In this document: positions 1 to 64,000 of the stretch, piece by piece | Layout: the number at the start of each line of letters is the position of its first letter | Numbering within the stretch: the first letter of the stretch is position 1 | Assembly: GCF_004114955.1 (NCBI RefSeq) | Contig: NZ_CP030053.1 | Location: forward strand, 5,084,001-5,148,000 | Direction of reading: 5' to 3' | Source of the DNA: Bradyrhizobium guangzhouense | GTDB taxonomy: Bacteria > Pseudomonadota > Alphaproteobacteria > Rhizobiales > Xanthobacteraceae | Length of the DNA: 64,000 nucleotides | Notes under the pieces: model-generated | What the model was told of the DNA's origin: nothing | The model's input: only the letters and a program-made list of their open reading frames with translations | Database searches by the model: none | Program-made: the position numbers and the translations under genes

Positions 1-925
1 CGTGCAGCTCTTCGAGATAAAACTGCATCACGCGGCTCGACTGCAGCCGCAGCGTGCCGCGCATCACGTCGGCAGTGACGAAGGGATTGCCGTCGCGATC
101 GCCCCCGATCCAGCTCCCCATCCTCAGGAACGAAGCGAGCTCGCTCGCGGCCTCAACACCGCCCTCCTCCAGCCGGTCCTCGAGAGCGTTGACCAGCCGC
201 GGCACCTCGCGAAGGAAGGTATAGTCGTAGAATGACAGGCCGTTGGCGACCTCGTCGAGCACGGTGAGCTTGGTGCGGCGGAGCAGATTGGTCTGCCACA
301 GCGTCAGCACCTCGCGGCGAAGCTGCTCGTCGCTGGCCGCGGCCTCGTCCGCGGTCAGCGCGACCCGCTCGCGGCGGTCGAGCAAGGCAGCGACCTCCAT
401 CTCGCGGTCCATGGTGCTCTTGCGGCGGACTTCGGTCGGATGCGCGGTCAGCACCGGGCTGACGAGCGCGGTCTTGAAGAAGCTGCGCAGCGTGTCAGCG
501 GCAATGCCGGCGACCTTGGCGTTGGCCAATGTTTGCGCCAGCACGCCAGAGCCGTTGGCGGCGCTGCGGGTACGCATCTGGCGGATGTTGTTCTGATCCT
601 CGGCGATGTTGGCGAGGTGAGAAAAATAGCTGAAGGCGCGGACGATCCGGACCGTTTCCGAGGTCGACATGCTGTCGAGGATCTGCTCGAGCTCGCGGCG
701 GGCAACCCGGTCCTCGTCACGATGGAACCGGATCGAGGTCTGTCTGATACGCTCGACCAGGTCGAACACATCGGCTCCCTCCTGGTCGCGCACCGTATCG
801 CCCAGGATGCGTCCGAGCAGGCGGATGTCGTCGCGCAGCCGCGCATCGGCCTCCAGCGCCTGGACGTCCTCAGGCCGGTTCGGGCGAAGATCGGTGGCGT
901 CAGTTGGTACTGTCTGGAGGGACAT
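1..925 (-). CDS. ppc: Phosphoenolpyruvate carboxylase, N-terminal part (runs off the left edge)
   Basis: Carboxylates phosphoenolpyruvate with bicarbonate to oxaloacetate, a cytosolic anaplerotic step. The visible 308 residues are about one third of the usual 900-residue enzyme. They contain the hallmark [11 protein letters not shown] motif with the catalytic histidine at residue 162, and GGDRDGNP at about residues 274-281, part of the bicarbonate/PEP site. The start is the ATG at 925-923 ([10 protein letters not shown]). The C-terminal catalytic half lies beyond position 1, so intactness cannot be judged. The gene is transcribed leftward with yccF upstream in the same direction, separated by 133 bases, so the two are probably separate units. 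Confidence 0.95.
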
Positions 926-1058
926 GGCTCGCTCCTGTTCTAGAGCTCCCAATGGCTCCCCGGCGGACCGAGTGTGCGATATTTTTCTGCCGCAGTGCAA
1001 GATGAAGTTGGGGGCGGCGCACACAGCCGTGCGCCGCGAGCGGAAACGCGTCGGCAGG

Positions 1059-1463
1059 TCAGGCCGGCACGATCACCTTGCCGATCGGCCAAAGCGCGAT
1101 ACCCGCGAGCTTCAGGTGGGCCCAGGCGAAGGGAAGGCCGATGATGGTGATGGCGAAGAGCACGGCCGTCAGGAGATGCCCGAGCGCCAGCCACCAGCCG
1201 GCCAGCACGAACCAGATGATGTTGCCGATCACCCCGAGGGCGCCGGTGCCGATATCGCTCATGCCGGTGACCTCGTCACGGCTGACCGCGCGCGAGCCGA
1301 ACGGCAGCAGCGTGTAAATGGCGATGTTGAACGCCGCCCGCGCCCAGGGCAGCCCGATGATGGTGATGGCCATGATGACCGAGGCCACCAGCCAGCCGAA
1401 GGCCATCCAGGCGCCGCCGATGAGAATCCAGATCAGGTTGAGCAGGATCGAAACTGGGGACAT
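1059..1463 (-). CDS. yccF: YccF-domain inner-membrane protein
   Basis: A 134-residue membrane protein of the YccF family, whose function is unknown. It consists of two homologous halves (about residues 5-55 and 75-128), each with the signature NxIW and the ending ITIIGLPxA followed by a hydrophobic helix. This tandem duplication is normal for the family. Four hydrophobic stretches are visible and no signal peptide is needed. The start is the ATG at 1463-1461. The leader contains an 8-bp inverted repeat at 1479-1504. Divergent glgX begins 187 bases away, so the promoters share this gap. The identity as YccF is solid; no role can be derived from context. Confidence 0.9.
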
Positions 1464-1478
1464 GAGTTTAAGAACCCT

Positions 1479-1504
1479 GGGATCATCCGGAGGTCAATGA
1501 TCCC
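1479..1504. promoter_or_regulatory. Inverted repeat in the yccF leader (possible operator)
   Basis: GGGATCAT (1479-1486) and ATGATCCC (1497-1504) form a perfect 8-bp inverted repeat with a 10-base spacer, just upstream of yccF. A TATATA box follows at about 1508-1513 and could serve as a -10 for yccF. The repeat could be an operator or a small leader hairpin. No regulator gene lies next to it. Confidence 0.3.
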
Positions 1505-1650
1505 GCCTATATAGGTGCGAAATTCGTCGTTGCGAAGACGGCTCCCATTTCATCGAATTGACGCACGCAGTGCCCAGGATGGCACGGCGTTTGAAACATT
1601 TGGAACGCAATGGCGTTGCTGTCGCGGCCATCGGGGCCTGGGGGATTCAA

Positions 1651-3768
1651 ATGTCCGATTTCGTCATCGAGGAAGGCCTGCCTTATCCGCTGGGTGCCCA
1701 TTGGAGCGGCAACGGCACCAATTTTGCGGTGTTTTCGGCCAATGCCACCAAGGTGGAAGTCTGCCTGTACGATGGCGATCGCGAGACGCATCGCTTCGAG
1801 CTGCCGGAATATACCGACCAGGTCTTCCACGGCTACATCTCCGGCGTCGGCCCCGGCACTTTTTACGGCTACCGCGTCTATGGGCCCTATCAGCCCGACG
1901 CCGGTCACCGCTTCAATCCCAACAAGCTGCTGCTCGATCCCTATGCCCGCGCCCATGCCGGGAGCCTGACCTGGAATCCGGCGGTGTTCGGCTACATCAT
2001 GGAGACGGGCGACGACACGACCTTCGACCAACGCGACAGCGCGCCGTTCATGCCGAAATGCGTCGTGGTCGATCCTGATTTCGACTGGCAGGCAGAAGCC
2101 GCCCGGCAGAACGTCCATTGGGACGAGACCATCGTCTACGAGACCCACGTCAAGGGGTTTACGAAGAAGCATCCTGCGGTGCCGGAAAACCTGCGCGGCA
2201 CCTATGCCGGCTTCGCGGCGCCCGAGATGATCGCCCACCTGACATCGCTCGGCGTGACCTCGATCGAGCTGCTGCCGGTGCATTCCTTCATCAACGACGA
2301 CAATCTTCTCAGGAAGAACCTCGTCAATTACTGGGGCTACAACACAATCGGCTTCTTCGCACCCGACCCGCGCTACGCATCGGACGTGCCGAACAGCCTG
2401 CGCGAGTTCAAGGAGATGGTCTCCAAGCTGCACGGCGCCGGGCTCGAAGTCATCCTCGACGTCGTCTACAACCACACCGCCGAAGGCAACGAGCTCGGGC
2501 CGACGCTGTCCTTCAAGGGCATCGACAATGCGAGCTATTATCGCCTCCTGCCCGACCGGAAGCGCTATTACATCAACGACACCGGCACCGGAAATACCGT
2601 CAACCTGTCCCATCCGCGCGTGATCCAGATGGTGATGGACAGCTTGCGCTACTGGGCTGGCCACATGCATATCGACGGCTTCCGCTTCGATCTCGGCACC
2701 ATTCTCGCGCGCGAGGTCTACGGCTTCGACGAGCAGAGCGGATTTCTGAAGGCGATGGACCAGGATCCGCTGCTGTCGACCGTCAAGCTGATCGCCGAGC
2801 CCTGGGACTGCGGACCCGGCGGCTATCAGGTCGGCGGCTTCCCGCCCGGATGGGCCGAGTGGAACGACAAATATCGCGACACGGTGCGCGATTATTGGCG
2901 CGGCGAGGCGCCGCCATCCGCGCTCGCCGCGCGGCTCCTCGGCTCGGGCGACATCTTCGGGCGCTGGGGCGGCCGTCGCTCATGGGCCAGCGTCAACTTC
3001 ATCACGGCTCATGACGGCTTCACGCTGAACGACTGGGCGAGCTACAACGACAAGCACAACGAAGCCAATGGCGAGGGCAACCGCGACGGCAATTCCAGCA
3101 ACCGCTCCTGGAACTGCGGCGTCGAAGGCCCGACCGACAACAAGGATGTCACGACCCTGCGCGAGCGGCAGAAGCGCAACATGCTGGCGACCCTGCTGCT
3201 CTCGCAGGGAACGCCGATGCTGCTCGGCGGCGACGAGTTCGGCCGGACCCAACAGGGCAACAACAACGCCTATTGCCAGGACAGCGATATCTCCTGGTTC
3301 GACTGGACCATGGGCGAGGACGCGCAAAAGCTGCTCGCCTTCACCAAGCGTGTGATTCAGCTGAGACGCGACTATCCGATCCTGCGCCGCAGCCGCTTCC
3401 TCACCGGCGTGCATGACGCCCAGCTCGACATCCGCGATGTCGTCTGGATCAATGCCAATGGCGGCGAGATGTCGAACGGCGAGTGGGAAAGCGGCTGGCT
3501 GAAATGCTTCGGGGCCATGCTCGACGGCCGCGCACGCAAAACGGCCATCCCGCGCCGTGGCGAGGACGACAGCGTGCTGATCATCCTCAACAGCTATGAG
3601 GGCGAGGTCGACTTCAAGCTGCCGCGCACCACGGCCGGACCTTGCTGGTCGCTGCTGCTCGACACCAATGTCGCCGACGGCGCATCCGGCGCCCGATTCG
3701 AGTTCGACAGCGTCTACAAGGTGCCGGGCCGGTCGTTCCTGCTGTTCGTCGGCGGGGAGCTGGTCTAG
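1651..3768 (+). CDS. glgX: Glycogen debranching enzyme GlgX
   Basis: Hydrolyses the alpha-1,6 branches of limit dextrins during glycogen breakdown in the cytosol. The protein has 705 residues, normal for GlgX. An N-terminal CBM48 (about residues 10-130) precedes a GH13 barrel. Visible GH13 motifs are DVVYNHTAEG (270-279), GFRFDLG with nucleophile Asp347, IAEPWD with acid Glu383, and ITAHDGF. An open frame extends 31 codons upstream to 1558, but that segment looks like non-coding leader. MSDFVIEEGL at 1651, preceded by a G-rich stretch, matches the family start. No other glycogen genes are in the window, and the next gene converges on it. Confidence 0.95.
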   Translation: MSDFVIEEGLPYPLGAHWSGNGTNFAVFSANATKVEVCLYDGDRETHRFELPEYTDQVFHGYISGVGPGTFYGYRVYGPYQPDAGHRFNPNKLLLDPYARAHAGSLTWNPAVFGYIMETGDDTTFDQRDSAPFMPKCVVVDPDFDWQAEAARQNVHWDETIVYETHVKGFTKKHPAVPENLRGTYAGFAAPEMIAHLTSLGVTSIELLPVHSFINDDNLLRKNLVNYWGYNTIGFFAPDPRYASDVPNSLREFKEMVSKLHGAGLEVILDVVYNHTAEGNELGPTLSFKGIDNASYYRLLPDRKRYYINDTGTGNTVNLSHPRVIQMVMDSLRYWAGHMHIDGFRFDLGTILAREVYGFDEQSGFLKAMDQDPLLSTVKLIAEPWDCGPGGYQVGGFPPGWAEWNDKYRDTVRDYWRGEAPPSALAARLLGSGDIFGRWGGRRSWASVNFITAHDGFTLNDWASYNDKHNEANGEGNRDGNSSNRSWNCGVEGPTDNKDVTTLRERQKRNMLATLLLSQGTPMLLGGDEFGRTQQGNNNAYCQDSDISWFDWTMGEDAQKLLAFTKRVIQLRRDYPILRRSRFLTGVHDAQLDIRDVVWINANGGEMSNGEWESGWLKCFGAMLDGRARKTAIPRRGEDDSVLIILNSYEGEVDFKLPRTTAGPCWSLLLDTNVADGASGARFEFDSVYKVPGRSFLLFVGGELV

Positions 3769-3808
3769 GCGCCCAATTCGGCACTGTTTTCACGTAGCCC
3801 GGAAGCCC

Positions 3809-5353
3809 TCAGATCTTCCGTCCCGCCTGCTCCCAATAGGGATCGCGCAGGCGGCGCTTGAAAATCTTGCCTGAGTCTTCGCGCGGCAGGCCGGTGCGGA
3901 TCTCGATATGCTTCGGCACCTTGTAGTCGGCGAGCGAACTCTTCAGTCGCGCGCGAATGCCGGCGACACCGAGCGTGACGTCAGGTTGGAGCTCGACAAC
4001 CGCCATCAGCGCCTCGCCGAATTCGGCATCGGGGATGCCGAACACGGCGCAATCATGCACGCCGGGCACTGCGTGCAGCACGGATTCGATCTCGGCCGGA
4101 TAGATGTTGACGCCGCCTGATATCACCATGTCGCGCTTGCGATCGCAGATGAAGACGTAGCCGTCTTCGTCGATATAGCCGACGTCGCCCGAGGTAATGA
4201 AACCGTCGCGGTCGATCTCGGCACGCTTCTCCGGCTTGTTGTGATAGGTGAAGTCGGCCATTTCAGGCATGCGGGAATAGATCTCGCCGATCTCGCCGAC
4301 ATCAAGCACCCGGCCGTCATCGCCGATGAACCGCAACTCGGCGCCGGGCGAAATCCTGCCGACCGTCCCCGGCTTCTTGAGCGCGTCCTCGGAGGTCGCG
4401 AAGGTCACGGCACTCGATTCGGTCGAGCCGTAAAATTCATAGATCACCGGCCCCCACCATTCGATCATGGCGCGCTTGACGTCCGCGGGGCATGGCGCGG
4501 CGGCGTGGATGATGTGGCGAAGCGAGGAGACGTCGTATTTCTTGCGGACCTCCTCCGGCAGCTTCATTAGGCGGATGAACATGGTCGGCACCATGAAGAT
4601 CGTGTCGATCTTGTATCGCTCGATCGCTTGCAGAAACTCTTCCGGCTCGAAGCGCGGCATCAGCACCAGCGCGCCGCCGAGCTTGCCGGAGCGGATGCCG
4701 AACGAGTTCGGCGCGGAGTGATAGAGCGGACCCGGCAGGATGGCGCGGGCGCCGGGCTTCAAGCCGTAGATCATCGCGCGCATGCGCTCACCGGCGGCCT
4801 GCTGCTCCGGCGTCGGCGCGTTCCGGCGCACGCCCTTGGGATGACCTGTCGTGCCTGACGTGTAGATCATGTTCATCGGCTGCGGCACGACCGGGCCGTC
4901 ATAAGGCTGGAACTGCGAGAGCCAGGATTCGAAATCGATCGCGAAGTCCGGCGTCTTGAGATGATCGGGATCGATCTTGTAGTTTGCCAGGATCTCCGGT
5001 GGCGTGGGTACGCTGAGCACGGTAACGCCTTTCGGAATCACATCGCGCAAGGCGTGCAGCATGTCGGCGTGGCCGATCAGCACGGAGGTTCCGGTGTCGC
5101 CAAGGATGTAGTTGATCTCCTCCGGCTTGAAGTGCCAGTTGATCGGCACGCCATAGGCGCCCAACCGCATCGCGGCGTAGGCAGCCTCGAGGAAGGCGAT
5201 GTCGTTGCGCATCAGCATGCAGACGCAATCGCCCTGGCGGACGCCTGACTTGGCCAGACCGGACGCGATCCGGTCGGCGCGATCGGCGACCTCGCTATGG
5301 GAGCGGCGGCGGTCGCCGGAGACGATGCCGAGGAACAGGGACGTTTCGCTCAT
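3809..5353 (-). CDS. Acyl-CoA synthetase (AMP-forming, ANL family)
   Basis: Activates a carboxylic acid to its CoA thioester through an acyl-adenylate, with substrate unknown. The 514-residue protein shows the ANL signatures in order: YTSGTTGHPKG (P-loop), YGSTESS (adenine site), ITSGDVGYIDEDGY with the ribose-binding Asp, the hinge and A8 motif ISGGVNIYPAEIE, and the A10 lysine in GKIFKRRLRDPYW. MSETSLFLG at 5353 is the better start, because the 33-residue upstream extension comes from sequence next to a palindromic repeat. It is followed, across that repeat, by a crotonase on the same strand. It is similar in type to the synthetase at 7554-9131, and the two probably serve different acids. 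Confidence 0.9.
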   Translation of the reverse strand: MSETSLFLGIVSGDRRRSHSEVADRADRIASGLAKSGVRQGDCVCMLMRNDIAFLEAAYAAMRLGAYGVPINWHFKPEEINYILGDTGTSVLIGHADMLHALRDVIPKGVTVLSVPTPPEILANYKIDPDHLKTPDFAIDFESWLSQFQPYDGPVVPQPMNMIYTSGTTGHPKGVRRNAPTPEQQAAGERMRAMIYGLKPGARAILPGPLYHSAPNSFGIRSGKLGGALVLMPRFEPEEFLQAIERYKIDTIFMVPTMFIRLMKLPEEVRKKYDVSSLRHIIHAAAPCPADVKRAMIEWWGPVIYEFYGSTESSAVTFATSEDALKKPGTVGRISPGAELRFIGDDGRVLDVGEIGEIYSRMPEMADFTYHNKPEKRAEIDRDGFITSGDVGYIDEDGYVFICDRKRDMVISGGVNIYPAEIESVLHAVPGVHDCAVFGIPDAEFGEALMAVVELQPDVTLGVAGIRARLKSSLADYKVPKHIEIRTGLPREDSGKIFKRRLRDPYWEQAGRKI

Positions 5354-5405
5354 TTTTGTTTTCCGATCTTTCGTCGGGTTGAAGACTGTAGCCACAACCA
5401 CGTTC

Positions 5406-5503
5406 GTCATTCCGGGATGCGCCAAAGGCGCAGGCCCGGAATCCATAACCACGAGCCGGGGTCATGCATTCCGGGCTCGATGCTTCGCATCGCCCCGGAA
5501 TGA
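5406..5503. repeat. Intergenic palindromic repeat, GTCATTCCGGG family
   Basis: A 98-base element bounded by a perfect 11-bp terminal inverted repeat, GTCATTCCGGG (5406-5416) and CCCGGAATGAC (5493-5503). Inside it are two further hairpins with tips GCCAAAGGC and GCTTCGC. It fills the gap between the acyl-CoA synthetase start and the end of the crotonase. It belongs to the broad REP/BIME-like class of intergenic elements and has no coding capacity. Confidence 0.8.
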
Positions 5504-5513
5504 CGGGGAGCTG

Positions 5514-6323
5514 CTAATCCACATACCTCGCCGCGCGCTTTTCCAGGTTCGAGCGCACCGCTTCGGTCTGGTTCGGGCTGCCGATCAGCTTCTGCTGCTC
5601 GACGGATTCAGCGAGCAGCGCGGGACCCGGATCGACCGAGAGGTTGTTCAGCAGCCGCTTCGCGGCGCGGATCGCATCGGGGCTTTTTGCCGCAATCTCG
5701 CGTGCGACTTCGAGCGCGGCAGCGCGCGGATCGTCGCAGATGCGGGTGGCGAGGCCGTAAGTCATCGCCTCCTGCGCAGAGAAGATCCGCCCCGTGTAGG
5801 TGAGATCGCGCAAGATGTCGTCGCGCACGAGTGAAGCAAGGATCGGCGTTCCCGCCATGTCAGGGACCAGGCCCCATTTGATTTCCATCACCGACATCCG
5901 CGCATCGGGGCTCAGGAAACGCATGTCGGCGCCGAGCGAGAGCTGGAAGCCGCCGCCGAAGGCAACGCCATGTACGGCGGCGATCACTGGAACCGGAAGC
6001 TGGCGCCAGCCCCACACCGCCTGTTGCGGGAAGTTCGCCTGGCCGTGCGTGCGCTTGGTGAGATCGCGATTTTCGCCGCCCGGAATTCCGTTGCCGCCCT
6101 TCTCCTTCATGGCGGCAAAACGCCCCATGTCGAGACCGGCGCAGAAGGCACGGCCATCGCCCGACAACACGACAACGCGCACGCCCTTTTCCTTCGAAAG
6201 CCGCTCGGTTGCCGCAACAAGGGCCTCGAACATGGCCTGATCGAGCGCATTCATCTTGTCCGCGCGCACCAGGCGCACGTCGGCGACGCCTTCCGAGATC
6301 GAGATCGAGACGCGCTCTTCCAT
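5514..6323 (-). CDS. Enoyl-CoA hydratase/isomerase (crotonase) family protein
   Basis: A 269-residue crotonase-fold protein expected to hydrate or isomerise an enoyl-CoA in fatty or aromatic acid breakdown. The CoA and oxyanion-hole motifs are visible: FCAGLDMG at about residue 60 and HGVAFGGGFQLSLGAD in the second oxyanion loop, followed by MEIKWGLVPD, where the acidic residue of the active site sits. The start is the ATG at 6323-6321. The gene diverges from the DECR-like reductase at 6428 and shares a 104-base promoter region with it. That region contains near-symmetric AGTCAAT and AACTGACA sequences at about 6383-6405. The exact substrate is not readable. Confidence 0.88.
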   Translation of the reverse strand: MEERVSISISEGVADVRLVRADKMNALDQAMFEALVAATERLSKEKGVRVVVLSGDGRAFCAGLDMGRFAAMKEKGGNGIPGGENRDLTKRTHGQANFPQQAVWGWRQLPVPVIAAVHGVAFGGGFQLSLGADMRFLSPDARMSVMEIKWGLVPDMAGTPILASLVRDDILRDLTYTGRIFSAQEAMTYGLATRICDDPRAAALEVAREIAAKSPDAIRAAKRLLNNLSVDPGPALLAESVEQQKLIGSPNQTEAVRSNLEKRAARYVD

Positions 6324-6427
6324 GGATGAATTCTCCCTGTTCTTGTTCGGTGCCGCTTTACAGAAAGCTGGCAGCCGGTTTTAGTCAATCGACCAATTAA
6401 CTGACAATCCGTACGGGAGAAACAGCC

Positions 6428-7300
6428 ATGTTCAAGGAAAATCTTCTGGCTGGACGGCGCATTCTCGTGACCGGCGGCGGCACCGGCCTCGGCAAGTCGA
6501 TGGCGGCACGTTTCCTCCAGCTCGGCGCCGAGGTTCACATCTGCGGGCGGCGCAAGATCGTTTGCGACGAGACCGCGATCGAGCTGATGGGTGAGTATGG
6601 CGGTCGCGTCACCAGCCACGGCGTCGACATCCGCAATGCGCTCGCGGTCGAGGAGATGATCGACAACATCTTTCGCGAGGCGCCGCTGACCGATCTCATC
6701 AACAACGCCGCCGGCAATTTCATCTCGCGCACGGAAGAGCTCTCGCCGCGCGGCTTCGATGCCGTCGCCAACATCGTGATGCACGGTACGTTCTACGTGA
6801 CCCATGCGGTCGGCAAGCGCTGGATCGCCCTGAAGGAGCCCGGCAACGTCGTCTCGATCACGGTGACCTGGGTGCGCAACGGCTCGCCCTACGTGGTGCC
6901 GTCGGCGATGAGCAAGTCGGCGATCCACGCCATGACGATGTCGCTCGCGACCGAATGGGGCCGCCACGGCATCCGCCTCAACACCATCGCGCCGGGCGAG
7001 ATCCCGACCGAGGGCATGAGCAAGCGCATCAAGCCCGGCGACGAGGCCGGCGCGCGCACCAAGGCGATGAACCCGATGGGCCGCGTCGGCACCATGGAGG
7101 AACTGCAGAACCTCGCCGTGTTCCTGATCTCCGGCGGCTGCGACTGGATCACCGGCGAAACGATTGCGATGGACGGCGCGCAGGCGCTCGCCATGGGCGG
7201 CAATTTCTACCAGCTCCGCGACTGGAGCGACGACGACTGGAAGACCGCGCGCGAGAGCATCATGGCGCAGAACGAGAAGGACCGGGCGAAGCGGGGGTAG
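6428..7300 (+). CDS. SDR oxidoreductase of the 2,4-dienoyl-CoA reductase (DECR) type
   Basis: Probably an NADPH-dependent 2,4-dienoyl-CoA reductase needed to degrade unsaturated fatty acids. The 290-residue protein has the Rossmann motif TGGGTGLG (residues 15-22) and NNAAGN (92-97). The classical YxxxK is absent. In its place is VVPSAMSKSAIHAM (156-169) with Lys163, followed by ATEWGRHGIRLN and PGEIPTEG. This is the pattern of mitochondrial DECR1-like enzymes, in which the catalytic tyrosine sits elsewhere. A purine-rich GGGAG precedes the start. It diverges from a crotonase and is followed by an acyl-CoA synthetase, which fits beta-oxidation of unsaturated acids. Confidence 0.82.
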   Translation: MFKENLLAGRRILVTGGGTGLGKSMAARFLQLGAEVHICGRRKIVCDETAIELMGEYGGRVTSHGVDIRNALAVEEMIDNIFREAPLTDLINNAAGNFISRTEELSPRGFDAVANIVMHGTFYVTHAVGKRWIALKEPGNVVSITVTWVRNGSPYVVPSAMSKSAIHAMTMSLATEWGRHGIRLNTIAPGEIPTEGMSKRIKPGDEAGARTKAMNPMGRVGTMEELQNLAVFLISGGCDWITGETIAMDGAQALAMGGNFYQLRDWSDDDWKTARESIMAQNEKDRAKRG

Positions 7301-7334
7301 CGTAAGAAAGCTGACGCATTCGCCTTGCCCTCAG

Positions 7335-7458
7335 CCGTCGTCCTGGCGAAAGCCAGGACCCACTACCATCGAGTCTAGTTTGGCGAAGATTGGCAATGAC
7401 CTTTCTTCGCCAAATTGCGTTTTGTGGCTATGGGTCCTGGCTTTCGCCAGGACGACGG
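7335..7458. repeat. Intergenic repeat with a perfect 28-bp inverted repeat
   Basis: The outer arms at 7335-7362 and 7431-7458 are exact reverse complements over 28 bases (arms start CCGTCGTCCTGGCG). Between them an inner pair TTGGCGAAGA (7380-7389) and TCTTCGCCAA (7404-7413) forms a second hairpin. The 124-base element fills the 252-base gap between the reductase and the acyl-CoA synthetase. It may end transcription of the reductase, but there is no U-tract. Confidence 0.8.
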
Positions 7459-7553
7459 TGTCGAAGCAGCTTCGCCTCAATCGCCCCACCTTGTCTTCAC
7501 CCGCGGATGACGCCACACTCCCCGCACAAAAACAAAACGCCCATGGGGGAAAC

Positions 7554-9131
7554 ATGTCCACACGGCCATTGGCTGATCTCGCCGACATGGTGCGCGAGCG
7601 CGCGGCGAGCCGCGGCAACGCTATCGCCTACGAGTTCGAGGGCCGCGTCACCAGCTTTGCCGAGTTCGACGTCAACACCAACAAGGTTGCCAATGCCCTC
7701 GTCGCGATGGGCGTGAAGAAGGGCGACCGCATTGCCTATCTCGGCAAGAACAGCGACTCTTACTTCGAGCTGCTGATGGGCGCCATGAAGGCCGGCGTCG
7801 TGATGGCGCCGGTGAATTGGCGGCTCGCGGGCCCCGAGGTCGCCTTCATCGTCTCCGATTGCAAGGCGCCGGTGCTGTTCGTGGGACCCGAGTTCATCAC
7901 CCAGGTTCGGCAGATCAGGGATCAGATCCCCGGCGTGCGCACCGTCATCACCACCGAGGGCGGCGCACCGGAATGGCAGGATTTTGCGGCCTGGCGCGAG
8001 GCGCAGAGCGGCAACGACCCGAAGGTTCCGATCGACACCAAGGACATCGCGATCCAGCTCTATACCTCAGGCACCACAGGCAAGCCGAAGGGCGCGATGC
8101 TGAGCCACGCGAACTTCCTCAACCTCGTTCAGACAGGCAATGCCGAGGACAAGCCGGAATGGAACCGGTGGTCGACCGACGATGTCTCGCTGGTCGCGAT
8201 GCCGATCTTCCATATCGGCGGCTCGGGCTGGGGCGTGATGGGGCTCTATCACGGCGCCCGCGGCGTGATCGCGCGCGAGTTCGATCCGACCAAGGTGCTG
8301 GATTTCTTCGAGCAGTCGGGCATCACGAAACTCTTCATGGTGCCTGCAGCGATGCAGTTCGTGGTGCGACAACCGCGCGCAAGGACGGTGGATTTCTCGC
8401 GACTGAAATACATGCTGTACGGCGCCTCGCCGATTCCGGCGGCGCTGCTGAAGGAGTGCATCGAGGTCTTCAAATGCGGCTTCGTGCAGATGTACGGCAT
8501 GACCGAGACGACGGGCACCATCGTCGCGCTGCCGCCGGAGGATCACGTCGAAGGTCTCGAGCGGATGCGCTCCGCCGGCAAGGCGCTGCCGGGCGTCGAG
8601 ATCGCGATTTTGGACGCGGACGGCAAGCCGCTGCCGCCGCGCCAGGTCGGCGAGATCGCGACGCGCTCGGGCTCCAACATGGCAGGCTACTGGAATCTGC
8701 CGGAGGCAACCGCCTCGACGCTGCGCGGCGACGGCTGGCTGCGCACGGGCGATGCCGGCTACATGGACGAGGACGGCTACCTCTACATCCACGACCGCAT
8801 CAAGGACATGATCATCTCCGGCGGCGAGAACATCTACCCCGCTGAAGTGGAGAGCGCGCTGTGCGATCATCCTGACGTCGCCGAAGCCGCCGTGATCGGC
8901 GTGCCCGACGACAAATGGGGCGAGGCGGTGAAGGCCATGGTGGTGATGAAGCCCGGCAAAGAGGCCACCGCCACCGACATCATCAACTTCACCCGCGAGC
9001 GCATCGCCGGCTTCAAGACGCCGAAAAGCGTGGAGTTTCTGCCGGCGCTGCCGCGGAATCCGTCAGGCAAGATCTTGCGGCGACAATTGCGCGAGCCGTA
9101 TTGGGCGGGGAAGGATCGACGGGTGAATTGA
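7554..9131 (+). CDS. Fatty-acyl-CoA synthetase (AMP-forming)
   Basis: Forms acyl-CoA from a fatty acid, ATP and CoA. The 525-residue protein carries YTSGTTGKPKGAM, MYGMTETTG, GWLRTGDAGYMDEDGY, the hinge/A8 motif ISGGENIYPAEVE and the A10 lysine in NPSGKILRRQLREPYW. The frame is open far upstream through the palindromic repeat. The start MSTRPLADLA at 7554 follows GGGGGA and is where family similarity begins. It resembles medium/long-chain FadD-like enzymes of Bradyrhizobium. It lies downstream of the DECR-like reductase on the same strand, but the 252-base repeat-containing gap argues for its own promoter. Confidence 0.92.
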   Translation: MSTRPLADLADMVRERAASRGNAIAYEFEGRVTSFAEFDVNTNKVANALVAMGVKKGDRIAYLGKNSDSYFELLMGAMKAGVVMAPVNWRLAGPEVAFIVSDCKAPVLFVGPEFITQVRQIRDQIPGVRTVITTEGGAPEWQDFAAWREAQSGNDPKVPIDTKDIAIQLYTSGTTGKPKGAMLSHANFLNLVQTGNAEDKPEWNRWSTDDVSLVAMPIFHIGGSGWGVMGLYHGARGVIAREFDPTKVLDFFEQSGITKLFMVPAAMQFVVRQPRARTVDFSRLKYMLYGASPIPAALLKECIEVFKCGFVQMYGMTETTGTIVALPPEDHVEGLERMRSAGKALPGVEIAILDADGKPLPPRQVGEIATRSGSNMAGYWNLPEATASTLRGDGWLRTGDAGYMDEDGYLYIHDRIKDMIISGGENIYPAEVESALCDHPDVAEAAVIGVPDDKWGEAVKAMVVMKPGKEATATDIINFTRERIAGFKTPKSVEFLPALPRNPSGKILRRQLREPYWAGKDRRVN

Positions 9132-9160
9132 TCAAGATGCGATAAGGCAATCGAGCCCGG

Positions 9161-9283
9161 CTCCGCGGAGTGTTCTGGATTGCTTCGCTTCGCTCGCAAT
9201 GACGGCGTAGAGGCAGAGGCGCAACTGCCTCCCCGTCATTGCGAGGAGCCCTTGCGACGAAGCAATCCAGGCGGCCTCCGCGG
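9161..9283. repeat. Intergenic palindromic repeat (GCAATCCAG family)
   Basis: CTGGATTGCTTCG (9175-9187) and CGAAGCAATCCAG (9258-9270) are perfect 13-base inverted copies, flanked by CTCCGCGG-type ends. The inner part contains CTCGCAATGACG facing CGTCATTGCGAG. It lies between the convergent acyl-CoA synthetase and acyl-CoA dehydrogenase. A related element occurs at 38928-39034. Confidence 0.8.
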
Positions 9284-9317
9284 TAAGACCGCAGGTCGCT
9301 TCGCTCATAGCGACGTC

Positions 9318-10592
9318 TCAGTGCTTCCCCGGCCCCATATACCCGAACAGGAACCCCGCCACTTTCCGCATCTGGATCTCCTCGCTCCCCTCAGTGATGC
9401 GGTAGCGCCGGTGGTGGCGGTAGATATGCTCGAACGGCTTGTGGCGCGAATAGCCCATGCCGCCATGGACCTGCATGGCGCGGTCGGCCGCCTCACAACA
9501 GAGGCGGTTTGCCCAATAGTTGCACATCGAGACGCGGTCGGAGAGCGTGCGCTCGATCTGCTCCTCGGTGAGCTGGTCCATCTCCCAGGCGGTCTTGCGG
9601 ATCAACAGACGCAGCATCTCGGCCTGCGTCGCGAGCTCGACCAGCGGGAACTGGATCGCCTGGTTCTCGGCAAGCGCCTTGCCGAACGGTTTTCGCTCGC
9701 GCGCGTATTTGACGCTCTCGTTGATGCAGTAGACCGCAGCTCCCAGCGAACTCGCCGCCTGACGGATGCGGTTCTGATGCACGAAGCATTGCGCCAGCGA
9801 CAGCCCGCGGCCGACTTCGCCGAACTGCGCGTCCTCAGGCACGAACACATCGGTAAAGCTGACGCGCGGGTGGTCGGTCGGCATGTTGAAGGTCCACATA
9901 TATTCCTCGACCTTCACGCCGTGGCTCTTGGCCGGCACCAGGAAGCAGGTGATGCCGCGGGCATCGCCGTCATTGCCCGACGTGCGCGCGAACAGCGCGC
10001 AATGGGTGGCGACGTGCATGCCTGTCGTCCACATCTTCTCGCCGTTGATGATCCAGCCCTTGACGTTGTCCCTGACAGCAGGCACCGCGCGCGTCTCCAT
10101 GTGGGTCGCGTCGGAGCCGTGATGCGGCTCGGTGAGGCCAAAGGTGATGCGGTACTTGCCCTTGATCGAGCCGTCGATCATCGCCTTCTGGTCGTCGCGG
10201 CCGTAGCGGTCGAGCATGGTGACGACGGGGAAATTGCCGACGATCGAGTGCTCGTTCTGGAGGTCGTTGTGCAGGCCGAGGCCCTTGGCGGCGAAATGCT
10301 CGCGGATCACGGCCATCCAGAGATTGGATCCGTCCTTGCCGCCATATTGCTTCGGCACCGGAAAGCGGAGGTGACCGGCGGCATCCGCAAGGTCTTTCGC
10401 CTTGCGCAGCAGCGCTTCCCACTCATGCCGCGGCAGGCCGCCGTTCTCGAAATCGGTGCGCGCCCATTCGCGGCGATGATCGAAGAAGCGGATGTTGTCA
10501 TCGGCCTGTTCCAGCGGCTTGATCTCGCGCGCGATGAAACGGTCGAGTTCTCCGAGATAGGCGACGAGATCGGCAGGCAATGAGAAATCCAC
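9318..10592 (-). CDS. Acyl-CoA dehydrogenase
   Basis: FAD-dependent alpha,beta-dehydrogenation of an acyl-CoA, feeding electrons to ETF. The 424-residue protein has the normal three-part acyl-CoA dehydrogenase layout: an N-terminal helical domain, a middle beta domain with FGLTEPHHGSDAT (FAD/substrate contact), and a C-terminal helical domain with ARERKPFGK and YRITEGSEEIQ, the region where the catalytic glutamate usually lies. The start is a GTG at 10592-10590 preceded by GGGAGAG on the coding strand. The divergent CaiD-like crotonase begins 213 bases away. The sequence does not show chain-length specificity. Confidence 0.9.
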   Translation of the reverse strand: MDFSLPADLVAYLGELDRFIAREIKPLEQADDNIRFFDHRREWARTDFENGGLPRHEWEALLRKAKDLADAAGHLRFPVPKQYGGKDGSNLWMAVIREHFAAKGLGLHNDLQNEHSIVGNFPVVTMLDRYGRDDQKAMIDGSIKGKYRITFGLTEPHHGSDATHMETRAVPAVRDNVKGWIINGEKMWTTGMHVATHCALFARTSGNDGDARGITCFLVPAKSHGVKVEEYMWTFNMPTDHPRVSFTDVFVPEDAQFGEVGRGLSLAQCFVHQNRIRQAASSLGAAVYCINESVKYARERKPFGKALAENQAIQFPLVELATQAEMLRLLIRKTAWEMDQLTEEQIERTLSDRVSMCNYWANRLCCEAADRAMQVHGGMGYSRHKPFEHIYRHHRRYRITEGSEEIQMRKVAGFLFGYMGPGKH

Positions 10593-10805
10593 AGGTTCTC
10601 TCCCGGATTGATTTTGTCGTTTTGTGTTAAGGCGCTAGGCGCATTCGTGCTTCGCTCGATTAAGGTGAGAAGAGCGCGTGCAAGTCAAGCAAGCCGACGC
10701 GTGTGAGGCGCGCAAGGCGCACCCGCGCAATTCGATGGTGCTCTTGCGTTGACGCGCAGTAGTATGACGTCAACATTCCCTTACGAAAAACTGCGGGAGC
10801 GCGCG

Positions 10806-11585
10806 ATGGAGCTGAAATTCTCAAAGGTGGAACGCAAGGGGCCGATCACGATCATCACGCTGTCGCGGCCCGAGGTCTACAACGCGCTGCACATCGATGC
10901 GCATTTCGAGCTCAACAAGGTGTTTGACGATTTCGCCGCGGACCCCGAGCAATGGGTCGCGGTCGTCACGGGTGCCGGCGACAAGGCGTTCTGTGCCGGC
11001 AACGATCTGAAGTGGCAGGCGGCGGGGGGAAAACGCGGCTGGGACAAGGGCGGCTTTGCCGGCCTCACCTCGCGCTTCGACTGCGACAAGCCGATCATCG
11101 CCGCGGTCAACGGCGTCGCCATGGGCGGCGGCTTTGAAATCGCGCTGGCCTGCGATCTCATCATTGCCTCGGAGAACGCGACCTTCGCCCTGCCCGAGCC
11201 ACGCGTCGGCCTTGCCGCGCTCGCCGGCGGCCTGCACCGGCTGCCGCGCCAGATCGGGCTGAAGCGCGCCATGGGCATGATCCTCACCGCGCGCCATGTC
11301 AGCGCCAAGGAGGGACATGAGCTCGGCTTCGTCAACGAAGTGGTTCCGCAAGGCGAGGCGCTCGCGGGCGCGCTGCGCTGGGCCGAGACGATCACCAAGA
11401 ACTCGCCGATGTCGATCCGCGCCTCCAAGCAGACCATCCGCAGGGGCCTCGCCGTGTCACTCGAGCAGGCGATCGAGGAGCAGCGCGAATATCCCGCGGT
11501 GAAGGCGATGGTGGCCTCGCAGGATTACATCGAGGGGCCAAAGGCGTTCTCGGAGAAGCGGCCGCCGAAATGGCAAGGGAAATAG
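10806..11585 (+). CDS. Enoyl-CoA hydratase, CaiD-like crotonase
   Basis: A 259-residue crotonase that most resembles carnitinyl-CoA dehydratase and related hydratases. It has FCAGNDLKWQ for the first oxyanion loop, GGFAGLTSRF, and NGVAMGGGFEIALACDL for the second. Active-site acids lie in the ALPEPRVGL region. The start MELKFSKVER at 10806 follows GGGAG by about six bases. An in-frame ATG at 10749 has no such site. The next upstream gene is a divergent acyl-CoA dehydrogenase, so the two may form a small regulon for one acyl chain. It is followed by the ISAs1 element 64 bases downstream, which does not interrupt it. Confidence 0.88.
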   Translation: MELKFSKVERKGPITIITLSRPEVYNALHIDAHFELNKVFDDFAADPEQWVAVVTGAGDKAFCAGNDLKWQAAGGKRGWDKGGFAGLTSRFDCDKPIIAAVNGVAMGGGFEIALACDLIIASENATFALPEPRVGLAALAGGLHRLPRQIGLKRAMGMILTARHVSAKEGHELGFVNEVVPQGEALAGALRWAETITKNSPMSIRASKQTIRRGLAVSLEQAIEEQREYPAVKAMVASQDYIEGPKAFSEKRPPKWQGK

Positions 11586-11649
11586 TGCGATCGCATCGCC
11601 GTAAGTCTGAGTGCGCCCAACATCATCAGTTTCATGCCCCGGCTTGACC

Positions 11650-12848
11650 CAGGGCTATCGCATGTGACCGATAAGGCTGAGAAGGAATTCGTCTTCCCAG
11701 CCTGCTCGTTTGACCTTCTGTCGCATGGAGATGCGGGCGGGGTGGGCTCGAATGAGATTGATTGCAGCTCGCCGCAAGATCGCGAAGTTCTCGGGGCCGT
11801 TGTTTTTTCTGGTTCGGCAAGCGTCTTCGCCAAAGACGACATCGAGCACCCAGTGCAACTGATTCTCGATGCTCCAATGGCCTCGGACGACCTGCAACAA
11901 TCGTCTTGCGGGCAGGTATTTGGACAACAAGTAATATCGCACGGACGGCTTGCCGGCGGGTTTGCCATGCAGTCGGCGGCGCGAAGTGATGCGAGCCACG
12001 GCCGCCACTCCGGGAAAGCGGTTTGTCGTACCCAGACTGATGTTGCGCATGACGGTGGCGCGCCGGGATTCGCATCGATCGTGCGTGCTCGGCTCGCGTC
12101 GTTGAGCCACGCTGCGCTTGCCCGAGCGGGCAAAGCAGCGCTCGACCTCCGCGAACAGTTTGCTTTGATTTTCCTTGAGAGCCAGCACGTAGTGGGCGCC
12201 ACGCTCGAGCACCTTCTTGGCGAAGGGACGATTGCAATGCAGGGCGTCGGCAGTGACGATGCAGCCTTCGAGCGAAAGCATTTGCAGCACATCCAGGGCA
12301 CCTTGGGCCTCGTTGCGGCCTGGCGCCTTGCATGCAGCCAGGGCCATGCGGGCTTCGGTTGCAAAGACATTGACCATGTGCAGTGGCGTGGCGCTGCGAC
12401 CGCGTTCGTAAGCTCCTCGAACAGCTTTGCCATCGACTGCCACCACGCCGGTGAGCTTGATCCCGTTGGCCTCTGCGAATGCTGCCATAAAGCTTCGGAA
12501 GGCCTGTTCGAAAGCCCCCGGATCGAGCGCGTTGAAGACCCGGCTGAACGTATCGTGACTGGGGATTCCGTGCTCCAACCGAAGGAATTGCCGCAACAGC
12601 TTTTCCTTGGACGACGCGAAAACCTCCATATCCGTCGCGCCCTGTCCTCCGCACAACACCGTTGCCAGCGCGATGACGATGAGGTCCAGCAGGTCGTGCA
12701 GTGCGTTGGGTGCACGCGGATCTGGCAACGTACTGAAGATACTGCGAATCTTGCGCATAGGACCCCCACGCCGAATCGGGAGTCCTCTTCAGAATCCATA
12801 TCGCTGGCCCGCGCAATACCACCCTCAAACCCACATGCGATTCCCCTG
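11650..12848 (-). mobile_element. Complete ISAs1-family insertion sequence
   Basis: A 1199-base element with imperfect 17-bp terminal inverted repeats at 11650-11666 and 12832-12848. Read inward they are CAGGGCTATCGCATGTG and CAGGGGAATCGCATGTG, identical at 15 of 17 positions. CAGGG ends are typical of ISAs1. It is flanked by a perfect 10-bp target duplication, CGGCTTGACC, at 11640-11649 and 12849-12858. With one duplication copy removed, the target rejoins into a palindromic repeat with stem ATGCCCCGG / CCGGGGCAT and loop CTTGA, so insertion occurred at the hairpin tip. Intact ends, an intact transposase and a perfect duplication indicate a recent insertion. Confidence 0.93.
11655..12758 (-). 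CDS. ISAs1-family transposase (H-repeat-associated type)
   Basis: A 367-residue DDE transposase, full length for the family. It starts MRKIRSIFSTLPDPR, the typical N-terminal region of H-repeat-associated proteins. Candidate catalytic residues are Asp109 (VAVDGKAVRGA), Asp171 (VTADALHCNR) and Glu298 (HWSIENQLHWVLD). The last fits the conserved W-x2-E-N-x-LHW-x-LDV motif. The frame is uninterrupted and ends four bases inside the left terminus of the element. Long open frames also exist in the other five readings, as expected for GC-rich DNA, and are not genes. Confidence 0.95.
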   Translation of the reverse strand: MRKIRSIFSTLPDPRAPNALHDLLDLIVIALATVLCGGQGATDMEVFASSKEKLLRQFLRLEHGIPSHDTFSRVFNALDPGAFEQAFRSFMAAFAEANGIKLTGVVAVDGKAVRGAYERGRSATPLHMVNVFATEARMALAACKAPGRNEAQGALDVLQMLSLEGCIVTADALHCNRPFAKKVLERGAHYVLALKENQSKLFAEVERCFARSGKRSVAQRREPSTHDRCESRRATVMRNISLGTTNRFPGVAAVARITSRRRLHGKPAGKPSVRYYLLSKYLPARRLLQVVRGHWSIENQLHWVLDVVFGEDACRTRKNNGPENFAILRRAAINLIRAHPARISMRQKVKRAGWEDEFLLSLIGHMR

Positions 12849-12948
12849 CGGCTTGACCGGGGCATCCAGTACGCCGCGGCTTTTCCGTAGCTCACGGCCC
12901 TCTCTGGAATACTGGATCGCTCGATCAAGTCGGGCGATGACAGCGGAG
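12849..12948. repeat. Right part of a palindromic repeat split by the ISAs1 element
   Basis: Together with 11631-11649 on the other side of the IS, this reconstitutes a member of the family also present at 16570-16680 and 35478-35576. Shared blocks are ATCCAGTACGCCGCGG and ACTGGATCGC, with an end of CGGGCGATGACAGCGG. The right-hand hairpin (GATCGCTCGATCAAGTCGGGCGATG region) is intact. The left-hand hairpin is the one cut by the IS. Confidence 0.85.
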
Positions 12949-12961
12949 AATTTGGCGCGGC

Positions 12962-13339
12962 CTAGCCGCCTCGCTCCAGCTCTCGCTTGTAGGACGCGTA
13001 GTTCGGCTGATCGACGGCGAGCTTGTCCATCGTGGTCGCCCACAGATGCTCGGCGAGCCCCGGCGTTGCGAGATCAACCTCGCCTTTCGCGATGCGCTCA
13101 GCGAGCGCGCGGTTCAGCTCCGTGACCGAGCCGTTGACACCGAGCAGCCCGCGCAGCCGCTCCACTTCCCTCGCATCGCTCCCCTCCTCCTGCGTCAACT
13201 GTCGCGTCACGAGGTCGAGGATGTTGACCGCGACGCGCAGCTTGAACGCCTGATGGCCGGATATCAGCGGCGTGATGTCGTTGCGGAGGAAATCGGCGAC
13301 CGCCTTGGTCAGCTCGATCGGGGTCGGTTCGTCCTGCAT
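12962..13339 (-). CDS. DUF6285 protein, probable partner of the adjacent APH-fold kinase
   Basis: A 125-residue soluble, mostly helical protein of the DUF6285 type. No catalytic motif is visible. The start MQDEPTPIEL at 13339 lies two bases after the kinase stop codon, so the two are translationally linked. A longer frame to 13480 only overlaps the kinase. In the levulinate pathway of Pseudomonas putida a small protein of this size, LvaB, is needed with the kinase LvaA. Gene order and size suggest an equivalent role here. That equivalence is inferred and was not checked by alignment. It is the last gene of the leftward unit, and the IS lies just downstream. Confidence 0.75.
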   Translation of the reverse strand: MQDEPTPIELTKAVADFLRNDITPLISGHQAFKLRVAVNILDLVTRQLTQEEGSDAREVERLRGLLGVNGSVTELNRALAERIAKGEVDLATPGLAEHLWATTMDKLAVDQPNYASYKRELERGG

Positions 13340-13341
13340 GC

Positions 13342-14328
13342 CTATCCTCCCCGCGGCGCCAGCAGCCGTAACAGATCGATCTCGGTCTCCGACGCGCGGC
13401 GGCCGATCATGGCGCGCTCCATCGAATGATCCGGTCCCTCGCGGAACCGCTGCATCATGCCACCGCACATGATGCCCCAACGCAGCGTCCCCATCACTTC
13501 CCAGAACTTGACGCGCGCTGCATCGACCCTGCGGCCGGCAGCCTCGTAGCCCGCGAACAGCTCCTCGCGCGAGCCGAAGCCACCGACAGGCTTATCGATC
13601 TCGCCAAAGCGCCAGGAGTTGACGCAGATCCAGCCGAGGTCCTCCATGGGATCGCCGAGATGAGCGAGCTCCCAGTCGAGCACCGCGCGAACGCCGTCGG
13701 CGCCGATGATGAGATTGCCGTTGCGGAAATCGCCGTGCACCAGTGTCGTCTCGGCCGACGGGCCGGGATCATGATCGCGCAGCCAGCGCAGCGCCAGCTC
13801 GAACACGGGCTTTGGCCAATTCAGGCTGCGATAGTCACGGTCGAACTCGGCAATCTCCTGCGTGGCCGACCTGCTGCGCAGTTTCGGCAATTTGTCCTGC
13901 GGCAGCCGATGCAAACCAGCAAGCACGCCGCCGACCTGCCGCGCCAGGATGGGACGTACGGCAGCGAATTCATCATCACGAAGAATCTTGCGGGCGATGG
14001 TCTCCCCCTCGACCCGCTGCATGATGAAGCCGGTGCCGAGCTCTTCATCCGGCGTCAGCACGTGCATCACCCGCGGCGACGGCACGCCCGCCTCGTAAGC
14101 GAGCTGCATCAGCTGCGCTTCGGCGGCAAGCCCTGCAGCCCGCGTCGGCGCTGCGCCGTACCCCTTCGGCGAGCGGCGCAGGATTGCGCCGATCGGCCCG
14201 TCGGGATGGGTGATATCGAAGCGCCAGGTCTCCTGACTGGCGCCGCCCGACAGCTTTGCCGCGCTGGTGACGCCGGTCGCGCCTGGACACCAGCGCTGAA
14301 CGCTGCAGGATAGCTCCGCCTCGATCAT
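13342..14328 (-). CDS. APH-fold phosphotransferase (ACAD10/11- or LvaA-like kinase)
   Basis: A 328-residue member of the aminoglycoside-phosphotransferase fold that is a metabolic kinase by context rather than a resistance gene. It shows the catalytic loop LVHGDFRNGN (Asp200, Asn205) and the metal-binding DWELAHLGDP (Asp218), plus an N-terminal nucleotide lobe starting at LSGGASQETWRF. The chosen start MIEAELS at 14328 overlaps the upstream crotonase stop as ATGA. The frame to 14415 is only overlap. Kinases of this group phosphorylate the hydroxyl of 4-hydroxyacyl-CoA in levulinate catabolism. The neighbouring DUF6285 protein and the ACAD11-like dehydrogenase at 16854 support such a job. Confidence 0.85.
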   Translation of the reverse strand: MIEAELSCSVQRWCPGATGVTSAAKLSGGASQETWRFDITHPDGPIGAILRRSPKGYGAAPTRAAGLAAEAQLMQLAYEAGVPSPRVMHVLTPDEELGTGFIMQRVEGETIARKILRDDEFAAVRPILARQVGGVLAGLHRLPQDKLPKLRSRSATQEIAEFDRDYRSLNWPKPVFELALRWLRDHDPGPSAETTLVHGDFRNGNLIIGADGVRAVLDWELAHLGDPMEDLGWICVNSWRFGEIDKPVGGFGSREELFAGYEAAGRRVDAARVKFWEVMGTLRWGIMCGGMMQRFREGPDHSMERAMIGRRASETEIDLLRLLAPRGG

Positions 14329-15113
14329 TTGCCTTTGAACTGCGCGGGCCGCTTCTCCAGGAATGCGCCGACGCCCTCGCGAAAATCCTGCGTATCGCCG
14401 GCGCGGAGCTGGCACTGGAACTCGAGATTGAGCTGATCCTCGAAGGAATTTTCCGGGCTATCCCAATAGAGCTTGCGGATCAGCGCCAGCGCCACCGTCG
14501 GGCCGCTGGCGAGATCGCGCGCAAGCTTCATCGCTTCTTCCATCAGCACGCCGTCATCATAGACGCGGTTGACGAGGCCCCATTCCAACGCCTTCTCGGC
14601 CGGGAGACGCTCGCCCATCAGCGACAGTTCGACCGAACGCGCCTTGCCGATCAGGCGCGGCAAGAGCCAGGTCGAGCCGCAATCCGGCACGAGACCGATG
14701 CGGCGGAAGGCTTGCAGGAAGTAGGAGGAACGTGCGCACAAGATCATATCGCCGAGCAGCGCGAAGCTCATGCCGGCACCGGCGGCCGGACCGTTGACCG
14801 CGGTCACGATCGGACAGTGCAGATTGCGGATGCGGCGCAGGAACGGATGAAAGCCGGTCTCCAGTGTCAGGCCGGCCTTGGTCTTCTTCGACTGGTTGTT
14901 GCGGCCTTGCAGATTGGCACCGGTGCAGAACGCACGGCCCGCGCCGGTCAGCACCACGCAGCGCACCTCGTCCTTCTTCTCCTCGATCGCGTCGAGCGCA
15001 TCGGAGAGACCGCCCAGCATGTCAACGGAGACCGCGTTCATCACCTCCTGATGGTCGAGCTTGAGGATCGCGACCGAACCATCGAATTCGAGCGTGACGT
15101 GTTTGAACTGCAT
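14325..15113 (-). CDS. Crotonase, PaaG-like enoyl-CoA hydratase/isomerase
   Basis: A 262-residue crotonase whose C-terminal half follows PaaG closely: RRIGLVPDCGSTWLLPRL with the catalytic-type aspartate, then EWGLVNRVYDD and FREGVGAFLEKRPAQFKGK. The first oxyanion motif is FCTGANLQG and the second is NGPAAGAGMSFALLGD. It probably hydrates or isomerises the double bond of an unsaturated acyl-CoA. MQFKHVTLEF at 15113 is the start; the 39-residue upstream frame is leader. It is the first gene of the leftward operon, coupled by a 4-base overlap to the kinase, and diverges from the SDR at 15281. Confidence 0.88.
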   Translation of the reverse strand: MQFKHVTLEFDGSVAILKLDHQEVMNAVSVDMLGGLSDALDAIEEKKDEVRCVVLTGAGRAFCTGANLQGRNNQSKKTKAGLTLETGFHPFLRRIRNLHCPIVTAVNGPAAGAGMSFALLGDMILCARSSYFLQAFRRIGLVPDCGSTWLLPRLIGKARSVELSLMGERLPAEKALEWGLVNRVYDDGVLMEEAMKLARDLASGPTVALALIRKLYWDSPENSFEDQLNLEFQCQLRAGDTQDFREGVGAFLEKRPAQFKGK

Positions 15114-15280
15114 CGTTTCCTCGTCAGTTGCAGCCCGCGCCAGTTTCGCAGACCGGAATTTGGTTTTGCCGGGGCGCATATTTGATTTTTGGCGCGGTCT
15201 TGTCCATGGTGATTGCAGCATAGCAAGCAATCTTGCGCGCAGCGGCTGATGCGCCGCATACTAAAAACAGGAAACGCGCC

Positions 15281-16060
15281 ATGAACCTTTTCGACCTCAC
15301 CGGCCGTGTCGCCGTGATCACCGGCGGCAATGGCGGCATCGGGCTTGGCATCGCGCAGGCGCTCGCCGGCCAGGGTTGCAACATCTCGATCTGGGGCCGC
15401 AACGCCGACAAGAACAAGGCCGCTGCCGCGAGCATGACCGGCCTTTCAGGCAAGGTCGATACCCGAATCTGCGACGTCACCGATCCCGCGTCGGTCAATG
15501 CCGCGATGAAGGCGACGCTCGACACCTTCGGACGGGTCGATGGCTGTTTCGCCAATGCCGGCATCGGCGGCGGCGGACGGCGCTCCTTCATCGAGCGAAC
15601 CGAAGATGAATGGCGCACGATGTTCGCGACCAATCTCGACGGCGTGTTCCACGCGTTCCAGGCTGCGGCAAAACACATGACCGACCGCGCCAATGCCGGC
15701 GACCCCTTTGGCCGGCTGGTCGCGACCTCGAGCCTCGCCTCGATCTTCGGCACCGCGCGCAACGAACATTATGCCGCGACGAAAGCTGCCATCAACGCGC
15801 TGGTGCGCGCGCTCGGCGTCGAGCTCGCCCGCCACGGCGTCACCGCGAACGCGATCCTGCCCGGCTGGATCAAGAGCGACATGACCGCGGGCATCATGGC
15901 CAACGAAAAATTCGTGGCCAATGTGATGCCGCGCATCCCGATGCGGCGCTTCGGCGAGGCCAGCGATTTCGGCGGCATCGCGGTGTATCTGATGAGCAAG
16001 GCGTCGTCGTATCACACCGCCGACACGTTCGTGATCGACGGCGGCTATACGGCGTTTTGA
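15281..16060 (+). CDS. Short-chain dehydrogenase/reductase
   Basis: A 259-residue classical SDR with TGGNGGIGLG (nucleotide binding), NAGIGGGG, catalytic serine in TSSLAS, and tyrosine/lysine in HYAATKAAINAL, followed by PGWIKSDMT. All catalytic residues are present. It probably oxidises a hydroxyacyl-CoA or reduces a keto group. The start MNLFDLTGRV follows GGAAACGCGCC at 15281. It diverges from the crotonase-kinase-DUF6285 unit across 167 bases and precedes the VOC protein and ACAD11-like dehydrogenase. In the levulinate-type pathway an SDR performs the final hydroxyacyl oxidation, which would fit. Confidence 0.88.
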   Translation: MNLFDLTGRVAVITGGNGGIGLGIAQALAGQGCNISIWGRNADKNKAAAASMTGLSGKVDTRICDVTDPASVNAAMKATLDTFGRVDGCFANAGIGGGGRRSFIERTEDEWRTMFATNLDGVFHAFQAAAKHMTDRANAGDPFGRLVATSSLASIFGTARNEHYAATKAAINALVRALGVELARHGVTANAILPGWIKSDMTAGIMANEKFVANVMPRIPMRRFGEASDFGGIAVYLMSKASSYHTADTFVIDGGYTAF

Positions 16061-16066
16061 TTCTTC

Positions 16067-16149
16067 GTAGCCCGGATGGGAGCGTAGCGTAATCCGGGAC
16101 TTTCAAAAGCAAGTAAGACCCGGATTTCGCTACGCTCCATCCGGGCTAC
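16067..16149. repeat. Imperfect inverted repeat (GTAGCCCGGAT family)
   Basis: GTAGCCCGGATGGGAGCG (from 16067) faces CGCTCCATCCGGGCTAC (ending 16149), with inner GTAGCGTAATCCGGG and CCCGGATTTCGCTAC. The whole 83 bases fold into one long imperfect hairpin with the loop near 16102-16115. It sits between the SDR and the VOC gene. Confidence 0.8.
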
Positions 16150-16169
16150 AACTCTGAGGGGGAAGGCAA

Positions 16170-16550
16170 ATGTTTTCACATATCATGATCGGCACCAACG
16201 ACCTCGACAGGGCCAAGACGTTCTACGACAGCCTGCTGAGCACGCTCGAGGTGCGGCCGGCCAAGGTCGACGGCCATCGCATCTTCTACTTCACCAAGAC
16301 CGGCGTGTTCTCGGTGACCAAGCCGATCAACGGCGAGCCGGCGACCTGCGCCAACGGCGGCACCATCGGCTTTGCCGCCAACTCGCCCGAGCAGGTCGAC
16401 AAGTGGCATGCCGCCGGTGTCGCCGCCGGCGGAACGCCGATCGAGAATCCGCCCGGCGTCCGCGAGGGCGCGGGAAACAAGCTCTATCTCGCCTATTTGC
16501 GCGATCTCGACGGCAACAAGATCTGCGCGATGCATCGGATGCCGAGCTGA
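16170..16550 (+). CDS. VOC-superfamily (glyoxalase/dioxygenase fold) protein
   Basis: A 126-residue single-module VOC protein. It begins MFSHIMIGTNDLDRAKTFYD, the usual first beta-alpha-beta unit, and ends with YLRDLDGNKICAMHRM, the usual second unit with a DxxGN turn. His4 and other candidate metal ligands are visible, but a full metal triad cannot be assigned. The start is preceded by GAGGGGGAAGG. Members include lactoylglutathione-lyase-like enzymes and bleomycin-resistance folds, so the activity is open. It is co-directional with the SDR and the acyl-CoA dehydrogenase, but palindromic repeats separate it from both. Confidence 0.82.
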   Translation: MFSHIMIGTNDLDRAKTFYDSLLSTLEVRPAKVDGHRIFYFTKTGVFSVTKPINGEPATCANGGTIGFAANSPEQVDKWHAAGVAAGGTPIENPPGVREGAGNKLYLAYLRDLDGNKICAMHRMPS

Positions 16551-16569
16551 TTGAGCGACAACCACTCCT

Positions 16570-16680
16570 GTCATGCCCCGCGAAGGCGGGGCATCCAGTA
16601 CGCCGCGGCTTCTCGATTTCTATCGCTGCGGCCTCTGGAATTCTGGATCGCCCGGTCTTCGCCGGGCGATGACAGCGGAG
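16570..16680. repeat. Palindromic repeat, GTCATGCCCC / GGGCGATGAC family
   Basis: The element starts GTCATGCCCCGCGAAGGCGG and ends CGGGCGATGACAGCGG. It contains two hairpins with tips GCGAAGGC and GTCTTCGCC, joined by ATCCAGTACGCCGCGG and TTCTGGATCGC. It is the intact relative of the element interrupted by the ISAs1 insertion. It occupies the first part of the 303-base gap before the acyl-CoA dehydrogenase; I see only leader sequence in the rest. Confidence 0.85.
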
Positions 16681-16853
16681 CGTGTGGCGCACGCAACAGC
16701 GGCCTCCTCACCCCCATTCAAACAACATTTCAAACGCGCTCGCGAAAATTCCATCGCGTGGCATGGCGCGCGTGAGAAATACACGCTCGCACTTTCGCGG
16801 CGCTGCGACTATTCTCCCGGCCAACACGATCTCAGCGTCCCCCGGGAGGAACA

Positions 16854-18131
16854 ATGACAAAGCACAGCTATATTCCCCGTACGACCAACTACACGCTCAA
16901 TCCGGGCGATGAGCTCAATGACCTCAGGATGTCGGACCAGGTCCGGCCGCTCTACGATCACGTCAAGAAGTTCATCCGCGAGACGGTCGAGCCGATGTCA
17001 ATCGAATTCGCCAAGGCGGGCGAAGGCAAGGAAGATCGCTGGAGCTTCACGCCGAAGCAGCTCGAGGTGCTCGAGGTCGCCAAGAACAAGGCCAAGAAGG
17101 AAGGTCTGTGGAATTTCTTCCTGCCCGATGACGAGACCGGCCAGGGCCTGAAGAACCTCGATTACGCCTATATCGCCGCCGAGCTCGGCAAGAGCCCGCT
17201 GGCGTCGGAGACCATGAACTGCTCGGCGCCCGACACCGGCAACATGGAGGTGCTGGAGCGTGTCGGCACCAAGGAGCAGAAGGAAAAGTGGCTGAAGCCG
17301 CTGATGAACGGCGAGATCCGCTCGGCCTATGTCATGACCGAGCCGAACGTCGCCTCCTCCGACGCCAAGAACATCTCAACGACCGCAAAGCTCGTCGGCG
17401 ACGAATGGGTCATCAACGGCGAGAAGTATTACATCTCCGGCGTCGGCGATCCGCGCTGCAAGATCCTCATCGTGATGGTGAAGACCAATCCGGATGCGGC
17501 GCCGAGCAAGCAGCAGTCGCAGATCCTGGTGCCGCGCGACACCCCCGGCGTCGAGGTGCTCGGCCCCATGTACGTGTTCGGTCAGGACCACGCGCCGCGC
17601 GGCCACATGCACATGCGCTTCAACAATGTGCGCGTGCCCAAGGAGAACATGCTGCTCGGCGAAGGCCGCGGCTTCGAGATCTCGCAACTCCGCCTCGGGC
17701 CCGGCCGCATCCATCATTGCATGCGCACCATCGGCAAGGCCGAGAAGGCGCTCGATTTGATGGTGCAGCGTGGCCTCACCCGCGAAGCTTTCGGCAAGAA
17801 GATCGCCTATCTCGGCGGCAACATGCAGATCATCGCGCAGGCCCGCTGCGAGATCGAGGCGATGCGGCTGATGGTGCTGAAGGCGGCCAAGGCGATGGAC
17901 GTGCTCGGCAACAAGGAGGCCCGCGTCTGGGTCTCCATGGTCAAGGCCATGGTGCCCGAGCGCGCCTGCAAGATCATCGACCAGGCGATCCAGATGCACG
18001 GCGCCACCGGCATCTCGCACTGGACCCCGCTCGCCGAGATGTACCAGGACGTCCGTCACCTCCGCTTTGCGGACGGCCCGGACGAGGTGCACTGGATGGT
18101 GGTGGGCCGCCACGAGCTGAGCATGGCGTAA
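16854..18131 (+). CDS. Acyl-CoA dehydrogenase of the ACAD10/ACAD11 type
   Basis: A 425-residue flavoprotein whose sequence follows the dehydrogenase domain of ACAD10/ACAD11: NCSAPDTGNMEVLERVG, MTEPNVASSDAKNI, LGPGRIHHCMRTIGKAEKAL, GATGIS and LRFADGPDEVHW are all recognisable. These enzymes act together with an APH-fold kinase, which is fused in the vertebrate proteins and separate at 13342-14328 here. In levulinate catabolism the homologue removes phosphate from a 4-phosphoacyl-CoA. The start follows CCCGGGAGGAAC, a strong ribosome-binding site. The link to the kinase is inferred from family and proximity. Confidence 0.9.
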   Translation: MTKHSYIPRTTNYTLNPGDELNDLRMSDQVRPLYDHVKKFIRETVEPMSIEFAKAGEGKEDRWSFTPKQLEVLEVAKNKAKKEGLWNFFLPDDETGQGLKNLDYAYIAAELGKSPLASETMNCSAPDTGNMEVLERVGTKEQKEKWLKPLMNGEIRSAYVMTEPNVASSDAKNISTTAKLVGDEWVINGEKYYISGVGDPRCKILIVMVKTNPDAAPSKQQSQILVPRDTPGVEVLGPMYVFGQDHAPRGHMHMRFNNVRVPKENMLLGEGRGFEISQLRLGPGRIHHCMRTIGKAEKALDLMVQRGLTREAFGKKIAYLGGNMQIIAQARCEIEAMRLMVLKAAKAMDVLGNKEARVWVSMVKAMVPERACKIIDQAIQMHGATGISHWTPLAEMYQDVRHLRFADGPDEVHWMVVGRHELSMA

Positions 18132-18178
18132 GAGACTCTCTCCTCTTCCTCTCCCCGTTCTGAGGAGGAGAGCCCGGA

Positions 18179-18259
18179 TCGTAGGGCGGATTAGCAAGGC
18201 GTAATCCGCCCTTTTTCTTGCGAGATGGCGGATTACGCCTTCGGCTGATCCCCCTACGA
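18179..18259. repeat. Inverted repeat, TCGTAGGG family
   Basis: TCGTAGGGCGGATTAGC (from 18179) faces GGCTGATCCCCCTACGA (ending 18259), with inner GGCGTAATCCGCC and GGCGGATTACGCC as perfect 13-base inverted copies. Related elements with the same CGTAGGG ends occur at 23204-23320 and 44486-44602. It lies between the acyl-CoA dehydrogenase and the flavin-reductase remnant. Confidence 0.82.
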
Positions 18260-18283
18260 AGTCTCCCGGTAATCGGAGCCGCC

Positions 18284-18523
18284 ATGGACTACGCCGCCAG
18301 CGACCTGACGCCACGCGAGCGCTACAAGGTGCTGACCTCCTTCATGCTGCCGCGGCCGATCGCGTGGGTGACCTCGGCGGGACCGACCGGCGTCGTCAAC
18401 GCCGCCCCGTTCAGCTTCTTCAACGCCTTCTGCGAGGATCCGCCGCTGTGCATGTTTGCGGCGAACCGCAAGCCGAACGGCCAGGACAAAGACACCTTCC
18501 TCAACATCCCAAGGGATAGCTGA
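18284..18523 (+). pseudogene. Truncated flavin reductase-domain protein (N-terminal remnant)
   Basis: Seventy-nine residues starting MDYAASDLTPRERY match the N-terminal part of flavin-reductase-like (DIM6/NTAB) proteins, including MLPRPIAWVTS and NAAPFSFFNAF, which line the FMN site. Family members are about 200 residues long. Here the reading frame diverges after KDTFLNI and stops at 18523, and no downstream frame resumes the family sequence. The following gene starts only 17 bases later. A deletion between this gene and the GNAT-GFA gene is the simplest explanation. An FMN-binding function is unlikely. Confidence 0.78.
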
Positions 18524-18539
18524 CACAGGGAGCGAGACG

Positions 18540-19265
18540 ATGCCGGAAACCTTTCACGACAACGAGGAGCGCAGCCGGTTCGAGCTCGATGTCGACGGGC
18601 CCGTTGCCTTCGTCACCTACCGCAAGAGCGACGGCGCGATCACGCTGGTGCACACCGAGGTGCCGCCCGAGCTCGGCGGCCGCGGCGTCGGCTCCAGGCT
18701 CGGCCGCGCCACGCTGGAGGCGGTGCGTGCACAGGGACGCAAGCTTTTCGTCGAATGCGACTTCATCCGCAATTTCATGACCAAGAATCCTGGCTACAAC
18801 GATCTTCTTGCCGAGGGCGAGGACGCGCATGAGCAGCGGCTCGCAAGCTACCGTGGGGGTTGTTTTTGCGGCGCCGTTGAGGTCGAGGTTACGGGCAAGC
18901 CGGTCTTCGCCGGCTATTGCCGCTGCGCCGATTGCCAGGCCTGGTCGGCCGCACCGATCAATGCCTTCAGCTTGTGGAAGTCGGACAGCGTCCGCATCAC
19001 CAATGGAGAAGCGGAGCTCGGGACCTTCAACAAGACCGAGCACTCCTATCGCAAATTCTGCAAGCGCTGCGGCGGCCATGTCATGACCGAGCACCCGCGC
19101 ATGCGGCTGATCGACGTCTATGCCAATCTTTTGAAGGGCTACCAGCACCAGCCGACCCTGCATGCGAACTACGCGAGCAAGATGGTATCGGTGAGGGACG
19201 GCCTGCCGAAATACGCCGATCTGCCGGCGGAGCTGGGTGGATCCGGGGAGATCTTACCGGATTGA
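18540..19265 (+). CDS. Fusion of a NATD1-like N-acetyltransferase domain with a GFA domain
   Basis: A 241-residue two-domain protein. Residues 8-88 match the small NATD1/YjdJ GNAT fold: HTEVPPELGGRGVGSRLG holds the acetyl-CoA loop, followed by CDFIRNFMTKNPGY. Residues 103-230 are a glutathione-dependent formaldehyde-activating (GFA) domain with cysteines GGCFCG (108, 110), CRCADC (127, 129, 132) and CKRCGG (174, 177), which bind zinc in this family. The start at 18540 follows AGGGAGCGAG. The deletion that truncated the flavin reductase ends nearby. No substrate is known for either half. The fusion itself is clear from one uninterrupted frame. Confidence 0.85.
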   Translation: MPETFHDNEERSRFELDVDGPVAFVTYRKSDGAITLVHTEVPPELGGRGVGSRLGRATLEAVRAQGRKLFVECDFIRNFMTKNPGYNDLLAEGEDAHEQRLASYRGGCFCGAVEVEVTGKPVFAGYCRCADCQAWSAAPINAFSLWKSDSVRITNGEAELGTFNKTEHSYRKFCKRCGGHVMTEHPRMRLIDVYANLLKGYQHQPTLHANYASKMVSVRDGLPKYADLPAELGGSGEILPD

Positions 19266-19274
19266 TCGTGCATC

Positions 19275-19300
19275 CTCGCCCCGCTTGCGGGGGGCGAGGC
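19275..19300. terminator. Hairpin between convergent genes
   Basis: CCTCGCCCC (19275-19283) and GGGGCGAGG (19292-19300) form a perfect 9-bp GC-rich stem between the GNAT-GFA gene and yghU, which converge. There is no clear U-tract on either side, so a terminator role is inferred from position. Confidence 0.5.
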
Positions 19301-19315
19301 GAAGGACGCGACCTG

Positions 19316-20188
19316 TTACGTCGCCGGCGCGACCTTGTCCTGCGTCTTGGTCTCGAAATCGGATGCGTCGTGGCGCTCGTGGAGCTGGCTGGCGGGATCG
19401 CCGGAGACGCGGTTGACCATGCGGCCGCGCTTCACGGCCGGACGTTTGGCGATCTCATCGGTCCAGCGCTGCACGTTCTTGTAGTCCTGCACGGACAGGA
19501 ACTCGCCGGCGCCATAGACCAGCCCTTTGGCGAGCGCGCCGTACCACGGCCACACGGCCATGTCGGCGATGGTGTACTCCTTGCCCGCGAGATATTCGTT
19601 ATCGGCAAGGCGCCGGTCGAGCACGTCGAGCTGGCGCTTTACCTCCATCGCGAAGCGATCGATGGCGTATTCGATCTTGAACGGCGCGTAGGCGTAGAAA
19701 TGGCCGAAACCGCCGCCGAGATAAGGCGCGCTGCCCATCTGCCAGAACAGCCAGGACATCGCCTCGGTTCGGGCCTTGATCTCCTTGGGCAGGAAGGCGC
19801 CGAACTTCTCGGCAAGATAGAACAGGATCGAGCCGGATTCGAAGATGCGGATCGGCTCGGGGCCGGAGCGGTCCATCAGCGCTGGGATCTTCGAGTTCGG
19901 GTTGATGTCGACGAAGCCGCTGCCGAACTGGTCGCCATTGCCGATCTTGATGAGCCAGGCGTCGTATTCTGCGCCCTTGTGGCCCAGTGCGAGAAGCTCC
20001 TCCAGCATCACCGTGACCTTCACCCCGTTCGGCGTCGCCAGGGAGTAGAGCTGGAACGGATGCTTGCCGACCGGCAGCTCCTTGTCGTGGGTGGGGCCCG
20101 CGATGGGCCGGTTGATGCTGGCGAACTGACCGCCATTCTCCTTGTTCCAGGTCCAGACTTTGGGCGGCACGTAGGGGGTATCGGTCAT
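19316..20188 (-). CDS. yghU: Glutathione-dependent disulfide-bond oxidoreductase, YghU type
   Basis: A 290-residue glutathione-transferase-fold protein of the YghU/Ure2p-like group, which reduces organic disulfides or peroxides using glutathione. Visible are the family N-terminus (PPKVWTWNKENGGQF, INRPIAG), the thioredoxin half with LYSLATPNGVKVTVMLEE and the glutathione-binding SKIPAL and FESGSILFYLAEK, and the all-helical C-terminal half with YTIADMAVWPWYG. The start is the ATG at 20188-20186. It is monocistronic and convergent with the GNAT-GFA gene, another protein whose family is tied to glutathione; a joint role is only a possibility. Confidence 0.9.
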   Translation of the reverse strand: MTDTPYVPPKVWTWNKENGGQFASINRPIAGPTHDKELPVGKHPFQLYSLATPNGVKVTVMLEELLALGHKGAEYDAWLIKIGNGDQFGSGFVDINPNSKIPALMDRSGPEPIRIFESGSILFYLAEKFGAFLPKEIKARTEAMSWLFWQMGSAPYLGGGFGHFYAYAPFKIEYAIDRFAMEVKRQLDVLDRRLADNEYLAGKEYTIADMAVWPWYGALAKGLVYGAGEFLSVQDYKNVQRWTDEIAKRPAVKRGRMVNRVSGDPASQLHERHDASDFETKTQDKVAPAT

Positions 20189-20504
20189 GCGGGAGCTCCG
20201 GCGAAAGATGCGCCTGCATTAATTAGCCCGCGGATGGCCGATGGCAAGCCCCGCCGGCTCTGCGTCCGGCGCGGGCCTCAGGCCGGCGCCATGCAGACTG
20301 GCCTGTCGCCCGCCGGCGCCGCCGATGATCTGGATCGTTCGTTGACATCTGTTGACGCTCGCGCTTCGCCCACGACGCAACGCCTGCGCGCAAGATGCTC
20401 GCCCAAATCCGGCGTGGCATCATCGGCAACGAAGGGCTGGCGTCGAACGGCCCCTGCAAGGCAAAACAACAAAACAAGAAGAGCAAGGCCGCCGGGAGAG
20501 GACC
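20189..20504. other. 316-base divergent intergenic region
   Basis: Holds the leaders of yghU (leftward) and the nitronate monooxygenase (rightward). I find no convincing gene, repeat or RNA here. TTGACA occurs at 20342-20347 and TTGACG nearby at 20352, but neither has a good -10 at the right distance. The last 45 bases are A/G-rich and carry the GGGAGAGG ribosome-binding site used by the next gene. Confidence 0.5.
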
Positions 20505-21653
20505 ATGAAATCGCCGATCTGCGACATGCTGGGGATCGAGTTCCCGCTGCTCGCTTTCAGCCATTGCCGCGACGTCGTCGCCGCTGTCAGCCGCGCCGGC
20601 GGCTTTGGCGTGCTCGGCGCCACCGTGCACACGCCCGATACGCTCGAGCGCGAGCTCAAATGGATCGACGATCACGTCGATGGCAAGCCTTACGGCATCG
20701 ACGTGCTGATCCCGGAGAACATCTCCACATCGGGCGAGAAGGACGTCACCTGGAAGAGCCTGGAAGCGCGCGTGCCGCTGGAGCATCGCGCCTACACGCG
20801 CGACCTCCTGAAGAAGTACGACATCGAGCTGACGACGACGGAGGTGGACGACAACCAGCCGCAACCGTTCGACGCCGGGACCGCGCTGGAGCTGCTCAAA
20901 GTCTCGTTCAATCATCCGATCCGCCTGATCGCGAATGCGCTCGGCGTGCCGCCGAAGGCGATGATCGAGATGGGCAGAAAGCACAACGTGCCGGTTGCAG
21001 CCCTCGTCGGCGCCAAGGAGCACGCGTTGCGCCAGGTCGCGGCTGGCGTTGATATCCTCGTCGTGCAAGGCACCGAGGCCGGCGGCCATTGCGGCGAGGT
21101 TTCGACCATGGTGCTGGTGCCCGAGGTGATCAAGGCCATCAAGCCGATCCGCGACGTGCCGGTGCTTGCGGCCGGCGGCATCATGACCGGCCGGCAGATG
21201 GCGGCCTGCATGGCGATGGGTGCGGCCGGCGCCTGGACCGGTTCGGTGTGGCTGGCGACCGTCGAATCCGAGACCAGCGAGATCTTTCGCGAGAAGATGA
21301 TCGCGGCCTCGTCGCGCGATGCGATCCGCTCGAAAGGCCGCACCGGCAAGCCGGCGCGGCAGCTCCGCTCGGTCTGGACCGACGCTTGGGACCGCGCGCC
21401 GGAAAGTCCGGGCGCCCTGCCGATGCCGCTTCAAAGCATCATCAGCCGCGACGCCTTCAATTCGATCGACCGGGCGGCGGCCGCCGGCAACGCCAAGGCG
21501 CGAGATCTCGTCAGTTATTTCGTCGGCCAGGGTGTCGGCCTGATCGACAGCGTGAAATCCGCGGGCGCCCTGGTGCAGGAGTTCAAGGAAGAGTTTGCCG
21601 AAGCCGTCGAGCACATCAATGCGCTTGTGGCGGAGAGCGGAGCGAAGCAATGA
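20505..21653 (+). CDS. Nitronate monooxygenase (2-nitropropane dioxygenase family)
   Basis: A 382-residue FMN-dependent TIM-barrel enzyme that oxidises alkyl nitronates or nitroalkanes, or acts as a related flavin oxidoreductase. Visible are the N-terminal ICDMLGIEFPLL, GTEAGGHCGEVSTM (phosphate/FMN loop with the usual catalytic histidine region) and AGGIMTGRQMAACMAMGAAGAWTGS. MKSPICDM at 20505 follows GGGAGAGG. Longer upstream frames are not supported. It is followed 29 bases later by a thiolase-like gene, suggesting one operon. Bradyrhizobium often places such genes among acyl-CoA catabolism genes, so the physiological substrate may not be a nitroalkane. Confidence 0.88.
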   Translation: MKSPICDMLGIEFPLLAFSHCRDVVAAVSRAGGFGVLGATVHTPDTLERELKWIDDHVDGKPYGIDVLIPENISTSGEKDVTWKSLEARVPLEHRAYTRDLLKKYDIELTTTEVDDNQPQPFDAGTALELLKVSFNHPIRLIANALGVPPKAMIEMGRKHNVPVAALVGAKEHALRQVAAGVDILVVQGTEAGGHCGEVSTMVLVPEVIKAIKPIRDVPVLAAGGIMTGRQMAACMAMGAAGAWTGSVWLATVESETSEIFREKMIAASSRDAIRSKGRTGKPARQLRSVWTDAWDRAPESPGALPMPLQSIISRDAFNSIDRAAAAGNAKARDLVSYFVGQGVGLIDSVKSAGALVQEFKEEFAEAVEHINALVAESGAKQ

Positions 21654-21682
21654 CGAAACAACAGAAATCGTGAATCTGGATT

Positions 21683-23200
21683 ATGACTGACAAGAGCCCT
21701 ATCCCCGAAGACCGCATTCCCGTCATCGTCGGCATCGGCGAGATCGTCGACCGCCCCCAGGAGATCACCGAAGGCCTCGAACCGCTCGACCTGCTCGAAC
21801 AGGCGCTCCGACGCGCAGAAGCTGACGCCGGCGCAAAGCTGCTTGGCGAAGTGCAGTCGCTCGACGTCGTCAACTTCCTGAGCTGGCGCTATCGCGATCC
21901 CGAGAAGCTGCTGGCGCAGCGCCTCGGCATCTTACCCGCACATTGCTATTACGGCCCGGTCGGCGGCGAGACCCCGATCCGCTACATCCACGAGGCGGCA
22001 AAGCGCATCGCGCGCGGTGAATGCAACGTGGCTGCGGTCTGCGGCGCCGAGGCGCAATCGACCGTGACGAAAGCCGATCGCGCCGGCGTCAAGCTGCCAT
22101 GGACGCCGTTCGCCCATGATGTCGCGGAGCCCAAGCGCGGCGCGGCATTCCAGAAGCCGCTCGCCATCAAGCTCGGCGTGTTTCGGCCCGTCACGGTCTA
22201 TCCCTTCTATGAGGCCGCCTCCTCCGCGCATTGGGGCCAGACGCCGCACGAGGCGATGGCGGAATCGGGCACGCTGTGGTCGCGCTATTCGGACGCCGCT
22301 GCGCAAAATCCAAATGCCTGGCTGAAAAGGCGCTATGCGGCCGAGGAGATCACGACACCGACAGCGGACAACCGGCTGATCGCCTGGCCCTACAACAAGC
22401 TGATGGTGGCAAACCCCAGCGTCAACATGGGCGGCGCGCTGCTGCTCACCAGCCTTGCCAGGGCACGCGCGCTCGGCATTGCGGAGCAGAAGCTGGTCTA
22501 TCCGCTCGGTGGCGCGTCAGCCGAAGACCCGCCCGACTATCTCGTGCGCGACCAGTTCTTCGAGAGCCATCCGCAGAACGCCGTGCTGAAGGCCGTGATG
22601 GATCTTGCGGGCGGCGACGGCAAGAAGTTCGACGCGATTGAGCTCTATAGCTGCTTTCCCTGCGTTCCGAAGATGGCGCGGCGGACGCTCGGCCTTTCCG
22701 CCGACGTGCAGCCCACCGTGAACGGCGGTCTCACCTTCTTCGGCGCACCGCTCAACACCTACATGACGCATGCAGCTTGCGCGATGGTGCGCCGGATCCG
22801 CGGCGGCGACAAGCTCGGCCTGCTCTACGGCCAGGGCGGTTTTGTTACCAAACATCACGGGCTGGTCGTGGCGAAGGCGCCGCCGCGCGATGCACTCGCG
22901 CAGGAGACGAGCGTGCAAGCGGAAGCCGACCGCAACAAGCGTGCGGTGCCGGAGTTCGTTAACGAGGCCTCAGGCAAGAGCAAGGTCGAGAGCTTTACGG
23001 TGCTCTATGGCCGCGGCGGAGATGTCGAGCACGGCGTGGTGATGCTGCGGACGGAGGATGCCAAGCGTACCCTGGCGCGGATTCCGGCGGGCGACAGTAC
23101 GACGCTGGTACATCTTCTGAACATGGACCGCACGCCGGTCGGCTCACTGGGCGAGATCACCATGGCCGCGGATGGCGTGCCGGAGTGGCGCGTGGCGTGA
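21683..23200 (+). CDS. Thiolase-like protein, type 1 (TLP1-like), probably not a classical thiolase
   Basis: A 505-residue thiolase-fold protein with an extra C-terminal segment (about residues 420-505, starting near KVESFTVLYGRGG) of the kind described for thiolase-like protein type 1. The N-terminal thiolase half ends with VAAVCGAEAQS, where classical enzymes have xLAxGxE. Counting back from that Glu to the usual nucleophile position gives Gly (about residue 95, GPVGGETP) instead of cysteine; Cys88 is seven residues away. The second-half motif GGLTFFGAPLNTYMTHA is present. It is probably co-transcribed with the nitronate monooxygenase. Thiolase activity should not be assumed. Confidence 0.8.
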   Translation: MTDKSPIPEDRIPVIVGIGEIVDRPQEITEGLEPLDLLEQALRRAEADAGAKLLGEVQSLDVVNFLSWRYRDPEKLLAQRLGILPAHCYYGPVGGETPIRYIHEAAKRIARGECNVAAVCGAEAQSTVTKADRAGVKLPWTPFAHDVAEPKRGAAFQKPLAIKLGVFRPVTVYPFYEAASSAHWGQTPHEAMAESGTLWSRYSDAAAQNPNAWLKRRYAAEEITTPTADNRLIAWPYNKLMVANPSVNMGGALLLTSLARARALGIAEQKLVYPLGGASAEDPPDYLVRDQFFESHPQNAVLKAVMDLAGGDGKKFDAIELYSCFPCVPKMARRTLGLSADVQPTVNGGLTFFGAPLNTYMTHAACAMVRRIRGGDKLGLLYGQGGFVTKHHGLVVAKAPPRDALAQETSVQAEADRNKRAVPEFVNEASGKSKVESFTVLYGRGGDVEHGVVMLRTEDAKRTLARIPAGDSTTLVHLLNMDRTPVGSLGEITMAADGVPEWRVA

Positions 23201-23203
23201 TCT

Positions 23204-23320
23204 CGTAGGGTGGATTAGCCGAAGGCGTAACCCACCACTGTTTGTATCCGCTGGGAAAGAAGAGGTGGGTTGCGTCGAGCAGATGCGCTTCGCGCATCTG
23301 CAGGGCTAACCCTCCCTACG
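23204..23320. repeat. Inverted repeat, CGTAGGG family, with internal hairpin
   Basis: CGTAGGGTGGATTAGCC (from 23204) faces GGCTAACCCTCCCTACG (ending 23320). Inner arms GTAACCCACC and GGTGGGTTGC pair, and a separate GCAGATGCGC/GCGCATCTGC hairpin lies near 23279-23301. It is located between the thiolase-like gene and the efflux adaptor, which converge. The element at 44486-44602 shares most of its arms. Confidence 0.82.
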
Positions 23321-23329
23321 GCACTGCGC

Positions 23330-24526
23330 CTAGCTCTTCGGCGGCTGCTTCTCCGACGCGGTGGCCGGCTTGCCGCCGGCACCGACCACACGCACCTGGT
23401 CGCCGTTGGACAGGCCATCCGGCGGGGCAGTGATGACGCGGTCGTCAGGCGCGATGCCCGAGGCGAGTTCGATCTCCTTGCCGAGATCGCGGGCGATGGT
23501 CACGGTCTTGAACTGCACTTTGTCATCGGCTCCGACCGTTGCGACGCGCAGGCCGCTGCCGTTGAAGATCAGGGCGCTGGCGGGAATGCTGAGCGGCGCC
23601 GAGTCGCGCTGCAGGCTGAGCTTCACGCTGGCATAGCCGCCAGGCATCAGCTCGCCAGTGGAGTTGTCGAGGCCGAGTTGCATGCGCGTGGTGCCCGACG
23701 CGACATCGACGGCCTGCGAGGATGCCTCTACCGTGGCCTGAAAAGTCCGGTTTGGATATTCCGGCAGCGAGATGGTGGCCTTGGCGCCGATCTTGATCGC
23801 CGGCACGTAGTTCTGGGGAACGTTGACGTAGACGCGCAGCTTGGTGATGTCGGAGACCACGAACATCGCCGGTCCCGAGCCGCCGCCCGCATTGATCAGC
23901 GCGCCGACGTCGGTGTCACGCGAGGTCACCACCCCGTCGAACGGCACCGTGATTTTCTTGTAGCCGGCGAGCGCCTCGAGCCGTTCGACATTGGCCTGGC
24001 CGGACTTGACCGCCGCGTTCTTGTTGGAGAGATCGGCGGTGCGCTCGTCGATCTCCTGCGCGGAAACGAAGTTGGAGGCGACCAGCGTCTTGCGCCGGTT
24101 CAGCGTGGCCTCTGACAGCCTGGCGCTGGCCTGCTGGCTGGCGAGGTCTGCGCGCGCCTGCAGGAGTTGCTGGTCGAGGTCGGGGGCTTCGATCTCCGCG
24201 ATCACCTGCCCTGCCTTGACCCGCGCGCCGATGTCGGCGCTCCAGCTTTTGAGATAGCCGGAGACACGCGCAAAAATCGGCGCGCGGTAATAGGCTTCCA
24301 GCCGGCCCGGCAGGTCGATGGCGAAATTGAGCGCCTTGGCGTTCGGCAAGGTCACGGCCACGCTGGGAATGGCCTGGTCGTCGGTCCATTCCTTCAGCTT
24401 GGAGTCCTGGTCCTCGCGAGCCCGGATGCCGGTGCCGACCACGAGGCCTGCCGCAATCAGCGCCACCACGCCGAAAATGCCCAGTTTCCGGTGCGACACC
24501 GGGGAGCGGGATTCAGTGGGCGACAT
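23330..24526 (-). CDS. RND efflux periplasmic adaptor subunit
   Basis: A 398-residue membrane-fusion protein that links an RND pump to an outer-membrane channel. It has a short cytoplasmic tail, one N-terminal transmembrane helix (LGIFGVVALIAAGLVVGTG, about residues 16-34), a lipoyl half starting FARVSGYLKSWSADIGARVK, a long alpha-hairpin (about 120-200), the second lipoyl half and a beta-barrel with ITKLRVYVNVPQNY. The start at 24526 (MSPTESRSPV) overlaps the permease stop by 14 bases, so translation is coupled. Ala/Pro-rich C-terminus. No outer-membrane factor or regulator is adjacent, so a shared TolC-like channel is expected. Confidence 0.92.
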   Translation of the reverse strand: MSPTESRSPVSHRKLGIFGVVALIAAGLVVGTGIRAREDQDSKLKEWTDDQAIPSVAVTLPNAKALNFAIDLPGRLEAYYRAPIFARVSGYLKSWSADIGARVKAGQVIAEIEAPDLDQQLLQARADLASQQASARLSEATLNRRKTLVASNFVSAQEIDERTADLSNKNAAVKSGQANVERLEALAGYKKITVPFDGVVTSRDTDVGALINAGGGSGPAMFVVSDITKLRVYVNVPQNYVPAIKIGAKATISLPEYPNRTFQATVEASSQAVDVASGTTRMQLGLDNSTGELMPGGYASVKLSLQRDSAPLSIPASALIFNGSGLRVATVGADDKVQFKTVTIARDLGKEIELASGIAPDDRVITAPPDGLSNGDQVRVVGAGGKPATASEKQPPKS

Positions 24527-27500
24527 GCGGAGTCTCCAAAGGGGCGGCGGCTTTGGCGCCTTGTTTCTTGTGTACCATACTGAACACCACGGGAACAAAC
24601 ATCAGCGTGGCGAAAGTTGCAAAGATCAGACCGCCGATCACGGCGCGGCCAAGCGGCGCATTCTGCTCGCCACCCTCACCGAGCCCTAATGCCATCGGGG
24701 CCATGCCGATGATCATGGCGAGCGCCGTCATCAGCACCGGGCGGAACCGGACGAAGCCGGCTTCGAGCGCCGCGGCGATGGGATCGCCCAGCTCCTGATA
24801 GCGCTCGCGGGCAAACGAGATCACCAGCACGCTGTTGGCGGTGGCGACGCCCATGCACATGATGGCCCCGGTCAGCGCCGGGACCGACAGCGTCGTCTGG
24901 GTCGTGAACAGCATCCAGACGATGCCGGCGAGCGCGGCCGGCAGCGCGGTGATGATCACGAACGGATCGGACCAGGACTGGAAGTTCACCACGATCAGGA
25001 AATAGATCAGCACGACGGCGCCAAGCAGGCCGAACAACAGGCCGGTGAAGGCACTGTTCATGGTCTGCACCTGGCCGAGCAGCACGACCGACGAGCCCTT
25101 AGGCACCTCCTTGGCGGTGTCCGCAATCAACTGGCGGATGTCATTGGAGACCGCGCCGAGATCGCGGCCCGAGGTCGTCGCAAAGATCTGCACCATCGAC
25201 TGGATGTCGTATTGCGAGACCACCGCGCTCGAGGTCGAGCGCTTGATGTCGGCGATGCCGCCGAGGATCGGCGACTGCGAATTGCCTGATGCCGTGATCG
25301 GCAGCGTCTGCAGCGCGCTGAGCGAATCGATCTGATATTGCGGCGTCTGCATCACGATCGAATAGGACACACCGTTATCAGGATTCAGAAAATACGTCGG
25401 CGCGACCTGCGAGGAGCCGGCGAGGTTGACCACGAGGCTGTTGGTGACGTCGCGCTCGGTGAGGCCGACATATTGCGCGCGGGTGCGGTCGACATCGATG
25501 TTGAAGGTCGGGTTGCTCGGCGACTGCTGGATGCGCGCATCGGCAACGCCCGGGATCCGGCGGACCTTGGCCAGCAGGTTGTTGGCATAGGCGAAGTTGG
25601 CGCCGAGATTGGCGCCGCGGATCTGCAGGTCGATCGGCGCCGGCGCACCGAAGTTCAGGATCTGGCTGACGATGTCTGCGGGGAGGAACGCGAAGCTCAC
25701 GCCCGGGAACAGCCGCGGCAGCTGCTCGCGCAGCACTTTCACGTGCTCTTCGGTCGGCTTGTGGCCTTCCCTGAGCTTGATCTGGATGTCGCCGTCCTGC
25801 GGACCGATCACGCCGGTGTTGTTGTAGGTCATGTTGATGCCGGAGATCGGCATGCCGATGTTGTCGGTCATGGTCTCGATCTCGCCTGGAATCAGCTTGC
25901 GGACAGCCTTCTGCACGTCGGCGAGCTGGTTGGCCGTCTCCTCGACGCGGGTGCCGACCTGGGTGCGGACATGCATCAGGATGTTGCCCGCGTCCACCGC
26001 AGGGAAGAAGTTGCGTCCGAGGAACGGCACCAACGCGAAGGACGCGCCGACCACGCACAGGAAGCCGATGACGAACACCGGACGATGCGCCAGCGCCAGA
26101 CCCAGCAGACCGCGGTAACCGCCCCGAATGCGTTCGAACCGGGCCTCGAAACCGCGCTGGAACCAGACGAGGGGATTGCGCGACTTCGGCGGTTCGCCCT
26201 CGTGATGGACATGCGCATGCAGCAGATAGTTCGCCATGGTCGGCACCAGCGTACGCGACAGGATGAACGACCAGATCATTGCGAACATCACCGCTTCGGC
26301 CATGGGCACGAACAGGAAGCGCGCGACGCCGGTGAGGAAGAACATCGGCACGAACACGATGCAGATACAGAGCAGCGAGACGAAGGCCGGCGTCACGATC
26401 TGGTTGGCGCCATCGAGGATCGACTGCTCGACAGGCTTGCCCTGCTCGAGGTGGTAATTGATGTTCTCGATGGTGACAGTTGCGTCGTCGACGAGGATGC
26501 CGACCGCGAGCGCGAGACCGCCGAGCGTCATGATGTTCAGCGTCTCGCCGATCGCCGACAGCATGATGATGGCGCCGAGCACCGAGAGCGGGATCGAGAC
26601 CGCGATGATGATGGTCGAGCGCCAGCTGCCAAGGAACAAGAGGATCATGACACTGGTGAGCAGCGCTGCGATCACGCCTTCGAAGGCGACGCCTTCGATC
26701 GCGCCGCGGACGAACACCGACTGGTCGCCGATGAAGCCGATCTTCAGCGCATCCGGCATCTGATCCTTGACGTCGATCACCTTCTGCTTGATGCCGGCGA
26801 TGATGTCGAGCGTGGAGGTCGCGCCCGCCTTCAGCACCATCATCAGTACCGAGCGGTTGCCGTCGACATGGACGATATTGGTCTGCGGGGGATTGCCGTC
26901 GCGCACGGACGCGACGTCGCGCACATAGACCATGGCGCCGTTGACCGTCTTGATCGGCAGGTTGCCGAGCTCGTCGATCTTGAGCGGCGAGTTGTTGAGC
27001 TGGATGTTGTACTCGAAAGTCCCGATCTTCTGGGTACCGACTGGCGTGATCAGGTTTTGCGCGGCGAGCGCATTGGCGACATCCTGGCCGGACAGGCCGC
27101 GCGCCTGGAGCGCGGTCGGGTCGAGATCAATCGTTACCTGGCGCTGCTTGCCGCCGAATGGATACGGGATCGCCGCGCCCGGCACGGTGACGAGCGGGGT
27201 GCGAAGCTGGTTGATGCCGATGTCGGCGAGGTTCTGCTCGGTCAGGCCGTCGCCCGACAGCGCCACCTGGAGGATCGGCACGGTCGAGGCGGAGTAGTTC
27301 AGGATCAAGGGCGGGGTCGCGCCCGGCGGCATCTGCTTGATCAGCGTCTGCGAGATCGCGGTCACCTGCGCATTGGCGGTGCGGATGTCGACATTGGGCT
27401 GGAAGAAGATCTTGATGATGCCAAAACCGTTATAGGAGTTGGCGGTGATGTGCTCGATGTCGTTGACGGTCGTCGTCAGCGCCCGCTGGAACGGCGTGGT

Positions 27501-27692
27501 GATGCGGCCCGACATCTGATCGGGCGGCAGACCCGTATACTGCCAGACCACACCGATCACGGGGATGCGGATGTCCGGAAAGATGTCGGTCGGCGTCCGC
27601 AGCGCCGCGAGCGGTCCGATGATCAGAAGCAGGAGCGCCAGCACGACAAACGTGTAGGGCCGGCTCAGGGCAATACGAACCAGAGCAATCAT
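24513..27692 (-). CDS. RND efflux transporter, permease subunit
   Basis: A 1059-residue inner-membrane proton-driven exporter with the twelve-helix, two-loop RND plan. The first helix (TFVVLALLLLIIGPLAAL) is followed by a large periplasmic loop. Helix four carries the proton-relay aspartates in VGILVDDATVTIENI. The second periplasmic loop spans roughly residues 560-860. The sequence PTDIFPDIRIPVIGVVWQYTG near residue 33 is typical of the AcrB/HAE1 superfamily branch found with unlinked outer-membrane factors. It is the first gene of a two-gene unit with the adaptor. The exported compound cannot be told from sequence. Confidence 0.94.
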   Translation of the reverse strand: MIALVRIALSRPYTFVVLALLLLIIGPLAALRTPTDIFPDIRIPVIGVVWQYTGLPPDQMSGRITTPFQRALTTTVNDIEHITANSYNGFGIIKIFFQPNVDIRTANAQVTAISQTLIKQMPPGATPPLILNYSASTVPILQVALSGDGLTEQNLADIGINQLRTPLVTVPGAAIPYPFGGKQRQVTIDLDPTALQARGLSGQDVANALAAQNLITPVGTQKIGTFEYNIQLNNSPLKIDELGNLPIKTVNGAMVYVRDVASVRDGNPPQTNIVHVDGNRSVLMMVLKAGATSTLDIIAGIKQKVIDVKDQMPDALKIGFIGDQSVFVRGAIEGVAFEGVIAALLTSVMILLFLGSWRSTIIIAVSIPLSVLGAIIMLSAIGETLNIMTLGGLALAVGILVDDATVTIENINYHLEQGKPVEQSILDGANQIVTPAFVSLLCICIVFVPMFFLTGVARFLFVPMAEAVMFAMIWSFILSRTLVPTMANYLLHAHVHHEGEPPKSRNPLVWFQRGFEARFERIRGGYRGLLGLALAHRPVFVIGFLCVVGASFALVPFLGRNFFPAVDAGNILMHVRTQVGTRVEETANQLADVQKAVRKLIPGEIETMTDNIGMPISGINMTYNNTGVIGPQDGDIQIKLREGHKPTEEHVKVLREQLPRLFPGVSFAFLPADIVSQILNFGAPAPIDLQIRGANLGANFAYANNLLAKVRRIPGVADARIQQSPSNPTFNIDVDRTRAQYVGLTERDVTNSLVVNLAGSSQVAPTYFLNPDNGVSYSIVMQTPQYQIDSLSALQTLPITASGNSQSPILGGIADIKRSTSSAVVSQYDIQSMVQIFATTSGRDLGAVSNDIRQLIADTAKEVPKGSSVVLLGQVQTMNSAFTGLLFGLLGAVVLIYFLIVVNFQSWSDPFVIITALPAALAGIVWMLFTTQTTLSVPALTGAIMCMGVATANSVLVISFARERYQELGDPIAAALEAGFVRFRPVLMTALAMIIGMAPMALGLGEGGEQNAPLGRAVIGGLIFATFATLMFVPVVFSMVHKKQGAKAAAPLETPHVAH

Positions 27693-27860
27693 TCGTCAGG
27701 CAATTCCAGGTCAAGCGAGAATGCGGAATCCGCCCCCACGGCGATCCCGCCCCCGGTTTACCTGAGCACCGCCGGAAACGCTAACCTCCGGCGGCATGCC
27801 TGAATTCACTTCCCTGCTACCGCACTGCGGAATCTACATCGCAGCTATGCGAAAGCCCGT

Positions 27861-29555
27861 TCAGGCAGCACGCACGGAATTCAGGAACTTGCCGACTTCG
27901 AGCTTGAGCCGGCTCGAGTCGCGGGACAGCATTTGTGCCGCCGAAAGCACCTGGGAGGACGCGGAGCCCGTCTCTGAGGCGCCGCGCTGGACATCGCCGA
28001 CGTTGGACGAGACCTGCTGGGTGCCCTGAGCTGCTTGCTGCACGTTGCGCGCGATCTCCTGGGTCGCCGCGCCCTGCTGCTCGACGGCTGCCGCGATCGC
28101 GGAAGAGATCTCTGACAGGCGCGCGATGGTGCCGCTGATTTCGCTGATGGCTGTCACCGACTCCTGGGTCGCGGCCTGGATGCCGCCGACCTGCTGGCCG
28201 ATTTCGCCGGTCGCCTTGGCGGTTTGCTCGGCGAGCGCCTTCACTTCGGAGGCGACCACCGCGAAGCCGCGGCCGGCCTCGCCCGCCCGCGCGGCCTCGA
28301 TCGTCGCGTTCAGTGCGAGCAGGTTGGTCTGGCCGGCGATGGCATTGATCAGTTCGACGACGTCGCCGATCCGCGATGCGGCCCGCGACAATTCGCTGAC
28401 ACGATCAGTGGTGGCCCGGGCCTGACTGACCGCGTCGCCGGCCATCCTGGAGGAATCCTGAACCTGCCGGCTGATCTCGCGTACCGTGGACGACATTTCC
28501 TCTGCGGCCGATGCCACCGAATGAACGTTGGCGGAAGCCTCCTCGGACCCGGCTGCAACGACGACTGACAATTCCTGCGCCCGCCCGGCGGTCGAGGACA
28601 GCGTCGATGCAGAAGCCTCGAGCTCGGTTGCCGCCGACGACACAGTCTCGACGATCTCGCCGATTGCGGCCTCGAAGCCATCGGCGAGCTTGGTCATGTC
28701 GGCCTTGCGCTGGCCCTCGGCACGGCGCTGCACCGCCTGCACCTCGTCGCGGCTGAAACGGATGATCGTCTGCACGGTCTGGAGATTGCGCAGCGCCTCG
28801 CCGATCTCGTCGTCCCGCGTGACGACGATGCGGTTATCGAGCTTGTCCTGGACCAGGTTGACGAGGGTGTCGTTCAGGTGCTGCATCGGCTCCCGGATGG
28901 CCCGCATGGTTGCAAGGCCGGCGAAGCCGACGATGCCGGAGCCGACGACGCCCAGCAGCGACAGGATCGAGCTGGCCGAACCACTGGTGGACAACGCGCC
29001 GCCGACCGCAAGCGCGAGGATGAACAGAGTCTGGAGCGTCATCATCGTGACGAGCCGCGCCTTCAGCGTCCTGGTGAGGATGGCAAAACGGTCGAGCCAG
29101 GAGCGGCGGCGGATGATGCCGGCATCGACTCGATAGCCGTGCGGCTTCTTTTCGCGAATCGCGGCGTAGACCTCTTCTGCAAGCTTGCGCTGATCGGCCG
29201 GCAGCCTGGTGCGAATGGAGGTATAGCCCTTGACCTGACCGTTCTCGCGGATCGGGGAGGCTGTCGCCAGCACCCAGTAGAAGTCGCCGTTCTTGCGTCG
29301 GTTCTTGACCGCGCCAAGCCAGGGCTTGCCGGCCTTCAACGTATCCCAGAGGTTGTCGAACGCCTCCGGCGGCATATCAGGGTGACGGACGATGTTGTGC
29401 GGCTGGCCCATGAGCTCCGCAGACGTGAAGCCTGCGGCGGCGAGGAAGTCCTCGTTGAAATAAGTGAGCTTGCCCTTGAGGTCGGTGCGGGAGACGATCA
29501 ACGTCTCGTCGCTGACGGGATATTCGACGTCTGTAACGGGAAGGTTCTTGCGCAT
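27861..29555 (-). CDS. Methyl-accepting chemotaxis protein with N-terminal PAS domain (Aer-like)
   Basis: A 564-residue chemoreceptor. A PAS domain (about residues 10-125: [42 protein letters not shown]) precedes two closely spaced hydrophobic segments (about 165-215), a HAMP-like stretch and a C-terminal signalling domain whose tip is [20 protein letters not shown]. The aerotaxis receptor Aer has this layout, so redox or oxygen sensing through a PAS cofactor is likely. MRKNLPVTD at 29555 is preceded by GGAGG six bases upstream, which decides it over the longer frame at 29630. The coding sequence shares a 50-base identical stretch with the neighbouring chemoreceptor. Confidence 0.92.
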
Positions 29556-29639
29556 CGGGCCTCCAAACGAACGACCGGGGTTCATTCCAATCGAACGGCC
29601 GATATTCGAGTCGTCTGCAGCAATCCTCATAAAGCGAAT

Positions 29640-29732
29640 TTAACTATCAATGAAGCTGGACTCCCGTGGCTCTACGGGCAGCTCCCCATGATGCTACCTG
29701 CAAGCGACACCGGGCTACCAATGGCATAAAGA
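29640..29732. other. Structured intergenic segment between two chemoreceptor genes
   Basis: This part of the 232-base gap carries CCCGT/ACGGG arms around 29673-29688 and two copies of GCTACC about 30 bases apart, ahead of a strong T-tailed hairpin on the + strand. Read leftward it is the leader of the PAS chemoreceptor gene. Read rightward it would be a short RNA ending at the terminator. I do not recognise a known riboswitch family in it. It may be a conserved leader or a small RNA; the evidence is only structural. Confidence 0.3.
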
Positions 29733-29763
29733 AAATGAGCGGCGCTGGGGGCGCCGCTCATTT
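29733..29763. terminator. Bidirectional intrinsic terminator
   Basis: AAATGAGCGGCGC (29733-29745) and GCGCCGCTCATTT (29751-29763) form a perfect 13-bp stem with a five-base loop. On the + strand it runs into seven or more T residues; on the - strand into TTTTCTTT. It lies 25 bases after the stop of the leftward chemoreceptor at 29788, which it should terminate. Confidence 0.88.
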
Positions 29764-29787
29764 TTTTAAACCACAGATGCTCGAGAG

Positions 29788-31479
29788 CTACGCGGCGCGC
29801 ACGTTGGTCAGGAACTTGCCGACCTCGGTCTTCAGCCGGCTCGAATCGTTGGACAGCATCTGCGCCGCCGAGAGCACTTGCGAGGAGGCCGTGCCGGTCT
29901 CGATCGCACCGCGCTGCACGTCGGTGATGTTGGAGGAGACCTGCTGGGTGCCCTGGGCCGCCTGCTGCACGTTGCGGGCGATTTCCTGGGTCGCAGCGCC
30001 CTGCTCTTCCACCGCAGCCGCGATCGCCGAGGAAATCTCCGAGAGACGCTCGATGGTCGAGGAGATCTCCTTGATCGCGCCGACCGAGTCGTTGGTTGCC
30101 GCCTGGATGCCGGAGATCTGCTGGCCGATCTCGCCGGTCGCCTTGGCGGTCTGCTCGGCGAGCGCCTTCACTTCGGAGGCGACCACCGCGAAGCCGCGGC
30201 CAGCTTCACCGGCGCGCGCCGCCTCGATGGTGGCGTTCAGCGCCAGCAGGTTGGTCTGGCCCGCAATGGTGTTGATCAGCTCCACGACGTCGCCGATGCG
30301 CGCGGCAGCCTTGGACAGCTCGCTGACGCGCTCGGTGGTGGCACGGGCCTGGCCGACGGCGTCACCCGCCATCCGCGCCGATTCCTGCACCTGGCGGCTG
30401 ATCTCACCGACCGAGGAGGCCATTTCTTCGGTCGCGGAAGCGACCGACTGGACGTTGGTGGAGGCTTCTTCCGAAGCCGAGGCAACCGTCGTCGCCATCC
30501 GCTGCGAGCGGTCGGCGGTCGAGGTCAGCGTCGAGGCGGAGGCCTCCAGCTGGGTCGAGGCAGACGATACGGTCTGGACGATCTCGCCGATCATCGTCTC
30601 GAATTCGCGGGTGATGTTGTCGACGCGGCGGCCGCGCTCGATCTTGGCCTCGGCGTCGGCCGCGGCGGCCTCGTCGGCTGCCTTCTTGGCGATCAGCGCC
30701 TCCTTGAACACCTGGAGCACGTCGGCCATTGCGCCAATCTCGGTCTTCTCGCCGCGGTGCGGGACCTCCGCGGAGAGATCGCCGCGGCCGAGCGCCTGCA
30801 TCGGCTGCGTGATCGAGTTGATACCGTTGGAGACGTCGTGGACGAGGGTGAAGCCGACGCCGATGCCGGTGATCACGGCAGCACCGAGGATGACCGCGAC
30901 CAGCATGAACGCGAACGAATAGCTGTCGGCGGCATCCTGAGCCGCCTGATCTCCGCCCTTGGTGTTCAGCTCGATATCCTTGGCCAGGATTGCATCCGCC
31001 TCAAGCCCGATCTTGTTGACAGTCTTCGCGTTCAGCTCGTGCGCCTCGTGGGGGATCTTGCCGGCCTCCTGACGCGACAGCGCCATAACTTCCTGCGTGC
31101 CCTTCTTGTAGGCATCCCAAGCCTTGGACCACTGGTCGTAAAGCGCGCGCTCTTCGGGCGACGTAATCATGGTCTCATACGTCTTGCGGAATTTGGTATT
31201 CGCCTCGACGACGGTCGCAAGCGTCTTCTCAGCCGCGAGTTTCTCTTCCAGAGTTTCCGCCAACATGTGCTCGCGGATAACGTTGCGATAGGTGATGACG
31301 CCGGCGCGGAGATCGCCGATCACCCGCACGCTCGGCATCCAGCTTGTCGTGATGTCGCTGGTGTTTGCATTCATCGACCGCATCTTCATGACGGCGAGCA
31401 GGCCCATGCCGGCCATTGCGACCAGCAGGAACGCCACGACACTGATGATCTTGGCGCGGATGGAAATCTTGGCGAGCAT
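29788..31479 (-). CDS. Methyl-accepting chemotaxis protein, membrane receptor
   Basis: A 563-residue classical chemoreceptor. The first transmembrane helix is at about residues 10-30 ([19 protein letters not shown]). A periplasmic four-helix-bundle-type sensor follows (about 32-185, MCP-N/4HB-like with the sequence [14 protein letters not shown]). The second transmembrane helix is at about 188-210. Then come a HAMP domain (about 211-265) and a signalling domain with tip [20 protein letters not shown]. Alternating alanine/serine/glutamate heptads around QLEASASTL and [13 protein letters not shown] are methylation-type helices. The start is at 31479, preceded by AGAGACC. The ligand is unknown. 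Its tip is nearly identical at DNA level to the next receptor. Confidence 0.94.
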
Positions 31480-31646
31480 AGGCAGGTCTCTTTGCGTTGG
31501 CGCGGCGGCGCGTCCTGAAATAAGGGATCAACCAAAAGCAGCGGCGCCGACACCCAACAACAAAGCGACTGGGCAGTTGTTAACTACGACTCCGTACGAG
31601 CACGGAACCTCAAAGAAGTGAATGAGGACCTAAAAATGCCCTGCGC

Positions 31647-32921
31647 TCAGCGCATGAGCCTCATCGCATCCGAGAAAAACTCCGGCCCGCCGAAGTTGCC
31701 GGACTTAAGCGCGAGCAGCATCTCACCTGCCGTGGCACCTACCGCGCGCAGCACCGGGACGCCCGCGGCGATCTCCGCTCCCACGAGAAATCCGGGAATC
31801 CTCAACCGATCAACCACCGCCCCTGAGGTCTCGCCGCCTGCGACGATCAGCCGCCGCACACCTGATTTCACGAGATTTTCGGCGATGTCGGCCATCGTCT
31901 GCTCGATCGCGTGTCCGGCAGCGTCGCGGCCGTGGCGCGCCTGAAGCGCGGCGACGTCGGCAGGCGTCGCGCTCGACGCAATCAGCACGGGACCCTGGGC
32001 CAATCGCGGCCCCGCCCAATCCAACGCGCGCTGCGCTTCATTGGCACCCGTAAGAATACGGTCGGTGTCGAGATGTAACACCGGCATGACACGCTCGGCA
32101 TTGGCGATCTGCTGCAAGGTGGCTTGCGAGCAGCTTCCGGCGAGGCACGCCACCTGTCCGCCGACGGTGGCATCCCGCCCGCTACTGGCAGCCGACTTGA
32201 CCTTGCCGGTCGACACCAGCGCACGGGCGAGCCCAAGGCCGATACCCGAAGCGCCGACCGACAGCCGGTGCTCCGCCGCGACGAGGCCGATGGTCTCGAG
32301 GTCGCGGTCGAACACGGCATCGATGATCGCGGCTCCGATACCCTTGCCCGAGAGTTCGGCAAGCCGGCTTCGTACCGCCTCCGCTCCGCGCGAGAGGGTC
32401 GGGAGATCGACGAGACCGATCTGCGTCCTGCTCTGCCGCGACAGGACGCGCACCAGGTTTGAATCGTGCATCGGGTTGAGCGGGTGATCCTTCAGGGGGC
32501 TCTCGTTCAGCGGCACGGCGCCGACGAACAGATTGCCCTGATAGACGGTGCGGCCGTTCTCGGGGAAAGCCGGCGTCACCAGGACGACGGCCTCGTCGCA
32601 ATCGGCGCGCAGCGCGTCCATGACCGGTCCGATATTGCCCGCGTCCGTGGAATCGAAGGTCGAGCAGATCTTGAACAGCACATTGCTCGCGCCGCGGCCG
32701 CGCAGCCATTTATCGGCCGCACGCGAACGCGACACCGCGAGCCCCGGCTCGATCGAACGGCTCTTCAGCGACACCACGACGGCGTCGACCTCCGGCAGAT
32801 CAAGATCGTCGGCGGGCACGCCGATGGTCTGGACTGTGCGCAGGCCCGCGCGCGTCAGCGTATTGGCGAGATCGGACGCGCCGGTGTAATCGTCGGCGAT
32901 GCAGCCCAACGCAAGGGTCAC
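31647..32921 (-). CDS. otnK: 3-oxo-tetronate kinase (DUF1537/OtnK family)
   Basis: Phosphorylates 3-oxo-tetronate with ATP to 3-oxo-tetronate 4-phosphate in threonate/erythronate catabolism. The 424-residue protein shows the N-terminal substrate domain (GCIADDYTGASDLANTL, ICSTFDSTDAGNIGPV) and the C-terminal nucleotide domain with AGGETSGAVVDRL, both typical of DUF1537 kinases. The start is a GTG at 32921 that overlaps the stop of the isomerase gene as GTGA, so translation is coupled. Last gene of the leftward ltnD-otnI-otnK unit. The set of neighbours makes the four-carbon acid sugar assignment stronger than sequence alone. Confidence 0.92.
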   Translation of the reverse strand: MTLALGCIADDYTGASDLANTLTRAGLRTVQTIGVPADDLDLPEVDAVVVSLKSRSIEPGLAVSRSRAADKWLRGRGASNVLFKICSTFDSTDAGNIGPVMDALRADCDEAVVLVTPAFPENGRTVYQGNLFVGAVPLNESPLKDHPLNPMHDSNLVRVLSRQSRTQIGLVDLPTLSRGAEAVRSRLAELSGKGIGAAIIDAVFDRDLETIGLVAAEHRLSVGASGIGLGLARALVSTGKVKSAASSGRDATVGGQVACLAGSCSQATLQQIANAERVMPVLHLDTDRILTGANEAQRALDWAGPRLAQGPVLIASSATPADVAALQARHGRDAAGHAIEQTMADIAENLVKSGVRRLIVAGGETSGAVVDRLRIPGFLVGAEIAAGVPVLRAVGATAGEMLLALKSGNFGGPEFFSDAMRLMR

Positions 32922-33700
32922 GGCTTCACTCCGGCATAGGGCTTGAACCAGGCGAGGCCATCATTGGTCTTGCCGCGTGGATTGTACTCGCAGCCGACGA
33001 AGCCTGCATAGCCGAGACGGTCGAGCTCGTCGAACAGGAACGGATAATTCAGCTCCTCGCCGTCGGGCTCGTTGCGCGAGGGAACGCTGGCGATCTGGAT
33101 ATGGCCGATGATCGGCATCATCTCGCGCAGCCGCATGGTGACGTCGCCATGGATGATCTGGCAGTGATAGATGTCGAACTGGAGCTTCAGGTTGGGAAGC
33201 CGCAACTCCTGGATCAGATCGCGCGCGAAGCCGAAATCGTTGAGGAAGTAGCCGGGCACGTTGCGCGGATTGATCGGTTCGAGAACGATATCGATGCCGT
33301 GGGCTGCGAAGAACTCGGCGGCCCATGCCACCGATTTGTAGAAGGCCTCGATCGCGAGGCGCTCGCCGCGGTTGGCGATGCCGGCCATCAAATGCAGCCG
33401 CTTGACGCCGGTAGCCTTGGCATAAGGCAGCGCCGTCTCCAGACTCGCCTTGAGATCGTTGAAGCGTGCGGGAAGCGCCGCAAAACCCTTCTCGCCGGCA
33501 TTCCAGTCGCCCGGCGGCAGGTTGAACAGCGCCTGGGTCAGTCCGTTGCGCTCGAGCCGCTCGCCAACCGCTTCGACCGGATGATCATAGGGAAAGAGAA
33601 ATTCGACGGCCGTGAATCCGGCCTGCGCGGCAGCATCGAAGCGATCGAGGAACGGCACCTCGGTGAACATCATCGAGAGGTTGGCGGCGAAACGGGGCAT
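32918..33700 (-). CDS. otnI: 2-oxo-tetronate isomerase (hydroxypyruvate isomerase family)
   Basis: Converts 2-oxo-tetronate to 3-oxo-tetronate, the step between LtnD and OtnK. The 260-residue TIM barrel starts MPRFAANLSMMFTEVPFLDRF, typical of hydroxypyruvate isomerases. Candidate metal and catalytic glutamates lie in VLEPINPRNVPGYFL and VGCEYNPRG. Its gene follows ltnD by 13 bases and overlaps otnK by 4. Hydroxypyruvate isomerase activity is the alternative, but the operon favours the tetronate reaction. Confidence 0.9.
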   Translation of the reverse strand: MPRFAANLSMMFTEVPFLDRFDAAAQAGFTAVEFLFPYDHPVEAVGERLERNGLTQALFNLPPGDWNAGEKGFAALPARFNDLKASLETALPYAKATGVKRLHLMAGIANRGERLAIEAFYKSVAWAAEFFAAHGIDIVLEPINPRNVPGYFLNDFGFARDLIQELRLPNLKLQFDIYHCQIIHGDVTMRLREMMPIIGHIQIASVPSRNEPDGEELNYPFLFDELDRLGYAGFVGCEYNPRGKTNDGLAWFKPYAGVKP

Positions 33701-33713
33701 TGGATATCCTCTT

Positions 33714-34631
33714 CTACTTGTCGCCGGGAAGCTTGACGCCGGTGACTTGCGCGTACATCCGCGCCACCGAAGCGTCGTCGTCGCGGCCCATGCCGGCGGC
33801 CGACGTCATCAGGAACATCTGAAGGGCCGCGGCCGAAACCGGCACCGGAAATCTTGCGCTGCGTGCCATGTCCTGGATGATGCCGAGGTCCTTCACGAAA
33901 ATCTCGACGGCACTGCGCGGCGTGTAGTCGCCGTCGAGCACATGCGGCATGCGGTTCTCAAACATCCAGGAATTGCCGGCGGATGCCGTGATCACCTCGT
34001 AGACCTTGCGGATGTCGAGGCCTTGCTTGGCCGCAAACGCCATCGCCTCCGAGGCAGCGGCGATGTGCACGCCGGCGAGCAGCTGGTTGATCATCTTGAA
34101 GGCCGCGCCCTGTCCTGCGGCATCGCCGAGCTCGTAGAGCTTTGCCGCCATGGCATCGAGTGCCGGACGCGCTTTGGCGAACGCGGCCGCGCTGCCGGAA
34201 GCGAGGATCGTCAGCTCACCTTGCGCGGCGCGCTGCGCACCGCCGGAGATCGGCGCATCCAGATAATGCCGGCCGGTCGCCTCCAATTGCCTGGCGAGGC
34301 GCCGCGCCACATCCGGATCCATGGTGGCCGAAGAAATGAAGACGCTGTCATCAGGCAGGGTCTCGGCGACGCCGCCCTTGCCGAACAAAATCGTCTCGGT
34401 CTGCGCCGCGTTGACGACGACGCTGACGACGATGTCCGCCCCCTTGGCCGCCTCGGCCGGCGTTGCAGCGCCAGCGCCGCCGTCCTTGACGAAACGCGCG
34501 ACCGCATCAGCCGAAACGTCGCAGCCGGTGACGGCGTGGCCGGCGCGCTTCAGCGACGTCGCCATGCCATATCCCATCGAGCCGAGCCCGATGACGGCGA
34601 TGCGCTGATGTTGTGACGTTGAGGCGGACAT
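33714..34631 (-). CDS. ltnD: L-threonate dehydrogenase (beta-hydroxyacid dehydrogenase family)
   Basis: Oxidises L-threonate at C2 with NAD+ to 2-oxo-tetronate, the first step of the pathway. The 305-residue protein has the Rossmann motif IGLGSMGYGMA, the substrate motif DAPISGGAQRAAQG, the catalytic lysine in GAAFKMINQLLAG, and a C-terminal helical domain. MSASTSQHQR at 34631 is the best start; the upstream 37 residues lie in the divergent promoter region. It is the first gene of a leftward unit and diverges from otnC, with 117 bases between them. Enzymes of this family also act on glycerate, tartronate semialdehyde or D-erythronate-like substrates. Confidence 0.9.
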   Translation of the reverse strand: MSASTSQHQRIAVIGLGSMGYGMATSLKRAGHAVTGCDVSADAVARFVKDGGAGAATPAEAAKGADIVVSVVVNAAQTETILFGKGGVAETLPDDSVFISSATMDPDVARRLARQLEATGRHYLDAPISGGAQRAAQGELTILASGSAAAFAKARPALDAMAAKLYELGDAAGQGAAFKMINQLLAGVHIAAASEAMAFAAKQGLDIRKVYEVITASAGNSWMFENRMPHVLDGDYTPRSAVEIFVKDLGIIQDMARSARFPVPVSAAALQMFLMTSAAGMGRDDDASVARMYAQVTGVKLPGDK

Positions 34632-34748
34632 GCAACTGACCCTTCGACTAGACCTTGCGAACGTTTCCCGGACGGCCGCCCTTTGCGGCGGCTCACGATC
34701 TCGAATAACACGGCTTGGCCGCGCTGCCAAAGCGTGAGACAAGCGGGC

Positions 34749-35435
34749 ATGACGGCCATGAGCACTGAAACGAGCAACGAAACAAGGCTGCGTGAGGATA
34801 TCTGCCGGTTCGGACGGTCCCTGTTCGAGCGCGGGCTGACGCCGGGCTCGTCAGGCAATATCAGCGTCAGGCTGGATGGCGGCGGCTGGTTGGTGACGCC
34901 GACCAACGCCTCGCTCGGTTTCCTCGACCCGGCCAAGCTGTCGCGGCTGGACGAGCAAGGCCGGCTGGTGTCGGGCGACGCCCCCACCAAGGAAGTTCCG
35001 CTGCACACCGCGCTCTACGACACGCGCGGCAGTGCACGCGCGATCGTGCATTTGCATTCGACGCACTCGGTCGCGCTCTCGATGCTGCCCGAGATCGACC
35101 CGCGCGCCGCGCTGCCGCCGCTGACGGCCTATTATTTGATGAAATGCGGCGCCACCGCCCTCGTGCCCTATTACCGCCCCGGCGATCCCGCGGTCGCCGA
35201 TGCCATCAAGGGGCTGGCCGGGAAATACTCATCCGTGCTCCTCGCCAATCACGGCCCTGTCGTTGCCGGCGACACGCTGGAAGCGGCGGTGTTCGCGACT
35301 GAGGAGCTGGAGGAGACGGCGAAGCTGTACCTGCTGCTGCGCGGGATGAACCCGCGGTATCTGTCGCCGGAGCAGGTCGCGGATCTGGTGAAGGTGTTCG
35401 GGGTGACGCTACCGCAGCATGGGCATGGGCATTAG
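34749..35435 (+). CDS. otnC: 3-oxo-tetronate 4-phosphate decarboxylase (class II aldolase fold)
   Basis: Decarboxylates 3-oxo-tetronate 4-phosphate to dihydroxyacetone phosphate, the last pathway step. The 228-residue class II aldolase/adducin protein shows GLTPGSSGNISVR (phosphate loop), the zinc histidines in VHLHSTHSVALS, and VLLANHGPVVAG with the third histidine. Starts at 34749 (MTAMSTE) or 34758 (MSTETSN) are both possible. It is transcribed away from ltnD-otnI-otnK, so the complete route sits on two divergent units sharing one control region, which includes a GCCGCC/GGCGGC hairpin near 34676-34693. Fuculose-1-phosphate aldolase activity is less likely here. Confidence 0.9.
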   Translation: MTAMSTETSNETRLREDICRFGRSLFERGLTPGSSGNISVRLDGGGWLVTPTNASLGFLDPAKLSRLDEQGRLVSGDAPTKEVPLHTALYDTRGSARAIVHLHSTHSVALSMLPEIDPRAALPPLTAYYLMKCGATALVPYYRPGDPAVADAIKGLAGKYSSVLLANHGPVVAGDTLEAAVFATEELEETAKLYLLLRGMNPRYLSPEQVADLVKVFGVTLPQHGHGH

Positions 35436-35477
35436 TCCCTTGCTGAGGTGAGCACACCAGCACGCTCCCCCACCGCT

Positions 35478-35576
35478 GTCATTCCCCGCGAAGGCGGCAA
35501 TCCAGTACGCCGCGGCCTATCCGCATTTCTCTGACGTCTCTGGATACTGGATCGCCCGATCAAGTCGGGCGATGAC
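35478..35576. repeat. Palindromic repeat, third copy of the GTCAT-CCCC / GGGCGATGAC family
   Basis: Starts GTCATTCCCCGCGAAGGCGG and ends GTCGGGCGATGAC, sharing ATCCAGTACGCCGCGG and ATACTGGATCGCCCGATCAAG with the elements at 16570-16680 and 12849-12948. It lies between the convergent otnC and the ABC ATPase gene. Confidence 0.85.
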
Positions 35577-35614
35577 ACCGAGAGTGTTGAGCGAGCTTGC
35601 TCCACACGTCCCGC

Positions 35615-36319
35615 CTACAGCCCCAGATACGCCTTGCGCACGTCCGGATTGCCCTTGATCTCGGCCGACGGGCCCTGCATCAGCACGCGGCCGGTTTGCA
35701 GGATGTAGGCGCGGTCGGCGATCTCGAGGCACTCGGCCATCCGTTGCTCGACGATCAGCACGGTCATGCCGGAGTCGCGGATCAGCTTCACGGCCTGAAA
35801 AATCTCGTCGACGAGTTTGGGCATGATGCCCTGCGACGGTTCGTCCAGCATCAACAGCCGCGGCCGCGTCATCAGCGCACGGCCGATCGCGAGCATCTGC
35901 TGCTCGCCGCCGGAGAGCGTCTCGGCGCGCTGCTCGAGCCGTTCGGACAGGCGCGGGAACAGCTTGAAGACGAGATCGAGGGGCCCTTCGCGATCCGCCT
36001 CGCCGCGATAGAGGTAGCTGCCGAGGCGAAGGTTGTCGCGCACCGACAGACGCGGAAACAGGCGGCGGTTCTCCGGCACATAGGCGATGCCGGCCGCAGT
36101 GATGTGGTGCTGCGCCATGCCGTTGATCCGCTTGCCGTCGAAGGTAATGGTGCCCCCGCGCGGACGCTCGGCACCGGCGATCGATTTCAGCAGCGTCGAT
36201 TTGCCGGCCCCATTGGCGCCGGCGACGCAGACGATCTCGCCCTTGGTGACCTCGATGCTGACCGCGGAGATCGCGACCAGGCCCTGATAGGCGGTCGTGA
36301 CTTCACGCACCGACAGCAT
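35615..36319 (-). CDS. livF: Branched-chain-type amino-acid ABC transporter ATPase (LivF-like)
   Basis: A 234-residue ATPase of the HAAT (branched-chain amino acid) importer class. Walker A GANGAGKST, the signature LSGGEQQMLAIGRAL, Walker B LLMLDEPSQG and the H-loop-type VEQRM, where Gln replaces the usual His as in many LivF, are visible. The start overlaps the LivG stop by 17 bases. Last gene of a five-component unit with its own binding protein upstream. Substrate not deducible; such importers also carry urea, amides and aromatic acids. Confidence 0.93.
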   Translation of the reverse strand: MLSVREVTTAYQGLVAISAVSIEVTKGEIVCVAGANGAGKSTLLKSIAGAERPRGGTITFDGKRINGMAQHHITAAGIAYVPENRRLFPRLSVRDNLRLGSYLYRGEADREGPLDLVFKLFPRLSERLEQRAETLSGGEQQMLAIGRALMTRPRLLMLDEPSQGIMPKLVDEIFQAVKLIRDSGMTVLIVEQRMAECLEIADRAYILQTGRVLMQGPSAEIKGNPDVRKAYLGL

Positions 36320-37034
36320 GACGATCTCCCAGATATGCCTTGATCACCTTGGGATCGCGGACGACCTCGGCGGGCTTGCCCTCGACGAGCACTTTGCCGA
36401 GGTCGAGCACGATGGCGCGATCGACCAGCGGCATCACGATCTCCATGACGTGCTCGACCATCAAAACGGTGATGCCGGTATCACGTACTTTTCGCACCAG
36501 CGCCACGCCGGTCTGCGCCTCGGTCGGCGTCAGACCGGTGAGGACCTCGTCGAGCAGCAGCAGCTTTGGCTCGGTCGCAAGCGCACGGGCGACTTCGAGC
36601 CGGCGCTTCTCGGCCGGCACGAGGTCACTCGCGAGCACATCGGCGCGCGCGGCGAGGCCGGTGAACTCCAGCACCTCATGGGCCTTGCGGCGTGCTTCGC
36701 GCATCACCGTATTACGCACGAGCGCACCGACGATGACGTTGTCGATGACCGTCATGGTCTCGAAGCTCTTGACCACCTGGAAGGTCCGCCCCACCCCGCG
36801 CTGGCAGCGCTCGGCCGCCGGCAATTTGGTGACGTCCTCGCCGTCGAACCAGATCGAGCCCTGCGTCGGCGGCAGGACGCCGGCGATGAGATTGAACAGT
36901 GTCGACTTGCCGGCGCCGTTCGGGCCAATCAGGCCGACGATCTCGCCCCGACCGACCGAGATCGAAACATCGCTGTTGGCAACGAGGCCGCCGAACCGCT
37001 GCCAGACGCCGCGGGTTTCAAGGAGCGCGGTCAT
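36303..37034 (-). CDS. livG: Branched-chain-type ABC transporter ATPase (LivG-like)
   Basis: A 243-residue ATPase with Walker A GPNGAGKST, Walker B LLLLDEVLTG and switch VEHVMEIVM. The signature loop reads LVPAEKRRLEVARAL instead of LSGGQ, as is common in LivG proteins. It pairs with LivF as the second ATPase of the importer. The ATG at 37034 overlaps the LivM stop as ATGA. Confidence 0.93.
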   Translation of the reverse strand: MTALLETRGVWQRFGGLVANSDVSISVGRGEIVGLIGPNGAGKSTLFNLIAGVLPPTQGSIWFDGEDVTKLPAAERCQRGVGRTFQVVKSFETMTVIDNVIVGALVRNTVMREARRKAHEVLEFTGLAARADVLASDLVPAEKRRLEVARALATEPKLLLLDEVLTGLTPTEAQTGVALVRKVRDTGITVLMVEHVMEIVMPLVDRAIVLDLGKVLVEGKPAEVVRDPKVIKAYLGDRHAVGA

Positions 37035-38014
37035 CGCGTTGCCCCCTTCGCTTTGGAGCGGGAGAACAGGCTCACCAACCCCTGTGGCAGGGCCAGCGAG
37101 ATCGCGACGATCAGCGCGCCGTAGACGATGAGGTCGACGCCGCGGCCGGAGCCCCCGATATAGGAGCGCGTCAGCTCCGTCATCGGGATCAGGATCGCCG
37201 CCCCTAACACCGGCCCCCAGAGCGTGCCGATGCCGCCGAGCACTGCCGGCAGTGCCATCAGCAGCGAGAACTGGAAGCCCATCACGCTTTCAGGATCGAT
37301 ATAGGCGAGGAACTGCGCATAAAAGGCGCCGCCGATGGCAACAAGGAACGCCGAGACCGCTGCCGCACCCATCTTGGAGTTGAAGACGACGACGCCAAGG
37401 CTTTCGGCGGCTTCCGGATTGTCCTTGACCGCGCGCCACCAGAAACCCCATTTGGAGTCCTCCAGCCACCAGGTGACGAACCAGGCGAGGCAGCACAGCC
37501 CCAACGCAAAATAGAAATACGGCAGCTTGCTGCGCATGAACTGGAATTTCAGCCAGCTGTCGCCGCGCACGGGAATGGTGATGCCCATTGCAGCGCCCGC
37601 CCATTCCCAATTCTGGAACAGCAGCAGGCCGATTTCGGCGATGACGATGGTCGCGATCACGAAGTAATGGCCGCGCAGGCGGAAGAAGGGATAGCCGAGC
37701 CCCATCGCGATGATGGCCGCGATCCCGCCGCCGGCGAGCATGCCGAACCAGGGCAACACGCCGAACTTGGTGTACAGGAGCTCGGTGGTATAGGCGCCGA
37801 TGCCGAAATAGAGCGCATGCCCGAGCGAGATCTGCCCGCAATAGCCGGACAGGATGTTCCAGCTCTGCGACAGCGCCGCATACATCAAGGTCAGCACCAG
37901 GATGTTCTGGACGTAGACGTCCTTGACGAACAACGGCGCGGACGCGGCAAGCGCCGCCAGCACCGCGGCAATGATGAGGTCGCGGCGACGCCGCGCGGCA
38001 AAATTCTTGTCCAT
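37031..38014 (-). CDS. livM: Branched-chain-type ABC transporter permease (LivM-like)
   Basis: A 327-residue inner-membrane permease with about nine hydrophobic helices, including NILVLTLMYAALSQSWNIL, which opens the core, and the conserved GAYTTELLYTKFG segment. The C-terminal core (RAVKDNPEAAESLG, SAFLVAIGGAFYAQFL, LGGIGTLWGPVLGA) is the EAA-like ATPase contact. The ATG at 38014 overlaps the LivH stop by one base (TGATG), and the neighbouring GTG at 38017 is possible. It forms the membrane pore with LivH. Confidence 0.92.
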   Translation of the reverse strand: MDKNFAARRRRDLIIAAVLAALAASAPLFVKDVYVQNILVLTLMYAALSQSWNILSGYCGQISLGHALYFGIGAYTTELLYTKFGVLPWFGMLAGGGIAAIIAMGLGYPFFRLRGHYFVIATIVIAEIGLLLFQNWEWAGAAMGITIPVRGDSWLKFQFMRSKLPYFYFALGLCCLAWFVTWWLEDSKWGFWWRAVKDNPEAAESLGVVVFNSKMGAAAVSAFLVAIGGAFYAQFLAYIDPESVMGFQFSLLMALPAVLGGIGTLWGPVLGAAILIPMTELTRSYIGGSGRGVDLIVYGALIVAISLALPQGLVSLFSRSKAKGATR

Positions 38015-38892
38015 CACATCGACCCGAACAGGCCACGCGGCCGAATGAAGACGACAAGCAAGTACACGGCATAGATTCCGACCGACTTCAGCGAGGGCGG
38101 CAGCATCAAGGCTGTTACGGCTTCGACCAGGCCGACGACGATGCCGCCGGCAAAGGCACCGAACACGCTACCGAAGCCGCCGAGCGCGACGGTGACGTAA
38201 GCAATCAGGGCAAAGGAGGCACCGACGTCGGGATAGATGTAGAAGAAAACTGCCATGATCGCGCCGGCCAGACCTACCAGCGCGGCGCCAAGGCCCCAGC
38301 CGAGCGCGAACACGCGGTTCTTGTCGATGCCGACGAGCGCGACAGCCCCGGGATCTTCACGGGTGGCTTCCAGCGCGCGGCCGAAATCGGTGCGATTGAT
38401 GAAGAAATAGAGACCGGCAAAGGCCGCGATCGACACCAGGGCGCCGACCAATTGCGGCTCCGGCAGGAAGATGCCGGCGATCGAGACGGTCTTTCCGCCA
38501 AGCCAGGACTGCGGAATGCTGCGATAATCCGGCGTGAAGAAGAACTGAGCGAGGCCCCGCATCACGATGGCAAGGCCGAAGGTGGAGAAGATCTGCACCA
38601 TGCCGGCATTGGCCTTGGCCCGCATGGCGAAACGTACCACCAACAAATAGACCACGGCCCCCAGCACGAAGAGCGCGGCGGCAACCAGCGGCGCCGACAG
38701 CAGGGGATCGATGGCGAAGAACGTGAACAGGAAGAAGGACACGTACATCGCGATCATCAGGAACTCGCCATGGGCGAAGTTCACGACGTCCATCAGGCCG
38801 AAGATCAGCGCGAGGCCGACTGCGATCAGTCCGTAGAGCAGCCCCATGAGGAGGCCGCTCGCGAGACTTTGGATAATGGCTTGGGCTGTCAC
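38014..38892 (-). CDS. livH: Branched-chain-type ABC transporter permease (LivH-like)
   Basis: A 292-residue permease with the usual LivH opening SGLLMGLLYGLIAVGLALIF and later GLMDVVNFAHGEFLMI. The core motif is EATREDPGAVALVGIDKNRV. I choose the GTG at 38892 (VTAQAIIQ), which follows GGGGGACTAGAG. The longer frame to 38952 reads into a palindromic repeat, and its first residues (LRFARND) are repeat-derived. It is the first of the four coupled membrane and ATPase genes. The binding-protein gene is upstream across the repeat. Confidence 0.9.
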   Translation of the reverse strand: MTAQAIIQSLASGLLMGLLYGLIAVGLALIFGLMDVVNFAHGEFLMIAMYVSFFLFTFFAIDPLLSAPLVAAALFVLGAVVYLLVVRFAMRAKANAGMVQIFSTFGLAIVMRGLAQFFFTPDYRSIPQSWLGGKTVSIAGIFLPEPQLVGALVSIAAFAGLYFFINRTDFGRALEATREDPGAVALVGIDKNRVFALGWGLGAALVGLAGAIMAVFFYIYPDVGASFALIAYVTVALGGFGSVFGAFAGGIVVGLVEAVTALMLPPSLKSVGIYAVYLLVVFIRPRGLFGSM

Positions 38893-38927
38893 CTCTAGTC
38901 CCCCGTTCGAAACGTCACGACAGGCTT

Positions 38928-39034
38928 CGTCATTGCGAGCGAAGCGAAGCAATCCAGAAAGGAAGCAGCCTGGATTGCTTCATCGCCAGCGCAAAATTGC
39001 TCCACAATTTTGTCGCGGGCTCCTCGCAAGGACG
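38928..39034. repeat. Palindromic repeat (CGTCATTGCGAG family)
   Basis: CGTCATTGCGAG (from 38928) faces CTCGCAAGGACG (ending 39034). An inner AAGCAATCCAG pairs with CTGGATTGCTT, the same block as in the element at 9161-9283. It separates the binding-protein gene from livH and may lower read-through so that binding protein is made in excess. Confidence 0.8.
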
Positions 39035-39095
39035 GTGTGGGAGCACTCCGATCGTCCTACCCCCTCACAGCGCCTGGGCCCCGACCGTGCGCCGC

Positions 39096-40340
39096 TTACT
39101 TCATCGGCCACGTCGCTTCCGCAATAGCGGCCTGCGGCGGGAAGATGGTGACGAACTTGCCGCCGACATATTGCAGCAGCACCGGGTTGGCGTCGTTGTT
39201 CTGGCCCATGTCGTCGAACTTGATGCGCTTCCAGGGCATGATGGTCTGCTCGCCCGGGATATCCGTCGCAGCCAGGGCATCGCGGATCTTTTCGCCATCG
39301 GTCGACTTGGCGCGGCTGATCGCATCGGCCAGCACGATGAGGCCCATGAACTGGCGTGAGGTGAGATCGTTGAGATCCTTGCCCGACTTCGCTTTGAACA
39401 TGTCGTTGACCTTACCGACCATCGGACGCTTCTGCGCGAGATCGAGCGAGAAGGTGCCGCGCGAGATCACGCCTTCGAGCTTGTCGCCGACGGCGTCATA
39501 AAGCGCCTTCTCGGAGAAGCCGGCATCCTGCGCCACGATGGCATTCGGCTTGTAGCCCAGCTCGGCCATGGTCTTGACCAGCAGAATACCGTCGGTGGTG
39601 TAGCTCGACGGCATCAGCACGTCGGCATTCGCAGTCTTGAGCTGCTGCACTTCGGCGGAGAGCGACGGCGAGTTGGCGCGGTACTTGATGTCGGAGACGA
39701 TCTTGTAGCCGCGCTCGCCGGCGATCTTGGCTTGCGCGTTGCCGGAGTCGGTGCCGAAGATGGTGTCCTCGTGGAACAGCGACAGGGTCTCGATCTTGTT
39801 GCCCTTCTTCTTCATGGTATCGAAGAAGTCGAACATGGCGGCCGAGTACATCTCGTCATGCGGCGCGGCACGGAAGTAGTATTTGAGGCCGCGGCGATGC
39901 AGGCTCGGCGAGGAATTGTCGGCCGAGACGAACGGGATCTGGTAGCGTTCGCAGATCTGGCTGACAGTGACGGCCACCGCGCTCTGATAGGTCCCGATGA
40001 TGGCGCAAACCTTCTCCTGCGTGATCAGGCGCTCGGCTTCGGCGCGGCCCTTCTGCGGATCGGCCTGGTGGTCGGCGAACACGAGGCGGACCTTGGCGCC
40101 GCCGAGGCCCGGCAGACCTTCGCCCTTGGCCAGCGGCAGATCCAAATCGGTGTCCTTGTTGATGACCTCGAGCGCAGTCTCATAGGCCTTCTGCGCGTCG
40201 ACACCCTGCTGTGCACTGCCGCCGGAGAACGGATAGATCACGCCGATCACGACTTCCGATGTCTGGGCCCGTGCAGCGAGCGGCACCAGCGCGGCAGTGG
40301 CGGTAGCACCGAGCAGAACGTCGCGGCGAGAGATCGTCAT
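39096..40340 (-). CDS. ABC transporter substrate-binding protein (HAAT family), Tat-exported
   Basis: A 414-residue periplasmic binding protein for the LivFGHM-type importer encoded downstream. The N-terminus MTISRRDVLLGATATAALVP has a twin-arginine motif and cleavage near AARAQ, so it is probably exported folded. The mature part begins SEVVIGVIYPFSGGSAQQG, the standard Leu/Ile/Val-binding-protein opening, with two alternating lobes and YQSAVAVTVSQICERYQIPF. Substrates in this family range from branched-chain amino acids to aromatic acids and urea. The linkage to a DUF1445 protein may reflect the transported compound. Confidence 0.92.
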   Translation of the reverse strand: MTISRRDVLLGATATAALVPLAARAQTSEVVIGVIYPFSGGSAQQGVDAQKAYETALEVINKDTDLDLPLAKGEGLPGLGGAKVRLVFADHQADPQKGRAEAERLITQEKVCAIIGTYQSAVAVTVSQICERYQIPFVSADNSSPSLHRRGLKYYFRAAPHDEMYSAAMFDFFDTMKKKGNKIETLSLFHEDTIFGTDSGNAQAKIAGERGYKIVSDIKYRANSPSLSAEVQQLKTANADVLMPSSYTTDGILLVKTMAELGYKPNAIVAQDAGFSEKALYDAVGDKLEGVISRGTFSLDLAQKRPMVGKVNDMFKAKSGKDLNDLTSRQFMGLIVLADAISRAKSTDGEKIRDALAATDIPGEQTIMPWKRIKFDDMGQNNDANPVLLQYVGGKFVTIFPPQAAIAEATWPMK

Positions 40341-40429
40341 GGCAGAGTTCCCTGTTTCTGAATTTCAACTGATCGAATGAAGCGATTGACTGGTATCGTA
40401 AAGCCCGAAGAAGCAGCAAACGCTGCCTA

Positions 40430-41245
40430 CTAAATCACGGCCATGTTCCTGTTTCTGAGATCCGTCACCAGCATCAGGCCGGGCGAATGCGTGATCGCGA
40501 AAGGTACCTTGGCGGCGTTGATCACCGATTGCGGCGTCACGCCGCAGGCCCAGAACACCGGGATCTCGTCGTCGGCGACAGGGACGGGATCGCCATAATC
40601 GGGCTTGGCGATATCCTTGATGCCGATCAGATGCGGATGGCCGAGATGCACGGGCGCACCGTGCACGGCGGGATAGCGCGAGGTGATCTGCACCGCGCGG
40701 ATCGCATCGGCCGGCCTGAACGGGCGCATCGAGACCACCATCGGCCCCGCGAACGGACCTGATGCGCCGCAGGCGATGTTGGTGCGGTACATCGGCACGC
40801 GCACGTTCTCTTCGATGTGACGGATCGGCATGCCCTCATCGAGCAGCGCCTCTTCGAACGAGAACGAACAGCCGAGGACGAAAGTCACGAGATCGTCGCG
40901 CCAGTACTTGGTGACGTCGGTCGGCTCGTCCACGACTTCGCCGTCGCGCCAGACGCGGTAGCGCGGCACGTCGGTGCGGATGTCGAGATCGGCGCCCAGC
41001 GAGGGGATGTGTGGGCTGCCAACGTCGGACATGCCGATGATCGGGCACGGTTTCGGATTGAGCTGGCAGAAGCGGTGAAAGGCGCTGGCGTAGTCCGCCG
41101 GCAGGATCGCCAGATTGCCCTGGACGAAGCCGGGGGCAACACCCGCCGTGGAACCGACCTGGCCGCCGCGATAGGCAAGCCGCGCCTGGTGGCTCGGGAG
41201 CGTGTCGGGCGTTTCAGTTTGCTGCGCTGCCACCAAAACAGTCAT
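40430..41245 (-). CDS. DUF1445 / D-glutamate-cyclase-like putative hydro-lyase
   Basis: A 271-residue soluble protein of the DUF1445 (UPF0317) family, related to the mitochondrial D-glutamate cyclase. Recognisable blocks are [64 protein letters not shown] and [12 protein letters not shown]. The cyclase converts D-glutamate to 5-oxoproline, but bacterial members are broadly annotated as hydro-lyases, so the reaction is uncertain. It is divergent from the LysR regulator and transcribed toward the importer genes, 89 bases before the binding-protein gene, so it is probably the first gene of that operon. Confidence 0.85.
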
Positions 41246-41295
41246 TTCATCGACCTGCCTATGAACTCGACAAGCCTAGCCAACATCAAGCATAC

Positions 41296-41324
41296 TATAA
41301 AGTCTAATCGTCCTTTTTAATCAA
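41296..41324 (-). promoter_or_regulatory. Putative sigma70 promoter of the DUF1445-importer unit
   Basis: Read on the minus strand, TTGATT (41324-41319) and TTTATA (41301-41296) are spaced by exactly 17 bases. The region is strikingly AT-rich compared with its surroundings. The perfect palindrome at 41326-41348 lies directly upstream of this -35, the position expected for LysR-type activation. Confidence 0.5.
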
Positions 41325-41325
41325 T

Positions 41326-41348
41326 ATCGATAAAGCTACTTTATCGAT
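41326..41348. promoter_or_regulatory. Perfect palindrome, probable LysR-type operator
   Basis: ATCGATAAAG (41326-41335) and CTTTATCGAT (41339-41348) are exact reverse complements with a CTA spacer. The dyad contains the T-N11-A pattern of LysR-type binding sites. It lies 16 bases before the LysR start and just upstream of the minus-strand promoter, so it could serve both autoregulation and activation of the DUF1445-importer unit. Confidence 0.7.
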
Positions 41349-41364
41349 CGGGAAAATCCTTCCA

Positions 41365-42282
41365 ATGATGGACTTCAGGTCGATCGAAACCTTCCTCTGG
41401 GTTGTGAAGCTTGGCAGCTTCCGAGGTGCCGCGGCGCGGCTCAATACGACCCAGCCGGCGATCTCCCAGCGCATCGCCCAGCTCGAGCGCGAGATGGGCG
41501 TGAAGCTGCTGAACCGCGATCATCGCGTGGCGTCACCGACCCCGAGCGGACGGCAGATGATGGTCTACGCCGAGAAGTTGATCGGCCTGCGCGCCGCGAT
41601 GATGGCCGAGATCGGCGACGCTTCCGCAATGCGCGGCGTGATGCGGCTCGGTGTCGCCGAAACCATCGTGCACACCTGGTTGCCGCGGCTGGTAAAGAGC
41701 GTCAACGAGCTCTATCCGAACCTGTCGCTGGAGATCGAGGTTGACATCACGCCGAACTTGACCGCGCGATTGCTCGCGCAGGAGATCGAGCTCGCTTTCG
41801 TGGTCGGCCCCCTCTCGGCCTCGGGCGTGCACAACCGCACGCTCGCCGACTATCCGATCGGCTTCCTGGCCAGCCCGTCGCTCGGGCTCGGCCATGGGCC
41901 CGTGACGCTCACCGATCTCGCGCGGTTTCCGATCATCACCTTCCCGCGCAAGACCAGGCCCTACGAGGTGGTGCGCGAGGTGTTCGACCGGCCCGACTTG
42001 CCGCCGATCCGTCTTCACGCCTCCGCCTCGCTCGCCACCGTGATCCACATGGCGGTGGAAGGCCTCGGCATCGCCGTGATCCCCGATGCCATCGTCGAGA
42101 ACGAGCTCGCCGACGGTCGGCTGCAATTGCTCGATACCGACCTGCAGATCGCGCCGCTGACATTCACGGCGAGCTGGCTCGCCTCGCCCGACGTCGTGGC
42201 GGTGCAGCGCGTCGCCGAGCTTGCATGTCAGATTGCGCAGAGCAGCCTCGCGGTTGACGCGCCCGCGCTGGCGCGTCATTGA
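41365..42282 (+). CDS. LysR-family transcriptional regulator
   Basis: A 305-residue LysR regulator: winged HTH at residues 1-60 (SFRGAAARLNTTQPAISQRI then LEREMGVKLLNRD), linker helix, and a two-lobed effector domain from about residue 90. It is divergent from the DUF1445-importer unit across 119 bases that contain a perfect palindrome, which is the standard LysR arrangement. It probably also influences the amidohydrolase and dehydrogenase genes that follow it on the + strand. The effector is unknown. Start at 41365 (MMDFRSI); the adjacent ATG is equally possible. Confidence 0.93.
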   Translation: MMDFRSIETFLWVVKLGSFRGAAARLNTTQPAISQRIAQLEREMGVKLLNRDHRVASPTPSGRQMMVYAEKLIGLRAAMMAEIGDASAMRGVMRLGVAETIVHTWLPRLVKSVNELYPNLSLEIEVDITPNLTARLLAQEIELAFVVGPLSASGVHNRTLADYPIGFLASPSLGLGHGPVTLTDLARFPIITFPRKTRPYEVVREVFDRPDLPPIRLHASASLATVIHMAVEGLGIAVIPDAIVENELADGRLQLLDTDLQIAPLTFTASWLASPDVVAVQRVAELACQIAQSSLAVDAPALARH

Positions 42283-42315
42283 CAAAGGCGCCGGACAAAC
42301 TGAGAGACTGAACGC

Positions 42316-43566
42316 ATGAGCCGAGCCGCGACAAACCTGCAAATCGATTCCGCCCGCCTCTGGGGCTCCATCCACGAGACGGCGCAGTTCGGCGCGACGG
42401 CCAAGGGCGGTGTGCGGCGACTGACCTTGAGCAGCGAAGACAAGCAGGTTCGCGACTGGTTTCGAAAAGCCTGCGAGGACGCCGGGCTCGAGGTTCACAC
42501 CGATGCGCTCGGCTCGCAGTTCGGCCTGCGCAAGGGCCGCGATATGTCGAAGCTGCCCGTCGGCATCGGCTCGCACCTCGACACCCAGCCGACTGGCGGC
42601 AAGTATGACGGCATTTTGGGCACACTCGGCGCGCTCGAAGTGATCCGCACGCTGAACGACGCCGGCATCGAGACCGAAGCGCCGATCTGCATCGTCAACT
42701 GGACCAACGAGGAAGGCTCGCGCTTCGCGCCGGCGATGATGGCGTCCGCCGCTTACGTTGGCGATTTCACCACCGACGACATCCTGTCGCGCAAGGACAT
42801 CGTCGGCACCACCGTCGGCCAGGCGCTCGACAGCATCGGCTATCGTGGCGACAAGCCTGTCGGCTTCCAGAAACTTGGTTGCTTTGTCGAACTCCACATC
42901 GAGCAGGGTCCAATCCTCGAAGCCGAGGGCAAGACCATTGGCGTGGTCGATTCCGGCCAGGGCGTGCTGTGGTACGACGGCAAGATTTCCGGCTTCGAGA
43001 GCCATGCGGGCTCGACACCGATGCCGCTGCGGCGCGATGCGCTTGCGACATTGTCGGAGATCGTGCTCGCGATGGAGGCCATTGCGAAGAAGCACGGACC
43101 TAACGCAGTCGGCACCATCGGCGAAGCGGTGATCGCAAATCCCTCGCGCAATGTCATTCCCGGCGAGATTGCCTTCACCATGGATTGCCGCAGCGCCGAC
43201 GGCGCCATCATGGATGCGCTCGATCGCGATCTGCGTGCCGCCATCGCCGAAATCGCCGCGCGGCGCAAGGTCGAGGTCAAGATCGATCTGGTCTGGCGCA
43301 AGGCGCCGACGCATTTCGATCCCAAGCTGATCGCAGCCGTCGAGAATGCGGCCAAGACGCTCGGCTATTCCTCACGCCGCATCACCTCGGGCGCCGGCCA
43401 CGATGCCTGCAACCTCAACACTGTCATGCCGGCCGCCATGGTGTTCGTCCCCTGCAAGGACGGCATCAGCCACAACGAGCTGGAGGATGCGGCGCAGCCC
43501 GACTGCGCCGCGGGCACCAACGTGCTGATGCACACCGTGCTGGCGATTGCCGGCGTCGCGTCCTGA
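42316..43566 (+). CDS. M20-family Zn-dependent amidohydrolase (allantoate / N-carbamoyl-amino-acid type)
   Basis: A 416-residue metallo-amidohydrolase of the AllC/N-carbamoyl-L-amino acid hydrolase/ureidoglycolate amidohydrolase group. Metal ligands are visible in GSHLDTQPTGGKYDG (His, Asp), NEEGSRF (Glu) and VELHIEQGP (His, Glu). The C-terminal zinc histidine lies in GAGHDACN. A dimerisation insert occupies roughly residues 215-335. It follows the LysR gene by 33 bases and is linked to two dehydrogenases. Together with the Ldh-family enzyme this recalls ureide catabolism (AllC and AllD), but no allantoinase is present. Confidence 0.88.
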   Translation: MSRAATNLQIDSARLWGSIHETAQFGATAKGGVRRLTLSSEDKQVRDWFRKACEDAGLEVHTDALGSQFGLRKGRDMSKLPVGIGSHLDTQPTGGKYDGILGTLGALEVIRTLNDAGIETEAPICIVNWTNEEGSRFAPAMMASAAYVGDFTTDDILSRKDIVGTTVGQALDSIGYRGDKPVGFQKLGCFVELHIEQGPILEAEGKTIGVVDSGQGVLWYDGKISGFESHAGSTPMPLRRDALATLSEIVLAMEAIAKKHGPNAVGTIGEAVIANPSRNVIPGEIAFTMDCRSADGAIMDALDRDLRAAIAEIAARRKVEVKIDLVWRKAPTHFDPKLIAAVENAAKTLGYSSRRITSGAGHDACNLNTVMPAAMVFVPCKDGISHNELEDAAQPDCAAGTNVLMHTVLAIAGVAS

Positions 43567-43578
43567 CCGGAGAGAGCC

Positions 43579-44490
43579 ATGCGCGGAGTATTCGTCGACG
43601 CCAACGAGGCGCTCGCCGTCATCATGGAGCGGCTGGAGAAGCCCGGCGATCCCAAGGTGCGGATCCACCGGGATCCCGACATCAAGCCCGAGCAATATCC
43701 TGAAATCCTCGACGGCGCCGAGATCGCGATCGTGGACCACACGGCGCTTCCGACCGAGGTCGCCAAGAAGTGCACGGGCCTCAAGCACGTGGTGTTCCTC
43801 GGCACCGGCGCGCGCAGCTACATGAACCCGGAAGAGCTCGCCGAGCTCGGCATCTCCGTCCATCTGATCAAGGGTTATGGCGACACAGCCGTGGCGGAAT
43901 CCGCAATCGCGTTGATGTGGGCTTCGGCCCGCGTCATCGCGATGATGGACCGCGAGATGCGCGCCGGAAACTGGCTGCGCGAGGACGGCATGCAGCTCAC
44001 CGGCAAGACGCTCGGCCTGATCGGCTTCGGCGGCATCGCTGCCGAAGTGGCGCGCATCGCATCCGGCAGCGGCATGAAGGTGATCGCCTGGAACCGCTCG
44101 CCGAAGAGCCACGCGAGCGTCGAGTTCACCGACCTCGACACGCTGCTGGCGCGGAGCGACGTCGTATCACTGCATTTGCTGCTCAATGACGAGACGCGCG
44201 GCATGATCACGCGCGAAAAGATCGCAAAGATGAAGCCGGGCGTGGTCTTCATCAACACCGCGCGCGGGGCGATCGTCGACGAGCAGGCGATGATCGATGC
44301 CCTGAAATCGGGCCACATCCGCCATGCCGGCCTCGACGTCTTCAACATCGAGCCATTGCCGGCGGATCATCCGCTGACCAGGATTCCGAACGTGACGCTG
44401 TCGGCACATTCCGCCTTCCGCACGCCGGAAGCGAGCGAAAACCTGATTGAAGCGGCATGGATTCATTGCCGCCGGATCGTAAATTCGTAG
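43579..44490 (+). CDS. D-isomer-specific 2-hydroxyacid dehydrogenase
   Basis: A 303-residue NAD(P)-dependent dehydrogenase interconverting a 2-oxoacid and its D-2-hydroxyacid. Visible are the nucleotide motif GLIGFGGIAAEVA, the catalytic arginine in NTARGAIVDEQAM, and the glutamate and histidine around DVFNIEPLPADHP and LSAHSAFRTPEAS. The gene starts 13 bases after the amidohydrolase with GGAGAGAG upstream, so the two are co-transcribed. Its stop codon TAG lies inside the first bases of the palindromic repeat at 44486. Substrate unknown. Confidence 0.9.
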   Translation: MRGVFVDANEALAVIMERLEKPGDPKVRIHRDPDIKPEQYPEILDGAEIAIVDHTALPTEVAKKCTGLKHVVFLGTGARSYMNPEELAELGISVHLIKGYGDTAVAESAIALMWASARVIAMMDREMRAGNWLREDGMQLTGKTLGLIGFGGIAAEVARIASGSGMKVIAWNRSPKSHASVEFTDLDTLLARSDVVSLHLLLNDETRGMITREKIAKMKPGVVFINTARGAIVDEQAMIDALKSGHIRHAGLDVFNIEPLPADHPLTRIPNVTLSAHSAFRTPEASENLIEAAWIHCRRIVNS

Positions 44491-44602
44491 GGTGGGTTAG
44501 CCTTGCGGATACGCGACGCGCATCTTCAGGGCGTAACCCACCACCGTCTACTTCCGCGGGGACAGAAGAGGTGGGTTACGGCTTCGCCCAACCCACGCTA
44601 CG
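44486..44602. repeat. Inverted repeat, CGTAGGG family, overlapping a stop codon
   Basis: CGTAGGGTGGGTTAGCC (from 44486) faces GCCCAACCCACGCTACG (ending 44602). Inner GTAACCCACC pairs with GGTGGGTTAC. The first bases CGTAG provide the TAG stop of the upstream dehydrogenase. It resembles the element at 23204-23320. Confidence 0.85.
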
Positions 44603-44639
44603 CTCACCGCCGGACCATAAGAGGATAAGAGCAACAACA

Positions 44640-45713
44640 ATGGCCGACTATCGCACCATCAAGGCAGAGCCGCTCACCAACGCCATCCGCGCCATCGTCA
44701 AGGCCGGCGGCTCCTCGGACCGCGAAGCAGAGCTCGTGTCCACCAATCTCGTCGAGGCCAACCTCAAGGGACACGACTCCCACGGCGTCGGCATGATCCC
44801 GCGCTATGTCCAGAGCGTCGTCAATGGCGGCCTCGCCGTGAACGCTCACGTCAAGATCGTGCTCGACACCGGCCCGCTTCTCACCCTCGACGGCCTCACC
44901 GGCTACGGCCAGGTGATCGGTCATGAAGCGATGGAGCTGGCAGCCGCGCGCGCCAAGCAAAACGGCGTGTGCCTCGTCGGCCTCTCCAACGCGCACCACA
45001 TCGGCCGCATCGGCCACTGGGCCGAGCAATGCATCGACCACGGGCTGGTCTCGATCCACTTCGTCAACGTGATCTCGCGCCCGATCGTGGCACCCTGGGG
45101 CGGCAGCGATCCGCGCCACGGCACCAACCCGTTCTGCGTCGGCATCCCGCGCCGGGGCAAGGACCCGATCGTGCTCGATCTCGCCACCAGCAAGATCGCG
45201 CAAGGCAAAACCCGCGTCGCCCACAACAAGGGCGTCGAGCTCGAGCCCGGCACCATCATCGACAACGAGGGCAAACCGACCGTCAATCCGCGCTACACCG
45301 TGATCCCGCCCTACGGCGCCATCCTGCCGTTCGGCGAGCACAAGGGCTCGGGGCTCGCGCTGGTGTGCGAAATCCTTGGCGGCGCGCTCTCCGGCGGGCA
45401 GGTGGTCAAGGGCCCGTCCGACGGCAAGTACAACGTCATCAACGGCATGCTCTCGATCATCATCGATCCGGGCAAGCTCGGCACCGGCGAGAACCTCGCG
45501 AGCGAAGTCGAAAGCTTCGTCGCCTGGCACACCGGCTCGCCTCCTGGCCCCGGCGTCGACAAGGTGAAGATTGCCGGCGAGCCCGAGCGCGAGACCAAGA
45601 AGAAGCGCCTCGCCGAAGGCATTCCGGTCGATCCGACCACCTGGCAGGAGATCATCGAGGCCGGCAAGAAGTTCGGGCTGGATCAGGCGGCGATCGAGAG
45701 GATCGCGGGCTGA
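44640..45713 (+). CDS. Ldh-family (malate / L-lactate / ureidoglycolate-type) dehydrogenase
   Basis: A 357-residue NAD(P)-dependent dehydrogenase of the Ldh_2 family, which includes malate, L-sulfolactate, 2,3-diketogulonate and ureidoglycolate dehydrogenases. Recognisable are GHDSHGVGMIPRYVQ (residues 44-58, catalytic His), SNAHHIGRIGHWAEQ, TNPFCVGIPR, LDLATSKIAQGK and PFGEHKGSGLAL. MADYRTIKAE at 44640 is the start; the longer frame upstream reads through the palindromic repeat. It may be transcribed with the amidohydrolase and 2-hydroxyacid dehydrogenase, although the repeat lies between. The AllD role is a hypothesis only. Confidence 0.9.
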   Translation: MADYRTIKAEPLTNAIRAIVKAGGSSDREAELVSTNLVEANLKGHDSHGVGMIPRYVQSVVNGGLAVNAHVKIVLDTGPLLTLDGLTGYGQVIGHEAMELAAARAKQNGVCLVGLSNAHHIGRIGHWAEQCIDHGLVSIHFVNVISRPIVAPWGGSDPRHGTNPFCVGIPRRGKDPIVLDLATSKIAQGKTRVAHNKGVELEPGTIIDNEGKPTVNPRYTVIPPYGAILPFGEHKGSGLALVCEILGGALSGGQVVKGPSDGKYNVINGMLSIIIDPGKLGTGENLASEVESFVAWHTGSPPGPGVDKVKIAGEPERETKKKRLAEGIPVDPTTWQEIIEAGKKFGLDQAAIERIAG

Positions 45714-45925
45714 ACGAAGGCACGGCACGGCCTCTTGGTGCCATTCCCGACAGGCTTGTCACCCGGCAACGCGCTTGCGCTGTCGGTTGGAGAAAGCCCG
45801 ACGAAGCGGTCATTCATCCAGCGTACACGCAGGTCGTGCACTTTGTTCGCAAGGCTCGCGCCTTCTGCGGGGCGTCGGGGGAGCCGCCGCCTCAGCGGAA
45901 CACTCACGCGAACTTCGGTTTCGAC

Positions 45926-46963
45926 ATGCTCAGATATCCGCTCTTTGTTCTCGCCGTGCTGGTCAGCCTGCTGCCACGCGACGCTGCGTTCGGTCTGGAC
46001 ATCGCCATCAAGGGGCACACTTTTTACAGAGACGGCCAACCGTGGCAGGCCAAGGGCGTTGACGTCAACGCCTTCGTCAAGCCACCGAGGTTTTTTGCCA
46101 TCGACAAGTCAGCACAGCTCCAGCGCAGCTACTGGGGCGAAACGGAATTGAACGAGGTGCGCCAGCACCTGGGCGTGGATACGCTCCGCTTACATGTCAG
46201 CCAGGCCGGGCTCGACCCGCAGGGAGCCATTTACGATCAAGGTTACGCGCATGAGATCGTCGACGCGGTCAAGCTCGCGCGCAGCCACGATTTTGCGGTC
46301 GTGCTGGTGATCGACGCGCAGCAGGACGGCACGCAGGATTTGAAATGCATGCCATCCGCCAGCACGGTGCGCGCCTGGGAGACGCTGGCGCCCCTGTTGC
46401 CTCCCGACAGCGCTATCATGCTCGAGCTCTTCAACGAGCCCTGCAAGAAGGGCGACGGCGTGCAGGCGGAATGGGCGAGCGAGATGCAAACGCTGATCGA
46501 CACCGTCCGCGGACGAAAGGCCGGCAACATCCTGTTGCTCGACGGGCTGGATTGGGCCCGCATTACAAATGACTTGTTTCCGCTGGTTCACGATTCCATG
46601 ACGAACCGCATGGCGCTCGCCATTCACCCCTATCTGGTCGGCGGCGCCTTCGACCGTCGGCAGCAATGGGATGTGAAGTTCGGCGCTAGCGCCAGGACCT
46701 TTCCGGCGCTGGTGACCGAATGGAATGCGACCCCCACCAACGGCTGCACGGGCAAGAACACCCCGGCTGTGGCGCTGGATCTGATGCGCTATCTGCAGTC
46801 ACTCCAGCTCGGCTTGATCGAATGGGGCATCGAATCCACGCACGGCAAGATCGTCACCGACCACGTGAATTTCACACCGACGACCTATGCATCCTTCAGG
46901 GACTGCAACGACGGATCGGAGTCCGGCGGCGGCGAGCTGCTTGCGAAATACCCTCACAATTGA
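45926..46963 (+). CDS. Secreted glycoside hydrolase family 5 (cellulase-type) protein
   Basis: A 345-residue secreted TIM-barrel hydrolase. Residues 1-23 (MLRYPLFVLAVLVSLLPRDA and following) are a signal peptide. The proton donor is Glu171 in LELFNEPC and the nucleophile is Glu265 in LVTEWNATP, both standard for clan A. YDQGYAHEIVDAVKLAR and HPYLVGG support the fold. The start at 45926 is chosen because the longer frame upstream overlaps the Ldh gene in another reading. It probably cuts a beta-linked glucan. It is transcribed alone, followed by a strong hairpin. The 212-base gap before it contains nothing recognisable. Confidence 0.85.
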   Translation: MLRYPLFVLAVLVSLLPRDAAFGLDIAIKGHTFYRDGQPWQAKGVDVNAFVKPPRFFAIDKSAQLQRSYWGETELNEVRQHLGVDTLRLHVSQAGLDPQGAIYDQGYAHEIVDAVKLARSHDFAVVLVIDAQQDGTQDLKCMPSASTVRAWETLAPLLPPDSAIMLELFNEPCKKGDGVQAEWASEMQTLIDTVRGRKAGNILLLDGLDWARITNDLFPLVHDSMTNRMALAIHPYLVGGAFDRRQQWDVKFGASARTFPALVTEWNATPTNGCTGKNTPAVALDLMRYLQSLQLGLIEWGIESTHGKIVTDHVNFTPTTYASFRDCNDGSESGGGELLAKYPHN

Positions 46964-46966
46964 GGG

Positions 46967-46993
46967 CATCCTCTCCCGCACGGGGAGAGGATG
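46967..46993. terminator. Hairpin between convergent genes
   Basis: CATCCTCTCCC (46967-46977) and GGGAGAGGATG (46983-46993) form a perfect 11-bp stem with a five-base loop, between the GH5 gene and the tartrate-type dehydrogenase, which converge. There is no long T-run, so it could be a terminator or an mRNA-protecting stem. Confidence 0.6.
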
Positions 46994-47002
46994 AAGCTCT
47001 GC

Positions 47003-48076
47003 CTAATCCACCATATCCGCAACCGCCTTGCCGCACGCCGTGGTGTCGGCATTGCCGCCGAGATCCTTGGTGCGCAGCGTGCGTTCGGCCAGTGTGCGCT
47101 CGATCGCCTCGACGATCGACTTGCCGGCTTCCTTCTCGCCGAGATGCTCGAACATCATCGCGCCCGACCAGATCATGCCGATCGGGTTGGCGATGCCCTG
47201 CCCCGCGATATCGGGGGCCGAACCATGCACCGGCTCGAACACCGACGGGAAATTGCCCTCGGGATTGATGTTGCCCGACGGCGCGATGCCGATGGTGCCG
47301 GTGCAGGCCGGGCCGAGATCGGAGAGGATGTCGCCGAACAGGTTCGAGCCGACGACGACGTCGAACCAGTCAGGATGCAGCACGAAGTTCGCGGTGAGAA
47401 TGTCGATGTGGTACTTGTCCCATTTCACGCCCGGGAACTTCTTGGCCATCGCCTCCACGCGCTCGTCCCAATAGGGCATGGTGATGGAGATGCCGTTCGA
47501 CTTGGTCGCCGAGGTCAAATGCTTCTTCGGCCGCGACTGCGCGAGCTCGAAGGCGAATTTCAGAATGCGGTCGACGCCGGTGCGGGTCATCACCGTCTGC
47601 TGCGTCACGAACTCGCGGTCGGTGTCGGGGAACATGCGGCCACCGACGGAGGAATATTCGCCTTCGGTGTTCTCGCGCACCACCCAGAAGTCGATGTCGC
47701 CGGGCTTGCGGCCCGCCAGCGGTGACGGCACGCCGGGCATCAGGCGCACCGGGCGCAAATTCACATACTGGTCGAACTCGCGGCGGAATTTGATCAGCGA
47801 GCCCCACAGCGAAACGTGATCGGGAATTTTTGCCGGCCAGCCGACGGCGCCGAAATAGATCGCATCGTGCTTGCCGATCTTGTCCTTCCAGTCGTCAGGC
47901 ATCATCTGGCCGTGCTTCTCGTAATAGTCGTAGGACGAGAAATCGTAGTGATCGAAATGCAGGGACACGCCGTGCTTCTTGGCCGCCGCTTCCAAAACGC
48001 GCAGGCCTTCGGGCATCACTTCCTTGCCGATGCCGTCGCCGGGAATGACTGCGATCCGGTATTGTTTCTTGCTCAT
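47003..48076 (-). CDS. Tartrate dehydrogenase / isopropylmalate-dehydrogenase family
   Basis: A 357-residue NAD-dependent, metal-dependent beta-decarboxylating dehydrogenase of the tartrate dehydrogenase/TtuC type. Visible are IAVIPGDGIGKEVMPEG, the substrate loop LRPVRLMPG, WVVRENTEGEYSSVGG, the metal aspartates in GSNLFGDILSDLGP and the NAD motif EPVHGSAPDIAG. It converts tartrate or D-malate to oxaloglycolate or pyruvate. The start MSKKQYRIAV at 48076 follows AAGGACG. It is divergent from an SDR across 157 bases that contain repeated GCACTGC half-sites. D-malate dehydrogenase (DmlA) is an alternative. Confidence 0.9.
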   Translation of the reverse strand: MSKKQYRIAVIPGDGIGKEVMPEGLRVLEAAAKKHGVSLHFDHYDFSSYDYYEKHGQMMPDDWKDKIGKHDAIYFGAVGWPAKIPDHVSLWGSLIKFRREFDQYVNLRPVRLMPGVPSPLAGRKPGDIDFWVVRENTEGEYSSVGGRMFPDTDREFVTQQTVMTRTGVDRILKFAFELAQSRPKKHLTSATKSNGISITMPYWDERVEAMAKKFPGVKWDKYHIDILTANFVLHPDWFDVVVGSNLFGDILSDLGPACTGTIGIAPSGNINPEGNFPSVFEPVHGSAPDIAGQGIANPIGMIWSGAMMFEHLGEKEAGKSIVEAIERTLAERTLRTKDLGGNADTTACGKAVADMVD

Positions 48077-48120
48077 CGAGAACGTCCTTGGTTGGTCCGG
48101 CAGCCGCCGTCGTTTTGACC

Positions 48121-48169
48121 GCACTGCAATGGACCAAACTCGGCAGCAGTGCAACGCTGCACTGCAATG
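48121..48169. promoter_or_regulatory. Cluster of GCACTGC half-sites in a divergent promoter
   Basis: GCACTGCAATG occurs at 48121-48131 and again at 48159-48169. A reversed copy GCAGTGC at 48146-48152 forms a 7-6-7 inverted repeat with the second copy. Three half-sites between the tartrate-type dehydrogenase and the SDR suggest a binding array for one regulator acting on both genes. No regulator gene is adjacent. Confidence 0.55.
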
Positions 48170-48233
48170 TTGACCATGGCGCAGCGGAGCGCCTACTGAT
48201 TTCATCCTGTTCCCATCCTCGTGAGTAGCTCTC

Positions 48234-49010
48234 ATGGATCTGCATCTGCGTGGCAAGCGCGTCCTGATCACAGGCGCGTCCAAGGGCATTGGCGCCGCCG
48301 CCGCCGAGGCGTTTGCCGAGGAAGGCGCAAACCTCCTGCTCGCCGCCCGCAGCGGCGATCAGCTCAAGGCGCTGGCCGACCGCCTGCGCTCGGCGCACCA
48401 GATCGATGCCGCGACGAGTGTCGTGGATCTGCGCAAGGCCGAGGACGTCGCCCGGCTCGCCAGGGAAGCCGCCGACATCGACGTGCTCGTCAACAATGCC
48501 GGCGATATCCCCGGCGGCTCGATCGACAAGATCGACGAAGCCACCTGGCGCCACGCCTGGGAATTGAAGGTGTTCGGCTACATCAACCTGACGCGGCAGG
48601 TCTACGCGCAGATGAAGGCCAAGGGCGGCGGCGTCATCGTCAACGACATCGGTGCGGCGGGCGAGAAGTTCGATGCCAATTACATCTGCGGCAGCGCCGG
48701 CAATGCCGCGCTGATGGCTTTCACCCGCGCGCTCGGCGGCAAGAGCCTTGCCGACAACATCCGCGTGGTCGGCATCAATCCCGGCCCGGTCGGCACCGAC
48801 CGCCACGTCACGCTGCTGAAGACGCGGGCCAAGCACCAGTTCGGCGACGAGAACCGCTACAAGGAATTCCAGAAGGGCCTGCCACTCGGCCGCCCCGCGC
48901 ATGCGCGCGAGATCGGCGACCTCATGGCATTCCTGGCCTCGGATCGTGCGGGCTATACGTCGGGCGTGATCTACACGGTGGATGGCGGCATCAGCGCCGG
49001 CTGGGGCTAA
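48234..49010 (+). CDS. SDR-family protein with degenerate active site
   Basis: A 258-residue short-chain dehydrogenase fold. The nucleotide motif TGASKGIG (residues 13-20) and NNAG (87-90) are intact. Where YxxxK should be, the sequence is CGSAGNAAL (152-160), with Gly153 and Asn157 in place of tyrosine and lysine; Tyr150 is three residues earlier. PGPVGTDR and a normal C-terminus TVDGGISAGWG are present. It may bind NAD(P) but use an altered mechanism, or be a non-catalytic relative. It diverges from the tartrate-type dehydrogenase and precedes the amidase by 49 bases, probably in one operon. Confidence 0.82.
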   Translation: MDLHLRGKRVLITGASKGIGAAAAEAFAEEGANLLLAARSGDQLKALADRLRSAHQIDAATSVVDLRKAEDVARLAREAADIDVLVNNAGDIPGGSIDKIDEATWRHAWELKVFGYINLTRQVYAQMKAKGGGVIVNDIGAAGEKFDANYICGSAGNAALMAFTRALGGKSLADNIRVVGINPGPVGTDRHVTLLKTRAKHQFGDENRYKEFQKGLPLGRPAHAREIGDLMAFLASDRAGYTSGVIYTVDGGISAGWG

Positions 49011-49059
49011 AGTCGATCCGCGTCATTGTGAGCGAAAAGTAAGCTTAGGAGTCGAATAC

Positions 49060-50475
49060 TTGTCTCAAGACCTGATCCGCGAAACCGCCTGCACCGTCGT
49101 CGACATCTTGCGCTCCGGCGACGTCTCGCCACTCGAGCTGCTGGACGTGGTGGAAAAGCGCGTCAAGGAGGTTGACGGCAAGGTCAATGCGCTGCCGACC
49201 CTTTGCCTCGATCGTGCGCGGACCCACGCGAAGGCGCTGATGCAGAAGCCGGCCGGCGCGCGGGGGCTGCTTGCAGGCCTGCCGCTGCCGATCAAGGATC
49301 TGACCGACGTCGCAGGCGTGCTGAACACTCAGGGCTCGCCCATCTTCAAGGACAATATCCCTGCCAAGTCCGACCTCATGGTCGAGAATCTCGAAGCCAA
49401 TGGCGCGGTGGTCTACGCAAAATCCAACACGCCGGAATTCGGCGCCGGCGCCAACACGTTCAACGAAGTGTTCGGCGCGACGCTCAATCCATGGGATACG
49501 ACGAAATCGGCGGCCGGCTCGTCCGGCGGCGCCGCGGTGGCGTTGGCCACCGGCATGGCGTGGCTCGCACAGGGCTCCGACATGGGCGGCTCGTTGCGCA
49601 GCCCCGCGGCCTTCTGCGGCGTCGTCGGCATGCGGCCGAGCATCGGCCGCGTCGCGCACACGCCCAAGTCCGGCATCGATCGCAATCTCGGCGTGATCGG
49701 CCCGATGGCGCGCAATGTCGAGGATCTCGCGCTGCTGCTCGATGCCATGAGCGGCGACTATGCGGACGATCCGCTGTCGATGCCGACGCCCGCGACCTCG
49801 TTCCTGTCGGCGGCCCAGTCGGCCAGGAAGCCGAAGCGCATCGCCTATTCGCCCAATCTCGGCATCACACCCGTCGATCCCGAAGTGAAGGCGATCACGC
49901 AGAAGGCCGCCGAACGTTTCGCGGAGGCCGGCGCGATCGTCGAGGAAGCGCATCCGGACTGGCGCGAGGCGCACGAATGCTTCCACGTGCTCCGCGCGTT
50001 CGACTTCGCGATCACCAAGGCCAATCTGCTGCGCACCAAGCGCGACCTGCTCAAGCCCGAGGTGATCTGGAACATCGAGGAAGGCCTTAAGCTCACCGTC
50101 GATCAGCTCGCACGCGCCGAAGCGCAGCGCGTCGGCATGACCGCGCGCGCGATCGAATTCTTCAAGACCTATGACCTGCTGCTGACACCGACCACGATCG
50201 TGCCGCCCTTCCCGATCGAGCATCGCTATGTCGCGGAATGCGCGGGCAAGAAATTCGAGAACTACGTCGAATGGCTCGGCATCGTCTACGCCATCACGCT
50301 GGCCTGCTGCCCATCGCTGTCGCTGCCCTGCGGCTTCACGGCCTCCGGCCTGCCGGTTGGCGTGCAGGTGGTCGGCGCCCCGCGCGCGGACGCGCAGGTG
50401 ATTGCCGGCGCGAAGGTGCTGGAGGATATTCTGGGCCTGCGCGGGCAGACACCGATCGATCCGCGGGTGAAGTAG
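49060..50475 (+). CDS. Amidase (amidase-signature family)
   Basis: A 471-residue amidase-signature hydrolase that cleaves an amide to acid and ammonia. The Ser-cisSer-Lys triad is visible: Lys79 in LPLPIKDLTDVAG, cis-Ser154/155 in AAGSSGGAAVA, and nucleophile Ser178 in QGSDMGGSLR. I choose the TTG at 49060, which has AGGAG at 49047-49051 eight bases upstream. The longer ATG frame at 48982 overlaps the SDR and lacks support. Its position among amino-acid transport and racemase-type genes suggests an amide of an amino or hydroxy acid. It is convergent with the ABC permease gene. Confidence 0.9.
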   Translation: MSQDLIRETACTVVDILRSGDVSPLELLDVVEKRVKEVDGKVNALPTLCLDRARTHAKALMQKPAGARGLLAGLPLPIKDLTDVAGVLNTQGSPIFKDNIPAKSDLMVENLEANGAVVYAKSNTPEFGAGANTFNEVFGATLNPWDTTKSAAGSSGGAAVALATGMAWLAQGSDMGGSLRSPAAFCGVVGMRPSIGRVAHTPKSGIDRNLGVIGPMARNVEDLALLLDAMSGDYADDPLSMPTPATSFLSAAQSARKPKRIAYSPNLGITPVDPEVKAITQKAAERFAEAGAIVEEAHPDWREAHECFHVLRAFDFAITKANLLRTKRDLLKPEVIWNIEEGLKLTVDQLARAEAQRVGMTARAIEFFKTYDLLLTPTTIVPPFPIEHRYVAECAGKKFENYVEWLGIVYAITLACCPSLSLPCGFTASGLPVGVQVVGAPRADAQVIAGAKVLEDILGLRGQTPIDPRVK

Positions 50476-50482
50476 CCGCTTT

Positions 50483-50534
50483 CGTGCCCCGGACGCAGCG
50501 CAGCGCTCGCGCGCTGCCCCTTGTCCGGGACACG
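50483..50534. repeat. Palindrome between convergent genes (CGTGCCCCGGACGC family)
   Basis: CGTGCCCCGGAC faces GTCCGGGACACG with inner GCGCAGCG/CGCGCTGC, giving a 52-base hairpin that may also terminate transcription. The element at 56186-56327 has the same ends. Confidence 0.75.
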
Positions 50535-50541
50535 GGCATCG

Positions 50542-51648
50542 TCACCTCCCGCTCGTCGCCTCCAGGCTGCGGCTGTAGCGTGACATCGCGAAGCAAAACA
50601 CGAAGTAGATCGCGGCGACGAAGATATAGACCTCGACCGAAAACTGCTGCCAGGCCGGATCGATGATCGCGGTCTTCGCCGTGGTCAGCAGGTCGAAGAT
50701 GCCGATGATCAGCACCAGGCTGGTGTCCTTGAAGAACGCGATGAAGGTGTTGACCAGCGGCGGGATCACGTGGCGGATTGCCTGCGGCAGCACGACCAGC
50801 CGATGCTTGCGCCAATAGGACAGCCCGAGCGCGTCGGCGGCCTCGTATTGCCCGCGTGGCACGGCCTGGAGACCGCCGCGGATCACCTCGGCTAGATAGG
50901 CGCCCGCGAACAGGATGATCGCGATTTGCGCGCGCAGCAGCTTGTCGATGTTGAATCCGCTGGGCATGAACAGCGGAAACATCACGCTCGCCATGAACAG
51001 CAGGCTGACCAGCGGCACGCCGCGGATCAGTTCGACATAGAGCACCGAGAGCGACCGGATCGCCGGCAGCTTCGAGCGCCGGCCGAGCGCGACCAGAATG
51101 CCGAGCGGAAAACCGAACGCCAATCCTGATGTCGCGAGGATCAGCGTCACCGGCAATCCGCCCCAGCGATCCTGCGAGACGAAGGGCAGCCCGAACACCC
51201 CGCCCCACATCAGCACGCTGGTCAGCACAAGCGCGCCGATCCAGAGCAAGGCGAGCTCACGTCGCCACAGCGCGCGGCGGCTGGACAGATAGAACAGCGT
51301 GATGAACAGCGCGACCGACAGCGCCGGCCGCCATTGTTCGTCGAACGGATAGGTGCCGAACAGGATGAAGCGGTACTTTTCGGGAATGATCGCCCAGCAG
51401 GCACCTAAACCACGGACGGCCTTGCAGGCGCTCGAATCGTTCGCCGGCGTGAGCCACACCGCGTTCGCAATGCCCCATTGCACGAACCCGATCACGCCTT
51501 TGGCCAGCACTGCCAGCAGGACGATGGTCAGGATGCCATTCGGAATCGACGAGAACAGATTGGTACGGAGCCAGCGCAGCACCGGGTTGCCGATTTGCGG
51601 GCGGCGGGCGGCGCGCGGCAGGTCGGGCATGTCGGTGATCGCGGTCAT
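50542..51648 (-). CDS. aapM: Polar amino-acid ABC transporter permease (AapM-like)
   Basis: A 368-residue permease of the general L-amino-acid (Aap) type. It starts MTAITDMPDLPRAARRP and has a hydrophobic helix at about residues 37-57, a long hydrophilic loop, and the ATPase-contacting EAA loop ADALGLSYWRKHRLVVLPQA near residue 290, then VNTFIAFFKDTSLVLIIGIF. The start at 51648 is two bases after the AapQ stop. AapQ and AapM form the membrane pair; no ATPase (AapP) gene is within the window. The binding protein is encoded separately at 55167. Confidence 0.9.
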   Translation of the reverse strand: MTAITDMPDLPRAARRPQIGNPVLRWLRTNLFSSIPNGILTIVLLAVLAKGVIGFVQWGIANAVWLTPANDSSACKAVRGLGACWAIIPEKYRFILFGTYPFDEQWRPALSVALFITLFYLSSRRALWRRELALLWIGALVLTSVLMWGGVFGLPFVSQDRWGGLPVTLILATSGLAFGFPLGILVALGRRSKLPAIRSLSVLYVELIRGVPLVSLLFMASVMFPLFMPSGFNIDKLLRAQIAIILFAGAYLAEVIRGGLQAVPRGQYEAADALGLSYWRKHRLVVLPQAIRHVIPPLVNTFIAFFKDTSLVLIIGIFDLLTTAKTAIIDPAWQQFSVEVYIFVAAIYFVFCFAMSRYSRSLEATSGR

Positions 51649-51650
51649 GC

Positions 51651-52838
51651 TCAGCGCTCCGCCAGCGCGATGCGCGCATTGTACCAGTTCATGAAGAAGC
51701 TGATGCCGAGGCTGATGGTGAGGAAGACGGCCATGATCAGCGCGATTGCCTCGATCGCCTGCCCGGTCTGGTTCAGCGTGGTGTTGGCGACGGAGACCAC
51801 GTCCTGGTAGCCGATCGCCACCGCGAGCGAGGAGTTCTTGGTCAGATTGAGATACTGGCTGGTCATCGGCGGCACGATCACGCGCAAAGCCTGCGGCAGG
51901 ATGATCTGCCGCAACATGAAGCTGCGGCGCAGCCCGAGCGCGCGGGCGGCATCCCACTGCCCGTGCGGCACCGACTGGATGCCGCTGCGCACGATCTCGG
52001 CGATGAAGGCCGAAGTATAAGTCACGAGCGCAATCAGCAGCGCGAAATATTCCGGCGCGAGCGTCAGCCCACCCACGAAGTTGAAGCCGCGCAACTGCGG
52101 CCATTCGATGGTCCAGGATACGCCGAGCAAGAACGACACCGCTGCCGGCAGCACGACAATGAGCCCGACCGCAAAGGGCCACGCCGGCCGCGGCTTGCCC
52201 TCCCGTATCTGCTGCGCGACCAACCATCGCCTGATGGCAAGAAATGCAATGAAGCCCAGCACGGCCGTGCCGAGCACCCAGAGCTGCGGCGCCCCGATCG
52301 GGATCGCCGGCAGGATCAGGCCGCGATTGGAGAGGAACACGCCCTCGACCGGCCGCCACGCCGCGCGTGCGGCCGGCAACGCCTGCATCAGCACGTACCA
52401 GAACAGCAATTGAAGCAGCAGCGGGATGTCGCGCAGGACTTCGACATAGACGGCGGCGAGCCGAGACAGCAGCCAGTTGGCCGACAGCCGCGAAATTCCG
52501 ATCAGCGTGCCCAGGATGGTCGCCAGCACGATGCCGATCAGGGCGACGCGCAGCGTATTGGCCACGCCGACGGCGAAGGCCCAGAGGTAGCTGTCTTTCG
52601 GATTGTAGGCGAGCAGGCTGTCGGCGATCGGCATCCCCGCCTCGCGGCCGAGAAAGGCAAAGCCGGTGGTGATGCGGCGGGCCGAGAGGTTGGTGACGGT
52701 GTTGGACCAGAGAAAGACGATGACGGCGAGCGCAATGCCGACCACCAGCACCTGCCAGAACAGGCCCTTCAACTCGTTCGGCCCGAGCGCGCCGAAAAAA
52801 CTGCGGCGCGGCGGCGGCCTGGGATCATCTGAGGTCAC
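51651..52838 (-). CDS. aapQ: Polar amino-acid ABC transporter permease (AapQ-like)
   Basis: A 395-residue permease recognisable by TNLSARRITTGFAFLGREAG and YVEVLRDIPLLLQLLFWYVL, typical of AapQ. The EAA loop is ARALGLRRSFMLRQIILPQA. The start is a GTG at 52838-52836. It is the first gene of the leftward permease unit and is divergent from the RpiR regulator across 87 bases that carry a pair of operator-like repeats. Length matches AapQ of Rhizobium. Confidence 0.9.
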   Translation of the reverse strand: MTSDDPRPPPRRSFFGALGPNELKGLFWQVLVVGIALAVIVFLWSNTVTNLSARRITTGFAFLGREAGMPIADSLLAYNPKDSYLWAFAVGVANTLRVALIGIVLATILGTLIGISRLSANWLLSRLAAVYVEVLRDIPLLLQLLFWYVLMQALPAARAAWRPVEGVFLSNRGLILPAIPIGAPQLWVLGTAVLGFIAFLAIRRWLVAQQIREGKPRPAWPFAVGLIVVLPAAVSFLLGVSWTIEWPQLRGFNFVGGLTLAPEYFALLIALVTYTSAFIAEIVRSGIQSVPHGQWDAARALGLRRSFMLRQIILPQALRVIVPPMTSQYLNLTKNSSLAVAIGYQDVVSVANTTLNQTGQAIEAIALIMAVFLTISLGISFFMNWYNARIALAER

Positions 52839-52888
52839 AGCACAAAAATCCTCCCTGAAAACAGCGATTTCCGGCAGCGCGCATCAAC

Positions 52889-52924
52889 TGTTGCATCAAA
52901 TGCTTATTCGTGCAACAAATGTTT
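52889..52924. promoter_or_regulatory. Direct and inverted repeats, probable RpiR operator
   Basis: TGCATCAAATGCTT (52892-52905) and TGCAACAAATGTTT (52911-52924) are direct repeats matching at 12 of 14 positions, 19 bases apart (about two helical turns). They also contain an inverted pair TGTTGCA (52889-52895) and TGCAACA (52911-52917). The second copy abuts the RpiR start codon at 52926, which has no visible ribosome-binding site, so the site could overlap the transcription start. Confidence 0.6.
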
Positions 52925-52925
52925 C

Positions 52926-53798
52926 ATGGCCGTATCAGCGAAATCCTCGCCGTTGAGCGAACTGCGCATTGCGTTGCCATCACTCCCCCTGCGCTTGCAG
53001 GAGGTCGGACGTTTCGTCGCGGCCAATGATTACGACGCCACCACCCGCTCGATGCGTGATCTTGCGGCAGAGGCCGGCGCCGATCCCGCCGCATTCACGC
53101 GGCTTGCGAAGGCGATCGGCTACTCCGGCTGGGACGAATTGCGCGCGGCGCTGACCGAGGAACGACGGCCGTCCCAGACCTCGCCCTTCTCCGGTCGCGC
53201 CAAGAGCCGCCGCCACGGCCCGAATGCCGATGTTGCACTCATCACCGACAAGCTCGAAGCCGAAGCTGCGGGCCTGCCGCATATCTCCGCGCAGGCGATC
53301 GCGGACGCGGCCCGCACGCTGCACGATGCAAACCGGATCTGGATTGCGGGCTATCGCAGCTGTCGCAGCGTTGCCGAATTGCTCAATTACGAGCTCAGAC
53401 TGTTCCGGCCCGAACAGGTGCAGATCGTCGGCACCTCGGGTCCCGACGATTTGGATCTCGGGGCTTTCCGTCCCGGCGAGGCCGTCATCGTCGTTGGCTT
53501 CCTGCCTTACACACATGCCAGCGTTCGCGTTGCACAAGCGGCCCATCGCGCCGGCGCAACGCTGATTGCCATCGCGGACAGTCTCTTGGCACCCATGGCC
53601 GAGGGCGCCGATCACGTGCTGCTGTTCGAAGCGGCCTCCTCCCCTGGTTTCTTTCCGAGCCTCACCGGGGCGATTGCGATCGCGCAGTCGCTGGCGGCGG
53701 TGACGTTCGCGCTCGGCGGCTCGGCCGCCAAGAAGCGCCTGGAAAATACCGAGGGCCGGCTCGCCGCGGCCTCCACTTATGTCGCAGAGAAAGGTTGA
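52926..53798 (+). CDS. MurR/RpiR-family transcriptional regulator
   Basis: A 290-residue regulator with an N-terminal HTH_6 domain (about residues 10-80, MRDLAAEAGADPAAFTRLAK) and a C-terminal SIS domain (about 120-260, IWIAGYRSCRSVAELLNYEL), which in this family senses phosphosugars or related ligands. It is divergent from the Aap permease genes and followed 3 bases later by an aminotransferase, so it likely controls both. The start codon has almost no Shine-Dalgarno sequence. An unusual pair of repeats overlaps the leader. Confidence 0.9.
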   Translation: MAVSAKSSPLSELRIALPSLPLRLQEVGRFVAANDYDATTRSMRDLAAEAGADPAAFTRLAKAIGYSGWDELRAALTEERRPSQTSPFSGRAKSRRHGPNADVALITDKLEAEAAGLPHISAQAIADAARTLHDANRIWIAGYRSCRSVAELLNYELRLFRPEQVQIVGTSGPDDLDLGAFRPGEAVIVVGFLPYTHASVRVAQAAHRAGATLIAIADSLLAPMAEGADHVLLFEAASSPGFFPSLTGAIAIAQSLAAVTFALGGSAAKKRLENTEGRLAAASTYVAEKG

Positions 53799-53801
53799 CT
53801 C

Positions 53802-55151
53802 ATGAGCGCCCGCACCAGCCGCGTGCTGCATCGTTCGCTGCGCGAAACGCCGCCCGTGGCGGTTGGCGGCGAAGGCGTCTATCTCTTTGCCGGGGACGGA
53901 CGGCGCGTGATCGACGCTTCCGGCGGCGCGGCGGTGTCCTGCCTCGGGCATCAACATCCCCGCGTGATCGCGGCGATGGCAAAGCAGGCCTCGACCCTCG
54001 CCTATGCCCATACCGCCTTCTTCTCTTCCGAGCCGGCCGAGGCGCTCGCCGAAACGCTGGTCGGCCATGAGCCCGGCGGCCTCGCCTACGCCTATTTCGT
54101 CAGCGGCGGATCGGAGGCGATCGAGGCCAGCATCAAGCTCGCGCGGCAATATTTCATCGAGCGCGGCGAGCCGCAGCGCCAGCATTTCATCGCACGGCGG
54201 CAGAGCTATCACGGCAACACGCTCGGCGCGCTCGCTGCCGGCGGCAATGCCTGGCGCCGCGCGCCCTACGCCCCACTGCTCTCGGCCGCCTTCAGCCATG
54301 TGACGCCGGCCTTTGCCTATCACGAGAAACTCGACGGTGAATCCGATGCGCAATTCGTCGCACGCCTTGCCGCGGAGCTCGAAGCCGAGTTTGAGCGGCT
54401 TGGTCCCAACACGGTTGCCGCGTTCCTGGCCGAACCCGTCGTCGGCGCCACCGCCGGCGCGGTGACGGCGCCGGACGGCTACTTCAAGGCGGTTCGCGAG
54501 ATCTGCGACAAGCACGGCGCGCTGCTCATTCTCGACGAGGTCATGTGCGGCATGGGCCGCACCGGCACCACGCATGCCTGGGAGCAGGAAGGCATTGCGC
54601 CGGATATCCAGGCGATCGCGAAAGGTCTCGGCGGCGGCTACCAGCCGATCGGCGCGATGCTGGCAAGCAGAGCGATCATCGACACCATCCGCGCCGGCTC
54701 CGGCGCCTTCCAGCACGGCCACACTTACCTGGCGCATCCCCTCGCCTGCGCGGCCGCGCTCGCCGTGCAGGACGTGATCCGCGAGGACAATCTGCTTGCG
54801 CAAGTGAAGCTGCGCGGCAAGCAACTCGAGCAGCGGCTCACCGAGCGCTTCGGCAATCACCGCCATGTCGGCGACATCAGGGGCCGCGGTCTGTTCTGGG
54901 CGATCGAGCTTGTCGCCGATCGTGCCAAGCGCACCTCGTTCGATCCGGCGCTCAAACTCCATCAGAAGATCAAGGCGGAAGCGTTCGCCAATGGCCTCGG
55001 CTGCTATCCCGGCGGCGGTACCGCCGACGGCATCCGCGGCGACCATGTGCTGCTGGCGCCGCCCTATATCGCGTCCGCGGACGAGATCGAACTGATCGTC
55101 GACAAGCTCGGCACGGCCATCGACGTTGTGTTGCGTAGTGTCAATCACTGA
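53802..55151 (+). CDS. Class III aminotransferase (aspartate aminotransferase fold)
   Basis: A 449-residue PLP enzyme. It shows SGGSEAIEASIKLARQY (cofactor phosphate), SYHGNTLGAL, LLILDEVMCGMGRTG with PLP-binding Asp245, and Lys274 in AIAKGLGGGYQPIGA, which forms the Schiff base. It transfers an amino group from an omega- or alpha-amino acid to a keto acid, substrate unknown. The gene follows the RpiR gene by 3 bases and precedes the binding protein by 15, so all three are one operon. Its presence suggests that the imported amino compound is transaminated after uptake. Confidence 0.9.
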   Translation: MSARTSRVLHRSLRETPPVAVGGEGVYLFAGDGRRVIDASGGAAVSCLGHQHPRVIAAMAKQASTLAYAHTAFFSSEPAEALAETLVGHEPGGLAYAYFVSGGSEAIEASIKLARQYFIERGEPQRQHFIARRQSYHGNTLGALAAGGNAWRRAPYAPLLSAAFSHVTPAFAYHEKLDGESDAQFVARLAAELEAEFERLGPNTVAAFLAEPVVGATAGAVTAPDGYFKAVREICDKHGALLILDEVMCGMGRTGTTHAWEQEGIAPDIQAIAKGLGGGYQPIGAMLASRAIIDTIRAGSGAFQHGHTYLAHPLACAAALAVQDVIREDNLLAQVKLRGKQLEQRLTERFGNHRHVGDIRGRGLFWAIELVADRAKRTSFDPALKLHQKIKAEAFANGLGCYPGGGTADGIRGDHVLLAPPYIASADEIELIVDKLGTAIDVVLRSVNH

Positions 55152-55166
55152 GGGGAGAGTAGCATC

Positions 55167-56177
55167 ATGAGGAAAATGGTTATCGCAGCGGGCGTGCTCG
55201 CGGCATCGACGGTGATCGCCCAGGCGGCGACGCTCGACACGGTCAAGAGCCGCGGCACGCTGGTGTGCGGCGTCAGCGCCGGTTTCGCCGGATTCTCGGC
55301 ACCGGACTCGCAGGGCAATTACAAGGGCCTCGACGTCGATTACTGTCGTGCACTCGCAGCCGGCGTGCTCGGCGACCCCAACAAGGTGCGCTACGTCTCG
55401 CTGACGGCGCAGAACCGCTTCACTGCGCTGCAGTCGGGCGAGATTGACGTGCTCTATCGCAATTCGACGCAGACATATTTGCGCGGCGTCACGCTCGGTT
55501 TGCGCCAGGGCCCGATCAACTTCTACGACGGCCAGGGATTTGTCGTGAAGAAAGACCTCGGCGTCAAGGACATCAAGGACCTCAAAGGCGCCACCGTCTG
55601 CGTAGCGCAGGGCACTACGCACGAAGTCACGCTCGGCGATTACGGCCGCGCCAATGGCATCGACTGGAAGCCGCTGGTGTTCGACCGCGTCGATACCATG
55701 TACCAGACCTTCTTCGGCGGCCGCTGCGACGCCATGACCCAGGACGCCTCGGCGCTCGCCGGAGCCGTGACGACCGCGGCGCCGAACCCCGCCGATTACG
55801 TCGTGCTGCCGCAGACCATCAGCAAGGAGCCGCTCGGCCCCTTCACCCGCAACGGCGACGAAGTCTGGAGCGATATCGTCACCTGGCTGCACTACGGCCT
55901 GATCGAAGCCGAAGAGCTCGGCGTGACCCAGGCCAATGTCGACGAGATGACGAAGTCGCAGGCGCCCGCCGTCCAGCGGCTGTTAGGGGCCTCCGGCGAC
56001 CTCGGCTCGCGGCTTGGGCTGGACAACAAATGGCTGGTCACGGTGCTCAAGGCCACCGGCAATTACGGTGAGATCTACGAGCGCAACGTCGGCAAGGCGA
56101 GCCCGCTCAAGCTCGAGCGTGGCCTCAACGGCCTCTGGACCAAGGGCGGCTTGATGTACGCGGTGCCGTTCAAATAG
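55167..56177 (+). CDS. aapJ: Polar amino-acid ABC transporter substrate-binding protein (AapJ-like)
   Basis: A 336-residue periplasmic binding protein. A signal peptide occupies about residues 1-20 (MRKMVIAAGVLAASTVIAQA, cleavage near AQAA). The mature part starts VKSRGTLVCGVSAGFAGFS and continues GNYKGLDVDYCRALAAGVLG, the standard opening of AapJ/BztA proteins. The start has AGGGGAGAG upstream. It completes, with AapQ and AapM on the other strand, three of the four Aap components. The ATPase must be supplied from elsewhere. Confidence 0.92.
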   Translation: MRKMVIAAGVLAASTVIAQAATLDTVKSRGTLVCGVSAGFAGFSAPDSQGNYKGLDVDYCRALAAGVLGDPNKVRYVSLTAQNRFTALQSGEIDVLYRNSTQTYLRGVTLGLRQGPINFYDGQGFVVKKDLGVKDIKDLKGATVCVAQGTTHEVTLGDYGRANGIDWKPLVFDRVDTMYQTFFGGRCDAMTQDASALAGAVTTAAPNPADYVVLPQTISKEPLGPFTRNGDEVWSDIVTWLHYGLIEAEELGVTQANVDEMTKSQAPAVQRLLGASGDLGSRLGLDNKWLVTVLKATGNYGEIYERNVGKASPLKLERGLNGLWTKGGLMYAVPFK

Positions 56178-56185
56178 AAAGGGCT

Positions 56186-56327
56186 CGTGTCCCGGACGCG
56201 GAGCAGTGTGCAACGCTGCTCCGCGGAGCCGGGACCCAGCCACGGCTTCTAACGCTCCAAGAGAATGGGCCCCGGCTCTGCATCGCATCACTTCGTGCTG
56301 CGCTGCGTCCGGGCACAAGACCCGGGT
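56186..56327. repeat. Large inverted repeat (CGTGTCCCGGACGC family)
   Basis: CGTGTCCCGGACGC (from 56186) faces GCGTCCGGGCAC near 56304-56315. Inner parts contain GGAGCAG/CTGCTCC and GAGCCGGG/CCCGGCTC. It fills the gap between the binding protein and the racemase-fold gene, so these two may be transcribed separately. Confidence 0.75.
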
Positions 56328-56339
56328 AAGCACGTTTCA

Positions 56340-56990
56340 ATGACCACACCCATGCGCATCGCCCTGATCCACGCCCTTAAACACTCCATCGCCCCGATCG
56401 AGGCGGCGTTCGCGCTCGCCTGGCCGGAGGCGCGGCTGATGAACCTGCTCGACGACAGTCTGTCGGCGGATCTGGCGCGTGACGGCAAGCTCAACGACGC
56501 CATGACCGATCGCTTCCTTGCGCTCGGCGACTATGCAGTCGCGACGGGAGCGAACGCGATCCTGTTCACCTGCTCGGCCTTCGGCCCCTGCATCGAGGCC
56601 GTCGCCCGCGCTCATGCGCCGATGCCGGTGCTCAAGCCGAATGAAGCCATGATCGAACGGGCCGTGACGATGGGCAAAAAAATCGGCCTGCTCTCGACCT
56701 TTCCACCGACGCTGGTGTCGATGCCGCCGGAGTTTCCGGCGTCCGTCCAGATCGTGCCGAAACTCGCCGAGGGCGCGCTGGCCGCACTCGATCGCGGCGA
56801 CCGCGCCACCCACGACCGGTTGATCGTCGAAGCGTCGAAGGATCTGCGCGATTGCGACGTCATTGCGCTGGCTCAGTTCAGCATCGCGTCATCAGCACCG
56901 CTGGTCGCGCAAGCCACCGGCCGTCCGGTCGTGACGACGCCGGACAGCGCGGTTGACAAGCTGATGGGACTGCTGAAGGCGAAGGCCTAA
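56340..56990 (+). CDS. Asp/Glu/hydantoin racemase-fold protein
   Basis: A 216-residue protein with the two-lobed Asp/Glu racemase fold. The first catalytic cysteine region is FTCSAFGPC with Cys78. At the second lobe the position where racemases have cysteine reads IALAQFS (about residues 175-181), so the second active-site Cys is missing. It may be an isomerase or decarboxylase of the arylmalonate-decarboxylase or maleate-isomerase kind rather than a two-base racemase. MTTPMRIAL at 56340 or MRIAL at 56352 are possible starts. It ends in a 4-base overlap with the convergent TetR gene. Confidence 0.8.
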   Translation: MTTPMRIALIHALKHSIAPIEAAFALAWPEARLMNLLDDSLSADLARDGKLNDAMTDRFLALGDYAVATGANAILFTCSAFGPCIEAVARAHAPMPVLKPNEAMIERAVTMGKKIGLLSTFPPTLVSMPPEFPASVQIVPKLAEGALAALDRGDRATHDRLIVEASKDLRDCDVIALAQFSIASSAPLVAQATGRPVVTTPDSAVDKLMGLLKAKA

Positions 56991-57634
56991 GCGCCTGCCT
57001 TCTTGCGGCGCTGCGCGTCCTTGATCGCAACGGCGAGCGCCGCCTTCGTCTCGTTGACGAAATCTTCAACCAGCTCCTCGCGCGTGGCATGCGCCGCCTC
57101 GCCGGTGAACAGGCCCTGCTCGGCCAGCATCACCACGCCATGCAACGCCGCCCAGATCTTGAGGGCCTGACGCTCGCGCAAATAGCCGACCGCGGGCGCC
57201 TCCAGCGCTTCGATCACGAGCGCAAAAGTCTCCCGCGTGGCCTCGTGCAGCTCGCTGCCCTTGGCCGCGCATGAGACGGTGCGGGACGCGAACATCAAGC
57301 GGTAGACACCGTTACGGCGCAGACCGAAGTCGAGCGTCGCCTGCGCCAGCCGTGACAATTTCGATTGCTTCGAGGGCTTGATCATGGCTTCGCGCAACAT
57401 CGCGCTGAACTGCCGGAACGCCTCTGCCGTCGCCGCGGTCAGCAACGCCTCGCGGTCGGCAAAATGGCGGTAGGGCGCCGGCTGCGAGACGCCGAGCTGC
57501 TTTGCCAGGGCCTTGATGCTGATCGCTTCCGCCCCGCCCCGCTCCGCCTCGCGCAACGCGGCCTTGATCAGGGCGTCACGGAGATCGCCATGGTGGTAGG
57601 TGTTCTCGGGCTTGCGGGCGAGTTGTGATCGCAT
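56987..57634 (-). CDS. TetR/AcrR-family transcriptional regulator
   Basis: A 215-residue TetR repressor. The HTH is at about residues 25-60 (AISIKALAKQLGVSQPAPYR, then HFADREALL), followed by a helical ligand domain with the TetR_C-type sequence. MRSQLARKPENTYHHGDLR at 57634 is the start; a much longer frame upstream overlaps the ferredoxin gene. It faces the ferredoxin-P450 genes across 153 bases that contain an inverted repeat over the -35 region. It probably represses them and perhaps itself in response to a P450 substrate. Confidence 0.92.
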   Translation of the reverse strand: MRSQLARKPENTYHHGDLRDALIKAALREAERGGAEAISIKALAKQLGVSQPAPYRHFADREALLTAATAEAFRQFSAMLREAMIKPSKQSKLSRLAQATLDFGLRRNGVYRLMFASRTVSCAAKGSELHEATRETFALVIEALEAPAVGYLRERQALKIWAALHGVVMLAEQGLFTGEAAHATREELVEDFVNETKAALAVAIKDAQRRKKAGA

Positions 57635-57661
57635 GTTACGGGCAAGCCTATAAGTTTGCGC

Positions 57662-57680
57662 TTGACAGGGGAAGCCTGTC
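57662..57680. promoter_or_regulatory. Inverted repeat over the -35 of the ferredoxin-P450 promoter (TetR operator candidate)
   Basis: GACAGG (57664-57669) and CCTGTC (57675-57680) form a perfect inverted repeat with a 5-base spacer, 17 bases long, a usual size for a TetR operator. TTGACA (57662-57667) overlaps its left arm. An AT-rich stretch with TAATAG and TATATAA follows at 57688-57700. The site lies 28 bases upstream of the tetR start and 108 bases before the ferredoxin gene. Confidence 0.7.
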
Positions 57681-57787
57681 GCGAATGTAATAGTATATAA
57701 CTTAGAATGAGCGGCAAATGCCGCAGACAACAGACAAGAGGAACGCGCCGCCCGTCGGGCTACGCGCACACGACCGAGGGAGCCGCA

Positions 57788-57997
57788 ATGGCAGCGCGAC
57801 TGAAAGTTCACGTCGATCCCGACAAATGCCAGGGCCACGCGCGCTGCAAGGCGCTGGCACCGGAGCTGTTCGAGCTCGACGAATACGGCAACGCCCACGA
57901 GGCCGGAGACGGCACGGTTCCGCCGGGCCTCGAGGACAAGGCGTGGCTTGCCAAATCCAATTGCCCGGAAATCGCGATCGATGTGATCGAGGAGTAG
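57788..57997 (+). CDS. Small [3Fe-4S]-type ferredoxin, P450 partner
   Basis: A 69-residue ferredoxin of the P450-partner kind (SoyB/FdxE-like). Cysteines are at 14, 20 and 59, in the pattern C-x2-H-x2-C ... CP (KCQGHARC and NCPE), with His17 at the position of the usual second ligand, so a [3Fe-4S] cluster is expected. It passes electrons to the cytochrome P450 encoded 77 bases downstream. MAARLKVHVDP at 57788 is the start. No ferredoxin reductase gene is nearby, so a shared reductase must be used. Confidence 0.9.
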   Translation: MAARLKVHVDPDKCQGHARCKALAPELFELDEYGNAHEAGDGTVPPGLEDKAWLAKSNCPEIAIDVIEE

Positions 57998-58074
57998 CGC
58001 GCCCCTGCCCGCGCGCGCTTTGCGTAGCTTCTGCGAACACGAGCCCCAATGGATTTTCAAGGGATCTTCCTGCC

Positions 58075-59295
58075 ATGTCCGACGTGAGCCAGCCCGCCGC
58101 CCATCCGCCCGTGACCGACTGGGTCAACGACTTCGACCATACCGATCCGCAATGGACGGACGATCCATTTCCGATCTGGGAGGAGCTGCGCGCCGCAAGC
58201 CCGGTCGTGCACACGGAGCGCTTTCTGGGCTGCTACATGCCGACGACCTACGAGGCGGTGCGCGAGATTGCCAACGACACCGAGCATTTCTCCTCGCGCC
58301 GAATCATCGTCCGCGACGTCCGGCCCGAGGTCGCCAGGAACGCGGCCCCGCCGATCACGTCGGATCCGCCCGTGCACAAGCCGGCCAAGCAATTGCTGCT
58401 GCCGCCGTTCACGCCGGATGCGATGAAAAAGCTGGAACCGCGGATGCGGGCGATCTGCAACGAGCTGATCGACGGGTTCATTGCCGGCGGCAAGGTCGAC
58501 GCCGCCGCGCGCTACGCCAAATACATCCCTGTTCGGGCCATCGCGCATATGCTCGGCATTCCCGAGAGCGACAGCGATCTGTTCATCAACTGGATCCACA
58601 TGATCCTGGAGCTCGGCATCAGGGACGAGACCAAGCTGCTCCAGGCCGTGCAGGAGATGAGCGCCTATTTCAGGACGCATATCGAAGAGCGCAGGTCGAA
58701 GCCGACCGACGACCTCATCTCCTATCTGATGAACGCCAAGGACCGGGAAGGCCAGCCGCTGGAAGAGTCGCACGTGCTGGGCTCATTGCGGCTGCTCCTG
58801 ATCGCCGGCATCGACACCACGTGGAGCGCGATCGGCTCCTCGCTGTGGCATCTCGCCCGGACGCCTGTAGATCGCGAGCGGCTGATCGCCGAGCCGGAGC
58901 TGATTCCCACCGCCGTGGAGGAGCTGCTGCGCGCCTATTCGCCTGTTACGATGGCCCGCGAAGTGGTCAAGGAGACCACGATCTCGGGCTGTCCGGTCAA
59001 GGCGGGCAACATGGTGCTGCTGTCCTTCCCGGCGGCCAACCGGGACCCAGAAATGTTTCCGGACGCCGACAAGGTCGTGATCGATCGCCGGGAGAATCGC
59101 CATGCGGCCTTCGGCCTCGGCATCCACCGCTGCGTCGGTTCCAACCTGGCGCGGATGGAGATGCAGGTTGCGCTTGAGGAATGGCTGAAGCGGATTCCGG
59201 ACTTCCGGCTCGATCCTGCCGGGACCGTGACCTGGTCGCAGGGCACGGTGCGAGGACCCCGCCAGTTGCCATTTCTGCTGGGAAAGGCGATGTAG
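58075..59295 (+). CDS. Cytochrome P450
   Basis: A 406-residue soluble bacterial P450. Visible are the I-helix oxygen-activation motif LIAGIDTTWSAIG, the K-helix ExxR (EELLR), and the heme loop FGLGIHRCVGSNLARME with the thiolate ligand Cys353. An N-terminal proline-rich and tryptophan segment is typical of class I bacterial P450s. It hydroxylates an unknown small molecule using electrons from the adjacent ferredoxin. The CYP family number cannot be read by eye. It is followed 33 bases later by an MHS transporter. Confidence 0.94.
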   Translation: MSDVSQPAAHPPVTDWVNDFDHTDPQWTDDPFPIWEELRAASPVVHTERFLGCYMPTTYEAVREIANDTEHFSSRRIIVRDVRPEVARNAAPPITSDPPVHKPAKQLLLPPFTPDAMKKLEPRMRAICNELIDGFIAGGKVDAAARYAKYIPVRAIAHMLGIPESDSDLFINWIHMILELGIRDETKLLQAVQEMSAYFRTHIEERRSKPTDDLISYLMNAKDREGQPLEESHVLGSLRLLLIAGIDTTWSAIGSSLWHLARTPVDRERLIAEPELIPTAVEELLRAYSPVTMAREVVKETTISGCPVKAGNMVLLSFPAANRDPEMFPDADKVVIDRRENRHAAFGLGIHRCVGSNLARMEMQVALEEWLKRIPDFRLDPAGTVTWSQGTVRGPRQLPFLLGKAM

Positions 59296-59328
59296 GCACC
59301 CAGACAACGGATTTCTGGGAGGCCGGAC

Positions 59329-60651
59329 GTGACAGTGCAAGTAAACCAACCGGCCTCCGACCATTTCGACATCGCCGACGCCGAGCGGCGGATCAAGGCG
59401 ATCTTCATCGGCTCGATCGGCAATCTCGTCGAATGGTATGACTTTTACGCCTATACGGCGTTCGCGCTGTATTTCGCGCCGGCCTTCTTCCCCGGCAACG
59501 ACCCCGTGGTCCAGCAATTGAATGCCGCCGTGATATTCGCGGCGACGTTCCTGATGCGCCCGCTGGGCGGCTGGTTCTTCGGCTACCTCGCCGACCATTA
59601 CGGCCGGCGCATCTCGCTGACCCTGTCGGTGGTCTTCATGTGCTTCGGCTCGCTGATCATCGCGCTGACGCCGACCTATGCGACGATCGGCTTCGCTGCG
59701 CCGGTGATCCTGGCGCTCGCCCGCGTGATCGAAGGCCTGAGCTTGGGCGGCGAATACGGCGCCAGCGCCACTTATTTGAGCGAGGTCGCCGATCCCAGGC
59801 ATCGCGGCTTCTATTCCAGCTTCCAGTACGTCACGCTGATCGGCGGCCAGCTGACCGCGATCATCGTGCTGCTGCTCCTGCAAAAGGTCTTCCTCACACC
59901 CGATGAGCTCAAGGCCTGGGGCTGGCGTATTCCGTTTGCGATCGGCGCGGCGCTCGCGATCTTTGCCGCGGTGATGCGGCGCAATCTGCACGAGACCGAA
60001 GCCTTCGAGGAAGCCAAAAAGGTCGTGAAGCCGACCGGCTCGATCACCAATCTGCTGCGCTATCCGCGCGAGCTGCTGCTGGTGGTCGGCCTGACTGCCG
60101 GCGGCACCGCGGCGTTCTACACCTTCACCACCTACATGCAGACCTTCGTCAAGCTCTCGGTCGGGCTGACCGAGGACCAGACGACCTTCGTGATCTTCGG
60201 CACGCTGATCTTCGCGACCCTCCTCCAGCCGATCTACGGTGCGATCTCCGACAAGATCGGGCGCAAGCCGCTGCTGATCTTCTTCGGCGTCGCCGGCACG
60301 CTCGCGACGGTTCCGCTGCTCATGACGCTGAAGGAGACCAAGTCGCCGTTCATGGCGTTCATCCTGATCTGCTGCGCCTGGCTGTTCGTCGCCGGCTACA
60401 CCTCGATCAACGCGGTGGTGAAGGCCGAGCTGTTCCCGACCAATGTCCGCGCGCTGGGCGTCGGCCTGCCCTATGCCATCACCGTCTCGATCTTCGGCGG
60501 CACGGCGCCGGCGATCGCGCTCTATTTCAAGACCATCGGGCATGAGCAGTGGTTCTACTACTACCTTGCGGGCGTCATCTTCCTGTCGCTGATCATCTAT
60601 TCCACCATGCGCGACACCAAGCGCGAATCCGCGATGCATCGCCACGAATAG
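59329..60651 (+). CDS. MFS transporter, metabolite:H+ symporter (KgtP/ProP-like)
   Basis: A 440-residue twelve-helix major-facilitator permease. The family signature SIGNLVEWYDFYAYTAFALY (about residues 30-49) and the loop GYLADHYGRRISL, the MFS A-motif equivalent, identify the MHS group (alpha-ketoglutarate, proline/betaine, citrate or shikimate carriers). A long loop follows helix six. The start is a GTG at 59329 after CTGGGAGG. It is co-directional with the P450 and the sulfite-oxidase-fold gene (17 bases later), so it may import the P450 substrate. Substrate not readable. Confidence 0.9.
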   Translation: MTVQVNQPASDHFDIADAERRIKAIFIGSIGNLVEWYDFYAYTAFALYFAPAFFPGNDPVVQQLNAAVIFAATFLMRPLGGWFFGYLADHYGRRISLTLSVVFMCFGSLIIALTPTYATIGFAAPVILALARVIEGLSLGGEYGASATYLSEVADPRHRGFYSSFQYVTLIGGQLTAIIVLLLLQKVFLTPDELKAWGWRIPFAIGAALAIFAAVMRRNLHETEAFEEAKKVVKPTGSITNLLRYPRELLLVVGLTAGGTAAFYTFTTYMQTFVKLSVGLTEDQTTFVIFGTLIFATLLQPIYGAISDKIGRKPLLIFFGVAGTLATVPLLMTLKETKSPFMAFILICCAWLFVAGYTSINAVVKAELFPTNVRALGVGLPYAITVSIFGGTAPAIALYFKTIGHEQWFYYYLAGVIFLSLIIYSTMRDTKRESAMHRHE

Positions 60652-60668
60652 CCGACTTCGAGCAGGCC

Positions 60669-61328
60669 ATGGCCGACGAAACGCCATCCGACAGCAAGCT
60701 GACGCGCACCAAGGAGAAATGGGCGCGCGAGGGCCGCTTCCTCACCGGCAGGATCGCGCGCCCCGAGGACCAACGGCTGCCGCCTGGTCAGCATCTGACA
60801 AAGGACTGGCCGGTGCTCGATCTCGGTGTGGTGCCGCCGGTATCGCGCGAGCGCTGGCGGCTGGACGTCTACGGCGCGATCGAGACTCCGATATTCTGGA
60901 CCTATGCCGAGTTCGCCGCCCAGAAGCAGGATCAGTTCACCTCCGACATCCATTGCGTGACGACTTGGTCGCGCTACGACAATCAATGGGAAGGGCTGGC
61001 GACGCGCGAGTTGCTCGCGGTCTGCCAGCCGCGCGAGGACGCGCGCTTCGTGGTGCTGCATTCCTATGACGGCTACACCACCAACCTTGCGCTGGAAGAT
61101 TTTGCCGCCGAGGATGCGCTGCTCGCGCATAGCTGGTCGGGCGAGCCGCTGTCGGACGAGCATGGCGGCCCTGTCAGGCTCGTCGTGCCGCATCTGTACT
61201 TCTGGAAGAGCGCCAAATGGCTGCAGGCCATCGAATTCGTGACTGAGGACGCGCCGGGGTTTTGGGAAGTCCGCGGCTATCATAACCGCGGCGATCCCTG
61301 GGCCGAACAGCGCTATTCGGCAGACTAG
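60669..61328 (+). CDS. Sulfite-oxidase-fold molybdopterin protein
   Basis: A 219-residue oxidoreductase of the sulfite oxidase/YedY-like molybdopterin-binding fold. The molybdenum ligand is Cys96 in SDIHCVTTWSRYDNQWEG, an intact motif of the family, and LVVPHLYFWKSAKWL is the typical C-terminal block. No signal peptide is seen, so it is cytoplasmic, unlike most MsrP proteins. MADETPSDSK at 60669 is the start. It starts 17 bases after the transporter and ends 23 bases before the OsmC fusion gene, so the three are probably one operon. Substrate unknown. Confidence 0.85.
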   Translation: MADETPSDSKLTRTKEKWAREGRFLTGRIARPEDQRLPPGQHLTKDWPVLDLGVVPPVSRERWRLDVYGAIETPIFWTYAEFAAQKQDQFTSDIHCVTTWSRYDNQWEGLATRELLAVCQPREDARFVVLHSYDGYTTNLALEDFAAEDALLAHSWSGEPLSDEHGGPVRLVVPHLYFWKSAKWLQAIEFVTEDAPGFWEVRGYHNRGDPWAEQRYSAD

Positions 61329-61351
61329 GCTCGCAAACAAGGGGGAAGCCC

Positions 61352-62575
61352 ATGCCGACCGAACGCTTCCAATTCATCGGTGAAGGCGGTCATCAGCTCG
61401 CAGCCGCGCTGGAGCTGCCGGGCGGCGAGCCCTCAGCCTACGCGCTGTTCGCGCATTGCTTTACCTGCGGCAAAGATACGCTTGCAGCCAAGCGCATCTC
61501 CGTCGCGCTCGCCGCCAAGGGCATCGCGGTGCTGCGTTTCGACTTCACCGGGCTCGGCTCCAGCGAAGGTGATTTCGCCAATTCGACCTTCTCTTCGAAC
61601 GTCGCCGATCTCGTGCGCGCGGCCGATCATCTCCGCTCCACGCGCAAGGCGCCGTCGATCCTGATCGGCCACAGCCTGGGCGGCGCCGCGATCCTGGCTG
61701 CCGCCGCCAAGATTCCAGAGGCAAAAGCCGTCGTCACCATCGCAGCACCGTCGGACCCGGCCCATGTCACCGGCCTGTTCAGGGAACATGTGGATGCGAT
61801 CCGCACACAGGGTGAGGTCGAAGTATCGCTTGCCGGACGCCCGTTCCGGATCAAGCGCGAATTCCTCGACGATGTCGTCGAGCAAGAGCTGATGAAGGAC
61901 GTCACCGGCCTGCACAAGGCGCTGCTGGTGATGCAGTCGCCGGTCGACGACACCGTCGGCATCGACAACGCGACCAAGATTTTCGTTGCGGCGAGGCATC
62001 CCAAGAGCTTCGTCTCCCTCGACCATGCCGATCACCTTCTGACGAAGCCGGCCGATGCGCTCTATGCCGCCGATGTGATTGCGGCCTGGGCGAGCCGCTA
62101 CATCGACGTAGTCGAGCCCGCAACAGCGATGGATCTCCCCGAGGAGCCGCGCAGGGTCGTGGTGCAGGAGACCCGCAAGAGCAAGTTCAACCAGCTCATC
62201 ACCGTCGGGCGGCATCATCTGGTGGCCGACGAGCCGAAAGCTGCCGGCGGCGAGGATGCCGGTCCTGGCCCCTATGATTTCCTGCTTGCAGGTCTCGGCG
62301 CCTGCACCTCCATGACCATGCGCCTTTATGCCGACCGCAAATCGCTGCCGCTCGACCGCGTCACCGTCACGCTGAAGCATTCAAAGATCTATGCCAAGGA
62401 CTGCGCAGAGTGCGAGACGCGCGACGGCATGCTCGACCAGATCGAGCGCGACATCGCGATGGACGGCGCGCTCGATGCCGAGCAGCGCAAGAAGCTGATG
62501 GAGATCGCCGACAAGTGCCCGGTGCACCGGACGCTGACCTCGGAGATCCGCATCGTCACCAAGGCCGTGGACTAG
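61352..62575 (+). CDS. Bifunctional alpha/beta hydrolase-OsmC fusion
   Basis: A 407-residue fusion. Residues 1-255 are an alpha/beta hydrolase with nucleophile Ser108 in LIGHSLGG and the catalytic His in LDHADHLL (225 or 228). Residues 265-407 are an OsmC/Ohr-like domain with the peroxidatic and resolving cysteines Cys318 (GLGACTSMTMRLYADRK) and Cys389 (ADKCPVHRTL). It may hydrolyse an ester or thioester and reduce an organic peroxide. The start follows GGGGGAAG. It ends in a shared 4-base CTAG with the convergent MocR gene. Confidence 0.92.
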   Translation: MPTERFQFIGEGGHQLAAALELPGGEPSAYALFAHCFTCGKDTLAAKRISVALAAKGIAVLRFDFTGLGSSEGDFANSTFSSNVADLVRAADHLRSTRKAPSILIGHSLGGAAILAAAAKIPEAKAVVTIAAPSDPAHVTGLFREHVDAIRTQGEVEVSLAGRPFRIKREFLDDVVEQELMKDVTGLHKALLVMQSPVDDTVGIDNATKIFVAARHPKSFVSLDHADHLLTKPADALYAADVIAAWASRYIDVVEPATAMDLPEEPRRVVVQETRKSKFNQLITVGRHHLVADEPKAAGGEDAGPGPYDFLLAGLGACTSMTMRLYADRKSLPLDRVTVTLKHSKIYAKDCAECETRDGMLDQIERDIAMDGALDAEQRKKLMEIADKCPVHRTLTSEIRIVTKAVD

Positions 62576-64000
62576 AAGCACGCCGCCATCGTTCGTACGG
62601 CCGCGCTGATCTCGCTCTCGCGCCAGGCCGCAAAGCCCAGCAGCAGGCCATGATCGCGCGGCTTGCCCAGCGCCAGGCTGGATAGCGCGCGCGTTTCAAC
62701 GCCGGCATCGACCAGCCGCTTCACCGCCGCCTGATCGCCGCGGCTGCGCTTGAGGCGCGCGACCAGCTGGATGCCACCCGAGGGCACCTCGACTGAGAGC
62801 ATCTCACCGAGATGTCGCTCCAGCCCCGCGACGAGATGATCGCGCCTGATATGATAGAGCCGGCGCATCCGGCGCAGATGTGCGAGGAAATGTCCGTCGG
62901 CGATGAACTCGGCGAGCGCCTCCTGGATATGGCTGGACGCGATCAACCCGATGTGCCGCTGCGCGATCTCGAATGTGCTGACCAGCGCCGCAGGCACGAC
63001 GAGATAGCCGAGCCGGATATCCGACGTCATCGCCTTCGAGAACGTGCCGACGTAGAACACGCGGCCGAGGGCATCGAGCCCTTGCAGGGATGGCACCGGG
63101 CGGCTGTCATAGTGGAATTCGCCGTCGTAATCGTCCTCGACGATCCAGGTCCTGCCGGGCCTGCTCGACCCGAGAAAGGCGGTGCGGCGGGCCAGCGACA
63201 TCAGCCGACCGGTCGGGTGCTGATGCGACGGCGTCATGAAGACGAGCTTTGGCGCGGCCATATCAGGCATCTGCTGCATGCCCTCTTCATCCAGCCTGAT
63301 GCCTGATACCCGCGCGCCGGATGCGCGAAAGGCGGCCGCGGCACCGGGATAACCGGGATCTTCGACCCAGACCCCATCGCCCGGCGTGATGAGCACTGCG
63401 GCGATCAAGGTCAACGCGGCCTGTGCGCTCGGCAGGATCATGATCTGGTCCGCGGTGGCGCGAACGCCTCTGCTGCTCTCCAGGTAATGCGCCAGCGCCT
63501 CGCGCAGCCGGGTGCGATTGACCGGACCCAACTCACGCTTGACCGCGCGCACGGCGCTGCGACGCAGGCACCGCGCCCAGACCTCGTTCGGAAACTCCCT
63601 GAAATCGCCATGCCCCGGCCGCAACGGCTTGAGCTGCGCCTGATAGGACATCGGCCAGTCGGTCTGCTTGAGTTTCGAGGCCCAGGGCGAAAGCTGCGGC
63701 CTCGCGGAGCGCGCGTTCGATGCGGCAACGTCGGGGCCTTCAATGCGTTCACTGCCGTCGACCGTCACCACAGGGCGACGTCCATGCGATGCCGCAACAT
63801 AACCTTCCGCGGCCAGTTGCTCGAACGCATAGGTGACGGTGTTGCGCGAGACGCCGAGATCGCCCGCGAGCCGACGGCTGGACGGCAGCGCGCGGCCCTT
63901 GGCGATGCGGCCGGCCGCGATCAGGCCGCGAAGCTGGCCCGTCAATTGCGCCACCAGCCCCTGCTCGTCGGCCCGGTTCAGGTCGATCAGGCCGGCGATC
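62572..64000 (-). CDS. MocR/GntR-type PLP-dependent transcriptional regulator (5' end off the right edge)
   Basis: A MocR regulator: an N-terminal winged HTH of the GntR type (RIAKGRALPSSRRLAGDLGV, NTVTYAFEQL) fused to a class I aminotransferase-like domain. The PLP lysine is in FYVGTFSKAM. The reading frame stays open to the window end, so about 15 or more codons upstream of 63954 are coding and the true start is outside. PLP-binding sensors of this group regulate vitamin B6, taurine or GABA genes. It converges on the OsmC fusion gene. Confidence 0.9.
   Translation of the reverse strand, partial: IAGLIDLNRADEQGLVAQLTGQLRGLIAAGRIAKGRALPSSRRLAGDLGVSRNTVTYAFEQLAAEGYVAASHGRRPVVTVDGSERIEGPDVAASNARSARPQLSPWASKLKQTDWPMSYQAQLKPLRPGHGDFREFPNEVWARCLRRSAVRAVKRELGPVNRTRLREALAHYLESSRGVRATADQIMILPSAQAALTLIAAVLITPGDGVWVEDPGYPGAAAAFRASGARVSGIRLDEEGMQQMPDMAAPKLVFMTPSHQHPTGRLMSLARRTAFLGSSRPGRTWIVEDDYDGEFHYDSRPVPSLQGLDALGRVFYVGTFSKAMTSDIRLGYLVVPAALVSTFEIAQRHIGLIASSHIQEALAEFIADGHFLAHLRRMRRLYHIRRDHLVAGLERHLGEMLSVEVPSGGIQLVARLKRSRGDQAAVKRLVDAGVETRALSSLALGKPRDHGLLLGFAAWRESEISAAVRTMAACF

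Follow-up and report, generated by a model that had tools for sequence, protein, structure and literature searches.

The window, the whole stretch of 64,000 nucleotides of Bradyrhizobium guangzhouense DNA analysed here, contains a locus that, judging from sequence comparison and from analogy with characterized enzymes, is fairly likely to encode a CoA-linked hydroxy-acid catabolic module: an LvaAB-type kinase would act first, an ACAD10/11-type dehydrogenase (ACAD1) would then remove the phosphate, and a second dehydrogenase (ACADn) would form the third part. A 4-hydroxyacyl-CoA kinase and phosphate-elimination module, as proposed in the first-pass annotation, is the best reading of these genes, with the 4-hydroxyacyl-CoA substrate assigned to the kinase by analogy with LvaA/LvaB. 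By its gene families, the locus is classed as a variant combining an LvaAB-type kinase, an ACAD10/11-type dehydrogenase and a second dehydrogenase, and it probably opens a new branch of the known route of hydroxy-fatty-acid degradation. Sources of such hydroxy acids include plant material, lactones and oxidised lipids.

All six open reading frames described in the first-pass annotation were present at the positions and on the strands given, and the motifs it quoted were found in the translations. Three of them form a leftward operon on the minus strand: a crotonase of the enoyl-CoA hydratase/isomerase family, PRK05981 type (14325..15113; ECH_1, 1e-55; NF004635, 486 bits against a cut-off of 351), the APH-fold LvaA-type kinase KIN1 (13342..14328; PF01636, E 1e-37), and a 125-aa DUF6285 protein, the putative LvaB-family kinase partner (12962..13339; PF19802, E 3e-32). 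The tight junctions noted earlier were seen in the sequence: the crotonase stop and the kinase start share ATGA, a 4-base overlap, and the kinase TAG is followed after 2 bases by the DUF6285 ATG. On the plus strand lie an SDR oxidoreductase (15281..16060; adh_short_C2, PF13561), a VOC/glyoxalase-fold protein (16170..16550; Glyoxalase/VOC PF00903, E 1.9e-7) and ACAD1 (16854..18131; Pfam acyl-CoA dehydrogenase), with Pfam assignments that agree with the families previously named. The SDR gene and the kinase operon diverge from a common upstream region of approximately 170 bases. The order crotonase–kinase–DUF6285 with the head-to-head SDR was found again in seven relatives, six of the same genus and one of another genus of the family, which indicates that the arrangement is not due to chance.

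The interval 12962..18131 holds six real open reading frames but omits ACADn (9318..10592, minus strand), an ordinary Glu-type acyl-CoA dehydrogenase, recognized by its co-occurrence with the kinase branch and its residues F-Q-S-E, that is part of the unit by conservation. Between ACADn and the kinase operon lies a second crotonase on the opposite strand (10749..11585, plus strand; PF00378, E 1e-62; start codon uncertain, tested from 10791), which occupies the same place in the seven relatives. An ISAs1-family insertion (11650..12848, minus strand; NF033564, 332 bits against a cut-off of 70) follows between this crotonase and the DUF6285 gene, with its transposase at 11655-12758 and flanking 10-base direct repeats at 11640-11649 and 12849-12858. 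ACADn is now separated from the kinase operon by this insertion, which was not labelled at this locus in the seven relatives.

KIN1 retains the APH-fold catalytic motifs intact (HGDFRNGN and DWELAHLGDP) and is nearer to LvaA than to other kinases, as had been suspected. It was 34% identical to S. stutzeri LvaA versus 24% to KIN2, the ACAD11-type kinase of the same genome, with BLASTP scores of 158 and 61 bits, respectively, and its match to the ACAD11 kinase domain was distant (42 bits). In the kinase tree, 53 other kinases split from four KIN2-type ones with a support of 100, and KIN1 did not group with the lva-type kinases (support 83).

The suggested homology of the DUF6285 protein to LvaB was borne out by an LvaB profile, which matched it at 54.7 bits, compared with 9.5 bits for the best of 2000 shuffles; the profile comprised 80 LvaBs assigned by operon position in P. 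putida and relatives, all near relatives of the KT2440 LvaB. Gene position was consistent with this: DUF6285 occupies the LvaB slot in complete lva operons, adjoins an LvaA-type kinase in 80/80 lva-type loci, and stands beside or fused to such a kinase in all 26 DUF6285-bearing genomes among the 299 surveyed, exactly the 26 that a KIN1 query recovered at E<=1e-35. Kinase–DUF6285 fusions occurred in four genomes and two kinase branches, and a search limited to proteins of fusion length returned 441 matches, at least 120 of which carry both Pfam domains (all of the 120 listed). The AF2 model of one fusion (pLDDT 91.6, pTM 0.90) gave structure matches mainly on the kinase part, residues 1-321. 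The predicted structure of DUF6285 alone (pLDDT 85.2, pTM 0.55) did not match any PDB fold at E<=0.001, the best hit being at 1.9, and a sequence search of the PDB returned nothing below E 0.5. The search for relatives of DUF6285 found 7789, and the name was not found in the literature searched. Sequence and gene position place DUF6285 in the LvaB family, which would give it a function class: that of the LvaB subunit accompanying hydroxyacyl-CoA kinases, in some cases as part of the same polypeptide. LvaB binds LvaA, and the two together make 4-phosphovaleryl-CoA (PMC6692424).

Comparison with mouse ACAD11 (8v3u) upheld the assignment of 16854..18131 to the ACAD10/11 type: ACAD1 scored 390 bits with it, whereas the next family reached 139. 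ACAD1 residues R280, H288, R291 and D407 correspond to ACAD11 R626, H634, R637 and D753, the R-H-R-D set also found in LvaC, and its proline motif reads NCSAPDTGN. In published work on ACAD11, changes at R626, H634 or R637 abolish the dehydrogenase step, and D753 is the catalytic base (PMC12440821). ACAD1 was 56% identical to ACAD2 of its own genome and 31% identical to LvaC, and it lies on the strand opposite to the kinase operon. ACAD2 belongs to a separate ACAD10/11-type kinase–dehydrogenase pair, KIN2/ACAD2, which lies at 2.966 Mb on the same chromosome without a DUF6285 gene and was missed in the first-pass annotation. The ACAD11 kinase match was 260 bits for KIN2 versus 42 for KIN1; one bacterial genome can therefore carry two separate kinase families of the hydroxyacyl-CoA type.

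ACAD1-subfamily genes (>650 bits) were present in 13 of the 19 genomes with the KIN1 branch versus 1 of 280 others; they lay inside the 18-kb locus only in seven Bradyrhizobium genomes (7/19) and were absent from 6/19. The kinase neighbouring ACAD1 is of the LvaA type, and ACAD1 is neither paired with nor fused to an ACAD11-type kinase; outside Bradyrhizobium, no such kinase adjoined the 10 ACAD1-subfamily genes examined (nine in KIN1-branch genomes, plus G193). Five of the six KIN1-branch genomes without ACAD1 (G139, G250, G285, G214 and G289) carry another R-H-R-D dehydrogenase with no KIN2 adjoining, and in G087 the sole ACAD10/11-type gene at E<=1e-40 is KIN2-paired. An R-H-R-D dehydrogenase without an adjoining KIN2 was thereby found in 18/19 KIN1-branch genomes, as expected if KIN1 serves such a phosphate-type dehydrogenase. 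At E<=1e-100, an ACAD10/11-type dehydrogenase was present in 19/19 KIN1-branch genomes, none of the 19 lacking one, versus 66/280 others. Local arrangements varied: Sulfitobacter holds kinase, DUF6285, ACADn and an R-H-R-D dehydrogenase within one 18-kb stretch, and Nonomuraea has an R-H-R-D dehydrogenase directly before its KIN1-like kinase, with the DUF6285 gene on the opposite strand at a distance of about 5.6 kb. In two Variovorax loci and one Cupriavidus locus, kinase and DUF6285 lie among several dehydrogenases, with no R-H-R-D set among the labelled ones, so a phosphate-type dehydrogenase close by may be dispensable for LvaAB-type kinases. These three loci weaken the main reading; the weaker-matching R-H-R-D dehydrogenases of G214 and G289 help it.

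The steadiest genomic companion of the KIN1 branch is ACADn, which the first-pass annotation missed. It was found in 19/299 genomes, exactly the 19 with a non-lva-type DUF6285-linked kinase, and in 0/280 others; absences in the phylum searches, which scored per genome at most five candidates for ACADn and ACAD1, 7 for KIN1, 8 for the crotonase and 16 for DUF6285, hold for strong matches only. It shared the 18-kb locus with the kinase in 13 of the 19, including positions right beside kinase–DUF6285 fusions. In a second sample of 212 Alphaproteobacteria, a KIN1-type kinase accompanied ACADn in 29 of 30 ACADn-bearing genomes, G410 being the one without. The co-occurrence was not perfect in this sample: a KIN1-like kinase at E<=1e-35 was found in 48/212 genomes, and 19 of these 48 lacked ACADn; most of the 19 kinases score below 220 bits, a line set after the scores were seen, and may be lva-type, with G335 (239 bits) as an exception. 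This pattern lends some weight to a reading in which the true pair is KIN1/DUF6285 with ACADn, the kinase phosphorylating a hydroxyl elsewhere on the chain or on a different acyl chain and ACADn then carrying out the oxidation or elimination with its Glu base, and ACAD1 being a mere neighbour in Bradyrhizobium only; the Variovorax and Cupriavidus pairs, also accompanied by dehydrogenases without R-H-R-D, point the same way. We consider this reading unlikely, however, since none of the phosphate-binding residues is present in ACADn (F-Q-S-E in 16/16 rows, query rows included), conservation signifies a shared pathway and does not prove that ACADn takes the phosphorylated compound, and the ACAD10/11-type and R-H-R-D counts given above argue against it. 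With a similarly low probability, KIN1, DUF6285 and ACADn constitute an undescribed catabolic unit in Alphaproteobacteria: its LvaAB-type kinase would cooperate with an ordinary Glu-base dehydrogenase, which would replace or complement a phosphate-binding enzyme, and the unit would open hydroxylated acyl chains outside the lva and ACAD10/11 routes.

That the locus is the levulinate (lva) pathway proper, with the SDR as LvaD, KIN1/DUF6285 as LvaAB and ACAD1 as LvaC, appears improbable. Gene families for all three activities occur here, and KIN1 and DUF6285 have LvaA and LvaB as homologues, but the kinase branches outside the lva-type group, ACAD1 is far from LvaC and on the opposite strand, and the SDR is only 32% identical to LvaD, an ordinary level for SDRs; identity with the lva operon was therefore rejected, as was the SDR–LvaD likeness as evidence. 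The earlier likening to levulinate catabolism holds for the kinase, DUF6285 and the R-H-R-D set, and fails for the type of dehydrogenase. It is likewise improbable that the substrate of the kinase is an isoprenoid or steroid alcohol rather than 4-hydroxyacyl-CoA, with an alkene formed through a phosphate ester. The 25-hydroxy steroid kinase of Sterolibacterium phosphorylates an alcohol en route to an alkene (PMC8449060) and shares the APH fold with KIN1. It acts, however, on a steroid alcohol without CoA, and KIN1 matched it weakly, at 25.7 bits (phmmer) versus 158 to LvaA (BLASTP, a different program), placing KIN1 closer to LvaA.

The accessory genes were less regular. The crotonase at 14325..15113 was found at E<=1e-70 in 14/19 KIN1-branch genomes versus 5/280 others, with close copies (>=67%) in 9/299; it was rejected as a constant part yet remains associated, which partly helps the main reading. 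The VOC protein, the other proposed addition, also occurs in six other Bradyrhizobium loci and was labelled only in Bradyrhizobium among the loci scanned.

In the preferred kinase–phosphate-elimination reading, KIN1 and DUF6285 would form a two-subunit kinase for ATP-dependent phosphorylation of a hydroxyacyl-CoA hydroxyl, most likely at C4 by analogy with LvaA/LvaB. ACAD1 would take off the phosphate through its R-H-R set and Asp base without net oxidation, as in ACAD10/11 biochemistry, giving a 2-enoyl-CoA whose breakdown the crotonases and beta-oxidation would complete. ACADn, an ordinary FAD dehydrogenase now pointed to as a missing part of one route, would be a regular third component; its probable task is the normal alpha,beta-oxidation of that carbon chain, either preceding or following phosphorylation and phosphate removal. 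The SDR may, like LvaD, form the hydroxyl group or oxidise it. The literature listings searched contained no report of such a module, whether from Bradyrhizobium or from fitness experiments. The mammalian version of the kinase–dehydrogenase route was reportedly published only in 2024-2025.

Compared with known systems, the locus shares with the Pseudomonas lva operon an LvaA-type kinase followed at once by its LvaB/DUF6285 partner and a nearby R-H-R-D dehydrogenase; it differs in its separate kinase branch, in an ACAD10/11-type rather than LvaC-type dehydrogenase on the opposite strand, in the added ACADn, crotonases and VOC protein, and in a kinase operon without a ligase gene. With mammalian ACAD10/ACAD11 and its own KIN2/ACAD2 it shares the dehydrogenase, with the identity, score and four active-site residues described above, whereas its kinase is not of the ACAD11 type, comes with an LvaB-like partner, and is encoded apart from the dehydrogenase, with other genes in between. 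The Sphingopyxis-type loci, in which a fused kinase–DUF6285 protein lies beside ACADn, have the kinase branch and ACADn (74-77% identical) in common with it, but there kinase and DUF6285 are one protein, and the three genomes examined contain no ACAD1-subfamily gene.

The six genes described in the first-pass annotation were all confirmed: a crotonase (14325-15113, minus strand), the APH-fold kinase KIN1 (13342-14328, minus) and a DUF6285 protein (12962-13339, minus), with an SDR (15281-16060, plus), a VOC protein (16170-16550, plus) and the ACAD10/11-type dehydrogenase ACAD1 (16854-18131, plus). The short gene junctions of the kinase operon are likewise real. The nearest named proteins of the host are from Bradyrhizobium, and the crotonase-kinase-DUF6285 operon with its facing SDR was found again in seven relatives, six of the same genus and one of another genus of the family. 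An ISAs1 element with an exact 10-base target duplication, CGGCTTGACC (together 11640-12858), has inserted into an intergenic repeat between DUF6285 and a further dehydrogenase with its neighbouring crotonase; because it sits between convergent genes, it probably disrupts nothing. Related repeat text recurs at about 16590-16675. Downstream, 20352-23200 encodes a flavoenzyme of the NMO type and a thiolase-like protein with a TLP1 C-terminal domain; a nitronate monooxygenase gene and thiolases are also present in a Sulfitobacter cluster whose kinase is of the same type.

Kinase and DUF6285 are an obligate pair. Among 299 Pseudomonadota genomes, DUF6285 is present in 26, exactly those matched by the KIN1 query at E<=1e-35, and the two are adjacent or fused in 26 of 26. 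Fusions occur in three genomes with a window-type kinase, that is, a DUF6285-linked kinase outside the lva group (G087, G214 and G250), and in one lva-type genome (G046). Fusion-length relatives gave 441 matches among 8000 scored candidates, and all 120 of those listed hold both domains, the named ones being Sphingopyxis. An AlphaFold2 model of one fusion (pLDDT 91.6, pTM 0.90) fits a fixed kinase-DUF6285 arrangement. At one locus (G147), the pair has an ACAD11-type kinase (504 bits) about 2 kb away, and no labelled dehydrogenase adjoins that kinase.

Judged by homology and gene order, DUF6285 is the LvaB family. A genome scan with LvaA-type kinases covered the top 80 loci among at least 571 relatives, and in 80/80 a DUF6285 ORF adjoins the kinase in the same orientation. 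Where P. putida and related species lack a phosphatase, this ORF stands between kinase and dehydrogenase, the LvaB position. A complete lva-like operon on an S. stutzeri plasmid comprises a regulator (annotated PrpR), kinase, DUF6285, histidine phosphatase, dehydrogenase, SDR, ligase, DUF485 and symporter. Against a profile of the 80 operon proteins, the window DUF6285 scored 54.7 bits, the highest of 2000 shuffles reaching 9.5. The P. citronellolis cluster is reported without LvaB (PMC6692424). Comparison of relatives' clusters, P. putida KH-21-134 versus P. taiwanensis (L150) and Pseudomonas sp. BN411 (L152), gave identities (LvaA 57%, LvaC 79%, LvaD 67-68%) that agree with those published for KT2440 versus P. 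citronellolis (59, 78 and 67; PMC6692424). Since the matching L150 and L152 clusters carry a diverged DUF6285 beside a histidine phosphatase, LvaB was probably overlooked in P. citronellolis. A histidine phosphatase gene also follows kinase-DUF6285 on Azoarcus, Azospirillum and Thermus plasmids (L029, L031, L065, L066), as it does at several Pseudomonas loci.

In a quick kinase tree (57 rows out of 121 kinases, lva-type thinned, long branches flagged), four ACAD11-type kinases split off to one side (support 100), lva-type rows form a single group (83), and most window-type kinases share a group with the Variovorax, Cupriavidus and Nonomuraea kinases (92); one kinase (G139) falls outside both of the latter groups. 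KIN1 shares 34% identity with S. stutzeri LvaA and 24% with the ACAD11-type kinase of its own genome.

The dehydrogenase between which and DUF6285 the ISAs1 element lies, the Glu-type ACADn (9318-10592, minus), was missed by the first-pass annotation. ACADn occurs in 19/299 genomes, exactly the 19 with a DUF6285-linked kinase that is not lva-type; it is absent from all seven lva-type genomes (L048-L054), whose kinases all fall in the lva group while those of the other 19 fall outside it, and from 273/273 genomes without DUF6285. These 19 genomes span 12 genera with a single copy each, within the kinase's 18-kb locus in 13. A second sample covered 212 Alphaproteobacteria, and four of its 30 ACADn genomes overlap with the first. 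A KIN1-like kinase was present in 29/30 of these ACADn genomes (one genome, G302, having two ACADn copies), and ACADn in 28 of the 29 genomes with a kinase of at least 220 bits. Among the 48 genomes whose kinase reaches E<=1e-35, ACADn was not found in 19; most kinases of these 19 score more weakly and are possibly lva-type. The crotonase of the kinase operon, at E<=1e-70, was found in 14/19 window-type genomes and 5/280 others, only nine copies being at least 67% identical.

ACAD1 carries R280, H288, R291 and D407 at the positions of ACAD11 R626, H634, R637 and D753; mutation of R626, H634 and R637 is reported to abolish the dehydrogenase step (PMC12440821). This R-H-R-D set was found in 12/12 ACAD10/11-type rows, 93/95 LvaC-type rows (the misfits being two Variovorax) and 0/16 ACADn rows, counts that include 12 query proteins and hence some doubled. 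A further group of acyl-CoA dehydrogenases, at eight loci in seven genomes (L218-L225) and nearest to the Thermus LvaC type, has R-H-H-D there, with no labelled kinase nearby. An operon-defined LvaC (L058:9044-10216) is 31% identical to ACAD10/11-type proteins and scores 188-196 bits against ACAD11 chains, which is hard to reconcile with the 56-62% identity to ACAD10/11 domains published for P. putida LvaC (PMC11342911).

The ACAD1 subfamily (>650 bits) is present in 13/19 window-type genomes and 1/280 others. Against a pairing of the window-type kinase with a phosphate-type dehydrogenase, this association is weaker than that of ACADn, ACAD1 stands at the kinase locus in Bradyrhizobium only, and R-H-R-D is missing from every labelled dehydrogenase at the two Variovorax loci and one Cupriavidus locus. 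An ACAD11-type kinase adjoins 4/9 ACAD2-type loci examined (ACAD2 being the host's other ACAD10/11-type dehydrogenase), and none lies beside the nine non-Bradyrhizobium ACAD1-subfamily copies in window-type genomes or the copy in G193. Five of the six window-type genomes lacking ACAD1 have another R-H-R-D dehydrogenase without an adjoining ACAD11-type kinase (ACAD2-type in G139, G250 and G285, a weaker one in G214, LvaC-type in G289); none was seen in G087. Such a free phosphate-type dehydrogenase in 18/19 window-type genomes is what would be expected if the window-type kinase serves a dehydrogenase of this kind.

In the putative pathway, whose order is inferred, an enzyme encoded elsewhere would activate the acid to its CoA ester, KIN1/DUF6285 would phosphorylate the hydroxyl, ACAD1 would strip the phosphate via FAD with zero net oxidation, as proposed for ACAD10 (PMC11342911), and hydration and then thiolysis would follow; ACADn may perform ordinary oxidation of the acyl chain. 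The earlier reading of a 4-hydroxyacyl-CoA module is probably right in kind, but its lva comparison needs revision in the light of these results. The host also carries ACAD2 and an ACAD11-type kinase, KIN2, side by side without DUF6285 at about 2.966-2.968 Mb of its chromosome (L032:8736-11155), matching ACAD11 at 450 and 260 bits, respectively. An ACAD10/11 route therefore exists separately from the window locus, which suggests a different substrate or regulation for the window module.
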